In this document: positions 1 to 39,716 of the stretch, in pieces | Position numbering within the stretch: the first letter of the stretch is position 1 | Layout: every line of letters begins with the position of its first letter | IMG/VR virus record: IMGVR_UViG_3300010370_000081 | Location: 1 to 39,716 of that record | Reading direction: 5' to 3' (one strand) | Length of the DNA: 39,716 nucleotides | From: a virus | The notes under the pieces: generated by a model | Seen by the model: the letters and a program-made list of their open reading frames with translations, nothing else | Told to the model about the DNA's origin: nothing | Databases searched by the model: none | Translations under genes and position numbers: made by a program

Positions 1-1
1 G

Positions 2-775
2 GTAAATATCGGTTGGTCTGCTCTGGTTCGTTCAAGCGATAATAAGGTTCTTGATACTGTTTCGGACGATTGGAACCCAGTGCAGAATCAAGAGGCGTTT
101 GAGTTCTTTAACGACTTCATTGCTGAGGGTGATATGGAGATGCACACCGCTGGTAGTCTAGCGGGTGGGCAGATCGTGTGGGCTCTGGCAAAGGTAAAGG
201 ATTCGTTCGATCTGTTTGGTGGTGATCAAGTCGATTCCTATCTGCACTTCACCAACTTTCATAAGTATGGTTGCTCGACCGACGTTCGGTTCACTCCAAT
301 CCGTGTCGTGTGTAATAACACTCTTACCCTGTCTCTGAATACCAAGGTCGAGCGTATGGTTAAGATCAGCCATCGCCGAGAGTTTAACGGTGATAATGTC
401 AAGCTGATGCTTGGTATTGCTCAGGAAAAGCTCTCGAAGTATAAGGAAATGGCTGCATTCCTGGGCTCTAAGCGCTATACTGCAGAGTCTATGGTCGATT
501 ACTTCAAGACCGTATTCCCGGTATCTGGTGGAGAGAACTCTACGCGCGAGATGTCAAAGTCTGCCAAAACTGCTCTGGATGTTGTGGAGACTCAACCCGG
601 TGCAGAGTTTGCCCGCGGTTCATTCTGGCAGCTGTTTAACTCGGTTACCTATCTGACAGACCATCTGACCGGTCGTTCTCAGGACACTCGACTGCAGTCT
701 GCTTGGTATGGTTCTAATCGCGGGCTTAAGGTTCGTGCTCTTGAAACTGCCATTGAAATGGCGGAAGCCGTTTAA
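2..775 (+). CDS. DUF932 family protein, 5'-truncated by window edge
   Basis: The frame is open from base 2, so the gene begins outside the window. A GTG at 80 could act as a start, but the codons before it read as good protein (VNIGWSALVRSSDNK) and continue into the conserved part. The pattern of a GGQIVWALAK-like motif, a Tyr/Leu/Phe-rich strand, then RVVCNNTLTLSL is typical of DUF932 (phage/plasmid-like protein), found in many phages and plasmids and without an established function. About 257 residues are visible, so perhaps a quarter of the usual protein is missing. The stop is followed after 14 bases by the next gene, whose ribosome site (AAGGAGA) begins right after this stop. Codon use is richer in G+C than in the structural genes. 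Confidence 0.75.
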   Translation, partial: VNIGWSALVRSSDNKVLDTVSDDWNPVQNQEAFEFFNDFIAEGDMEMHTAGSLAGGQIVWALAKVKDSFDLFGGDQVDSYLHFTNFHKYGCSTDVRFTPIRVVCNNTLTLSLNTKVERMVKISHRREFNGDNVKLMLGIAQEKLSKYKEMAAFLGSKRYTAESMVDYFKTVFPVSGGENSTREMSKSAKTALDVVETQPGAEFARGSFWQLFNSVTYLTDHLTGRSQDTRLQSAWYGSNRGLKVRALETAIEMAEAV

Positions 776-789
776 GGAGATATCATACA

Positions 790-1071
790 ATGATCAACAA
801 GCCAGAGCTACAGATCACCCTCATGTTCACTCGGAACACAGGGGTGAATAAGTCTGAGAATTTTCATCATTCCTTTACCTCAGATGACAGCCTAGATCCT
901 ATTCTAGAAAAGATGGAACTGTTTCTGACTCAACTTGGATTTGTTCTTGATGGTCGGCGACTAGACCTTGTAGATGGAACAAGGGACCAGGTAGGTGTAA
1001 ATCCCATGTACCTAGCTGAAAATTTTGACTTTACAAATTTAGCCGATAACGTGACTCCACTACATAAGTAA
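790..1071 (+). CDS. Hypothetical protein, 93 aa
   Basis: A strong ribosome site (AAGGAGATA, around 774-782) stands just upstream of ATG 790, which supports both the gene and this start. I do not recognise the product. It is a small, fairly acidic soluble protein with no membrane segment or signal peptide, and an alternating polar/hydrophobic pattern in its first 30 residues that suggests beta strands. It probably shares a transcript with the DUF932 gene upstream. Its stop is directly followed by the -35 element of a sigma70-like promoter for the next gene. Confidence 0.7.
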   Translation: MINKPELQITLMFTRNTGVNKSENFHHSFTSDDSLDPILEKMELFLTQLGFVLDGRRLDLVDGTRDQVGVNPMYLAENFDFTNLADNVTPLHK

Positions 1072-1099
1072 TTGACTTTCCGATAAAGATATGTATAAT
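1072..1099 (+). promoter_or_regulatory. Sigma70-like promoter upstream of the 378-aa gene
   Basis: TTGACT at 1072-1077 and TATAAT at 1094-1099 are separated by 16 bases. The -10 is a perfect consensus and the -35 matches five of six. Transcription would start near 1106, giving a leader of about 25 bases before ATG 1130. This is the best host-type (early) promoter in the window and could drive the block through the tRNAs and perhaps the lipid cassette, since no terminator is visible before 5.68 kb. Confidence 0.75.
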
Positions 1100-1129
1100 G
1101 GTCTATGACCTGATAGGGAATTAATAGGT

Positions 1130-2266
1130 ATGGCGCGATCTGGAATTAAGGCAATTGCTGCTGAGGGTGCTAAAGTCCTCAGGGCAAAGAAAGTCAAAGC
1201 CTCTAAGGTCGCACAGAACCTAGCCGATACCAAGTTCATGGGTGATGAACCCAATGTATCAGGTAAGATTCTATATGGTCTAGACCTACTTAGAGTCTAC
1301 AACTGGTACAACTATATGTGTACCATTGATGATGCCCGTAGTTATGCAGAGGCTCGACTTAAGGCACTAGGAAGGCTAGAAGAGGCTAAGGGTCTAAATC
1401 ATGTTCCGGCTCATTGGATTAATCTACAGGCTGGATGGATTGCTAGAATCCTGACTCGTGGTGGTATTATACCTGATGGTGAAGCTAAGTTTAATTCTAA
1501 GCTTAGGGAAATGCTAGGGCGAGTTGAGAAGAAAGACCAACCTCAAGCTCCTGAAAAGGAAAAGTTCTCTACACAGCTTGATCGAGTGTCAGACACTCTG
1601 GGTGAACTAGAAGAGCTTATCGATGCCCAGGGTTGGACCATTGATGTATACGAATGGCTTATCAAGCGACAAGTCTCTGCTGTTATTGCTCGGCGAGCAT
1701 TGGAGTTCTTCAAGCCGGTGGCAGATGAAGCAACGTCAATGGTAACCAAGAATGTAGATCCACAGCTCTTGGAAGGTTATAGTAATCTAACCAAAGCACA
1801 ACTGAAGCAGCGAGCACTCTTTTACTCCAAGCTTATTTCTGACTGCGAGCGGTACCTTGATGTATCTAAAAAGCAGCGGGCACCTCGAAAGAAGAAACTT
1901 GTCTCTATAGAAAAGAAATTCAAGAGCTTCAAGTATCAAAGCGAGTGTAAGGATTACAAGCTAGCTTCGGTAAATCCAGAAAAGATTATCGGAACAAGGT
2001 CTGTCTGGGCATTTAACTCTAAATATAAGACTCTACACTATATTGCAGCTGTGGATTCTAATGGATTGGATGTAAAGGGTTCTACTCTAGTGGGAGCAAG
2101 TGAAGATCTCTCCAAGGGATTTAGGATTGGTAGAAAGACGGCAGAAAGTTTAGCGGTGATTTTATCTGGAAAGAAGAGGGCAATCACTGATCTACTCAAG
2201 CAACTGAAGCCGTGTAACCCACAATTCAGGTCAAATGAAAATACAGTATATCTGAGGACAGAATGA
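1130..2266 (+). CDS. Hypothetical protein, 378 aa
   Basis: Long clean frame behind a consensus sigma70-like promoter. AGGGA at 1115-1119 may be the ribosome site, about 10 bases before the ATG. I do not recognise the family. The N-terminus (about residues 1-35) is basic and Ala/Lys-rich. Residues 45-260 look mostly helical, with an acidic/basic heptad-like stretch near 120-170. A Lys/Arg cluster (QRAPRKKKL) lies near 250, followed by a beta-like C-terminal domain (GTRSVWAFNSKYKTLHYIAA) around 285-330. The basic patches would fit nucleic-acid binding, but this is a guess. It overlaps the next gene by four bases (ATGA), so the two are translationally coupled. Confidence 0.7.
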   Translation: MARSGIKAIAAEGAKVLRAKKVKASKVAQNLADTKFMGDEPNVSGKILYGLDLLRVYNWYNYMCTIDDARSYAEARLKALGRLEEAKGLNHVPAHWINLQAGWIARILTRGGIIPDGEAKFNSKLREMLGRVEKKDQPQAPEKEKFSTQLDRVSDTLGELEELIDAQGWTIDVYEWLIKRQVSAVIARRALEFFKPVADEATSMVTKNVDPQLLEGYSNLTKAQLKQRALFYSKLISDCERYLDVSKKQRAPRKKKLVSIEKKFKSFKYQSECKDYKLASVNPEKIIGTRSVWAFNSKYKTLHYIAAVDSNGLDVKGSTLVGASEDLSKGFRIGRKTAESLAVILSGKKRAITDLLKQLKPCNPQFRSNENTVYLRTE

Positions 2267-2580
2267 CAGTACATCTTAAGATTCTATACAGTGATAAGAA
2301 TGATCCACTGTATAAACACTATGATTGGTACCAGGTTAAGAACCATCGTGTTCGGTTTGCTGATTTTATTCCATCCGATGATGGAAAGGGGCGACGACTT
2401 GATGTGCCCAATGCATTCTTAAGTGTCGTGCAGACACCGTGGGGAACAAAAGAAAAGTGTTTTATTACACCAGTATCTAGTTACTCAGGTGGTTGGGAAT
2501 TCTATGCTACTGTAAAGAGGCCTAAAACAAATAAAGGCGTATCTTTCAGTACATTTTGGGTTGACCCATCGCAGTTTTAG
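2263..2580 (+). CDS. Hypothetical protein, 105 aa
   Basis: It begins inside the last codons of the 378-aa gene (ATGA overlap), the usual arrangement for coupled genes. The product is a small, aromatic-rich, probably beta-structured protein (many Tyr, Trp, Phe; e.g. GGWEFYATVKRP near 80-90) without membrane segments. I do not recognise it. The end of the gene carries the probable -35 of a promoter for the tRNA genes. Confidence 0.7.
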   Translation: MTVHLKILYSDKNDPLYKHYDWYQVKNHRVRFADFIPSDDGKGRRLDVPNAFLSVVQTPWGTKEKCFITPVSSYSGGWEFYATVKRPKTNKGVSFSTFWVDPSQF

Positions 2581-2589
2581 TGATATATA
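2561..2589 (+). promoter_or_regulatory. Possible sigma70-like promoter for the tRNA genes
   Basis: TTGACC at 2561-2566 and TATATA at 2584-2589, 17 bases apart. The -35 lies in the end of the 105-aa gene. Initiation would be near 2596, only a few bases before the mature 5' end of tRNA-Arg. The elements are good but not perfect, and read-through from the promoter at 1072 may be enough. Confidence 0.45.
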
Positions 2590-2599
2590 AACATTATAC

Positions 2600-2676
2600 G
2601 GTCCCTTAGCTCAACTGGAAAGAGCAACAGACTTCTAATCTGTAGGTTAGTGGTTCGAGTCCACTAGGGATCGCCA
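2600..2676 (+). tRNA. tRNA-Arg (anticodon UCU)
   Basis: A full cloverleaf can be drawn. The acceptor stem is GGTCCCT with AGGGATC (one G-T pair), the D stem GCTC/GAGC, and the anticodon stem ACAGA/TCTGT with loop CTTCTAA. The T arm contains GGTTCGAGTCC, and CCA is encoded at 2674-2676. The loop places TCT at 34-36, which reads AGA (and AGG). AGA is by far the commonest Arg codon in the structural genes of this window, so the tRNA fits the phage's own needs. It is 77 bases including CCA. Confidence 0.93.
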
Positions 2677-2694
2677 TATCTTAAGGAAAGCATC

Positions 2695-2982
2695 TTGCTA
2701 GAATATATCATGTTTGCCCTAATCGGTGGTGGTGTTGGAGTTCTGGCACAGCAGATGGCATTAATCGGCACTGCTAATGCAGTAATTAAATCGAGCTCAT
2801 TTGAGGGATTTATTGGCTATATCCGGTCAAAGGTATATACTCTCATTTTAGTAGTTCCATTGATGTATTACTTTTTTCCTAACCAAAGCAATTTTATTTC
2901 ACTGTTTGCTGTTATATACTCGTGCACTTTGCTTTTAGTTGACTTTGAAGAGACTTATGACCTACTAAAAAAGGACCTGTAG
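2695..2982 (+). CDS. Small membrane protein, 95 aa
   Basis: Predicted start TTG 2695, supported by AAGGAA at 2683-2688 at good spacing; the first ATG (2710) would remove five residues and sit too far from it. The protein has three hydrophobic stretches (about residues 4-19, 47-61 and 66-82) and an acidic/Lys C-terminus, so it is a small inner-membrane protein. No family recognised. It lies between two tRNA genes, and its last codons and TAG stop are the first ten bases of the following tRNA, so the two genes physically overlap. Confidence 0.6.
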   Translation: MLEYIMFALIGGGVGVLAQQMALIGTANAVIKSSSFEGFIGYIRSKVYTLILVVPLMYYFFPNQSNFISLFAVIYSCTLLLVDFEETYDLLKKDL

Positions 2983-3047
2983 CTCAATGGTCGAGCGGAC
3001 CGCTCATAACGGTTTGGCTGGGGGTTCGAGTCCCTCCGGGTCCACCA
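2973..3047 (+). tRNA. tRNA with CAU anticodon (Met or lysidine-type Ile2)
   Basis: The cloverleaf has acceptor GGACCTG with CGGGTCC, a GCTC/GAGC D stem, an anticodon stem GACCG/CGGTT around loop CTCATAA, a T arm with GGTTCGAGTCC, and encoded CCA at 3045-3047. The anticodon is CAT. A paired first acceptor base argues against initiator tRNA. It is either elongator Met or the tRNA-Ile2 whose C34 is modified to lysidine to read AUA. The bases after the anticodon stem (TTGG) resemble bacterial tRNA-Ile2 more than tRNA-Met, and ATA codons are very common in this phage, so Ile2 is favoured but not proven. Confidence 0.9.
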
Positions 3048-3065
3048 ATATAAGGAATCACATAA

Positions 3066-3242
3066 ATGAATCTTGTTATGACTTTAGTCGCAGTGTTTAC
3101 TCTGGCAGGAGAACCACGAACTGTAAGACTTTCAACACCCACGCTTCAACAGTGTGTCTCTGAACTTCAGGTGGTTGAGGTAATCGCCAGGACTCTTGGA
3201 GCTCAGGATGTGAGAGTCCATTGTGAATTAAAGGTTGAGTAA
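3066..3242 (+). CDS. Small hypothetical protein, 58 aa, possible signal anchor
   Basis: ATG 3066 follows AAGGAATCA shortly after the CAU tRNA. The frame runs 58 codons to TAA, whose last base is the first base of the next gene's ATG (TAATG), a coupled junction that supports it being real. The N-terminus (MNLVMTLVAVFTLAG) is hydrophobic and could be a short signal or anchor sequence. The rest has two Cys residues (about 30 and 52) that could form a disulfide in the periplasm. No family recognised. Confidence 0.55.
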   Translation: MNLVMTLVAVFTLAGEPRTVRLSTPTLQQCVSELQVVEVIARTLGAQDVRVHCELKVE

Positions 3243-3892
3243 TGAAGGTATACATCGGTCCTTATAAAAACTGGTTTGGTCCATACCAGCTTGCCGAGAA
3301 GGTTCTCTTCTGGAAGGACAAACACAACGATCACGACTATATCCATAAGTTTGGAGACTGGCTAGCAGGAGATTATAAGGAAAAGCCTAGCTGGCTCTAT
3401 CGCTTTATGACTTGGGTTGATTCCAAGAAAAAGCGTAAGGTTAATATCCACATCGATAACTATGATGCATGGAATGCGGATCATACCCTTGCTCTGATTA
3501 TTCATCCTCTACTAAAAAAGCTCAAAGAGAATAAGCACGGATCTCCTTATATCGATGATGAGGATGTCCCCGAACATCTACGTTCTACTGCAGCACCACC
3601 AAAGAAGAACGAATACGATACCGACGAGAACCACCATAAGCGTTGGGAATGGGTTCTCGATGAAATGATCTGGGCTTTTGAACAGCATGCTGATACCGAT
3701 TGGGATAAAAAGTTCTACTCTGGTAATGTAGATCTGAAGTTCGTGAAGGTTGAAGGCACTGAATATTCAAAACTTGTCAAGGGACCAAATGATACGTTCA
3801 AGGTGGACGAGGTCGGTAAGAAGGCTGCTCTAGATCGTATGGACAATGGTCGGCGTCTATTCGCCAAGTATTACACTAATCTCTGGGATTGA
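3242..3892 (+). CDS. Conserved phage hypothetical protein, 216 aa
   Basis: Start ATG overlaps the previous stop by one base. The protein is rich in Trp, Tyr, Lys, Asp and His, with the opening MKVYIGPYKNWFGPYQLAEK and an acidic region DDEDVPEHLRS near 100-112. I recall proteins with this opening and W/D/H-rich composition as a widespread unnamed family in marine and other myoviruses, with no function assigned. There is no membrane segment. Only three bases separate its stop from the phosphoesterase gene, so it is in the same transcription unit. Confidence 0.75.
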   Translation: MKVYIGPYKNWFGPYQLAEKVLFWKDKHNDHDYIHKFGDWLAGDYKEKPSWLYRFMTWVDSKKKRKVNIHIDNYDAWNADHTLALIIHPLLKKLKENKHGSPYIDDEDVPEHLRSTAAPPKKNEYDTDENHHKRWEWVLDEMIWAFEQHADTDWDKKFYSGNVDLKFVKVEGTEYSKLVKGPNDTFKVDEVGKKAALDRMDNGRRLFAKYYTNLWD

Positions 3893-3895
3893 AGA

Positions 3896-4690
3896 ATGAT
3901 ACAACCAAATAAAAAATATCGCAGTGTGTTTATTAGTGATGTTCATCTTGGCAGTAGGATTAGTCAAACAGAAGTTCTGTGCGACTTTTTGAAGAATAAT
4001 ACATGTGATACATTATATTTGGTTGGGGATATTGTAGATTTTTGGAAGCTAGAACGCAGCATATTCTGGCCACAGAGTCACAGCAATGTCATACGTAGAA
4101 TCTTGACTGCTAGTAAGAGAGACACTAATGTAAAATACGTTATAGGTAATCACGATGAAACTTTGAGAAACTGGTTTCATGATGCTACATTTTCATTTGG
4201 TAACATAGAAATAGCAAATCAGTTTGAACATCAAACTGTTTCCAGTAGAAAAATTCTAGTCACCCATGGTGATCTGTTCGATAACGTGATTAGATATCAT
4301 AAATGGCTAAGCATTTTAGGTGATAAGGCGTATTCAGGAATTATTTTCATCAATTTTGCTATTGATAAAATCAGAAAATTTTTAGGTAGAAACGACTGGA
4401 GTTTCAGCACCTATATCAAAATAAATACAAAACAAGCTGTGGCATTCATTACAAAATTTGAAGATGCTTTAATCGCACACGCAAAATCTGAAAAGTATGA
4501 TGGAGTTATCTGCGGACATATTCATACGCCAGCAATGAAGCAGTTAGATAAATTTATCTATATGAATACAGGCGATTGGTGCGAAACTGTAAGTGCCATT
4601 GTTGAAAATCATGATGGAACTTTTGAGGTTCTTTTATTTGATCCGGTAAGCAATCAAATGAAGACTAAATGGAGTTCTACAATATTATGA
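3896..4690 (+). CDS. plcP-like: Calcineurin-like phosphoesterase, PlcP-type (LpxH-like) phospholipase C candidate
   Basis: All metal-site motifs of a calcineurin-fold phosphoesterase are present and in order: SDVHLGSR (Asp15, His17), GDIVDFW (Asp45), GNHDE (Asn85, His86), THGDLFD (His124), GHIHTP (His208, His210), then NTGDW. The family (COG2908) includes LpxH (UDP-diacylglucosamine hydrolase) and PlcP, a phospholipase C that removes phosphorylated head groups under phosphate starvation in Sinorhizobium and marine bacteria. The WPQSH segment near 58-62, the WLSILGDKAY-like stretch near 137-146 and NTGDW near 224 match my memory of PlcP better than of enterobacterial LpxH. The next gene, a GT4 glycosyltransferase overlapping by ATGA, repeats the plcP-agt operon. 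DNA here is more AT-rich than the genes upstream, consistent with separate acquisition. Phosphoesterase is near certain; the PlcP role is inferred. Confidence 0.85.
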   Translation: MIQPNKKYRSVFISDVHLGSRISQTEVLCDFLKNNTCDTLYLVGDIVDFWKLERSIFWPQSHSNVIRRILTASKRDTNVKYVIGNHDETLRNWFHDATFSFGNIEIANQFEHQTVSSRKILVTHGDLFDNVIRYHKWLSILGDKAYSGIIFINFAIDKIRKFLGRNDWSFSTYIKINTKQAVAFITKFEDALIAHAKSEKYDGVICGHIHTPAMKQLDKFIYMNTGDWCETVSAIVENHDGTFEVLLFDPVSNQMKTKWSSTIL

Positions 4691-5679
4691 GGTTATTGAT
4701 TATTAATGATAATACACCAGATCAGATTAATGGGGTGGTAACAACGTATAACAATCTAATCAAACATTTGAAATCAAATAACGTAAATGTTCATGTAATT
4801 GACCCATCCTACTTTAATTCAGTCACAGGATACCTTTATCCTGACTTGTCAATTCCCCTAAACATTTGGAAGCTAGAATCTTTAGTTAGAGATTATAATC
4901 CTACACACATTCATATTGCTACCGAAGGCATTTTAGGTTTTTTTGCAAAAATGTTATTTGATAAAAAGAAGTGGAATTACACTACTTCTTACCATACAAG
5001 ATGGGATGAATTTGCTAAAAGTGCTATAGGATTCAAACCCTGGGGATTAAACAACGCAATATCATGGTTTCATTCAAAAAGTAAAGCAGTTTTAGTTACC
5101 TCTGCAGGAATGGAAGCAGAGGTGCAATCAATAGGAATAAAAAATACTGTTATCTGGACAAGAGGTGTTGATAGAGATATTTTTACACCCGGTCCAGGAA
5201 GCTTATCTTCTAAACCCACCATTTTGAGCGTAGGAAGAATAAGCATCGAGAAAAACTTAGAAGATTTCTGCAGGTTAGATTCTAGTCGATATAATTTGCG
5301 CATGATTGGGGACGGTCCCCAATTATCATTTCTCAAATTAAAATATCCACACGTACGTTTTGATGGTGCTCTATTTGGTAAAGAACTATCAAAAGCATAT
5401 GGCGAATCTGATGTTTTGGTTTTTACCAGCAAGAGCGATACTTTCGGTATTGTAATGATAGAAAGCATGTCTACCGGGACACCGGTGGCTGCTTATTCTG
5501 TTAGAGGACCTCTAGATGTTATAGATGAAGGAAAAACAGGCTATATGAACGAGTGTTTAACAGCTGCAATATCTAAATGTTTGACATTAGATAGAAATGA
5601 TGTTGTTACAAACTCCATGAAATGGTGTTGGTCTAAAACCATGGAAAAGTTTCTTTCCAATCTTTCGCCATTGAAATAG
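4687..5679 (+). CDS. agt-like: GT4-family glycosyltransferase, Agt-type glycolipid synthase candidate
   Basis: A 330-residue GT-B enzyme. The N-terminal half has the acceptor-side glycine turn (NGVVTTYNNL, about 15-24), HIHIATEG (74-81) and SYHTRWDEF (101-109). The C-terminal nucleotide-sugar half has SVGRISIEKN (Arg184, Lys189), MIGDGPQL (206-213) and SDTFGIVMIES with the acidic pair Asp251/Glu259 in the place of the E-X7-E motif. These features match the branch containing lipid-directed hexosyltransferases (MgtA/SqdX/Agt-like). ATG 4687 overlaps the plcP-like stop as ATGA and is preferred to ATG 4669, which would add six unconserved residues. In bacteria, Agt adds sugars to the diacylglycerol released by PlcP, making phosphorus-free glycolipids. 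Other lipid or glycan acceptors cannot be excluded. Confidence 0.85.
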   Translation: MRLLIINDNTPDQINGVVTTYNNLIKHLKSNNVNVHVIDPSYFNSVTGYLYPDLSIPLNIWKLESLVRDYNPTHIHIATEGILGFFAKMLFDKKKWNYTTSYHTRWDEFAKSAIGFKPWGLNNAISWFHSKSKAVLVTSAGMEAEVQSIGIKNTVIWTRGVDRDIFTPGPGSLSSKPTILSVGRISIEKNLEDFCRLDSSRYNLRMIGDGPQLSFLKLKYPHVRFDGALFGKELSKAYGESDVLVFTSKSDTFGIVMIESMSTGTPVAAYSVRGPLDVIDEGKTGYMNECLTAAISKCLTLDRNDVVTNSMKWCWSKTMEKFLSNLSPLK

Positions 5680-5690
5680 ATATCAGATGA

Positions 5691-5765
5691 ATGGTATCTA
5701 TTTGTATTCTGTTTATCCTGTTTTTAATATTTGTGTTGCTATGTTTTAGTGACGATACAGATTAA
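5691..5765 (+). CDS. Possible 24-aa single-span membrane peptide
   Basis: In the 122-base gap after the glycosyltransferase, ATG 5691 opens a 24-codon frame. It is almost entirely hydrophobic (about 18 Ile/Leu/Val/Phe/Cys residues) and ends in an acidic tail SDDTD. It would form one membrane helix. The ribosome site is weak, and short T-rich DNA easily encodes such peptides by chance, so this is tentative. Nothing else is visible in this gap. Confidence 0.2.
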   Translation: MVSICILFILFLIFVLLCFSDDTD

Positions 5766-5801
5766 TACAGCATTAATTTATTTTTAGGGATTTTTGATCA
5801 T

Positions 5802-6026
5802 ATGCTACTCGATAAGGTTATGGATTTTTCTGCACAAGTTAGGCAGATTTGTAGTGAAAAAGAAATGGAATATATTGATGCTGTAATTCATTGGTGTGAT
5901 ACAAATAATATTGAGGTTGAATTAGCTGCCAATCTCATAAAGCAAGATGCCAATCTAATGCATGATATTCAAGTAGAAGCTGAATCTCTAAATTATTTAA
6001 AGAAAATTTCTAGACTTCCTGTATGA
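5802..6026 (+). CDS. 33: Late-transcription coactivator gp33
   Basis: A 74-residue protein with the motif pattern of T4-superfamily gp33: EYIDAVIHWCDTNNIEVE (about 23-40) and the conserved end VEAESLNYLKKISRLPV (58-74). gp33 bridges the beta flap of host RNA polymerase and the sliding clamp gp45, coupling late transcription to replication together with the late sigma factor gp55. It is shorter than T4 gp33 (112 aa), as in marine relatives. TAGGG lies about 12 bases before the ATG. Its stop overlaps the gp59 start (ATGA). The exact TATAAATA late promoters in this window are its expected targets. Confidence 0.8.
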   Translation: MLLDKVMDFSAQVRQICSEKEMEYIDAVIHWCDTNNIEVELAANLIKQDANLMHDIQVEAESLNYLKKISRLPV

Positions 6027-6601
6027 CTCCATTTGAGACTTATAAAGAATATCTAGCTTTAAAAAATCATTTTACTACTTCTGGATACGATTACTTTAAA
6101 TATAACGGAAAGGGAAGTGGAAGTCTTCAATCTTTCGAGAAAAGAAAGGACAAACTTTTCTTTGAAAAACTTTCCAAACATCCTGATCCTAAGGGATTGA
6201 TGATCTCTAATTTTTCTAGATCATCCAAAGTATGGGTAAGAGATTTAGCATATTCTGAAGAATCCCAACAGATATATCTAGATTGGTTAAAGAGATCTCA
6301 ATCCATTTTATATAATTTAAAACTAGATCTTAAACACCTTGATACCGACTTTAATTCAAATTTTATAGTTCCAGATAATGAACATCCAAATCTACTAAAG
6401 CTATATCTATCTGATATGATATCAATTGAAAGTTTTTGTATTTTAGTAGATATCACTTCATGCTATACATATTGGACTAAAAAATTAGCTAATGATCCTC
6501 TTTGGGATGAAATTGCACTTTATATAAGAAAATATACTCCATTTATTAAATACGATAAGAAAAAAGCCAAGGAACTATTGATTGACTTTTATGGAAATTA
6601 G
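6023..6601 (+). CDS. 59: Helicase loader gp59
   Basis: The opening TPFETYKEYLALKNHFTTSG and YDYFKYNGKG (about 22-31), followed by DYLxW-like helices and a late YIRKYTPF segment, match the T4 gp59 family. gp59 loads the gp41 replicative helicase onto forked DNA coated with gp32. Length 192 against 217 in T4. It is coupled to gp33 upstream by ATGA and lies directly before gp32, as in cyanophages and similar to the T4 33-59-32 order. No odd features. Confidence 0.88.
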   Translation: MTPFETYKEYLALKNHFTTSGYDYFKYNGKGSGSLQSFEKRKDKLFFEKLSKHPDPKGLMISNFSRSSKVWVRDLAYSEESQQIYLDWLKRSQSILYNLKLDLKHLDTDFNSNFIVPDNEHPNLLKLYLSDMISIESFCILVDITSCYTYWTKKLANDPLWDEIALYIRKYTPFIKYDKKKAKELLIDFYGN

Positions 6602-6604
6602 TTG

Positions 6605-6612
6605 TATAAATA
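6605..6612 (+). promoter_or_regulatory. T4-type late promoter for gene 32
   Basis: Exact TATAAATA, the T4 late -10 consensus recognised by gp55/gp33-modified polymerase, lies four bases after the gp59 stop. A start 6-8 bases downstream would fall at the GGGG run that forms the first strand of the leader pseudoknot, so the transcript would begin with the structured element. The 155-base leader up to gp32 contains no other gene. Confidence 0.75.
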
Positions 6613-6617
6613 AACAT

Positions 6618-6668
6618 GGGGCAACAGACCGGCTGAAATAGTGCTCCCCGCCATTATACTGGTTCAGC
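6618..6668 (+). promoter_or_regulatory. Predicted pseudoknot, gene 32 translational operator
   Basis: GCTGAAATAGT (6632-6642) can pair with ACTGGTTCAGC (6658-6668): ten of eleven positions, one A-G mismatch, one wobble. The hairpin loop holds CCCC (6646-6649), which can pair with GGGG (6618-6621) upstream, making crossing helices, i.e. a pseudoknot. It is followed by about 70 bases of unstructured A/T/C-rich leader, then CGGAGA and the gp32 ATG. T4 gene 32 mRNA has the same plan: a 5' pseudoknot nucleates gp32 binding along an unstructured leader to shut off its own translation. TTCAGC could alternatively pair with GCTGA at 6674-6678. Confidence 0.6.
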
Positions 6669-6756
6669 GCAATGCTGAGATAACGGAAGTCGGATCTTAC
6701 TATACATTACATATACTGATATACACAAACATACAAACATACGGAGAATATACGAC

Positions 6757-7689
6757 ATGGACTTTTCAAAACTACGTGCAAATTCTGGCAAGAACTCTCT
6801 AGAGAAACTAACCCAGGAACTGTCAAAGCTAAACCAGACAGAAGGTAAGTCTGGTGATAATCGATTCTGGTATCCTAATGTAGATAAGGCTGGAAATGGC
6901 TATGCAGTCATTCGATTCCTTCCAGCACCAGGTGAGGAAGAACTTCCGTTTATTCGGATGTTTGAACATGGCTTCAAGGGTCCTACTGGAATTTGGTATA
7001 TTGAAAACTCTCTAACAACCATTGGTAAGCCTGATCCAGTAGGTGAACTTAATTCCAAGCTTTGGAATTCAACGAGCGATGATGAATCTCCAGCACGTAA
7101 ACAGGCTCGTGCCCAAAAGCGAAAGCTAAACTATATCTGCAATGTCTATGTAATTCAAGATCAAGCTAATCCGGAAAACAACGGAAAGGTCTTTCTTTTT
7201 AAGTTCGGAAAGAAGATCTTTGATAAGCTTAATGAGGCTATGAATCCTCAGTTTGCCGATGAAAAGCCTATGAATCCATTTGATCTATGGGAAGGAGCAA
7301 ATTTCAAACTTAAGATTCGCACAGTTGAGGGTTATCGTAACTACGATAAATCTGAGTTTTCGGAACCAGGTCCTCTATTTGATGATGATAAGAAGCTAGA
7401 GGCGGTCTGGAAGTCAGAACACCTTCTACAACCATTCCTATCACCTGATAACTTCAAGACATATGAGGAACTAAAGTCTAAGCTTAATCGAGTACTTGGT
7501 CTTGATGATACCGGTTCTGTATCATCACCTGCTGCGGCTCGACAAGCTGCTGCGGCTCGAAAGCCTAATCTTGCAGAAGATGAAGCTCCATGGCAGGATC
7601 CAAAACCTCAACAAAGTTCTGCTCCAAGACAGACATCATCTGACGATGATGATGAGGATCTTGAATTCTTCAAGAAACTTGCAAGTTAA
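6757..7689 (+). CDS. 32: Single-stranded DNA-binding protein gp32
   Basis: 310 residues (T4: 301) with the three gp32 parts. The basic N-terminal cooperativity segment KLRANSGKNSLEKL covers 5-18, the OB-fold core includes NRFWYPNVDKAGNGYAVIRF (35-54), FEHGFKGPTGIWYIEN and FKLKIRTVEGYRNYDKS, and the C-terminal tail is flexible and acidic, ending in DDDDEDLEFFKKLAS. It coats ssDNA in replication, recombination and repair and recruits gp59. Zinc ligands of T4 gp32 are absent: the region aligned with Cys77 reads IENSL and the CPVC pair reads DPVG, so only His71 remains, as I recall for cyanophage relatives. An Ala/Gln/Pro linker with a short AAAR repeat lies near 252-270. It has its own late promoter, leader operator and terminator. 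Confidence 0.95.
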   Translation: MDFSKLRANSGKNSLEKLTQELSKLNQTEGKSGDNRFWYPNVDKAGNGYAVIRFLPAPGEEELPFIRMFEHGFKGPTGIWYIENSLTTIGKPDPVGELNSKLWNSTSDDESPARKQARAQKRKLNYICNVYVIQDQANPENNGKVFLFKFGKKIFDKLNEAMNPQFADEKPMNPFDLWEGANFKLKIRTVEGYRNYDKSEFSEPGPLFDDDKKLEAVWKSEHLLQPFLSPDNFKTYEELKSKLNRVLGLDDTGSVSSPAAARQAAAARKPNLAEDEAPWQDPKPQQSSAPRQTSSDDDDEDLEFFKKLAS

Positions 7690-7698
7690 TGATTTAGG

Positions 7699-7727
7699 AA
7701 GGAGGGGAAAATCCCCTCCTTTTTTTT
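7699..7727 (+). terminator. Rho-independent terminator after gene 32
   Basis: AAGGAGGGGA and TCCCCTCCTT form a ten-pair perfect stem with an AAA loop, followed directly by T's through 7727. It ends plus-strand transcription ten bases after the gp32 stop. The minus-strand 1217-aa gene ends at 7726 within the T run, so the convergent transcript carries the same hairpin at its 3' end, though without a U tract on that strand. Confidence 0.93.
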
Positions 7728-10700
7728 ATGCTGCCATATTAAATAGTCTGGCATATCTCTCTGCTGCGTCGGGTGGTTCTACTGGACCAGGATCATTTGG
7801 ATCGTTTGGTGATGCTGGGGTAGTACCAGTGGGCGGCAACGGCATGCCGCCTCCCATATCACCACCACCTGAAGTTTGACCAGTAGGTGCTGCTGGTGTT
7901 CTACTAGCTATTTCATTGCCTGCTGATGCTTGTGATACTACAGCTCCGCTCATTGGAGTTGATGGAGCCATCGTAGCGGAAGGACCTGCAGGGACTCCTC
8001 CACCCATACCACCACCTCCAGTACCTGAATCAGATTGAGATTCAACTCGAGTAGCTGTAGCACCTCCGCCAGAACTTCCACCAATACTTCCAGCAGAAGT
8101 TCCGGCTGAACCTTCTGCCGCACCTGAACCACTTTGCTGTTGGGTTGATCCTGCGGCTAGTGCTTGACCTGTCATATGAGCCTGAAGTGCTGGTGCTGCC
8201 CATTGAGGTATTGTTCTTGCACTGAAATCTGGTCCCCATACTCTTTTGGATTCAGTATCTAAATGCACCCAGCCAGGTCTATAGACACCTATTCCTCCTA
8301 CTCCAGCTGCTGATGCAGCTTGTATGAGTTTTATGGTGTCCTGTTCGTTCCCTCTAAATTGTATGTCGACTGCGTTTGCTCTAGTATGAGCAGAATTTCT
8401 AGCACCTCCAGCTCTTGCATTTCTTTCTGGATCTCTATAACCACTTGTAATGGTTAAGGAACCACCAAACATGCTTTGAACTTTTTTGACCTTATCGGCT
8501 ATATCAGAATTTATTCTTTGGTCTACACCAGATGCAAAACTTAACCCGGAAAGTTCGGCACCGCCAACTTGAGTTGCGGCACTACCTCCACCGATAGGTG
8601 ATGGTTCAGCACCTCCTCCTGTAGCTCCACCTGATATACTAGATCCACTGGTGAATGCTGCGCCACCACTTACAGATCCTTCACCAATACCAGCAAAACT
8701 GGTCGGTGTCTGTAGCATGTTCCCTCCGACTTGTTGAGCGTCGGATCCTTTAAATTCTATTTCATCCCCTTTAAATGTTACCTTTCGTGCTCTAAGCATA
8801 AGTGATCGATCGGAAAATATTTCAGGATTTCTTTCATATTCATTTGAAACAATTTGTTGTCTAGTGATTGTATCATTTATAATAGCATCAGGTGACTCTT
8901 CATCGTATCCATCTGCTGCAGCTGTAGAATCTTCATCGTCATAACCACCAGCAGAAGCATCTTGTTGTTTTGGGGATACTGACTCTGTAGTGAATGCTCC
9001 GGATGTTCGAACTAGTGAAGCTTGACTTCCGTTACTTGTTCTATTGATAAGATCATTATTTTGTCTTCTCTGTGGTTGTGATCCTCTTGATGGGGGTGGT
9101 GGAATAACAGGAGGTGGTAAAGGCAATTGTCCCTGTTGTCTTATGCTTTGGGGAAGCATATTATTAGCAATTGCAAACGCTTCCTCAAAGTTTCCTCTAT
9201 CTGCCAATTCTAAAGTCTTATTAAACTTATCAGTAAAAATGTTATTAATAAGATTGTTTTCGTTTGCAGTTTTTAAATTATTTTCAAGAAGATCCAAAAG
9301 TTCTTTTCTAAGGTTTTCTGTAGCCACTCTTCTTGCTTCATTGCTTCTTTCTTCTTGTATGTTTCTAATACTGTTTTCGCTTGATTGCAATGCCTGAAAG
9401 GCTTGAAGAAGATTACCAAATGCAGTAGTATTTTCTTCCGAAATATTTGTTTGACTAGATGATGTTACTGGTATAACTGGTGTTACTGGTGTAACTGGTG
9501 CTGCAGGTATAACTGGTGCTGCAGGTATAACTGGTGTTACTGGTGTTACTGATGCTGCAGGTACTGCAGGTGTAACTGGTACTGCAGGTGTAACTGATGC
9601 TGCAGGTACTGCAGGTGTAACTGATGCTGCAGGTGTAACTGATGCTGCAGGTACTGCAGGTACTGCAGGCGTAACAGGTACTGCATTTGCTACTGGTGTT
9701 ACTGATGCTGCAGGTGTTACTGATGCTGCAGGTACTGCAGGTGTTACTGATGCTGCAGGTACTGCAGGCGTAACAGGTACTGCAGGTGTTGTAGATGCCT
9801 CGTTTTCTAAATTGAAGCTTCTACCTGTTCTTATTCTTATACCAGACTGCACTGCTGTTGATGTTGATTGATTGTCTCCATCCCGTTGAGTTGGAGTGAC
9901 GGATGCACCGTCTATAGCAACTGTTCGGCTAGAAGCACCACTAGCATTTATTCTTTCTCTAAAACGAGAAAGAGCCTCTTGTTGAGCTAAGTCCCGAGCT
10001 TGCGCTTCAATCACCGCAAACATCGCAGGATTATTACGTATGTCTGGAGATTCTCTTTTTTGATCGATTATTTCTCTTGTTCTGTCTCTTACAAACGTTT
10101 GATATTCAGCAAACCCTTCCGGATCTTTTTCTCTAAAAAGACCAAAATTGATTGACTCGTTCATTCTGAGTTCTCTTGACGGAGTCGCCTGTGATGAAGA
10201 AGTTTCTTGTCTTGCTGAACCCGGCCCTCTTCTGCCTGACTGTATATCATTAAGCAGATTGGTTATTGAATCGATTCTTTTCTGGTAATTTTCTTCATCT
10301 AGCGGATCAATTCGTTGATTGACTAATGCTTTAAACTCATTGTATGTGGCTTCATTTACTTCATTTTGTCCTATTGTATATTTGCCGTTTTGAACTGAGT
10401 ATTGTACATTCAATCCTCCGATAGTAAAAGAACTCCTTTGATTTCTAGGTCTTCTTGAAGTTGTCGAAGACTGCACTGATTCAGAGCTTTGACCGGCTCT
10501 ATTTCTTAATTCTTCTCTTGCTTGTTCCTGTGTTATTTCACCGGCAAGTGCACGCCTGGAAATATCGTTAGCCTGTTCTCTTGATAATGTACCTTGTCTT
10601 ACAGCATCTCTTAATTGATCATTGAGATTACCTTGTTCTCGTTGTGCTTGTACTTGTGATCCACCAGCACCGGATTCTATGGCTTCCTGTACTCTTTGTT

Positions 10701-11379
10701 GTTGCGCTTCTTGTTCTTGTTGTTCTTGTTGTTGAGTTTCTTGATTCTGTTCTGAAGAATCTACTTCAGAATCTTCACTACCTATAGACGATAGAGCGCT
10801 AATTGCACCACCCAATGCAAAAGTTCCTGCTGCAGATATCAATCCGCCAGTCAACAATCCCATTGGTGTAAATCCACCTAATCTAGATCTACGATTACCA
10901 GATTGTTGATTATTATTTCTTCTATCTCTTCTAGAACCAGGTTGATTTTCTTTCTTTATTTCTTCTAGAATTTTTTTGAGGAGTTCTAATGATCTTGACT
11001 GTTCGTCGGTAATCATCTGAAGTTGCATACCGATAGATTGATTTACATCTATCTGTTTTGCTATTCTTATAGATTGCTCAATCTTTTCAGATCTATTTCT
11101 TCTTCTTTCTGATTCAGAACCACTTATTATTTTTGATATTAATGGGACTGCAGATCGAAGAGTTTCTCTTGCTTGTTTCTGATCAATTGAAGATCTGAGA
11201 TCCTGTTGAGGATCTAGAACTTCACTAGCTTTTTTTCTTTCTTCTGGAGCTACTTTTTTCCTTTGTCTTTGCGGTGTTGATTTTAGTACTTCAGAAGCTC
11301 TTCTTTCAGTTGGTAAAGGTTTTCTTTCAATTCCTGCAATTGAACGCCAACCTTTTCTGTCGCTTGTTGTTTCTGACAT
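7726..11379 (-). CDS. Giant tail-associated protein with C-terminal M15 peptidase domain
   Basis: 1217 residues. The N-terminus (1-160) is charged and helical, followed by a hydrophobic segment GLLTGGLISAAGTFALGG (about 175-192) and a Gln/Glu-rich coiled stretch. Residues about 526-640 are a Val/Thr/Pro/Ala repeat linker. A motif ARKVTFKGDEIEFKG precedes Gly/Ser-rich linkers and a domain around 950-1060. There SAHTRANAVD (His998, Asp1005) and WVHLD (His1039) give the zinc site of an M15 (VanY/endolysin-like) D-Ala peptidase. This predicts cleavage of peptidoglycan cross-links. Late promoter control with the holin-like gene and a position beside gp26 and tail genes favour a virion tail or tape-measure/hub role, as in T4 genes 27-29; a lysis role is possible. 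Confidence 0.75.
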   Translation of the reverse strand: MSETTSDRKGWRSIAGIERKPLPTERRASEVLKSTPQRQRKKVAPEERKKASEVLDPQQDLRSSIDQKQARETLRSAVPLISKIISGSESERRRNRSEKIEQSIRIAKQIDVNQSIGMQLQMITDEQSRSLELLKKILEEIKKENQPGSRRDRRNNNQQSGNRRSRLGGFTPMGLLTGGLISAAGTFALGGAISALSSIGSEDSEVDSSEQNQETQQQEQQEQEAQQQRVQEAIESGAGGSQVQAQREQGNLNDQLRDAVRQGTLSREQANDISRRALAGEITQEQAREELRNRAGQSSESVQSSTTSRRPRNQRSSFTIGGLNVQYSVQNGKYTIGQNEVNEATYNEFKALVNQRIDPLDEENYQKRIDSITNLLNDIQSGRRGPGSARQETSSSQATPSRELRMNESINFGLFREKDPEGFAEYQTFVRDRTREIIDQKRESPDIRNNPAMFAVIEAQARDLAQQEALSRFRERINASGASSRTVAIDGASVTPTQRDGDNQSTSTAVQSGIRIRTGRSFNLENEASTTPAVPVTPAVPAASVTPAVPAASVTPAASVTPVANAVPVTPAVPAVPAASVTPAASVTPAVPAASVTPAVPVTPAVPAASVTPVTPVIPAAPVIPAAPVTPVTPVIPVTSSSQTNISEENTTAFGNLLQAFQALQSSENSIRNIQEERSNEARRVATENLRKELLDLLENNLKTANENNLINNIFTDKFNKTLELADRGNFEEAFAIANNMLPQSIRQQGQLPLPPPVIPPPPSRGSQPQRRQNNDLINRTSNGSQASLVRTSGAFTTESVSPKQQDASAGGYDDEDSTAAADGYDEESPDAIINDTITRQQIVSNEYERNPEIFSDRSLMLRARKVTFKGDEIEFKGSDAQQVGGNMLQTPTSFAGIGEGSVSGGAAFTSGSSISGGATGGGAEPSPIGGGSAATQVGGAELSGLSFASGVDQRINSDIADKVKKVQSMFGGSLTITSGYRDPERNARAGGARNSAHTRANAVDIQFRGNEQDTIKLIQAASAAGVGGIGVYRPGWVHLDTESKRVWGPDFSARTIPQWAAPALQAHMTGQALAAGSTQQQSGSGAAEGSAGTSAGSIGGSSGGGATATRVESQSDSGTGGGGMGGGVPAGPSATMAPSTPMSGAVVSQASAGNEIASRTPAAPTGQTSGGGDMGGGMPLPPTGTTPASPNDPNDPGPVEPPDAAERYARLFNMAA
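9463..9790 (-). repeat. Coding minisatellite (Val-Thr-Pro-Ala repeats) in the M15 protein
   Basis: About 330 bases of degenerate tandem repeats built from short units such as GCAGGTGTAACT, always in multiples of three so the frame stays open. It encodes residues about 526-640, alternating VTPAVPAAS and related steps, a flexible extended linker. Near-identical units occur in the neighbouring 1080-aa gene (12627-12790). Such tracts can change copy number by recombination or slippage. Confidence 0.85.
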
Positions 11380-11380
11380 G

Positions 11381-14300
11381 TTATGCTGCCTGTCTTTGTA
11401 ATCTTATGAGTAGTGGTACTTCTCTAGATACTTGTCTTATTTGCTGAGATTGATTGATTTGCTGATTTGCTCCAGGGCCAACATTTCCTCCAGCAGATGT
11501 TACCTGACCCATATTTCTCATTTGTGCTTGATCTGCAGCCGCCATACCAGTACCAGCTCCACTCAATTGAGCTCCTGTTTGTGGACTTCCTTGTTGTGGA
11601 GTAGCTACAGCACCACCTTGAGCACCATATCTAGCTAGTCTTGCATCGAGATCTGCTATTGTTATTGTACCGTCATTGTTTACGTCGAGTCCCTTATTAT
11701 ACTCATAATAAGACTCACCTCTCTGTGTTAGAACATCTCTATTAGCTCTTCCAGGTAGGAATACGTAAGCATATAATCGTCCTGCACTAGATCCAGGTTG
11801 AACTCTAACACTCTGAAAATATTTTTCAACGTAGGGCATTTGTTGAACAGCAGACATTTGTCTTATGGCTTCTACTGTAGTACCAAGAGATCTTGCTGTA
11901 TTTGGCATAAACTGTATTAGACCAGAAGCCCCTGTTGATCTGTTGACAGCCTGAGGATTTAGACTCGATTCAGATCTCATTACGGCTAAAAGATTAGCAG
12001 GATTTATTCCAAATCTAGAAGACACTCTATTTACTTCTGACATAAAATCACCACCGCCTTGACCGGGCATTTGTTGTTGTCCAGGCGCTTGTGGTGTAAC
12101 AGGAGTACTAGGTGTAGAACCATTACTAGGTTGTGATTGTGGTATCACCGCTGTGGGGGATGTAGATAATCCTGTGCTATTAGATGGTGATATTGATGTA
12201 CCGGTTGCATGGGAATGTTGATCACCACCGCTTCCTCCAACATTAGGAATACTAGGGCTAGAAATAGATCCTATGACATTACCACCACTAGAGATTTGGG
12301 TAGTCATAGATGAAGTCATAGAAGTTGGAGTAATCAATCCAGCGCCACCACCTGTATTTACTTCTCTTTCCGTAGTACTAGTTGGTCTAGGAGCTGATAT
12401 TCTAGAAATTACATCCGAAATAATTTCGCCATCAAATATGATGGTTTCAGCTTCTATTTGTATTTCATCAAATTCAGTTTTGGCAATCATATCGATAAGA
12501 TTTTCTGGATATGGAAGATTTATACCTTCAATTCCTTTATAATCGTCATCTTCATCATATGAACCAGAAGAATCATTTATCTGTGTTGTTGATCTAGTAG
12601 CTGATTCCATACTTACTAGTATAACTGGTGCTGCAGGTACTGCAGGTGTTACTGGTGTAACTGATGTAACTGGTGCTGCAGGTACTGCAGGTGTTACTGG
12701 TGTAACTGATGTAACTGGTGCTGTAGGTGTTACTGGTGCTGTAGGTGTTACTGGTGTAACTGGTGCTGCAGGTGACTCAGGCACCTCAGGTGTTACTGAC
12801 TGCAATATTCTAGAGGTAGTTTCTTTTCTTGAATTTATTAGTGGTTCAAGTCTTGAAAGTAATCTCCCCATGCCCTCTTTAGCTCTTTTTTGCATGGGGC
12901 TGTTACCTGAAATATCAATCCTAAGAAGAGGTGCAATACCTGCCATTACATCAGCACCTATGGCATTATACAAACTTTCATCCTGTTGAGCTGCCTGATA
13001 TATTTGAAGTAATTGTTCTCTAGTTTCATTTGTTATTTCAGGTCTTATTGGATTAGGTGCATCAATTATTAACTCATTGAGAGCTTTGGTTATTGCTGAA
13101 CCTAGTGCACTCATTCTTTCTTGTACTAAATTGGGATCTTTTTCCTCTTCTATTTTAATGCCGTATACTGCTTCATAAACATCTCTGGTCAAGAGCCCAA
13201 CATCAATGGCTACAGATGCTGCTGTGCCAAGACCAAACGTTACGCCACCAAGTGCTCCTGCCACACCAGAAGTAAGTTCAAGTCCAGCTCCTATCCAATC
13301 ACCTGCTTGAGCTCTACTTACACCAAACCATATACCTGCTAGAATTCCAGCAAATGGAATTTTTTTAGCTATTTCTCTACCCAATGATTTCTTTATTGTT
13401 TCTCTTATAGTCTGTTCTGCTGCTTGACTTATCACTACTGTGGCTGTCGCCGCTTGAGCACCAGCTGCAGCTGCTTGTCCCATAGATTGACCTGTAGCAG
13501 CCCCTGCCCCTGCCCCTGCACCAGCACCAATGGCACCAGCACTAATCACACCAGTAGTCGGTCTTATTCTTGAGGTTACAGAAGGTTGTCTTATAGCCTC
13601 TGGTGCTGATGGTCTTACAGCCTCTGGTGTAACTGGTGGTCTTGTGACCTCTGGTGCTGATGGTCTTACAGCCTCTGGTGTAACTGGTGGTCTTGTGACC
13701 TCTGGTGCTAGTGGTCTTGTGACCTCTGGTGCTGGTGGTCTTATAGCCTCTGGTGCTGGTGGTGTAACTGGTGGTCTTACAGCCTCTGGTGCTGATGGTC
13801 TTGTGACCTCTGGTGCTGGTGGTCTTATAGCCTCTGGTGTAACTGGTGGTCTTGTGACCTCTGGTGCTGGTGGTCTTATAGCCTCTGGTGCTGGTGGTGT
13901 AACTGGTGGTCTTACAGTCTCTGGTGTAACTGGTGGTCTTGTGACCTCTGGTGCTGGTGGTGTAACTGGTGGTCTTATAGCCTCTGGTGCTGGTGGTGTA
14001 ACTGGTGGTCTTATAGCCTCTGGTGCTGGTGGTGTAACTGGTGGTCTTGTAGTTAAATTTGTTCCTAATATACCTGCTGCAATTTTTGCTCTCGTCCCAG
14101 ATACAGCTTTTGAAACTGCTCTCTGTGCACCTATTGAACCTCTTCTTATTCTCTTATATACTTCCGCTGCTCTTTTACCGGCAGCTTCAGCTCTTCTAGT
14201 TCTTCTGATTTCTTTTATACGATCAAGCCGCCTTTGTGCACCAGGTCTAGGTGCACCCTTCCCAATTTTTCCTGATGATCTTCTTCCACCGCCTGGTGTA

Positions 14301-14623
14301 TCAGGAGAACCTGTATCTTTTCTAGACTTCAGTGCATTTAATATCTGTGCTAGTAAGTTATTTTGTTCTAGAAAATTATCACCAATTCCTCGAACTGATA
14401 CCAATGAATTATCAATCAAACTTGAATTTGTTTTTTCTTTTTTCTCTAAATCAGCTGATTTTAATTTATCAGTAAAACTTGATAATGAATTTCTATCATC
14501 CGACATTATTTTGGATATTGATGGAAATCTTTCTATAAGTATATCTGAACCAACTGATGAAATATTTGATCTAATTGATTTAGTTTGGTCTTGTTGTTTT
14601 CTTGGTAAATTTCTTTTTTCCAT
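11381..14623 (-). CDS. Giant tail-associated protein with lytic transglycosylase domain; tape-measure candidate
   Basis: 1080 residues. N-terminal 110 residues helical; a basic Arg/Lys/Ala stretch at 110-185; a proline repeat linker ([11 protein letters not shown] type) at about 188-344. A long hydrophobic Gly/Ala region with [19 protein letters not shown] and two or three potential membrane helices covers about 360-480, a style common in T4-like tail proteins that insert into membrane. A second linker covers about 611-671. A goose-type/SLT transglycosylase domain at about 865-960 has MRSESSLNP (catalytic Glu885) and [13 protein letters not shown]. An EF-hand-like loop [13 protein letters not shown] lies at about 977-989. 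It starts one base inside the holin-like gene's stop and is followed immediately by the M15 gene. Injection-time cell-wall cutting is the likely role; which of the pair is the tape measure is unknown. Confidence 0.75.
12627..12716 (-). repeat. Two perfect 45-bp tandem repeats
   Basis: The 45-base unit at 12627-12671 is repeated exactly at 12672-12716 and continues as shorter degenerate steps to about 12790. Each unit encodes 15 residues of the Val/Thr/Pro/Ala linker of the transglycosylase protein. Perfect identity at synonymous positions points to recent duplication. Confidence 0.9.
13586..14048 (-). repeat. Coding minisatellite (Arg-Pro-Pro-Val-Thr-Pro) in the transglycosylase protein
   Basis: About 460 bases of tandem 12-, 15-, 24- and 36-base units around GGTGGTCTTATAGCCTCTGG in plus-strand reading. 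They encode [12 protein letters not shown] and shortened forms. All are multiples of three. The array also leaves an open frame on the plus strand, which is an artefact of the repeat. Confidence 0.9.
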
Positions 14624-15042
14624 TACGGTAAATTATTACCTCTTAATTTTTCTAGACCTCGAGTCCAAGCAGTGACTCCAAGTATTGCACCAAATGAAAG
14701 ATGTATTAATCCACCATTTTCTAGAGTAAGACTTTTCCAAGGTACGTAGTTAGCCTCATCTATTCCAAGACTTTTTAAAAGAACTGGCATGAGCATAGCA
14801 AGTACCGGAAATAAAACAAAGTCTACAAAGCATATCACCATATAAAGCCAACCCATGGCTGGTCTCCAAAAGGACTTTATCCAGTGTTCCTTTTGTATTT
14901 CTTGTGCTCTTTCTAATTCTTTTCTGTCTAATTCACTATATGCTAGATCGACAGATTCAAAATGAGATCCCGTTTTACCTTCTGAATTTCTTGGAGGTAA
15001 AACGGGATCTTGTTCGGATGATGATTCATTGAATCTTGCCAT
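14623..15042 (-). CDS. Holin-like membrane protein (3TM-holin style)
   Basis: 139 residues: a polar N-terminal 50 residues, a charged helix (LDRKELERAQEIQKEHWIK), then FWRPAMGWLYMVICFVDFVL and a further hydrophobic run to about 89. A last hydrophobic stretch covers 111-126 (GLIHLSFGAILGVTAW), before a basic end. The WRP motif before the first membrane helix and the closing LGVTAWTRGLEK are typical of the 3TM holin family of phages and gene transfer agents. It stands first behind a late promoter and is coupled (TAATG) to the transglycosylase gene, so it may make membrane holes for lysis. A structural membrane-interacting role is the alternative. Confidence 0.6.
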   Translation of the reverse strand: MARFNESSSEQDPVLPPRNSEGKTGSHFESVDLAYSELDRKELERAQEIQKEHWIKSFWRPAMGWLYMVICFVDFVLFPVLAMLMPVLLKSLGIDEANYVPWKSLTLENGGLIHLSFGAILGVTAWTRGLEKLRGNNLP

Positions 15043-15071
15043 TTCTATTATAAACTTTCTGGTTTTATCAG

Positions 15072-15079
15072 TATTTATA
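15072..15079 (-). promoter_or_regulatory. T4-type late promoter for the holin/hydrolase operon
   Basis: Exact TATAAATA on the minus strand (read from 15079 to 15072), about 30 bases before the holin-like ATG at 15042. It lies between that gene and the end of the gp26 frameshift extension, and would drive all three genes to 7726 (about 7.3 kb). Confidence 0.75.
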
Positions 15080-15090
15080 AAAGTTAATCA

Positions 15091-15276
15091 TCATCCGTTA
15101 TTTCTCTTTCTTTGTTCTTCTAACTCTTTTAAGAAATTGAGAAGCAATTGAACGTAAATATCCCTTTCAAACGGGATCATATCTTCTACATCGCTTAAAG
15201 AATATTTGTGATGCTGAATCAATGAGAATACTGTAAGATAGTAATTCTCTAATGTATTGTGACTCAGCCCAACGTA
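15091..15276 (-). CDS. gp26 -1 frame extension (gp51-position tail chaperone-like segment)
   Basis: Immediately after the T7 run near the end of gp26, the -1 frame is open for 61 codons (YVGLSHNTLENYYL ... ending KRNNG) and reads as real protein: YSLSDVEDMIPFERDIYV then a Leu/Lys/Glu-rich helix. No ATG or GTG start precedes the conserved part, and the frame runs straight back into gp26, so the natural way to make it is -1 frameshifting, giving a fusion of about 294 residues. The IPFERDIYV pattern is one I associate with second-frame parts of phage tail assembly chaperones. Its position, right after gp26, is that of T4 gene 51 (hub assembly). Alternatively it starts at an internal TTG, giving a shorter protein. 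Confidence 0.6.
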   Translation of the reverse strand, partial: YVGLSHNTLENYYLTVFSLIQHHKYSLSDVEDMIPFERDIYVQLLLNFLKELEEQRKRNNG

Positions 15277-15974
15277 AAAAAATCTGTTAAACTTGTTAGT
15301 TCAATTCTTCTTTCTTTACCGTTTTCATTCGTGTATTCTAGTTTATGATATAGTCTAGGATTATTACTCATAAACTCTTGAATCTTGGTAAATACTTCAA
15401 TTCCGCAATCATCAAGAAATTGTTCAATCTCTTCTTTAGAGTAATCAGACGCTTCATAGACTTCATCTTCATCATAGATTTTATCAATACTACGAAGAAC
15501 TAATTCAAAGAAAGCCTGATCGCCTGTTTTAAAATAGTCCCTATCGTCAAATAACGATGCAGATGGGTATTTCATTTGAATACCCATCTTATCTGTTACT
15601 TTAATAACTTTTTCAATTTTATCTGGAAATTGAACTTCAACTGTTTTTAAATCAATATTGAAGTTGTATATCTTTTGATCTTCATTATCTCTGTATGAAA
15701 CTTCTACGACGTTGTTTACAGAAACTGCTCTTAACTGAAGGAACAAATATTCAAGATCAAAGATTGCAATCTTATCAACGTCAAATGAATTATTCATGCA
15801 ACAGTTACCAACTATTTGCTTTACAGCTCTAAAAATATCTCCGGGATCCTCGGATGCTTTAGCCATAAGCAAAATCTTTTCTTCCTTTACCAGAAAGGGT
15901 CTAAAAGATTCTATTTTACCAGTAGATGGAATTTTGAAATCATAAAGTGGATGTTTTACTTTTGGTAGTGGCAT
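15264..15974 (-). CDS. 26: Baseplate hub subunit gp26 / T4_baseplate family
   Basis: 236 residues (T4: 208). The opening LPKVKHPLYDFKIPSTGKIESFRPFLVKEEKILLMA and the later CGIEVFTKIQEFM / YTNENGKERRIEL regions match the T4 gp26 family (PF12322). These are baseplate hub or assembly-chaperone-like proteins. A good ribosome site (GGAGAG) lies about 8 bases before the ATG. Near the end, codons GAT TTT TTT ACG contain seven T's at which a -1 shift would extend the protein (see separate entries); without it the protein ends three residues later. It follows the tail-tube-like gene after 28 bases in the same minus-strand operon. Confidence 0.85.
   Translation of the reverse strand: MPLPKVKHPLYDFKIPSTGKIESFRPFLVKEEKILLMAKASEDPGDIFRAVKQIVGNCCMNNSFDVDKIAIFDLEYLFLQLRAVSVNNVVEVSYRDNEDQKIYNFNIDLKTVEVQFPDKIEKVIKVTDKMGIQMKYPSASLFDDRDYFKTGDQAFFELVLRSIDKIYDEDEVYEASDYSKEEIEQFLDDCGIEVFTKIQEFMSNNPRLYHKLEYTNENGKERRIELTSLTDFFTLG
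15276..15282 (-). promoter_or_regulatory. Probable -1 ribosomal frameshift site (T TTT TTT)
   Basis: Minus-strand heptamer of seven T's, in the gp26 frame as T TTT TTT, the ideal X XXY YYZ arrangement. After slipping back one base, translation continues as TAC GTT GGG CTG through 61 further codons instead of stopping at 15264. I see no obvious strong hairpin just downstream, so efficiency cannot be judged from sequence. Confidence 0.6.
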
Positions 15975-16002
15975 TATATACTCTCCAATTCAATATAAAA
16001 AA

Positions 16003-16719
16003 TTATCTAGGACCAAACGGAGTAGGTCTAGGTAGATTAGGATCGGCAAATCCAATCAAAACAGGACTTATTTCTGGTATATTTGTTTTTGGTGTTAATA
16101 CAGTTTCATATTGTTCAATAAACCATTCTGTATATGCAAGAGATATATTTACTTTATATAGAGAGTTTGTATCTCCCCAGGATAAAGTCTTTTCCGACAT
16201 CGCTACTGGAAATACATCTTTTATGACAACAATGCTTACAGGAGATGATACGTCAGGTTCTCCACTATATACATTAATTCTCATATTAGTTGCATAATAT
16301 TTCTTATATTCAACATTATATCTAGGAATTGCTGAATCTAATATTATTTTTCCTGCACCAGTAAAATCAAAAATAGTTGTCAACCATTCGTAGAAAAATT
16401 TATAGATTTCATGTTTTTTGGTTTCTATAAATCCTATAGATATATTTGAAAAATTTACGTTTGTTGCATTTTTAATTTGTGGACCGACACCATAACGTCT
16501 AGTTTCTGTCACATCAAGATTTATACCCGGTAATGTAACTTCTTCCGATCTAAATTTTATTATATCATCAAAGTTTGTTATTTTTGATGTCAAGGCTCTG
16601 GTGCCTTGACCCGATGTTCTAAATATACTAGGTAATTCTATTGAAATATCATAAAGATTATTTCTTAAGACACCAGATTTATTTAAATTTCCTATAAAAT
16701 TATTTACGTTAAATGGCAT
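16003..16719 (-). CDS. Tail-tube-like protein, gp54/gp19 family
   Basis: 238 residues with the layout of the T4 gp19/gp54 tube family: N-terminal LRNNLYDISIELPSIF, then EEVTLPGINLDVTETRRYGVGP (typical of tube subunits), ISIGFIETKKHEIYKFFYEW, and the closing NSLYKVNISLAYTEWF. The main tube gene gp19 normally sits beside the sheath gene gp18, which is not in this window. Here the neighbours are gp26, gp4 and, divergently, gp48, so a baseplate tube initiator (gp54 role) is more likely. It overlaps the gene upstream by one base (TAATG). Confidence 0.7.
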   Translation of the reverse strand: MPFNVNNFIGNLNKSGVLRNNLYDISIELPSIFRTSGQGTRALTSKITNFDDIIKFRSEEVTLPGINLDVTETRRYGVGPQIKNATNVNFSNISIGFIETKKHEIYKFFYEWLTTIFDFTGAGKIILDSAIPRYNVEYKKYYATNMRINVYSGEPDVSSPVSIVVIKDVFPVAMSEKTLSWGDTNSLYKVNISLAYTEWFIEQYETVLTPKTNIPEISPVLIGFADPNLPRPTPFGPR

Positions 16720-17330
16720 TAGAGTACCTTACTTCTAGATATATTCCAAACATGTTCTGAATCTGCTTTTGCAAAACTTTCCATAGGTAGCATAAGAGCA
16801 GCATCCCAGAACTTTGGTTCTATTTTTAAAAATTTAGATCTTACATGTTCAAAAAGATAATGTTTTAGACATGGTTCAAAATATCTAAATCGTGAAGCTT
16901 TGCTTAATAGTTCATAACTCAATCTCAATTTGGTGGTATCATCAAATTTTTTATTGTTTATAGTTTCATATAGAGCATTCATAAGTTTTGCTCTAAGAAC
17001 TGGCGGTAGGTAATGCAAATTAATTCCTAAAAATCCATTATTACCCTTAGGACCTATCATAAAAATAAGCGGAAATGTATCATAAAACGGAAGACTTTTC
17101 TTTAATTTTGGATCATAAAAGAAACAGAACATACTTCCGATTGATTCTTTATCTAATGTTGACATCCTATTATCAGAGTCTGGATCATTTAATAATTTTA
17201 CTCTATCAACTCTTTTTACAGATGCTGCAGTTTCCCTGAACCAAGTTCTTGCATCTCTCTGTCTAATTGAAGAATCGATTCCAGATTTTTGTCCGGCTTT
17301 GGCTATTTTTTGAAATATATAACTGGTCAT
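16719..17330 (-). CDS. Conserved T4-superfamily virion protein, possible gp2-like
   Basis: 203 residues. The central MFCFFYDPKLKKSLPFYDTFPLIFMIGPKG and GFLGINLHYLPPVLRAKLM region (about 68-117) is a strongly conserved block I recall from many T4-like genomes. The C-terminal KHYLFEHVRSKFLKIEPKFWDAALMLP is also conserved-looking. It is coupled to gp4 (four-base ATGA overlap). In T4 the neighbour of gene 4 is gene 2 (DNA end protector), which is the reason for suggesting gp2; I cannot confirm it from motifs. No membrane segment. Confidence 0.6.
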   Translation of the reverse strand: MTSYIFQKIAKAGQKSGIDSSIRQRDARTWFRETAASVKRVDRVKLLNDPDSDNRMSTLDKESIGSMFCFFYDPKLKKSLPFYDTFPLIFMIGPKGNNGFLGINLHYLPPVLRAKLMNALYETINNKKFDDTTKLRLSYELLSKASRFRYFEPCLKHYLFEHVRSKFLKIEPKFWDAALMLPMESFAKADSEHVWNISRSKVL

Positions 17331-17767
17331 TTACCGAAGATCTCACTCTCCGTAAATATCATAAATTTCCAACCCCTATCTTTACAATAGTTCTCTGCTG
17401 CATCCCATTTAGCCTGATTAACGCCATAAGTCATTACTTCATTTAGATATCTCTTAGAAGTCTTTTCTTTTCTAATAGGTTCTAACGTTTGTGCTTTTGG
17501 TTTGACCTCTATCATAATTGTTTCAATTTTTCCGTTTATATCTTTCTTATTTATAATAAAGTCTGGAAAGTAACGATGAATTCTATTATCTATAGGTGAT
17601 CTATATGGTATAACTTTTTCTTCAGATGACCACCAAATTATTGCTGGCTGTAAATCAAAGTACAACATGAGTCTTAATTCCCAAGCACTTCTATATGCAA
17701 TATTGGTTGGATCACCTTTATATTTTTGAGGATTTTTAGGTTTAAAGAATCCTTGATGATACTTCAA
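17327..17767 (-). CDS. 4: Head completion protein gp4
   Basis: 146 residues (T4: about 150). YHQGFFKPKNPQKYKGDPTN, the Ser/Trp-Glu-Leu segment YRSAWELRLMLYFD, HRYFPDFIIN and IMIEVKPKAQ carry the E-PD-EVK arrangement of a TnsA/restriction-endonuclease-like fold, typical of gp4 proteins that finish heads before tail joining. Start is TTG 17767: AAAGG about eight bases before it fits, and no ATG lies in frame upstream. Its promoter must lie in the short divergent region shared with gp48. Confidence 0.88.
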   Translation of the reverse strand: MKYHQGFFKPKNPQKYKGDPTNIAYRSAWELRLMLYFDLQPAIIWWSSEEKVIPYRSPIDNRIHRYFPDFIINKKDINGKIETIMIEVKPKAQTLEPIRKEKTSKRYLNEVMTYGVNQAKWDAAENYCKDRGWKFMIFTESEIFGK

Positions 17768-17780
17768 TATCTCATACCTT

Positions 17781-17788
17781 TATAAATA
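17781..17788 (+). promoter_or_regulatory. T4-type late promoter for the baseplate operon (divergent region)
   Basis: Exact TATAAATA 29 bases before ATG 17818 (gp48). It sits in a near-palindrome, CTTTATAAATAAAG, so the minus strand reads TTTATAAAGG at the same place, six of eight matches to the late consensus and close to the gp4 start. One element may therefore fire both ways. The whole divergent gap is only 50 bases. Confidence 0.75.
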
Positions 17789-17817
17789 AAGTAAATTATT
17801 ATATATAGGAATTTAAA

Positions 17818-18768
17818 ATGCCAGTACCGGCTAAAGCCGCTTTATCTGTAGCTGCAATAGCAGAACTATATAGAGAAACACAAGCACAGAGAGATAGATT
17901 AGCATCTAATCTTACTGATCCAATTGTTGTTCCTAGGGATCTTATTTCTCCAAATAATACAACTGTAAGAAATGATATAGCATTTCAAGATGCAAGAAGT
18001 TATTATATAACATTTCAATTTAAAAAATATACACGCCGTTCAATTACACAACAACCTTTCTTTTCCGAACAAGGAAAAATTATACTTCCAATTCCTAGAG
18101 AATTAAATGACAGTACTAAAGTAGAATATGAAAATAAAGAATTAGGTAGTGTTGTAGGTATGGCTACTGAAGGATTGACCTCTGCATCTGAAGGTAATAT
18201 TTCTCAAGGGATTGGACAATTTTTATTTGGGGCTTTGGTCGGTGCTGGTGCAGCCACTGCTGCTGGTGCTCTAAGAGCAGGTTCACAATCAGAAAATCGT
18301 ACAACAAGAGCGGCAACTAGTGTTGCTGAACGAGCTTTAGCACCTGCATCTCTTGCTGCAAGACAATTATTTGGAGCAACCCCTAATCCATTTCAAGTAG
18401 TTTTATTTAAAAATCCTACATTTAAAACTCATAGATTTTCATGGAAAATTATTCCTCGCGATGAACAAGAATCTGTTGATTTAAGAAATTTAATAAGAAC
18501 TTTTAGATATCATATGCTTCCTGGTGTTATGGTAGGTGGTTTTCTCTTTTCATTTCCAGAAATAGTTGAAGTAAAATTATTTCCTAGAGATGACTTTACT
18601 TATAAATTTAAACCGTGTGTTGTTACTGATATGACTGTAAATTATGCCCCGAATGGTCCGTCTTTTTATAGGCGAACTGATGCTCCAACAGCAGTAGATT
18701 TTTCAATCTCTCTTCAAGAAATAGAGATTTGGACAAAAACAGATTTTAATAGAGTGGGCGGAGTATAA
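17818..18768 (+). CDS. 48: Baseplate tail-tube junction protein gp48
   Basis: 316 residues (T4 gp48: 364). The N-terminal Ala-rich helix is followed by YYITFQFKKYTRRSI and IILPIPRELNDSTKVEYEN (about 62-100). A Gly/Ala-rich hydrophobic helix lies near 130-165, then NPFQVVLFKNPTFKTHRFSWKI (about 194-215), and the closing YAPNGPSFYRRTDAPTAVDF block. These are hallmarks of gp48 in marine T4-like phages. gp48 sits on top of the hub and caps or initiates tube polymerisation. It is the first gene of the late operon and overlaps gp53 by one base (TAATG). Confidence 0.9.
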   Translation: MPVPAKAALSVAAIAELYRETQAQRDRLASNLTDPIVVPRDLISPNNTTVRNDIAFQDARSYYITFQFKKYTRRSITQQPFFSEQGKIILPIPRELNDSTKVEYENKELGSVVGMATEGLTSASEGNISQGIGQFLFGALVGAGAATAAGALRAGSQSENRTTRAATSVAERALAPASLAARQLFGATPNPFQVVLFKNPTFKTHRFSWKIIPRDEQESVDLRNLIRTFRYHMLPGVMVGGFLFSFPEIVEVKLFPRDDFTYKFKPCVVTDMTVNYAPNGPSFYRRTDAPTAVDFSISLQEIEIWTKTDFNRVGGV

Positions 18769-19646
18769 TGGATAGGTATTTTGAGAAATTTCAAACCATA
18801 TCTTATGCTAATACAATAGTAAAAAATATTACGCAGAGAACTGTTGTATTAAATTCTGTATATAATAATCCTCTTTTTTATTATCCGTATGATATTCAAC
18901 AGGGAGAAAGACCGGATAATATAGCTGATAGATATTATAGTGATCAATATAAGTCCTGGATACTCTATCTCTCTAATAAAGTTGTAGATCCTTATTATGA
19001 TTGGTATATTGATAATACTACATTTGATGAATTTATAGTCAAGAAATATGGATCAATAGCTAATGCAGTAAATAAAATTAAATATTATAGAAATAACTGG
19101 TATAGCGACGTTACTCCTACTATATCAGCATCCACGTATGAAGCACTTCCATCTACTCTTGTAAAGTTTTATGAACCGGTTCCAATTAATGATGTTATTG
19201 TAGGTGATACTAAGGAATATACAAGAAAAAAGGTTGATTGGAAAATTCAAACAAATTCAATTGCCAGATATGCAGTTGCAAATGGCGCTGGGTTTTCAAA
19301 CGATGAGATAGTTGACGTTAGATTTAGTCTATCTGAGACTGGAACTGGACAAGTCACATTTGCCAATACCACTACATTAGTTCTACAGCATTTGGCTGGA
19401 ACGGTCACTACAGGAACTATCACTGGATCTAGTTATGTATACGGTAGAGAAAGTAATACAAATACTGTCTTTACGGTTGCAACCTCAGTTTCAAATAATA
19501 TACCTGCTGTAGAAACTACATACTGGAGTCCAGTTACATATTATGAGTATGAAACTGAAATAAATGAAAGAAATAAGTCTATACTTGTTCTTGAAAATAG
19601 ATTTTCTTCACAGATATCTAAACAACTAAAAGATCTATTGAGGTAA
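18768..19646 (+). CDS. 53: Baseplate wedge protein gp53
   Basis: The first half matches gp53: NPLFYYPYDIQQGERPDNIADRYY, SWILYLSNKVVDPYYDWYID and FIVKKYGSIANA (about 44-105), the LysM-like wedge domain that helps close the baseplate rim. At 292 residues it is about 100 longer than T4 gp53 (196). The added part (about 175-240) is Thr/Val/Asn-rich and beta-like, inserted before the conserved-looking YYEYETEINERNKSILVLE end. It lies between gp48 and gp27 in the operon. Confidence 0.88.
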   Translation: MDRYFEKFQTISYANTIVKNITQRTVVLNSVYNNPLFYYPYDIQQGERPDNIADRYYSDQYKSWILYLSNKVVDPYYDWYIDNTTFDEFIVKKYGSIANAVNKIKYYRNNWYSDVTPTISASTYEALPSTLVKFYEPVPINDVIVGDTKEYTRKKVDWKIQTNSIARYAVANGAGFSNDEIVDVRFSLSETGTGQVTFANTTTLVLQHLAGTVTTGTITGSSYVYGRESNTNTVFTVATSVSNNIPAVETTYWSPVTYYEYETEINERNKSILVLENRFSSQISKQLKDLLR

Positions 19647-19651
19647 ATGAG

Positions 19652-20887
19652 TTGTCAGAAAATTACTATTTGGGTGATGTTGAAATTGTTGATCTCAGAA
19701 TATCTTCTGAAAGAGGTGTAACTCAACTTGGATCATCATTTGTAAGCGGTTCAATATACGAGAGTATTTTTACGCCAGGTATCGTATGTGATCTGGTTGT
19801 ATTAGATATGAATGACCAGCTTGGACAGTTAAGACTTTCCGGAGACGAGACTGTTTATTTTGAGATAAATGTAAAGGGTAGAGTCAATTCAGTATATGAA
19901 TTTGCTCTTCATGAGCTTTCTGAACTAGAGAACGTAGGATCACAGAAAGGAAAGAAATATACTCTAAAATGCGTGTCGGAGGAAGCCATGCACGCAAAGA
20001 CCAATTTTGTGCAAAAATCATATAATCAGTTATGTTCGGAAATGGTCGAAGATATACACAAAAATTATCTAAAAAGCAGAAAACCTATAAACATAGAACC
20101 AACTAGAGCACCACAAAGAATATTAATTCCTAATAGAAATCCTTTTTCTGCAATAGATATGATTAAGAGAAGATCTGTATCTGCTGATCAGAGGTCTTCA
20201 TATTATCTATTCTTTGAAAGACTTGAAAATGGAAGACAAACATACAATTATGTAACTCTAGAAAATTTATTTAAAGAAGAATCAGTTAAAAATTTTATAA
20301 TGTCTGATGCAATCAATACAAGCATCTTGAGAAGAGGCGATGATAATATCCTAGCATATTTGATACCAAATCAATTTAATTCTGTTGAAAGAATCACACT
20401 GGGCGGTCCAAGAAGAATAACCACATTTAATTTTACAACTTGGGACTTTCAAAGTAATAACGTTTCTACTAGCGATCAAGTTTTTAATGATGGTGGTAGT
20501 GGAACTACGGTATCAAATACGTTTAGAAACAGGTATTTTAATTCTGATATACCACCTCAGTCAATGATACCAGTTGATATATCTCAAAGACCTGAAACTT
20601 TAATTCCAGAATCAACACCAGATTTTCAAGCTTTTATATCTCTATTGATGCAAAATTCCGTAAAGATAAGAGTAATAGGTGATACTATACTTACAGCAGG
20701 TTCTACAATTGAGTGTGAATTTCCTAATAGAAGAGCATTCACGGATGCTCCCGAAGAAGACCCACTGATAACTGGAAAGTTTATAATAACCAGAATACAT
20801 CATAGAATTGGATTGGTGACTGATAGACCTAGATATAATTGTATAGTTGAGGCGATAAAGGGTAGATATGAGGAATCTATAGCATGA
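19652..20887 (+). CDS. 27: Baseplate hub protein gp27
   Basis: 411 residues (T4: 391). The pattern YYLGDVEIVDLRISSERGV, SIYESIFTPGIVCDLVVLD and LSELENVGSQKGKKYTLKCVS, followed by an AIDMIKRRSVSADQRSSYYLFFE domain, corresponds to the tube-like domains of gp27. The gp27 trimer joins the gp5 spike to the tail tube. The predicted start is TTG 19652, five bases after the gp53 stop, with GAGG at 19640-19643; the nearby ATG 19647 is out of frame. A four-base overlap couples it to gp5, with which it forms the hub complex. Confidence 0.85.
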   Translation: MSENYYLGDVEIVDLRISSERGVTQLGSSFVSGSIYESIFTPGIVCDLVVLDMNDQLGQLRLSGDETVYFEINVKGRVNSVYEFALHELSELENVGSQKGKKYTLKCVSEEAMHAKTNFVQKSYNQLCSEMVEDIHKNYLKSRKPINIEPTRAPQRILIPNRNPFSAIDMIKRRSVSADQRSSYYLFFERLENGRQTYNYVTLENLFKEESVKNFIMSDAINTSILRRGDDNILAYLIPNQFNSVERITLGGPRRITTFNFTTWDFQSNNVSTSDQVFNDGGSGTTVSNTFRNRYFNSDIPPQSMIPVDISQRPETLIPESTPDFQAFISLLMQNSVKIRVIGDTILTAGSTIECEFPNRRAFTDAPEEDPLITGKFIITRIHHRIGLVTDRPRYNCIVEAIKGRYEESIA

Positions 20888-22428
20888 CGGAAAGAAATTT
20901 TGGTTCCAATATTGAACAATGGATTGGTATTGTAACAAATGTTATGGATCCACATCAAAGTGGAAGAGTTCAAGTAAGAATTTTAGGCAAGCATGATGAT
21001 GTTGCAAATATTCCAAATGAAGATCTTCCATTTGCCCAAATAATACAGCCTGTTACATCTGCGGCTAGAGGAAGAATAGGAACTGCTCCGGTTGGACTAG
21101 TGGTAGGATCTCGTGTCTATGGTGTCTGGCTAGATCAAGATCATCAATATCCATTGATACTTGGTTCTGTAGGAAGAGCTGGGGAAGCAAGCCAAAATTC
21201 TACAGAGGGTGGAGCTCCCACCATTAATACCGATGCAGGTAGTATTCCCTCCGCTACTCAACAAGCAGTCAATAATGCTTATGCTTCATTAGATAATCCT
21301 CAAAGAGTAACAATTGATCAGATAGATTCTGGTGCTGCTGATATTGACAGTGTTTCTAGAGATACAGGTGTTGTAATTACTAAGGTTGTTGAAGATCACA
21401 TGGAATTTGCTAAGATTCCAACAATAGGATCGATTGATGAAACGGATATCGATATTTTAGATGCTCTTCGACAAGTAGACCCTTCAAGTTCTCTTTCTTC
21501 ATTGCCGTGTTTTCCAGCCAATATAATACAAGTAAGTCTTGTCTTGGATTTAGGTTCTTTGGCTGCCGGATTTATAAATATGTTGAGCAATGCATTAATT
21601 GATGCTCTCTTGGAAATTGCTGATAGAATTGGCATAGGAAATGTTCTTTCTGCTATTGGTGCTGCAGCCAATGGCATAGCAAATTTTCAAGATGCATTAA
21701 ATGCGGTCATGGAAGGCGGTATTTGTGGTGCACCTAGAGCAATAAGTTCTCTTTCTGCCGCCACTCAATCAATGGCATACGCTTTCGGTAATATACAGAT
21801 GGCAGCTAAAAAAGCAGGTAATGCTCCAAACGCAATAAGAGATGTTCTCGGTAGAACATCTGCAACCATAAAAGCAAATACACCTACAGCTTTTTTTAGA
21901 CCTGCCGCATTAGTATCTGTTGCACCAATCGGATATGTGCAAGAATATTATTCAGCTTCTTCAGATCCATATCCCGGTTATATAAAATGGATTGATCCTG
22001 ATAATTCTGGCGATCCTGCATTTACATTGAGAAATGGTCAACCAAATTTTGCATCGGCTACTGAACATACAACATATGAATCCAGAATAGCCGCTACATC
22101 TTCTCTTGGTCAATCTATATCATCTTCAAATTTGACTACAAATCAATTACAGACTTCTTTAAACTTAATAGAAGAACAAGCTAGAAATTCTGGTATGAAA
22201 AATTCAATTGGCGCAGGATTTAATCCTTCTCAAATAGGGAGTATGATTGGATTGATACCTCTTATATATAATGTTATAACAGGGAATTTTATTCCTAAAA
22301 TAAATGTTTCTATCTTACCTAATTCCGGTCAAATACAACAAGCAATGACTAGATTTTCTTCAAGTCAAGCTATGTTAGAGAGACAAGGGCGCAGTATGGA
22401 ATTAGCACTTAGGTCACTTGCAAGATGA
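20884..22428 (+). CDS. 5: gp5-type hub protein with OB domain, lacking the lysozyme domain
   Basis: Residues about 8-105 are a clear gp5/VgrG OB fold: IEQWIGIVTNVMDPHQSGRVQVRILGK, DLPFAQIIQPV and VGSRVYGVWLDQDHQYPLILGSVGRAG. The remaining 400 residues are Ala/Ser/Ile-rich and helical. A hydrophobic stretch (about 215-270) and Gln/Asn-rich helices follow, ending SQAMLERQGRSMELALRSL. I see no T4-lysozyme signature (the catalytic E...D...T arrangement of the T4 gp5 middle domain is missing). The needle part is a separate gene immediately downstream (overlap of four bases). So this is a split, enzyme-free gp5; wall cutting would rely on the giant minus-strand proteins. Confidence 0.82.
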   Translation: MTERNFGSNIEQWIGIVTNVMDPHQSGRVQVRILGKHDDVANIPNEDLPFAQIIQPVTSAARGRIGTAPVGLVVGSRVYGVWLDQDHQYPLILGSVGRAGEASQNSTEGGAPTINTDAGSIPSATQQAVNNAYASLDNPQRVTIDQIDSGAADIDSVSRDTGVVITKVVEDHMEFAKIPTIGSIDETDIDILDALRQVDPSSSLSSLPCFPANIIQVSLVLDLGSLAAGFINMLSNALIDALLEIADRIGIGNVLSAIGAAANGIANFQDALNAVMEGGICGAPRAISSLSAATQSMAYAFGNIQMAAKKAGNAPNAIRDVLGRTSATIKANTPTAFFRPAALVSVAPIGYVQEYYSASSDPYPGYIKWIDPDNSGDPAFTLRNGQPNFASATEHTTYESRIAATSSLGQSISSSNLTTNQLQTSLNLIEEQARNSGMKNSIGAGFNPSQIGSMIGLIPLIYNVITGNFIPKINVSILPNSGQIQQAMTRFSSSQAMLERQGRSMELALRSLAR

Positions 22429-23222
22429 CAACACGTAACGAGAATGCTAGACATCCAGATTCCACTTTCTCTACAGAATATCCCTATAATCAGGCAACCG
22501 TCACCCGCGGCGGGCATGAAATGCATATTAATGATGCACCTGGTAAAGAATCGTTAAAGATTGCACATACAAAAGGAACTTATGTTGAGATAGAAAATAA
22601 TGGTCGCTGGGTTCAAGTTATAACTGAAAAATGCTATAGTTATATTATTGGTTCATTGACACAAACTGTCGATGGACACATTGATATTAAAGTTGGTGGT
22701 AATCAAAATTTAAATATCGATGGACATTCATATGAAACCATTGCTAAAACCAAAAGAATTGGTATCGGTGAAGATTTGATTGATGGGGTTGGTGGCAACA
22801 GAAGTGTTCACACCATTAAGGATAAATATGAAAGAATTGGTGAGAATTTTGTTTGCACAGTAAAAAATGACTATAGAACAGCTATTATCAATGATAAAAT
22901 AACATCTGTAGGTGGAAATAGACAAGATAATCTTCAAGGTGATTGGTCTGCAACTGTGTCTGGAGCAGTTGATATGCAGGTCAGCGGAGATTATAGAATC
23001 ACTTGTAAGAATTTTACAGTAAATGCTGCTGAATCTGTAACAATAACAACGGGTAGCGGTAACGTAACTGTTGATTCTGCTGGTGCTGTTACCGTAAAAG
23101 GCACTGCAAAAATCTTGATTGATGGTCAAGCCGAGGTTGAAATGAAGGCTGGATCTACAATTACGCTCGATGCATCTGGTAATGTAATTATCAATGGTTC
23201 TCAAGTTAGACTTAATGATTAG
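22425..23222 (+). CDS. Membrane-puncturing needle (gp5 C-terminal beta-helix)
   Basis: 265 residues. The N-terminus (YNQATVTRGGHEMHINDAPGKESLKIAH) is the conserved collar of VgrG/gp5 needles. The rest is short, repeating beta strands (DGHIDIKVGGNQNLNIDG, VTITTGSGNVTVDSAGAVTVKG, KAGSTITLDASGNVIING), eight-residue-step repeats that build a three-stranded beta-prism as a trimer. It is the physical spike that pierces the outer membrane. It is coupled to the OB-domain gene upstream and followed by PAAR, which caps its tip. Confidence 0.88.
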   Translation: MTTRNENARHPDSTFSTEYPYNQATVTRGGHEMHINDAPGKESLKIAHTKGTYVEIENNGRWVQVITEKCYSYIIGSLTQTVDGHIDIKVGGNQNLNIDGHSYETIAKTKRIGIGEDLIDGVGGNRSVHTIKDKYERIGENFVCTVKNDYRTAIINDKITSVGGNRQDNLQGDWSATVSGAVDMQVSGDYRITCKNFTVNAAESVTITTGSGNVTVDSAGAVTVKGTAKILIDGQAEVEMKAGSTITLDASGNVIINGSQVRLND

Positions 23223-23230
23223 GAAGAAAT

Positions 23231-23479
23231 ATGTCTCTAGCTGTTTCTAGATTAGGAGATAAAATGAATAATCTTGCAACTATGGGATCTGATGCCTCAT
23301 CAGTATTTGTTAATGGAAGATTAGTGGTCATTCTTAATTCAAGAGTATCAGATAATCATATTATGGTCACTGGTTCATCAACCGTATATGCCAATGGTCG
23401 ACAAATCTGCAGAGTAACAGATAGAGATAGCGGAAACCACGTATCAATCGAAGGTTCACCAAACGTATTTTCAGGATAA
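23231..23479 (+). CDS. PAAR-repeat spike tip protein
   Basis: 82 residues, the usual PAAR size. The pattern is RLGDK (7-11), SVFVNGRLVVILNSRVSDNHIMVTGSSTVYANGRQICRVTDRDSG and NHVSIEGSPNVFSG: alternating NGR turns and GS-V steps, with His, Cys and His in the places where PAAR proteins bind a metal at the tip. It caps the needle encoded just before it. AGGAAG lies a few bases upstream of the ATG. Confidence 0.88.
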   Translation: MSLAVSRLGDKMNNLATMGSDASSVFVNGRLVVILNSRVSDNHIMVTGSSTVYANGRQICRVTDRDSGNHVSIEGSPNVFSG

Positions 23480-23482
23480 AAA

Positions 23483-23905
23483 ATGTCAACTAGAGCAGAT
23501 AGGTTTACACAATTAGAAAAAATACCGGATCTTTTTTCCGATTTTCTAAATGATCTAACATCACATCCAATGACTAGTGATCTTGTTAGATTAAAGAACG
23601 AACAATCTATAAAACAATCTCTTAAAAATTTAATATTGACAAATTATGGTGAAAGACCATTTCAACCGAATATAGGATCAAGTGTCTATAGATCATTATT
23701 CAATCCGTATGACGAACTTTTGGAAGATGATATTGTAAATTCTATTACTCAAACTATTACGTTTAGCGAACCTAGAGTTCAATTGGTAAATGTCGAAGTG
23801 TTGGAATCCGCAGATTATAATACTATAACAATTAACATTGTATATTCTATAATAAATAGTAGACAATTGCAGAATCTAGATCTCATTCTAAAAAGAGTCC
23901 GTTAA
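23483..23905 (+). CDS. 25: Baseplate wedge / sheath initiator gp25
   Basis: 140 residues (T4: 132). It contains KNLILTNYGERPFQPNIGSSVYRSLFNP (about 52-80) with the Glu-Arg-Pro-Phe-Gln-Pro core of gp25, and later strands IVNSITQTITFSEPRVQLVNVEV. gp25 forms the six-fold core with gp6 and gp7 and starts sheath assembly. It lies three bases after the PAAR gene and overlaps the gp6 ATG by one base (TAATG). Confidence 0.92.
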   Translation: MSTRADRFTQLEKIPDLFSDFLNDLTSHPMTSDLVRLKNEQSIKQSLKNLILTNYGERPFQPNIGSSVYRSLFNPYDELLEDDIVNSITQTITFSEPRVQLVNVEVLESADYNTITINIVYSIINSRQLQNLDLILKRVR

Positions 23906-25725
23906 TGGCAAATAATTCTATAAGTCTAGTAAATCTAGATTTTGATAATTTAAAAGATCAATTAAAGACATATCTAAAAGGTCAATCAAAGTTTTCAGAT
24001 TATGACTTTGATGGCTCAAACATGTCTGTTCTTCTAGATATATTGACATATAATTCTCATCTAAATGCTTTTTATCTGAACATGGTTGCTAGTGAGATGT
24101 TTCTTGATTCTGCGCAATTGAGAAATTCGGTAATATCAATCGCAAAATCTTTGAATTATACTCCTAGATCCACTAAATCTTCAAAAGCAATTGTTAATCT
24201 AAAGTTTGCTCAATCCAACTTGGCTTCATTCAGTATACCAGAAAATACTAGGTTTACAGGTAAAAATTCAAGGGGTTCGTATCAGTTTTTGACTGATGAA
24301 TCCCTCGTTCTTTATCCTTCAAATGGATTTTTTACAGCCAATAACGTGACTATCTATGAAGGTAGTTTGGTGACTGATACCTTTGTTGTAAATTATGCAA
24401 TCGAAGGTCAACGTTTTATAATGACCAACGATTCTATCGATACTGATTCGATCAGAGTTACAGTCATTGAAGATAATGGTCAAACAAATACAGTGTTTTC
24501 AAAATCTACTACTCTTTATAATCTGAATTCAAATAGTGCAATATTCTTTGTTCAAGCAACAGAAGATACAAAATATGAAGTGGTTTTCGGTGATGGAGTC
24601 ATTGGTAGAAGACCAAAAGATGGATCATTAATAACTTGTCAATATAGAAATACTGCCGGTGCTGATGGTAATGAAACTACTAGATTTGTTTTAAATGATA
24701 ATTTAGGAGCATTAAACGGTCATGGTTCGGCAATAATACCTACCATAAATGTTGTATCAGTTGGATTTGGGGGTGGACCTGCTGAAACTCTTGACGAAAT
24801 CAGATATAGAGCACCAAGATATTATCAAACACAAGAAAGAGCAATCACCACAAATGATTTCTCTACATTAGTAACTCAACAGTTTCAATACATAAAAAAT
24901 GTTTATGTATATGGTGGCGAGCAAAAGACAGGTATACCTGCATTTGGTCAGGTGTTAATTGCACCTATAACATTTACTGGAGAGCTTACATCTGATGCAG
25001 AAAAGGATGAAATACAAACATTCTTAAAGGATAAAACAACCATAGGAATAACACCGGTAGTGGTAGATCCTGATTATCTTTATGTAGGTGTAGAATGTGA
25101 AGTTAAATTTAAATCAGGAAATACTACTTTATCGGCTGCAGATATTGAAGCAAAAGTAAAGAATACTATAAATTCATATAGTATTAATCAGCTTACAAAT
25201 TTTAATACAGAATTTAAGACATCAAGATTTGAAAGCGCAGTCGACTCGAGCGATAGTTCAATTTCAAGTAACGATACCCAGTTAATTCTTAGAAAATTAT
25301 TTAGAAGTCCTATATTTACAAGAACATTTCCAACCATTACATATCAAAATTCTATAATTCCAGGTACTGTAACTTCTAGTGATTTTATATCTGGTGGTAG
25401 AAAATATCAGTATACGGACTATAATCCAAATAATAATACATTTACAGTTCAACAAATTGGAAATAAAGCAGTAATAACAAATTCTTCTCAGATAGTATAT
25501 TTGAAAGATATCACATCACCGGCTACAGTTACCTATACTCCTGCTGGAACAGTAGATTATGAAAACGGATCTCTTTCTCTAAATGCAATAATAATTTCAT
25601 CGTTTGAAGGAAAGGAAGGTATAGATTTTTTTGCTAGACCCACATTTGAAGACGTATCATCTAAAAATAATGACGTTATAATAATTGATCCTGGAAATAT
25701 AGTAATAACTGTTAATCAGGTTTGA
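23905..25725 (+). CDS. 6: Baseplate wedge protein gp6
   Basis: 606 residues (T4: 660). The opening SKFSDYDFDGSNMSVLLDILTYNSHLNAFYLNMVASEMFLDSAQLR is the diagnostic gp6/J-protein start, followed by SIAKSLNYTPRSTKSSKA, a GDGVIGRRPKDGS loop near 232, and the GGGPAETLDEIRYRAPRYYQTQERAITTNDF motif near 287-318. gp6 dimers make the iris ring that opens when the sheath contracts. The C-terminal 170 residues are Asn/Thr/Ser-rich. Confidence 0.93.
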   Translation: MANNSISLVNLDFDNLKDQLKTYLKGQSKFSDYDFDGSNMSVLLDILTYNSHLNAFYLNMVASEMFLDSAQLRNSVISIAKSLNYTPRSTKSSKAIVNLKFAQSNLASFSIPENTRFTGKNSRGSYQFLTDESLVLYPSNGFFTANNVTIYEGSLVTDTFVVNYAIEGQRFIMTNDSIDTDSIRVTVIEDNGQTNTVFSKSTTLYNLNSNSAIFFVQATEDTKYEVVFGDGVIGRRPKDGSLITCQYRNTAGADGNETTRFVLNDNLGALNGHGSAIIPTINVVSVGFGGGPAETLDEIRYRAPRYYQTQERAITTNDFSTLVTQQFQYIKNVYVYGGEQKTGIPAFGQVLIAPITFTGELTSDAEKDEIQTFLKDKTTIGITPVVVDPDYLYVGVECEVKFKSGNTTLSAADIEAKVKNTINSYSINQLTNFNTEFKTSRFESAVDSSDSSISSNDTQLILRKLFRSPIFTRTFPTITYQNSIIPGTVTSSDFISGGRKYQYTDYNPNNNTFTVQQIGNKAVITNSSQIVYLKDITSPATVTYTPAGTVDYENGSLSLNAIIISSFEGKEGIDFFARPTFEDVSSKNNDVIIIDPGNIVITVNQV

Positions 25726-25730
25726 TATCT

Positions 25731-27971
25731 ATGAATGATATAGAAAAATACATATCACCTTTTATAGCACAACAGTTTCCTTCTTTTTATAAGGAACAAG
25801 GTCCTAATTTTATAGCATTTGTCAAGGCATATTATGAATGGCTTGAACAAACAAATAATGCTATAAATCATTCTAGATCTCTATTAAATTATAGTGATAT
25901 TGATAAAACAAAAGATCAGTTTTTAACTGATTTTAAAAATCAATATCTACTTTCAATACCTGAAGAAACGGTCGTTGATAAGAGATTAATGTTAAAACAC
26001 ATCCAAGATCTTTATCGAGCTAAAGGATCAAAAAGAGCCGTAGAATTACTTTTTAGATTAATATATGGAGAAGATATAGATCTATATATTCCAAGCGAGT
26101 ATATATTTAAACCTTCTGATAATATTTGGAAAGTTCCTCGTTATATAGAGGTAACATCGAATGATAATTTACCTAAAATTGCTGGATCTAAGATCCAGAC
26201 ACCCGGAAATACTGCAACGGCTATAGTTGAATCTGTTAGTTCCAAAATTGTAAACGGTAAAACAGTTAATATATTAGAACTTTCAGCTATTAGAGGTGTA
26301 TTTAGAAGAGGTGATAGAATATTCCAATCAAATGGAACTTATATCACCTCTACAAATGCCCCAATCGTAACTGGATCCTTAACAGCAATAGCAATTTCAA
26401 CCGGCGGTCAAAATTATTCAGTCGGAGATATATTAGATGTAGTTGGATCTGGAATTGAAGGAAAAGCTAGGGTAACTTCGATTACAAATAATTTTAATGG
26501 TGGTCTATCTTTTTCCATATTAAATGGTGGAAGTGGTTATACCTTAAATGCAATAGTTACTGTAAAAACTTCTATTAATATAGGTATAGACAATCTTAAC
26601 GGTAATATTTTAATAGGACAATCTATATCTGATACGACAACTAATGCTAATGGCACAGTAGTATTTGCAAATAATTCGCTTGTTAAACTTATTAATTTTA
26701 GTAATAATTTGATATTTACAACAGGTAATATGATATCTGGTCCATCTGGTAATGCTGTTATAACAAGAATAACAGGTGGTACAGGTAGTGGAGGTTCATT
26801 TCGAGTTGGATCAATTACTAATAAAGAATTAATAACATATAATACAAATATAATAGAACCTTATTTAAATTTACAATTGGATTATACAGATAATAGTTTT
26901 AGATTAGGAGTATCATCAGTATCTGGGACATTTACAGCAAATGATACAGTAACAAGTACAGCAAATGCAATTTTTTTGGAATGCATTCTTGTTTCATCAA
27001 ATCAAGTATCTAATGGAGAATCTTTTTCTAATTCTTCATTAGGTATTTCTGGTCTTTACGTTTACAGATCAGATAAAACATTGATATATTGCACTGGTTC
27101 GGATACCGATATAACAAATGCAAATTTGGTATCAGGGACTATCCTTATTAGCAATACTTCTTCATCTGTAATTTCATTAATTCATAGACCTGAAAAACAG
27201 ACTGTAAATGCAACTGCTTTGGTAGTATCAAGTAATTCAACTTCTATTCTTTTATCATCGGTTAATGGGTACTTTGTATCAACAAAAACATTGACTGATT
27301 CTAATACTGCTGCTACTGCTACAATAGGTACCGTGCAAAGACTTACAGATTGGCAATTTGCAAGTTCAATATCTTTACTGGATAATTTGGATTCAATTAT
27401 TGATGAATCTTTACCTTTAACTACAGCTGAAGTAGGAACAATTCAAAGTCTTTCCCAAGTCAATCCCGGATCAGGATATTTAACATCACCACATATAACA
27501 GTCATTGAACCAGATATTGCCGCTCTATCTATTTTGGATTCTAATCTAACTCAAAAAGGTAATAATGCTATCATAGGTTCAACTATCGTAGGTGGTAACG
27601 GTGCCGTTGCTGCAGTCGAGGTAATTAATTCTGGATATGGATATTTGGATTCAGATTCCGTCACTCTAACGAATTTGATAAATGATAATTTAATATCTGG
27701 TACATCAATAGTATATCGATCTGGTAGAGGACAAGGAAGATGGTTAAATAGGAAAAGTTTTTCAAGCGATGTAATTAAATTACAAGATGGATTCTTTTAT
27801 CAGGATTACTCATATCAGATTATTGCTCAAAGAATGTTAGAATCATATGAATCGCTTGTGAGAGACTTAGTTCATCCATCCGGTATTGCCCTGTTTGGCG
27901 CATTCAGATTGAATGATTATATAGTTGATGAACAAGACACAATATCAGAATCTTCAATAACACAACAATAA
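25731..27971 (+). CDS. 7: Baseplate wedge protein gp7
   Basis: I choose ATG 25731 (MNDIEKYISPFIAQQFPSFY); TTG 25722 overlaps the gp6 stop and adds three unconserved residues. The N-terminal 150 residues (YKEQGPNFIAFVKAYYEWLEQTNNA, DLYRAKGSKRAVELLFRLIYGE) are typical of gp7 in marine T4-like phages, and the C-terminus (FYQDYSYQIIAQRMLESYESLVRDLVHPSG) is also conserved. Between them lie several degenerate beta modules of about 40 residues like those of gp8. 746 residues against 1032 in T4. gp7 is the backbone of each wedge, joining gp6, gp8 and gp10. Confidence 0.85.
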   Translation: MNDIEKYISPFIAQQFPSFYKEQGPNFIAFVKAYYEWLEQTNNAINHSRSLLNYSDIDKTKDQFLTDFKNQYLLSIPEETVVDKRLMLKHIQDLYRAKGSKRAVELLFRLIYGEDIDLYIPSEYIFKPSDNIWKVPRYIEVTSNDNLPKIAGSKIQTPGNTATAIVESVSSKIVNGKTVNILELSAIRGVFRRGDRIFQSNGTYITSTNAPIVTGSLTAIAISTGGQNYSVGDILDVVGSGIEGKARVTSITNNFNGGLSFSILNGGSGYTLNAIVTVKTSINIGIDNLNGNILIGQSISDTTTNANGTVVFANNSLVKLINFSNNLIFTTGNMISGPSGNAVITRITGGTGSGGSFRVGSITNKELITYNTNIIEPYLNLQLDYTDNSFRLGVSSVSGTFTANDTVTSTANAIFLECILVSSNQVSNGESFSNSSLGISGLYVYRSDKTLIYCTGSDTDITNANLVSGTILISNTSSSVISLIHRPEKQTVNATALVVSSNSTSILLSSVNGYFVSTKTLTDSNTAATATIGTVQRLTDWQFASSISLLDNLDSIIDESLPLTTAEVGTIQSLSQVNPGSGYLTSPHITVIEPDIAALSILDSNLTQKGNNAIIGSTIVGGNGAVAAVEVINSGYGYLDSDSVTLTNLINDNLISGTSIVYRSGRGQGRWLNRKSFSSDVIKLQDGFFYQDYSYQIIAQRMLESYESLVRDLVHPSGIALFGAFRLNDYIVDEQDTISESSITQQ

Positions 27972-27982
27972 CGGTAAGATAG

Positions 27983-30900
27983 ATGACATCATTATTAACC
28001 ATCAATCATTATGTCGATGAAGCAAATGCTTTCATTGATTCTATAGAGTCATCAAATTCTGTATACTATGTATATGTTTCTAGACCACAACCATGGTCTA
28101 ATAGTAGTGGTTTACCAGATGACTCAGCTGTATTGGCAGTTAATAATTCTGTTTCTCAAGTAGAACTTGATATATTTGATGATCTACTTTATGGCAAAAG
28201 AATAACTGCTACAGATGTTAATCATGTTACGGCAAGGTATAATTGGATAGCAAATACAGTTTATGCTAAATACGATCAAGCCGATGCAAATCTTTATTCA
28301 AAGAATTTTTATGTAGTTACATCAGGAGTTATCGATCAGTACAACGTATATAAATGTATCGATAATAATGGGAACACAGCATCTACCGTAAAGCCTACTT
28401 TACAAATTACATCTGGTACATTTGAAACTGGTGATGGTTATATATGGAAATATATGTATACCATCGATGCATCTTCAAATACTAAGTTTACAACTACTAA
28501 TTTTATTCCAGTAATTAGTAATACTCAAGTTCAAGGTAATGCTGCACCTGGAACTATAGATGTAATAAGATTATCAAATACAGGCACAGGTTATAATGTA
28601 TATGAAACAGGATTTATTGATTCGGTAATTGATACTATTTCTATAAAACTTCCTAATACATCTTCTTCTCTTGATAACTATTACGCAAAATCATCAATAT
28701 ATCTAAAATCAGGTTTTGGTGCAGGTCAAGTTAGAGAAATAGCATCTTATGATGGTACAACAAAACATATAACAATATCGACCCCAATCGATACGTATAT
28801 TCGACTTGATTTTTCAAACAACGCTTTTATCACAGGTGGTGGTGTCGGAGAGATTGTTAAACAAATTATAGATACTCTAAATTATACAGTCAGTGTTGGT
28901 TATTTCAATACAGGCGCAAACGTTGTTCAAAGTGATACAGGTGTAGGCGCTACAGTTCTATCCGCCAATTCATCTGCACTTAGAGTATCTAAATTTGATA
29001 AAAGTCAAACATTTTCATCAAACTATGCAATAAGAGATCTCTCCGATTCTGGTATATTAACAACCGATAAAATTAATACATCAAATCTATCTGTGCTTTC
29101 TTTGGGTATAGTAGTAAATTCGGGTACTGGTTATACGGGCAATGCTACTGTAACAATAACATCTAATTCAGGTTCAGGCGGTGTTGCAAATGCTCAAGCA
29201 AATTCCACCGGTAAAATATCTGTAATTAATATATCCAATACTGGTAATTCATATGCAACTGAACCTACTGTAACTATATCTGCGCCTGCAGCGCAAACGT
29301 TTAATGCAAATACCGATGTAACGGCTGGTACGGGGGAAGGTTCTAATAACGTAATAGCTTTAGCAACATCAAATGTATTTGTGACTGGAGATACTATAAG
29401 ATATTCTGTAAGCACTGGTAATACAGCTGTGGGTGGTTTGATTGCAAACACTGTTTACTATATTCAATTTGCAAATAGTACTGTAATAGCTTTATCTAAT
29501 TCGTCTAATACAGCTGCTGGTAATAGAATAACTCTCACTAAAGGTGCTTCAGAAACAGGTCATTCATTCCAGGGAACAACGGCAACAGCTAGAATTCTAC
29601 CGTCAAGTTTATATGGAACTAATACAGCTGCAGCTGCTACATTTACAACTGATTATTCAAACGGTAATTTTATAAGAGTTGGTCAAAATTCCAACACAAA
29701 TATCAGAAGAATAGAATCTGTAAATTCAACAGTAATTATTGTCGATAGACCTTTCTTAAATACATTTTCTAGTGCAAATTGTTTTAAAGTATCTATTGCA
29801 TTAATTCCTACAAGTATATCTGTAGCTGAAGCCAATGGTACCATATCAAATACAAATTTAAATTCTTTAAGACTTTTGATATCGAATACTTCCGTAAATG
29901 AAGCTCTGTTTATAATTGGTGAAAAAGCTAGCTTTGTAAATTCATCAAACGCTTCATTAAATGCAAATGGTACCATTGCATATGCAAATACAACAACTGT
30001 ATTTTTATCTGGAATACAGGGAACCTGGTATACAGGACAAAGAATAAAAGGTGAGTCTTCTAATTTAACCGCAGATATTTCATCTGTTGAATCTAGACCA
30101 AATGTAACTTTAAAAAATTCTCAAGGATCATTTGTAATTGGTCAATTAGTAGATTTTAGTACATCGGCTGGCGCAAATACAGGAATTGCAAATTTAGTTT
30201 CTGTTGTAAATCTAACCGATAATTCTATTGAATACGAAATAGGACCAACAGTAAGTATTCAGGGTGATGGGAATGGTGCAATTGCAGTAGCAACCGTAAA
30301 TACGGCTTTAGGTACCGCAAATAGCATTTTTAAAATTAAAATGATAAATCCGGGTTCAAATTATACAAAGGCAAACGTTTCAATATATGCAAATACTCTT
30401 TATGGATCTGGTGCTACAGCTGCAGCTGTTATATCTCCGCTCAAAGGTCATGGTTCTGATCCTTATACTGAGCTTGGATCCAGATATGCATCAATCGATG
30501 TTAAATTTGATCAATTACAGAACGAAAACTGGTATTATCCTTCATCAGCATCTTTTAGAAAAGTCGGAATAATTAAAGATCCAAAGTTTGCAAATCTTAC
30601 AATCTCGACAACAAGCTATAATAGAGTAAGATTATCACTTACAAATCAAGTTGGTACTTGGCAAATAGACGAGGTTGTAACTCAAAATACTAGCAATGCG
30701 ACCGGAATTGTGGTTTCTGGAAATTCCACCATTTTAAATCTTAGAGATGTTAGAGGCACTTTTGTTCAATCAAATACCTTGTATGGTTATAGTTCTGGTT
30801 CAACGGCAAATGTATCTTCTGTTACTGTTGTTAGATTTTCCTCGGGTGAAGTATTGGTTCAACCAAATACAGGTGCTTCAGGATTGGTTGTAAATACTGC

Positions 30901-31594
30901 ATCAAATACTACTGTATATCTGGCTAATGTTCAGGGTAGATTTGTAAATGGACAAATAGTTTATGGTCAAACATCAAATGCATATGCTACAATTAATTCT
31001 ATAACCAGTTCAGATGGGTTTAAAAATCTTACCACAACATTTGGAGATAGATTTAATCAAACCTCTAGAATTTCTCTATCATCTAATACAGCAGCATTTA
31101 CAAATTCTGAATATGTAATTCAACAAGGAACGAATGCTTCTGGTAGAATTATAGCAATAAATAATGATTTGGATCTAGGTGTAACTTCTGTAAACGGTAC
31201 ATTCTCAATAGGTGATACATTAACTAATTCTAATACATCAGCTAATGCAAAGGTTGTATTTGCAAATTCTACATATTTAAGATTGACTGGTATTTCTAAT
31301 ACAACTTTATTTTCTGTAAATAATCAAGTTGTTACAGGGCTTGGAGCTAATGCTACAATTCAAAGTATCTATAGAGTTTTAATACTTTCCGACGTATCTA
31401 GAGCATCCAAGTTTACAGTGGGGAATAATTCGATTGAGGGTCAGAATTCTGGTGCGACTGGAATTGTAAGTTCTGTCACCAATCCAGATATTGTAAGAGA
31501 ATCTGGTAGAGTGATATATTCAGAATCTTCAAATACAGTTATTAATAGGTCTATAAATAGTACTGAAGAAATCAGATTAGTAATAAAGTTTTAA
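27983..31594 (+). CDS. 8: Baseplate wedge protein gp8 with large repeat extension
   Basis: The first about 180 residues match gp8: NPYYVYVSRPQPW-like start (SVYYVYVSRPQPWSN), DLLYGKRITATDVNHVTARYNW, YNVYKCIDNNGNTASTVKP and GDGYIWKYMYTIDAS. The remaining 1000 residues are a series of degenerate beta modules with patterns such as VRGTFVQSNTLYGYSSGSTA and VQGRFVNGQIVYGQTSNAYA, rich in Asn, Ser and Thr. At 1203 residues it is 3.6 times T4 gp8 (334). gp8 anchors peripheral fibre proteins to the wedge. Its end carries the late promoter for the next gene. Confidence 0.85.
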   Translation: MTSLLTINHYVDEANAFIDSIESSNSVYYVYVSRPQPWSNSSGLPDDSAVLAVNNSVSQVELDIFDDLLYGKRITATDVNHVTARYNWIANTVYAKYDQADANLYSKNFYVVTSGVIDQYNVYKCIDNNGNTASTVKPTLQITSGTFETGDGYIWKYMYTIDASSNTKFTTTNFIPVISNTQVQGNAAPGTIDVIRLSNTGTGYNVYETGFIDSVIDTISIKLPNTSSSLDNYYAKSSIYLKSGFGAGQVREIASYDGTTKHITISTPIDTYIRLDFSNNAFITGGGVGEIVKQIIDTLNYTVSVGYFNTGANVVQSDTGVGATVLSANSSALRVSKFDKSQTFSSNYAIRDLSDSGILTTDKINTSNLSVLSLGIVVNSGTGYTGNATVTITSNSGSGGVANAQANSTGKISVINISNTGNSYATEPTVTISAPAAQTFNANTDVTAGTGEGSNNVIALATSNVFVTGDTIRYSVSTGNTAVGGLIANTVYYIQFANSTVIALSNSSNTAAGNRITLTKGASETGHSFQGTTATARILPSSLYGTNTAAAATFTTDYSNGNFIRVGQNSNTNIRRIESVNSTVIIVDRPFLNTFSSANCFKVSIALIPTSISVAEANGTISNTNLNSLRLLISNTSVNEALFIIGEKASFVNSSNASLNANGTIAYANTTTVFLSGIQGTWYTGQRIKGESSNLTADISSVESRPNVTLKNSQGSFVIGQLVDFSTSAGANTGIANLVSVVNLTDNSIEYEIGPTVSIQGDGNGAIAVATVNTALGTANSIFKIKMINPGSNYTKANVSIYANTLYGSGATAAAVISPLKGHGSDPYTELGSRYASIDVKFDQLQNENWYYPSSASFRKVGIIKDPKFANLTISTTSYNRVRLSLTNQVGTWQIDEVVTQNTSNATGIVVSGNSTILNLRDVRGTFVQSNTLYGYSSGSTANVSSVTVVRFSSGEVLVQPNTGASGLVVNTASNTTVYLANVQGRFVNGQIVYGQTSNAYATINSITSSDGFKNLTTTFGDRFNQTSRISLSSNTAAFTNSEYVIQQGTNASGRIIAINNDLDLGVTSVNGTFSIGDTLTNSNTSANAKVVFANSTYLRLTGISNTTLFSVNNQVVTGLGANATIQSIYRVLILSDVSRASKFTVGNNSIEGQNSGATGIVSSVTNPDIVRESGRVIYSESSNTVINRSINSTEEIRLVIKF
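31552..31559 (+). promoter_or_regulatory. T4-type late promoter before the DUF4815 gene
   Basis: Exact TATAAATA in the last codons of gp8, 51 bases before ATG 31611, a normal distance for a late start. It would give the DUF4815 and fibre genes their own transcript. Other exact copies inside genes (21573, 35600) are not followed by a gene start. Confidence 0.6.
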
Positions 31595-31610
31595 GAGGGT
31601 AATATTGTAG

Positions 31611-34600
31611 ATGCCTTTAGAGACAAACTTCAACGCCGCACCTTATTTTGATGATTATGATGCAAACAACAACTATCATAGAGTGTTGTTTAAACCTGCT
31701 GTTGCGGTTCAAGCAAGAGAACTTACACAGCTTCAAACTATTTTGCAAGATCAAGTTGAAAAATTTGGTAAGCACATATTTAAAGATGGATCAGTCGTTG
31801 AAGGATGCACTTTAAATTTTGACAGTAATTATGCATATATTAAAATAACTGATACAACTACAAATGGTTCAGTAATAAATGTAAATGATTATGTCGGAAA
31901 TAAGGTTGTATCTGTATCTAATCTTCAAGCCATTGTTGTAAATTCTATTTTAGGTCTTGAATCCAATGATCCGAATTTAAATACCTTATACATAAAATAT
32001 TTAAATTCTACCACTTATGCAAATGGAACACAACAAAAAACTTTTGATCCCGATGAATCCATAACTATCAGAACAACTGATGATGTTACTATAGCGACTC
32101 TAGCTATTGCAAATTCCAATTATAATCCAGTAGGAAATGGTTATGCTGTTTCAATTTCTGAAGGTACTATTTTTAATAAAGGTTTCTTTATAAGAATAGA
32201 TCCTCAAACTATAATTGTTTCAAAATATAACAGTACTCCTCAAGATGTATCAGTCGGGTTTTATACATCTGAAAATATCATTACTGCCGATATAGATAGT
32301 ACCCTCTTTGATAATGCATTAGGATCTACAAATTTTAATGCTCCGGGTGCAAATAGATTAAAATTAACTGCAAATCTAGTTGTAAGAGCAGTAGACACAG
32401 TTAATACTACCACAGCAAATACAACAGCATTTTTCTCTCTAGTAGATTTTAATGATGGAAGACCTGTAATCAAATTTACGGATCCTCAATATGCTAGATT
32501 GGGTGCCGAAATGGCAAAAAGAACATTTGATGAATCAGGTAATTATATCGTAAATCCTTTTGAATTGAGCGTCTCATCAAATACAACAAATCCAAATAAT
32601 TTGGTGTTGGAAACAAGTAGAGGTCTTGGTTACGTTGAAGGTTATAGAGTAGAATATATTGATACAAATAAGACAACAATAAGAAAAGGTACTGATACAG
32701 CATACTTTCCAAATCAGATTATTACAGCCAACTACGGTAATTACACGTATGTAAATGAATTGGCTGGTGTATTTGATATTAAAGTTTTGGATGATGTTGA
32801 TCTATATGCAACTGCTGCTACAAAATTGACTCTTGGAGATTATTCAAGTAATACAGCTACACCGACTACAAAAATAGGTGTTGCAAAAGTAAGAAGTATT
32901 GAGCACTTTTCCGGTATACCTGGTACTCCAGATTGTCAATATAAACTTTATCTATCAGATGTTAATATAACTTCTGGTGGTTATAGTTTTGCGGATGTTC
33001 GTTCATTTTACGCTTCAGATAGCGCTACAATTGTCGGATATGCTGATGCAGTTCTTTCCAGTGGAGAAGCGGTTCTTAGAGAAACTGCAAATCCAGATAT
33101 TATATTCTCACTTGGTAGAGATTCAGTTCAAACAATTAATACAACATCAACTTCATTCTTTTACAAGACTAAAACTACAAGAACATTTCAAGCAAATGGT
33201 ACTGCTACATTAACACCACCTACTTCTCATCCTGGTGGTAGCGATACAATTGCCTTGACTGGTTCATTGTCAGAAGCAAACGAACTTAAATTTATTGTAA
33301 TTGCAAATACAGCAGCCAATTCAGTAAATGTATCTGGCGTAACGGTTAGTGTTAATACAGCATCTCCAAATGTGACCGGTTCTGTTTCATTTACTTCAAA
33401 CTTTGCTGTAGGTGATTATATTGCTGTAGGTAATTCTTCCGTCTTTGATGTGAGAAGAGTTGTATCTATCACCAATACCATTCATTTGGTTGCTAACTCA
33501 AATTTCAGTCAAACAAATACCGCATTTAATATTGCAAGAAGATTTCCAGCTGGAGTACCTATTCCATTTAATAGAGAAGACTCAGCTAATGTGGTTGTAG
33601 CATCCGATGGTTCTTCTGCTACACTTAGTCTAGGTGTGACTTTAGCTTCTACGTTTGTTGCCTCAATTTACTATGATGTATTCAGAAATCAAGCGGTTGA
33701 AGCAAATAAAGTTATAAACAAAAATCGTTTTGTAAAAATAGAAGCAAATACACATCCTTCTTTAAATCAGGGACCATGGTGTCTTGGTTTGGCTGATGTT
33801 ACAAAGATTAGAGCTGTTTATCAAGGAACAACATACGCAAATACAAATCCAGAACTATCTAGATTCTTTAGTCTAGATAGCGGTCAGAGAGGCAGTCAAT
33901 ATGGTCTTGCCTATCTATCAATAAAACCAGGTAGCAATCATACAGTAGGTGCAAATGACAGACTTCTTATTGAACTTGATCATTTTACACCGGATTATTC
34001 TAGTGGCATCGGATATTTCTCAGTCTCATCATATCCTATAGATGATGCAAATACATCAAATACAAGTGCCATTACCACACAAGAAATACCTGTTTATATT
34101 TCTGATACAGGCATTTCATACGATCTTAGAGATTCCATAGATTTTAGACCGTATTCAAATAATACTGCAAACAGTGCTACAACCATAGCAAACGCAACAA
34201 CAAATCCTTCAATAAATACTACCTTATTCATTGATCCAGATGGTGCATATGCACCATCTCCCGATCAAAATTTCAATACAGCTTTCTCTTATTACCTAGG
34301 CAGAAAAGATAAAGTTGCTCTTTCAACTGAGGGAAAAATAAATGTAGTAGAAGGTGCACCTTCTACTGTTCCTGTCTCACCGAGAGATCTTGAAGGTACT
34401 ATGACTCTCGGAATACTTACAATTCCTCCTTATCCTTCACTTTCTCAATCAGATGTAAAAATCTATCAGCGCCCCGAATATGGTGTTTCAGTTGATCTTC
34501 TTCAAAATAGAAGATATACAATGAGAGATATCGGTGTAATAGATAAAAAACTTGCAAGACTTGAATATTATACATCTCTATCGTTGCTTGAAACTTCAGC

Positions 34601-37600
34601 TAAAACTTTGATAGTTAAGGATGATGTAGGAGCTGAAAGATTTAAAAATGGATTTATCGTTGATTCATTCAAAGGATTTACGGTATCAGATACAAGAAAT
34701 CCAGAATTTAAAGCGGCAATAGATATAAAACTTCAAGAACTTCTTCCAACAATTGATAGAACATATGTTGATTTAGATCTTGATCTATCCGCAAGCACAA
34801 ATATTCAAAAAGATGGAAATCTAGTATTACTTACAGGTAATACAGTCCCTTATATTGAGCAACCTTTTGCATCAAAAGTAAGAAATTGTGTAGAAAATGT
34901 CATATACGTATGGAACGGTAATATTTTACTCTCACCTGAGGGAGATATTCAGCCAGATATCGATATAAATCCTGATGTAGTTGGTAATATTGATCTATCT
35001 GGTCTTACTGATCTTGTGAATGCTTTGCCTAGCATTGTTGGGCAAGAAAGAATAATAAGTTCAGGCACAGCAACAGAGGAACGAATTTCAACTTCTTCAA
35101 CTCGTGTAAACGAAAGAGGAGGTCCTTTTCGTAGAACGATTACCAGAGATCTTGTAGCTGTAACATCTACCATCACTCAAAGATCTGATATTGATTTTAG
35201 TGCATCAAATATAACTAATACGTTTGATTTTGGTGAATTGGTACAGGATGTATCAATTCAGCAGTTTATCAGACCAAGAAGAGTAAAATTTACTGCTACA
35301 AATTTAAAACCAAATACACGTGTATATCCATATTTTGATGGAATAGCTGTTTCTCAACATTGCATTCCAACTGATAATACCTTTTCTCCTAGTGGAGCCA
35401 AAGGTTCTGCTCTTGTAAGCAATTCAAATGGTATTGTCTATGGATATTTTGATATTCCATCTGAAACGTTTAAAGTTGGAGAGAGAGTATTTAGACTGTG
35501 CGATGTTGATAATCTTGTAGTTGCAGCTGAATCTGTAACTACACAAGCTGCAGCAATATACGCCGCAAGTAATATAACAATTACAAAAGCAAGACATTCT
35601 ATAAATACCAGAATACCTCAAGTTGCAATTAATACTGTAAATGCGGTTAATAGAACCATAACTTCAACACGCGTGTTAAGTTCAACAACTACCACTCAAT
35701 TAGTGGACCCAATAGCACAGACTTTTCTAATAAATGAACCAGATGAAAATGTTCCTGGTATATTTCTCAAAAAACTTGATCTCTATTTTAGAACAAAACA
35801 TCCTACACTTGGAGTAGAAGTTCAGATTAGAGAGGTTGAAAATGGACAACCGACTCTAAATATTGTGCCATTTGGTAGAAAGACATTAACCGCCGCACAG
35901 GTTAATGTAAGTAGTGATGCATCAACTGCAACATCATTTGAATTTGATTCCCCTTTATTCTTGAAATCAAATGTTGAATATTGTTTTGTAGTTATGCCGG
36001 TTGGTTCAAATGACGGTTATACAATTTGGATTGGTGAAGTCGGCGGTGTTGATATTACCACGGGTGCACCAATTTACACAAATAATTCTACTGGTGTGTT
36101 GTTCACATCCTCAACAAATAGAGTATGGACGCCTTTCCAGAAAGAAGATATAAAGTTTGTACTACATAGAAAAAATTTCACCGCTACATCTGGTACAGCT
36201 GTTTATAAGAATTCAAATACTGAATATTTAACAGCAAATAATTTTGCAGGTAATTTTATAGCAGGCGAAAAAATTTATGTATCTAATGCAGTTGTTGTAG
36301 TACCTGCAAATGTTAGTGTTAATACATCATCAAATACCATATCCGTAATCGCTAACGCAACTTCAAATGCACAAACATTGTTTGCAAATGGTAATTACAT
36401 ATATATATCATCAAATACAGGTACTACAACCGAAGTACGATATATAACGAATATACCAAATTCATCTCATGTTACTTTAAATTCTGCTTTAACTTTTGAT
36501 GACGCAAATGCATCAATTGGTAATCTAAAGGCGAATGGTGAACTCTATGCTTATGCATCAAGAATTTCAAGTGATTATGGAGTTATGTTCCTTGAAAGAA
36601 GTACTGCAAATTCGACTGTAGGGTTTACAAATGTTGTAACTGCTACTGCAAATGGTATATTGATAGGTGAAGAGTCTAAAGCCAAAGCAAATCTAGTATC
36701 AGTCGATAGTAAAATATATTCAACCGTAATACCTCAGTTCTCGTATGCTTCACCTATCGGCACAGCAATTTCAATTAAAATGAAAGGAATTTCTGGTTCT
36801 TCACTAGATAGTTCATATACACAAATGAATAGTGATATAGAAACTTTCTATACAGATAAAGAAAGAGTAGTAAGATCTCGATCTAATGAGCTTCAAGGTA
36901 GTTTTGGAAAGAGTATGGAAGTTGCGATACCTTTTGTCGCTACTTCGTCTAAAGTATCTCCATTCATTGACGACATTAAATCTGATATACTAGCCATTAA
37001 AAATGTTATTAATTCAGCAAATAATATCAGTGATGAAACCGATCCAAGTAATGGTTCAGCAAAAGCAAAATATGTCTCAAAGAGAGTAGTTCTTGCAGAA
37101 GGACAAGATGCTGAAGATTTACAAGTATATCTATCAGCATATAAACCTTCAAATACTAATGTTTCTGTTTACGTAAAATTATTGCATGCTGAAGATTCTG
37201 AGTCTATTGATTCAAAATACTGGACATTGATGAATCAAAATACCGCATCATCGGTAGTGTCCAGCAGAATTGATAGAAATGATTTTAAAGAATTCCTGTA
37301 TGACATGCCAACCAAGTATTCAGTTAATGCTGCATCAAATACAGCAATGGCTGATTATCAAATATATGGTACATTTGCAAATACCAATATATCGGCAAAT
37401 GTGATCACCGTATCTAACACGGATCCTCTTCCTATTGGGACTTTAGTGTATTATATCGGTCAAGTTGCATCAATATCAAATGGATTCTATAGTATTCTTA
37501 CGGCAAATACAACAGCTGTTAAACTAGCAACTGCAGGAACACAAACTGAAGTGACTATAACTCCGGCATCATCCGCAAATACAGGTACTCTGTACTACAT

Positions 37601-37778
37601 TCCAAGAACAGCCTTCAAAGATAGATATGAAAGTAATGTTGTATCATATTATTCAAGCACTGGTGCTCATTTTCATAGTTATAAGACTTTTGCGATAAAG
37701 ATAGTTATGACATCCGAGGAAGGATCACATATAGTTCCAAGAATATCGGATATGCGTGCAATTGCCTTACAGACTTAA
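31611..37778 (+). CDS. Giant DUF4815 virion structural protein (baseplate periphery)
   Basis: 2055 residues. The start NFNAAPYFDDYDANNNYHRVLFKPAVAVQARELTQLQTILQDQVEKFG (about 6-53) is the signature of DUF4815 structural proteins of marine myoviruses. Conserved-looking blocks follow: RVEYIDTNKTTIRKGTD, SLDSGQRGSQYGLAYLSIKPG, YDLRDSIDFRPYSNN (about 850) and VQQFIRPRRVKFTATNLKPNTRVYPYFDG (about 1220). Later come DPIAQTFLINEPDENVPGIFLKKLDLYFRTK and VEYCFVVMPVGSNDGYTIWIGE (about 1460). The region 1520-1700 has the beta modules seen in gp7/gp8. AAGAGGG precedes the start. Position between gp8 and the fibre suggests the role of T4 gp9/gp10, linking wedge and fibres; this is inference. Confidence 0.8.
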   Translation: MPLETNFNAAPYFDDYDANNNYHRVLFKPAVAVQARELTQLQTILQDQVEKFGKHIFKDGSVVEGCTLNFDSNYAYIKITDTTTNGSVINVNDYVGNKVVSVSNLQAIVVNSILGLESNDPNLNTLYIKYLNSTTYANGTQQKTFDPDESITIRTTDDVTIATLAIANSNYNPVGNGYAVSISEGTIFNKGFFIRIDPQTIIVSKYNSTPQDVSVGFYTSENIITADIDSTLFDNALGSTNFNAPGANRLKLTANLVVRAVDTVNTTTANTTAFFSLVDFNDGRPVIKFTDPQYARLGAEMAKRTFDESGNYIVNPFELSVSSNTTNPNNLVLETSRGLGYVEGYRVEYIDTNKTTIRKGTDTAYFPNQIITANYGNYTYVNELAGVFDIKVLDDVDLYATAATKLTLGDYSSNTATPTTKIGVAKVRSIEHFSGIPGTPDCQYKLYLSDVNITSGGYSFADVRSFYASDSATIVGYADAVLSSGEAVLRETANPDIIFSLGRDSVQTINTTSTSFFYKTKTTRTFQANGTATLTPPTSHPGGSDTIALTGSLSEANELKFIVIANTAANSVNVSGVTVSVNTASPNVTGSVSFTSNFAVGDYIAVGNSSVFDVRRVVSITNTIHLVANSNFSQTNTAFNIARRFPAGVPIPFNREDSANVVVASDGSSATLSLGVTLASTFVASIYYDVFRNQAVEANKVINKNRFVKIEANTHPSLNQGPWCLGLADVTKIRAVYQGTTYANTNPELSRFFSLDSGQRGSQYGLAYLSIKPGSNHTVGANDRLLIELDHFTPDYSSGIGYFSVSSYPIDDANTSNTSAITTQEIPVYISDTGISYDLRDSIDFRPYSNNTANSATTIANATTNPSINTTLFIDPDGAYAPSPDQNFNTAFSYYLGRKDKVALSTEGKINVVEGAPSTVPVSPRDLEGTMTLGILTIPPYPSLSQSDVKIYQRPEYGVSVDLLQNRRYTMRDIGVIDKKLARLEYYTSLSLLETSAKTLIVKDDVGAERFKNGFIVDSFKGFTVSDTRNPEFKAAIDIKLQELLPTIDRTYVDLDLDLSASTNIQKDGNLVLLTGNTVPYIEQPFASKVRNCVENVIYVWNGNILLSPEGDIQPDIDINPDVVGNIDLSGLTDLVNALPSIVGQERIISSGTATEERISTSSTRVNERGGPFRRTITRDLVAVTSTITQRSDIDFSASNITNTFDFGELVQDVSIQQFIRPRRVKFTATNLKPNTRVYPYFDGIAVSQHCIPTDNTFSPSGAKGSALVSNSNGIVYGYFDIPSETFKVGERVFRLCDVDNLVVAAESVTTQAAAIYAASNITITKARHSINTRIPQVAINTVNAVNRTITSTRVLSSTTTTQLVDPIAQTFLINEPDENVPGIFLKKLDLYFRTKHPTLGVEVQIREVENGQPTLNIVPFGRKTLTAAQVNVSSDASTATSFEFDSPLFLKSNVEYCFVVMPVGSNDGYTIWIGEVGGVDITTGAPIYTNNSTGVLFTSSTNRVWTPFQKEDIKFVLHRKNFTATSGTAVYKNSNTEYLTANNFAGNFIAGEKIYVSNAVVVVPANVSVNTSSNTISVIANATSNAQTLFANGNYIYISSNTGTTTEVRYITNIPNSSHVTLNSALTFDDANASIGNLKANGELYAYASRISSDYGVMFLERSTANSTVGFTNVVTATANGILIGEESKAKANLVSVDSKIYSTVIPQFSYASPIGTAISIKMKGISGSSLDSSYTQMNSDIETFYTDKERVVRSRSNELQGSFGKSMEVAIPFVATSSKVSPFIDDIKSDILAIKNVINSANNISDETDPSNGSAKAKYVSKRVVLAEGQDAEDLQVYLSAYKPSNTNVSVYVKLLHAEDSESIDSKYWTLMNQNTASSVVSSRIDRNDFKEFLYDMPTKYSVNAASNTAMADYQIYGTFANTNISANVITVSNTDPLPIGTLVYYIGQVASISNGFYSILTANTTAVKLATAGTQTEVTITPASSANTGTLYYIPRTAFKDRYESNVVSYYSSTGAHFHSYKTFAIKIVMTSEEGSHIVPRISDMRAIALQT

Positions 37779-37783
37779 TAAAA

Positions 37784-37996
37784 ATGAATTATCTTAAAGT
37801 AAAAGACCATGAAGATCTGGTGAGAGATACTAGATCTTCGGCTATATTAAATACAGATAATAAAGCTTTATTAGCATATAAAGAAAAGAAAAGAAGAGAG
37901 ATGACTCTCAATAAATTAATAGAAGAGCACGAGGAGCTCAAAGACAACATGAAAGAAATCAAAGGGCTTCTCAGGCAGTTAATAGGACAACGATAA
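37784..37996 (+). CDS. Small coiled-coil virion-region protein, 70 aa
   Basis: The start YLKVKDHEDLVRDTRSSAILNTDNKALLAYKEKK followed by a heptad helix (NKLIEEHEELKDNMKEIKGLLRQLI, about 43-67) matches small proteins I recall between the DUF4815 gene and tail-fibre genes of T4-like marine phages; function unknown. It begins six bases after the upstream stop and its stop TAA adjoins the next ATG (TAAATG), so it is in the fibre operon. Confidence 0.75.
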   Translation: MNYLKVKDHEDLVRDTRSSAILNTDNKALLAYKEKKRREMTLNKLIEEHEELKDNMKEIKGLLRQLIGQR

Positions 37997-39716
37997 ATGG
38001 CTATTACTGTATCTACGGTATCAAATACTCAAACATTTAGTGCATGGCTGTCTACTACAAATAGACTTGCCAATTTGATGACTCAAAATACTGTTACTGC
38101 GGATTCATCAAATGGTGGATCTATTACGACAGGTAACAGCTTTGTTAATGGTCATTTTGGTTCTGATTTCCTGTATGTTTCAAATACACTTATCGGTGGA
38201 AATGTATCATCAAATGGTGTATTAAAGATACAAGCAAATGTAGCGTTTACTAACGGTTCGGCAAATATAATAACTATAACCGCAAATTCTACCACTTCCA
38301 ATCTAAGATTTATAGGTACATCGGTGGATATATTACCCTCAGGTAATATATCCATAGGTGGTAATACAACTATTGTTACTTCTTCTAATTTGATAATAAC
38401 TGGCGCAAATATTTTATTTTCTGCTTCTCCAATTAATGGAGATTTAAGTATCGCTAATGCCGTCACTCTTAGTGGAAATTTAATATTTAATTCTGCTGTA
38501 ATAATAGCAAATAACGGGTTCGGGACCAATGGACAAATATTATATTCCAATGGTACCTCAATGTATTGGGGTATATTGGCAAATAATGGTTTAATATCCA
38601 ATAATGGTGGTTTATTTGTCAATGCTAATAACGGTTTAACTGTTAATACATCTGGTGTTTTTGTTACTCAAGGTACTGGTACCGTAGTTAATGCTACTGG
38701 TGTTCACGTTGATGCTAATAACGGTTTAGTATCAAATAGCACTGGTTTATTTGTCAATGCTAATAACGGTTTAGTATCAAATAGCACTGGTTTATTTGTC
38801 AATGCTAATAATGGTATAACTGCCAATTCTACTGGTGTTTTTGTTACTCAAGGTACTGGTACTGTAGTTAATGCCACTGGTGTTCATATCAATTCAACTT
38901 ATATTGCTACGATAAGTTCAAATTCTGCTGCATTTGCCAATGCTTCATCCACTAATACATTTACTGTTGGAACAGCCTCTTATTTTGTGTCCAATGGTAA
39001 TTTAGGCGTTGGAAATTCTGCTCCAGCCCACAAACTTAGAGTGGAGGGATCTCTTTCATTATTATCAGGTATTCACGCCAATGGTTCTTTAGGCTCAAGT
39101 GGACAAGTTTTAACAAGTAACGGGGCTGGCGTTTATTGGTCGACAGCAGCGGGTGGTGTGACATCCGTTAGTTCCGGGAATGGTTTAACCGGAGGTCCTA
39201 TTACATCTACCGGTACTTTATCAGTTCTAGCAAACAATGGTATAACTGCTAACTCTACTGGTGTTTTTGTTACTCAAGGTACCGGTACCGTAGTTAATGC
39301 TACTGGTGTTCATGTCAATTCAACTTATATTGGAACATTAACGGCTAATAATTCTAACAATTTTAATGGTCAACCAGCATCATTTTATACAAATGCTACA
39401 AATTTAGCAACAGGCACAGTCCCTACAGCTAGACTTGGTTCTGGTACTGCTAATTCAATTAATTTTCTTAGTGGTGATCAAACATATAAAACTGCTGTAA
39501 CATCAGTTAGTTCCGGAAATGGTTTAACTGGAGGACCTATTACATCTACAGGTACTCTATCAGTATTAGCTAATAACGGTATAACTGCTAATTCTACTGG
39601 TGTTCACGTCAATGCTAATAATGGTATAACTGCTAATTCTACTGGTGTTTTTGTTACTCAAGGTACTGGTACCGTAGTTAATGCTACTGGTGTTCACGTC
39701 AATGCTAATAATGGTA
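37997..39716 (+). CDS. Tail fibre-like repeat protein, 3'-truncated by window end
   Basis: ATG 37997 directly follows the previous stop, and the frame is open to the window end (573 codons). The N-terminal 60 residues (ITVSTVSNTQTFSAWLSTTN, LANLMTQNTVTADSSNGGSI) look like a baseplate-attachment part. The shaft is made of short beta repeats rich in Asn, Gly, Thr and Val (NNGLVSNSTGLFVNA, STGVFVTQGTGTVVNATGVH). Steps such as GQILYSNGTSMYWG and GQVLTSNGAGVYWS, each followed by a turn, are typical of phage fibre shafts. The receptor-binding tip is outside the window. The many near-identical DNA repeats could recombine and change fibre length. Confidence 0.85.
   Translation, partial: MAITVSTVSNTQTFSAWLSTTNRLANLMTQNTVTADSSNGGSITTGNSFVNGHFGSDFLYVSNTLIGGNVSSNGVLKIQANVAFTNGSANIITITANSTTSNLRFIGTSVDILPSGNISIGGNTTIVTSSNLIITGANILFSASPINGDLSIANAVTLSGNLIFNSAVIIANNGFGTNGQILYSNGTSMYWGILANNGLISNNGGLFVNANNGLTVNTSGVFVTQGTGTVVNATGVHVDANNGLVSNSTGLFVNANNGLVSNSTGLFVNANNGITANSTGVFVTQGTGTVVNATGVHINSTYIATISSNSAAFANASSTNTFTVGTASYFVSNGNLGVGNSAPAHKLRVEGSLSLLSGIHANGSLGSSGQVLTSNGAGVYWSTAAGGVTSVSSGNGLTGGPITSTGTLSVLANNGITANSTGVFVTQGTGTVVNATGVHVNSTYIGTLTANNSNNFNGQPASFYTNATNLATGTVPTARLGSGTANSINFLSGDQTYKTAVTSVSSGNGLTGGPITSTGTLSVLANNGITANSTGVHVNANNGITANSTGVFVTQGTGTVVNATGVHVNANNG
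38654..39699 (+). repeat. Four copies of a roughly 55-bp repeat in the fibre gene
   Basis: Near-identical blocks start at 38654, 38834, 39260 and 39644, each encoding GVFVTQGTGTVVNATGVH with only a few third-base differences. They are in frame and embedded in longer partially repeated segments (also TSVSSGNGLTGGPITSTGTL at about 39160 and 39500). Confidence 0.85.
38714..38803 (+). repeat. Perfect 45-bp tandem duplication in the fibre gene
   Basis: The 45-base unit at 38714-38758 is repeated exactly at 38759-38803 and followed by a diverged third unit. It encodes 15 residues (ANNGLVSNSTGLFVN), one shaft step. Confidence 0.9.

Follow-up and report, generated by a model that had tools for sequence, protein, structure and literature searches.

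A single gene of the marine phage studied here is, with high probability, translated into both a short (TAC-N) and a long (TAC-NC, similar to T4 gp51) tail assembly chaperone, by a -1 ribosomal frameshift at the heptamer T TTT TTT near the end of gp26. The gene lies on the minus strand of the window, by which we mean the whole stretch of 39,716 nucleotides analysed (IMG/VR record IMGVR_UViG_3300010370_000081). A -1 frameshift of the G/GT tail-chaperone type had been proposed for this locus in the initial annotation, and the proposal is strongly supported by the heptamer, the selected -1 frame, a covarying RNA stem, homology to T4 gp51 and a predicted TAC-like fold. The slippage itself, its rate and the chaperone function of the products are what we infer from sequence comparison. 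The features concerned are the following.

15264..15974, minus strand: gp26, the 0-frame product of 236 aa, putative short tail assembly chaperone (TAC-N), Pfam T4_baseplate (PF12322, E 2.7e-55; phrog_150, baseplate hub; predicted fold similar to the HK97 tail assembly chaperone, residues 1-86).
15276..15282, minus strand: slippery heptamer T TTT TTT, in phase with gp26 (from the sequence; also in 96 of 97 nonredundant relatives).
15091..15276, minus strand: -1 frame encoding the C-terminal 61 aa of the predicted frameshift product, with stop codon, labelled 'gp51, baseplate hub assembly catalyst' in relatives (phrog_634, E 2e-25; tblastn matches in 582 phage records; third-position differences 56-58%).
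15094..15974, minus strand: predicted frameshift fusion (TAC-NC) of 294 aa, equivalent of T4 gp51 (fused profile against T4-type gp51, 245 columns, probability 99.4, E 5.1e-21).
15260..15268, minus strand: 5' arm of the putative stimulatory stem, GCTGAGTCA, starting 7 nt past the heptamer and including the gp26 stop codon (covariation, 37 sequences).
15213..15221, minus strand: 3' arm of the same stem, TGATTCAGC (covariation, 37 sequences).
Predicted junction peptide of the fusion between gp26 and the -1 frame: SLTDFFYVGLSHNTLENYY.

On the minus strand gp26 ends GAT TTT TTT ACG TTG GGC TGA, with the TGA stop at 15264-15266 and the heptamer read in the phase GA[T TTT TTT]. Starting at 15300, the -1 frame contains no stop until 15091-15093; its first codon after a slip would be TAC (15276-15274), followed through to the stop by a peptide of 61 codons in all, YVGLSHNTLENYY...RKRNNG. 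The slippery site and the 61-codon open frame were thus both found at these coordinates as initially annotated. The accompanying statement that the frame has no ATG or GTG start holds for the first 32 post-slip codons, which contain no TTG either, but not for the whole domain, as an ATG is present at codon 33 (EDMIPFE), from which a product of only about 29 residues would result.

Relatives of gp26 were gathered from viral contigs and annotated phages, giving 97 nonredundant loci with less than 85% DNA identity to one another, and comparison of their gp26 ends found the T-run and the -1 frame conserved together in 96 of the 97. The in-phase heptamer, TTTTTT[C/T/G], lies zero to three codons ahead of the gp26 stop in these 96 loci, with C as the final base in 57, T in 38 and G in one, and the codon ahead of it ends in T in every case (GAT, AGT, TCT, AAT, GCT or GGT). 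Among 19,193 codon positions elsewhere in these gp26 genes, 2 have the pattern T TTT TTN, and the chance of a T-ending codon followed by TTT in all 96, calculated from the codon usage of each gene and ignoring kinship, is about 10^-36.6. Since the site is in phase in 96 of 97 loci, is nearly absent elsewhere and has so low a probability under codon usage, its conservation is beyond chance. The sole heptamer ending in G belongs to Rhizobium phage RHph_Y68 (locus L105, near 1200), which carries T TTT TTG together with a TGATG overlap.

In 96/96 loci the -1 frame extends for 40 codons or more without a stop, the +1 frame is closed in 96/96, and on the 5' side of the heptamer the -1 frame is open over a median of only 7 codons (97-locus set). 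Between relatives, 56-58% of the differences fall at third positions of the -1 frame; by this comparison the frame beyond the slip is under protein-level selection. Four more isolate loci were also inspected: the heptamer is present in pf16, Melnitz-1 and OLIVR6, and VAP7 (Vapseptimavirus, L123) reads GTT TTT CGC TAA TG. A search of genome contigs yielded no confirmed relative.

By the last base of the heptamer we distinguish two types, T7 (the clade of the window) and T6C (the cyanophage-type clade), each with RNA signals of its own. Among the 37 sequences of the T7 type, nine base pairs join alignment columns 15-23 with 62-70, forming a stem that a 7-nt spacer separates from the heptamer; the proportion of paired cells is 92.2%, as against 15-34% for slid partners, six of the nine pairs have changed on both sides, and none of 500 shuffles scored as high on any measure. 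Compared with synonymous recodings, the RNA 3' of the heptamer was more stable than expected (mean z -3.04 for T7, -2.38 for T6C, -2.8 for the window), under a null in which the -1 frame alone was preserved, even though its first codons are shared with the gp26 frame; further downstream the same test gave z of only -0.1 to -0.8. With its 7-nt spacer the stem lies within the distance typical of stimulatory structures, about 5-9 nt past the slip site, and should promote the slip. In the T6C type, a Shine-Dalgarno-like motif ending 9 nt ahead of the heptamer was observed in 52 of 57 loci, where about 1.2 would be expected from control positions, and the Glu codon that forms it is GAG in 37 of 45 cases against a background of 30% (p 8.8e-13), a bias that marks the motif as codon-selected; the register of the T6C hairpins varies between subgroups. 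The upstream motif is absent from the window and present in just 8 of the 38 members of its clade. Both the stem and the upstream Shine-Dalgarno motif are additions to the initial annotation, and the RNA hairpin was previously unannotated. An Rfam match to a group I intron on the other strand lies below threshold and was taken as chance.

The identity of the long product follows from T4 gp51 itself, in which residues 1-201 match PF12322, the family of gp26 (E 3.9e-52), and residues 147-246 match phrog_634. The alignment of the marine fusion profile with T4-type gp51 covers 245 columns and continues through the junction. Because T4 gp51 has a gp26-like N-terminal domain and the alignment runs from end to end, the whole frameshift product, and not its tail alone, corresponds to T4 gp51 at the level of sequence, and T4 gp26 and gp51 would be the counterparts of the short and long forms. 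The initial reading of a gp51-position domain fused to gp26 is accordingly kept as to the fusion, but the name 'gp51' belongs to the entire product. In the T4-like contig L116 (1501-2246), the gp51 gene, in the frame read, stops after 120 codons although the tblastn match extends to residue 247; sister loci are intact, and the stop is either an interruption or a sequence error.

An AlphaFold model of gp26 (pLDDT 89.6) had as its top solved matches 3FGX (Z 8.2), 2OB9, the HK97 tail assembly chaperone (Z 7.5), 3KLU (Z 6.8) and 5IR0 (Z 5.0), followed by the next chain at Z 2.4, scores within the range that a common fold arrangement can also give. Since plain Foldseek alone matched the model to 2OB9 with an E of only about 1, the support for a tail assembly chaperone fold in gp26 is moderate. 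Comparison of the gp26 and gp51 profiles with the sequences of solved structures gave nothing useful.

On the 3' side of gp26/51 lie a holin-like ORF of 139 aa (14623-15042, minus strand; GTA_holin_3TM, E 1.2e-5), situated between the gp51 frame and the next gene, and a large gene for a 1080-aa protein with a transglycosylase domain. No match to a tape-measure family was obtained among the genes downstream of gp26/51 in the window, and in PHROG the genes at this position in marine phages do not match phrog_1283, the family hit by T4 gp29. The plus strand carries an open frame of 394 codons (13491-14675) opposite the stretch that encodes the PVTPPAPE repeats of the 1080-aa protein; it seems to be a side effect of the repeat composition. 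Methylophilales phage Melnitz-1 (L125) has a gene order similar to that of the window (head completion, two hypothetical genes, gp26, gp51, a small ORF and a large ORF), hinting at a marine heterotroph as the host of the window phage.

The main competing explanation is the one implied by GenBank, in which a small gene of its own, gp51, encodes the -1 domain and is translated through coupling or reinitiation where gp26 stops, with the heptamer incidental. Annotation gives it some backing, as gp51 is a CDS of its own in S-PM2, S-SM2, ACG-2014f, P-HM1 and others; so do the start codons found within the first ten -1 codons in 62 of 96 loci, the ATG within 16 codons of the -1 frame in 54 of 96, many of them cyanophage relatives, the TAATG or TGATG overlap in 10 of 97, and the Campanilevirus-type phages described below, which have TAATG and no heptamer. 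However, the remaining 34 of 96 loci, the window among them, have no ATG, GTG or TTG in these ten codons, and no early -1 start in any locus is preceded by a Shine-Dalgarno motif of at least 4 bases at the usual distance. The annotated gp51 starts also disagree, their positions relative to the gp26 stop varying among records, as expected if annotators took the first available methionine, and several phage records leave the -1 domain unannotated. A separate gene would moreover leave the heptamer, the stem and the upstream Shine-Dalgarno motif unexplained, and T4 gp51 is continuous across the junction. We therefore regard this explanation as improbable; for the window, an independent gp51 start was rejected because the first 32 post-slip codons hold no start codon, and in cyanophage relatives with an early ATG a separately started product is possible. 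A CTG start at the gp26 stop (CTGA overlap) was considered as well and is unlikely, as the Leu concerned is encoded by CTC, CTA or CTT in many loci.

Two further explanations dispense with ribosomal slippage altogether. A fused message could arise if RNA polymerase added or dropped U's on the T run, but bacterial polymerases usually slip on runs longer than 6 T's and 58 of the 96 loci have just 6, which makes transcriptional slippage very improbable. The run in the window does reach 7 T's, and homopolymer slippage by polymerase is known (PMC5009743); what is conserved among relatives, however, is the codon phase, with a final C or G tolerated, together with an RNA stem, and this fits ribosomes. 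Division of a gp26-51 gene into two frames by sequencing error or gene decay might be suspected at a homopolymer run, a typical error site, yet the same frame relation recurs in 96 of 97 loci, from isolate genomes and metagenome contigs obtained independently, and the -1 frame is under selection, so that this explanation is refuted and retains practically no probability.

Loss of the slippery run alongside an ATG-started gene was found in one lineage only. In the Vibrio Campanilevirus-type phages GR28A, YC and D510 (gp26 ends in L118, L119 and L007) the -1 domain is kept, the heptamer is absent and a TAATG stop-start overlap is present, which suggests, from these gp26 ends, that translational coupling has replaced the frameshift. 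Such phages had been named in advance as grounds against frameshifting, and they restrict it in that lineage, whereas the heptamer holds in 96 of 97 loci. Schizotequatrovirus phages have both the heptamer and a TAATG overlap. We see about even chances that the ratio of short to long chaperone is a conserved trait across T4-like phages, set by interchangeable mechanisms: frameshifting (U7 with a long-loop stem, or Shine-Dalgarno with U6C and a hairpin), stop-start coupling (Campanilevirus-type) or two genes in opposite orientation (T4).

Under the favoured frameshift, a minority of ribosomes on the last gp26 codons would pause at the stem-loop 7 nt past U UUU UUU, and both tRNA-Phe, in the P and A sites, would re-pair one base back. 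Translation would then run on for 61 codons and yield the 294-aa long form (TAC-NC) that corresponds to T4 gp51. By the example of lambda G/GT, the short form may coat the tape measure protein, and the extra domain of the long form may recruit the tail tube or a hub/tube initiator.

The fusion matches 648 records, so that the arrangement extends to hundreds of cyanophage and marine phage genomes. In the records examined gp51 is either a separate gene with inconsistent starts or omitted, and the real gp51 product is very probably the gp26 fusion, a reading that affects annotation, proteomics and the reconstitution of hub or tail assembly. Through the alignment, T4 gp51, long just a 'hub assembly catalyst', is linked with the longer of two tail chaperone forms, and with the signals now defined the short/long ratio can be tested by mutation.

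Compared with known systems, the marine phage proteins belong to the same families as the T4-like gp26/gp51 chaperones, gp26 to PF12322 and the fusion resembling T4 gp51 along its length. T4, however, encodes the two forms in divergent genes, 26 on the minus strand and 51 on the opposite, plus strand, and the 3' end of gene 26 lacks a slippery run, whereas the marine phage has one gene and a predicted frameshift. The -1 frameshift of E. coli dnaX combines an upstream Shine-Dalgarno sequence, the heptamer A AAA AAG and a downstream hairpin; the layout of the T6C group is alike, but dnaX is an unrelated gene with a different heptamer, and the window has no upstream motif. Phage P2 has an E/E' frameshift (Christie 2002). 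P2 reportedly uses T TTT TTG, the same heptamer as that of the Rhizobium phage RHph_Y68 relative, although gp26 did not match the P2 E family in Pfam. Lambda G/GT likewise comprises a short and a frameshift-extended tail chaperone, the latter arising when ribosomes slip by -1 on a heptamer close to where the first frame ends. The lambda heptamer differs from U UUU UUY, which in the marine phages is followed by a covarying stem and, among relatives of the cyanophage type, preceded by a Shine-Dalgarno motif.

For lambda, the -1 frameshift was described by Levin (1993) and Xu (2004) and is reviewed in PMC5009743, according to which both gpG and gpGT attach to the tape measure and the T domain is the part that binds the tube protein. 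By analogy, the same division of labour may apply to the marine phage chaperones. That review lists T4 as an exception to G-T frameshifting. T4-like tail chaperones were nevertheless identified by Vladimirov, Gautam and Davidson (2022, Virology 566:9-15), as cited in PMC10885494 and PMC12846349; the former takes from that work that in some T4-like phages a short gene occurs together with a longer, fused one, and the latter credits it with the poly-T signals for -1 frameshifting in T4-like TAC-N genes. On these accounts, the suggestion that the feature had been overlooked has to be withdrawn, both the chaperones and the poly-T signals being already known. As far as these citing papers convey the earlier work, the window system is of the lambda G/GT type and of a known kind, better defined here.
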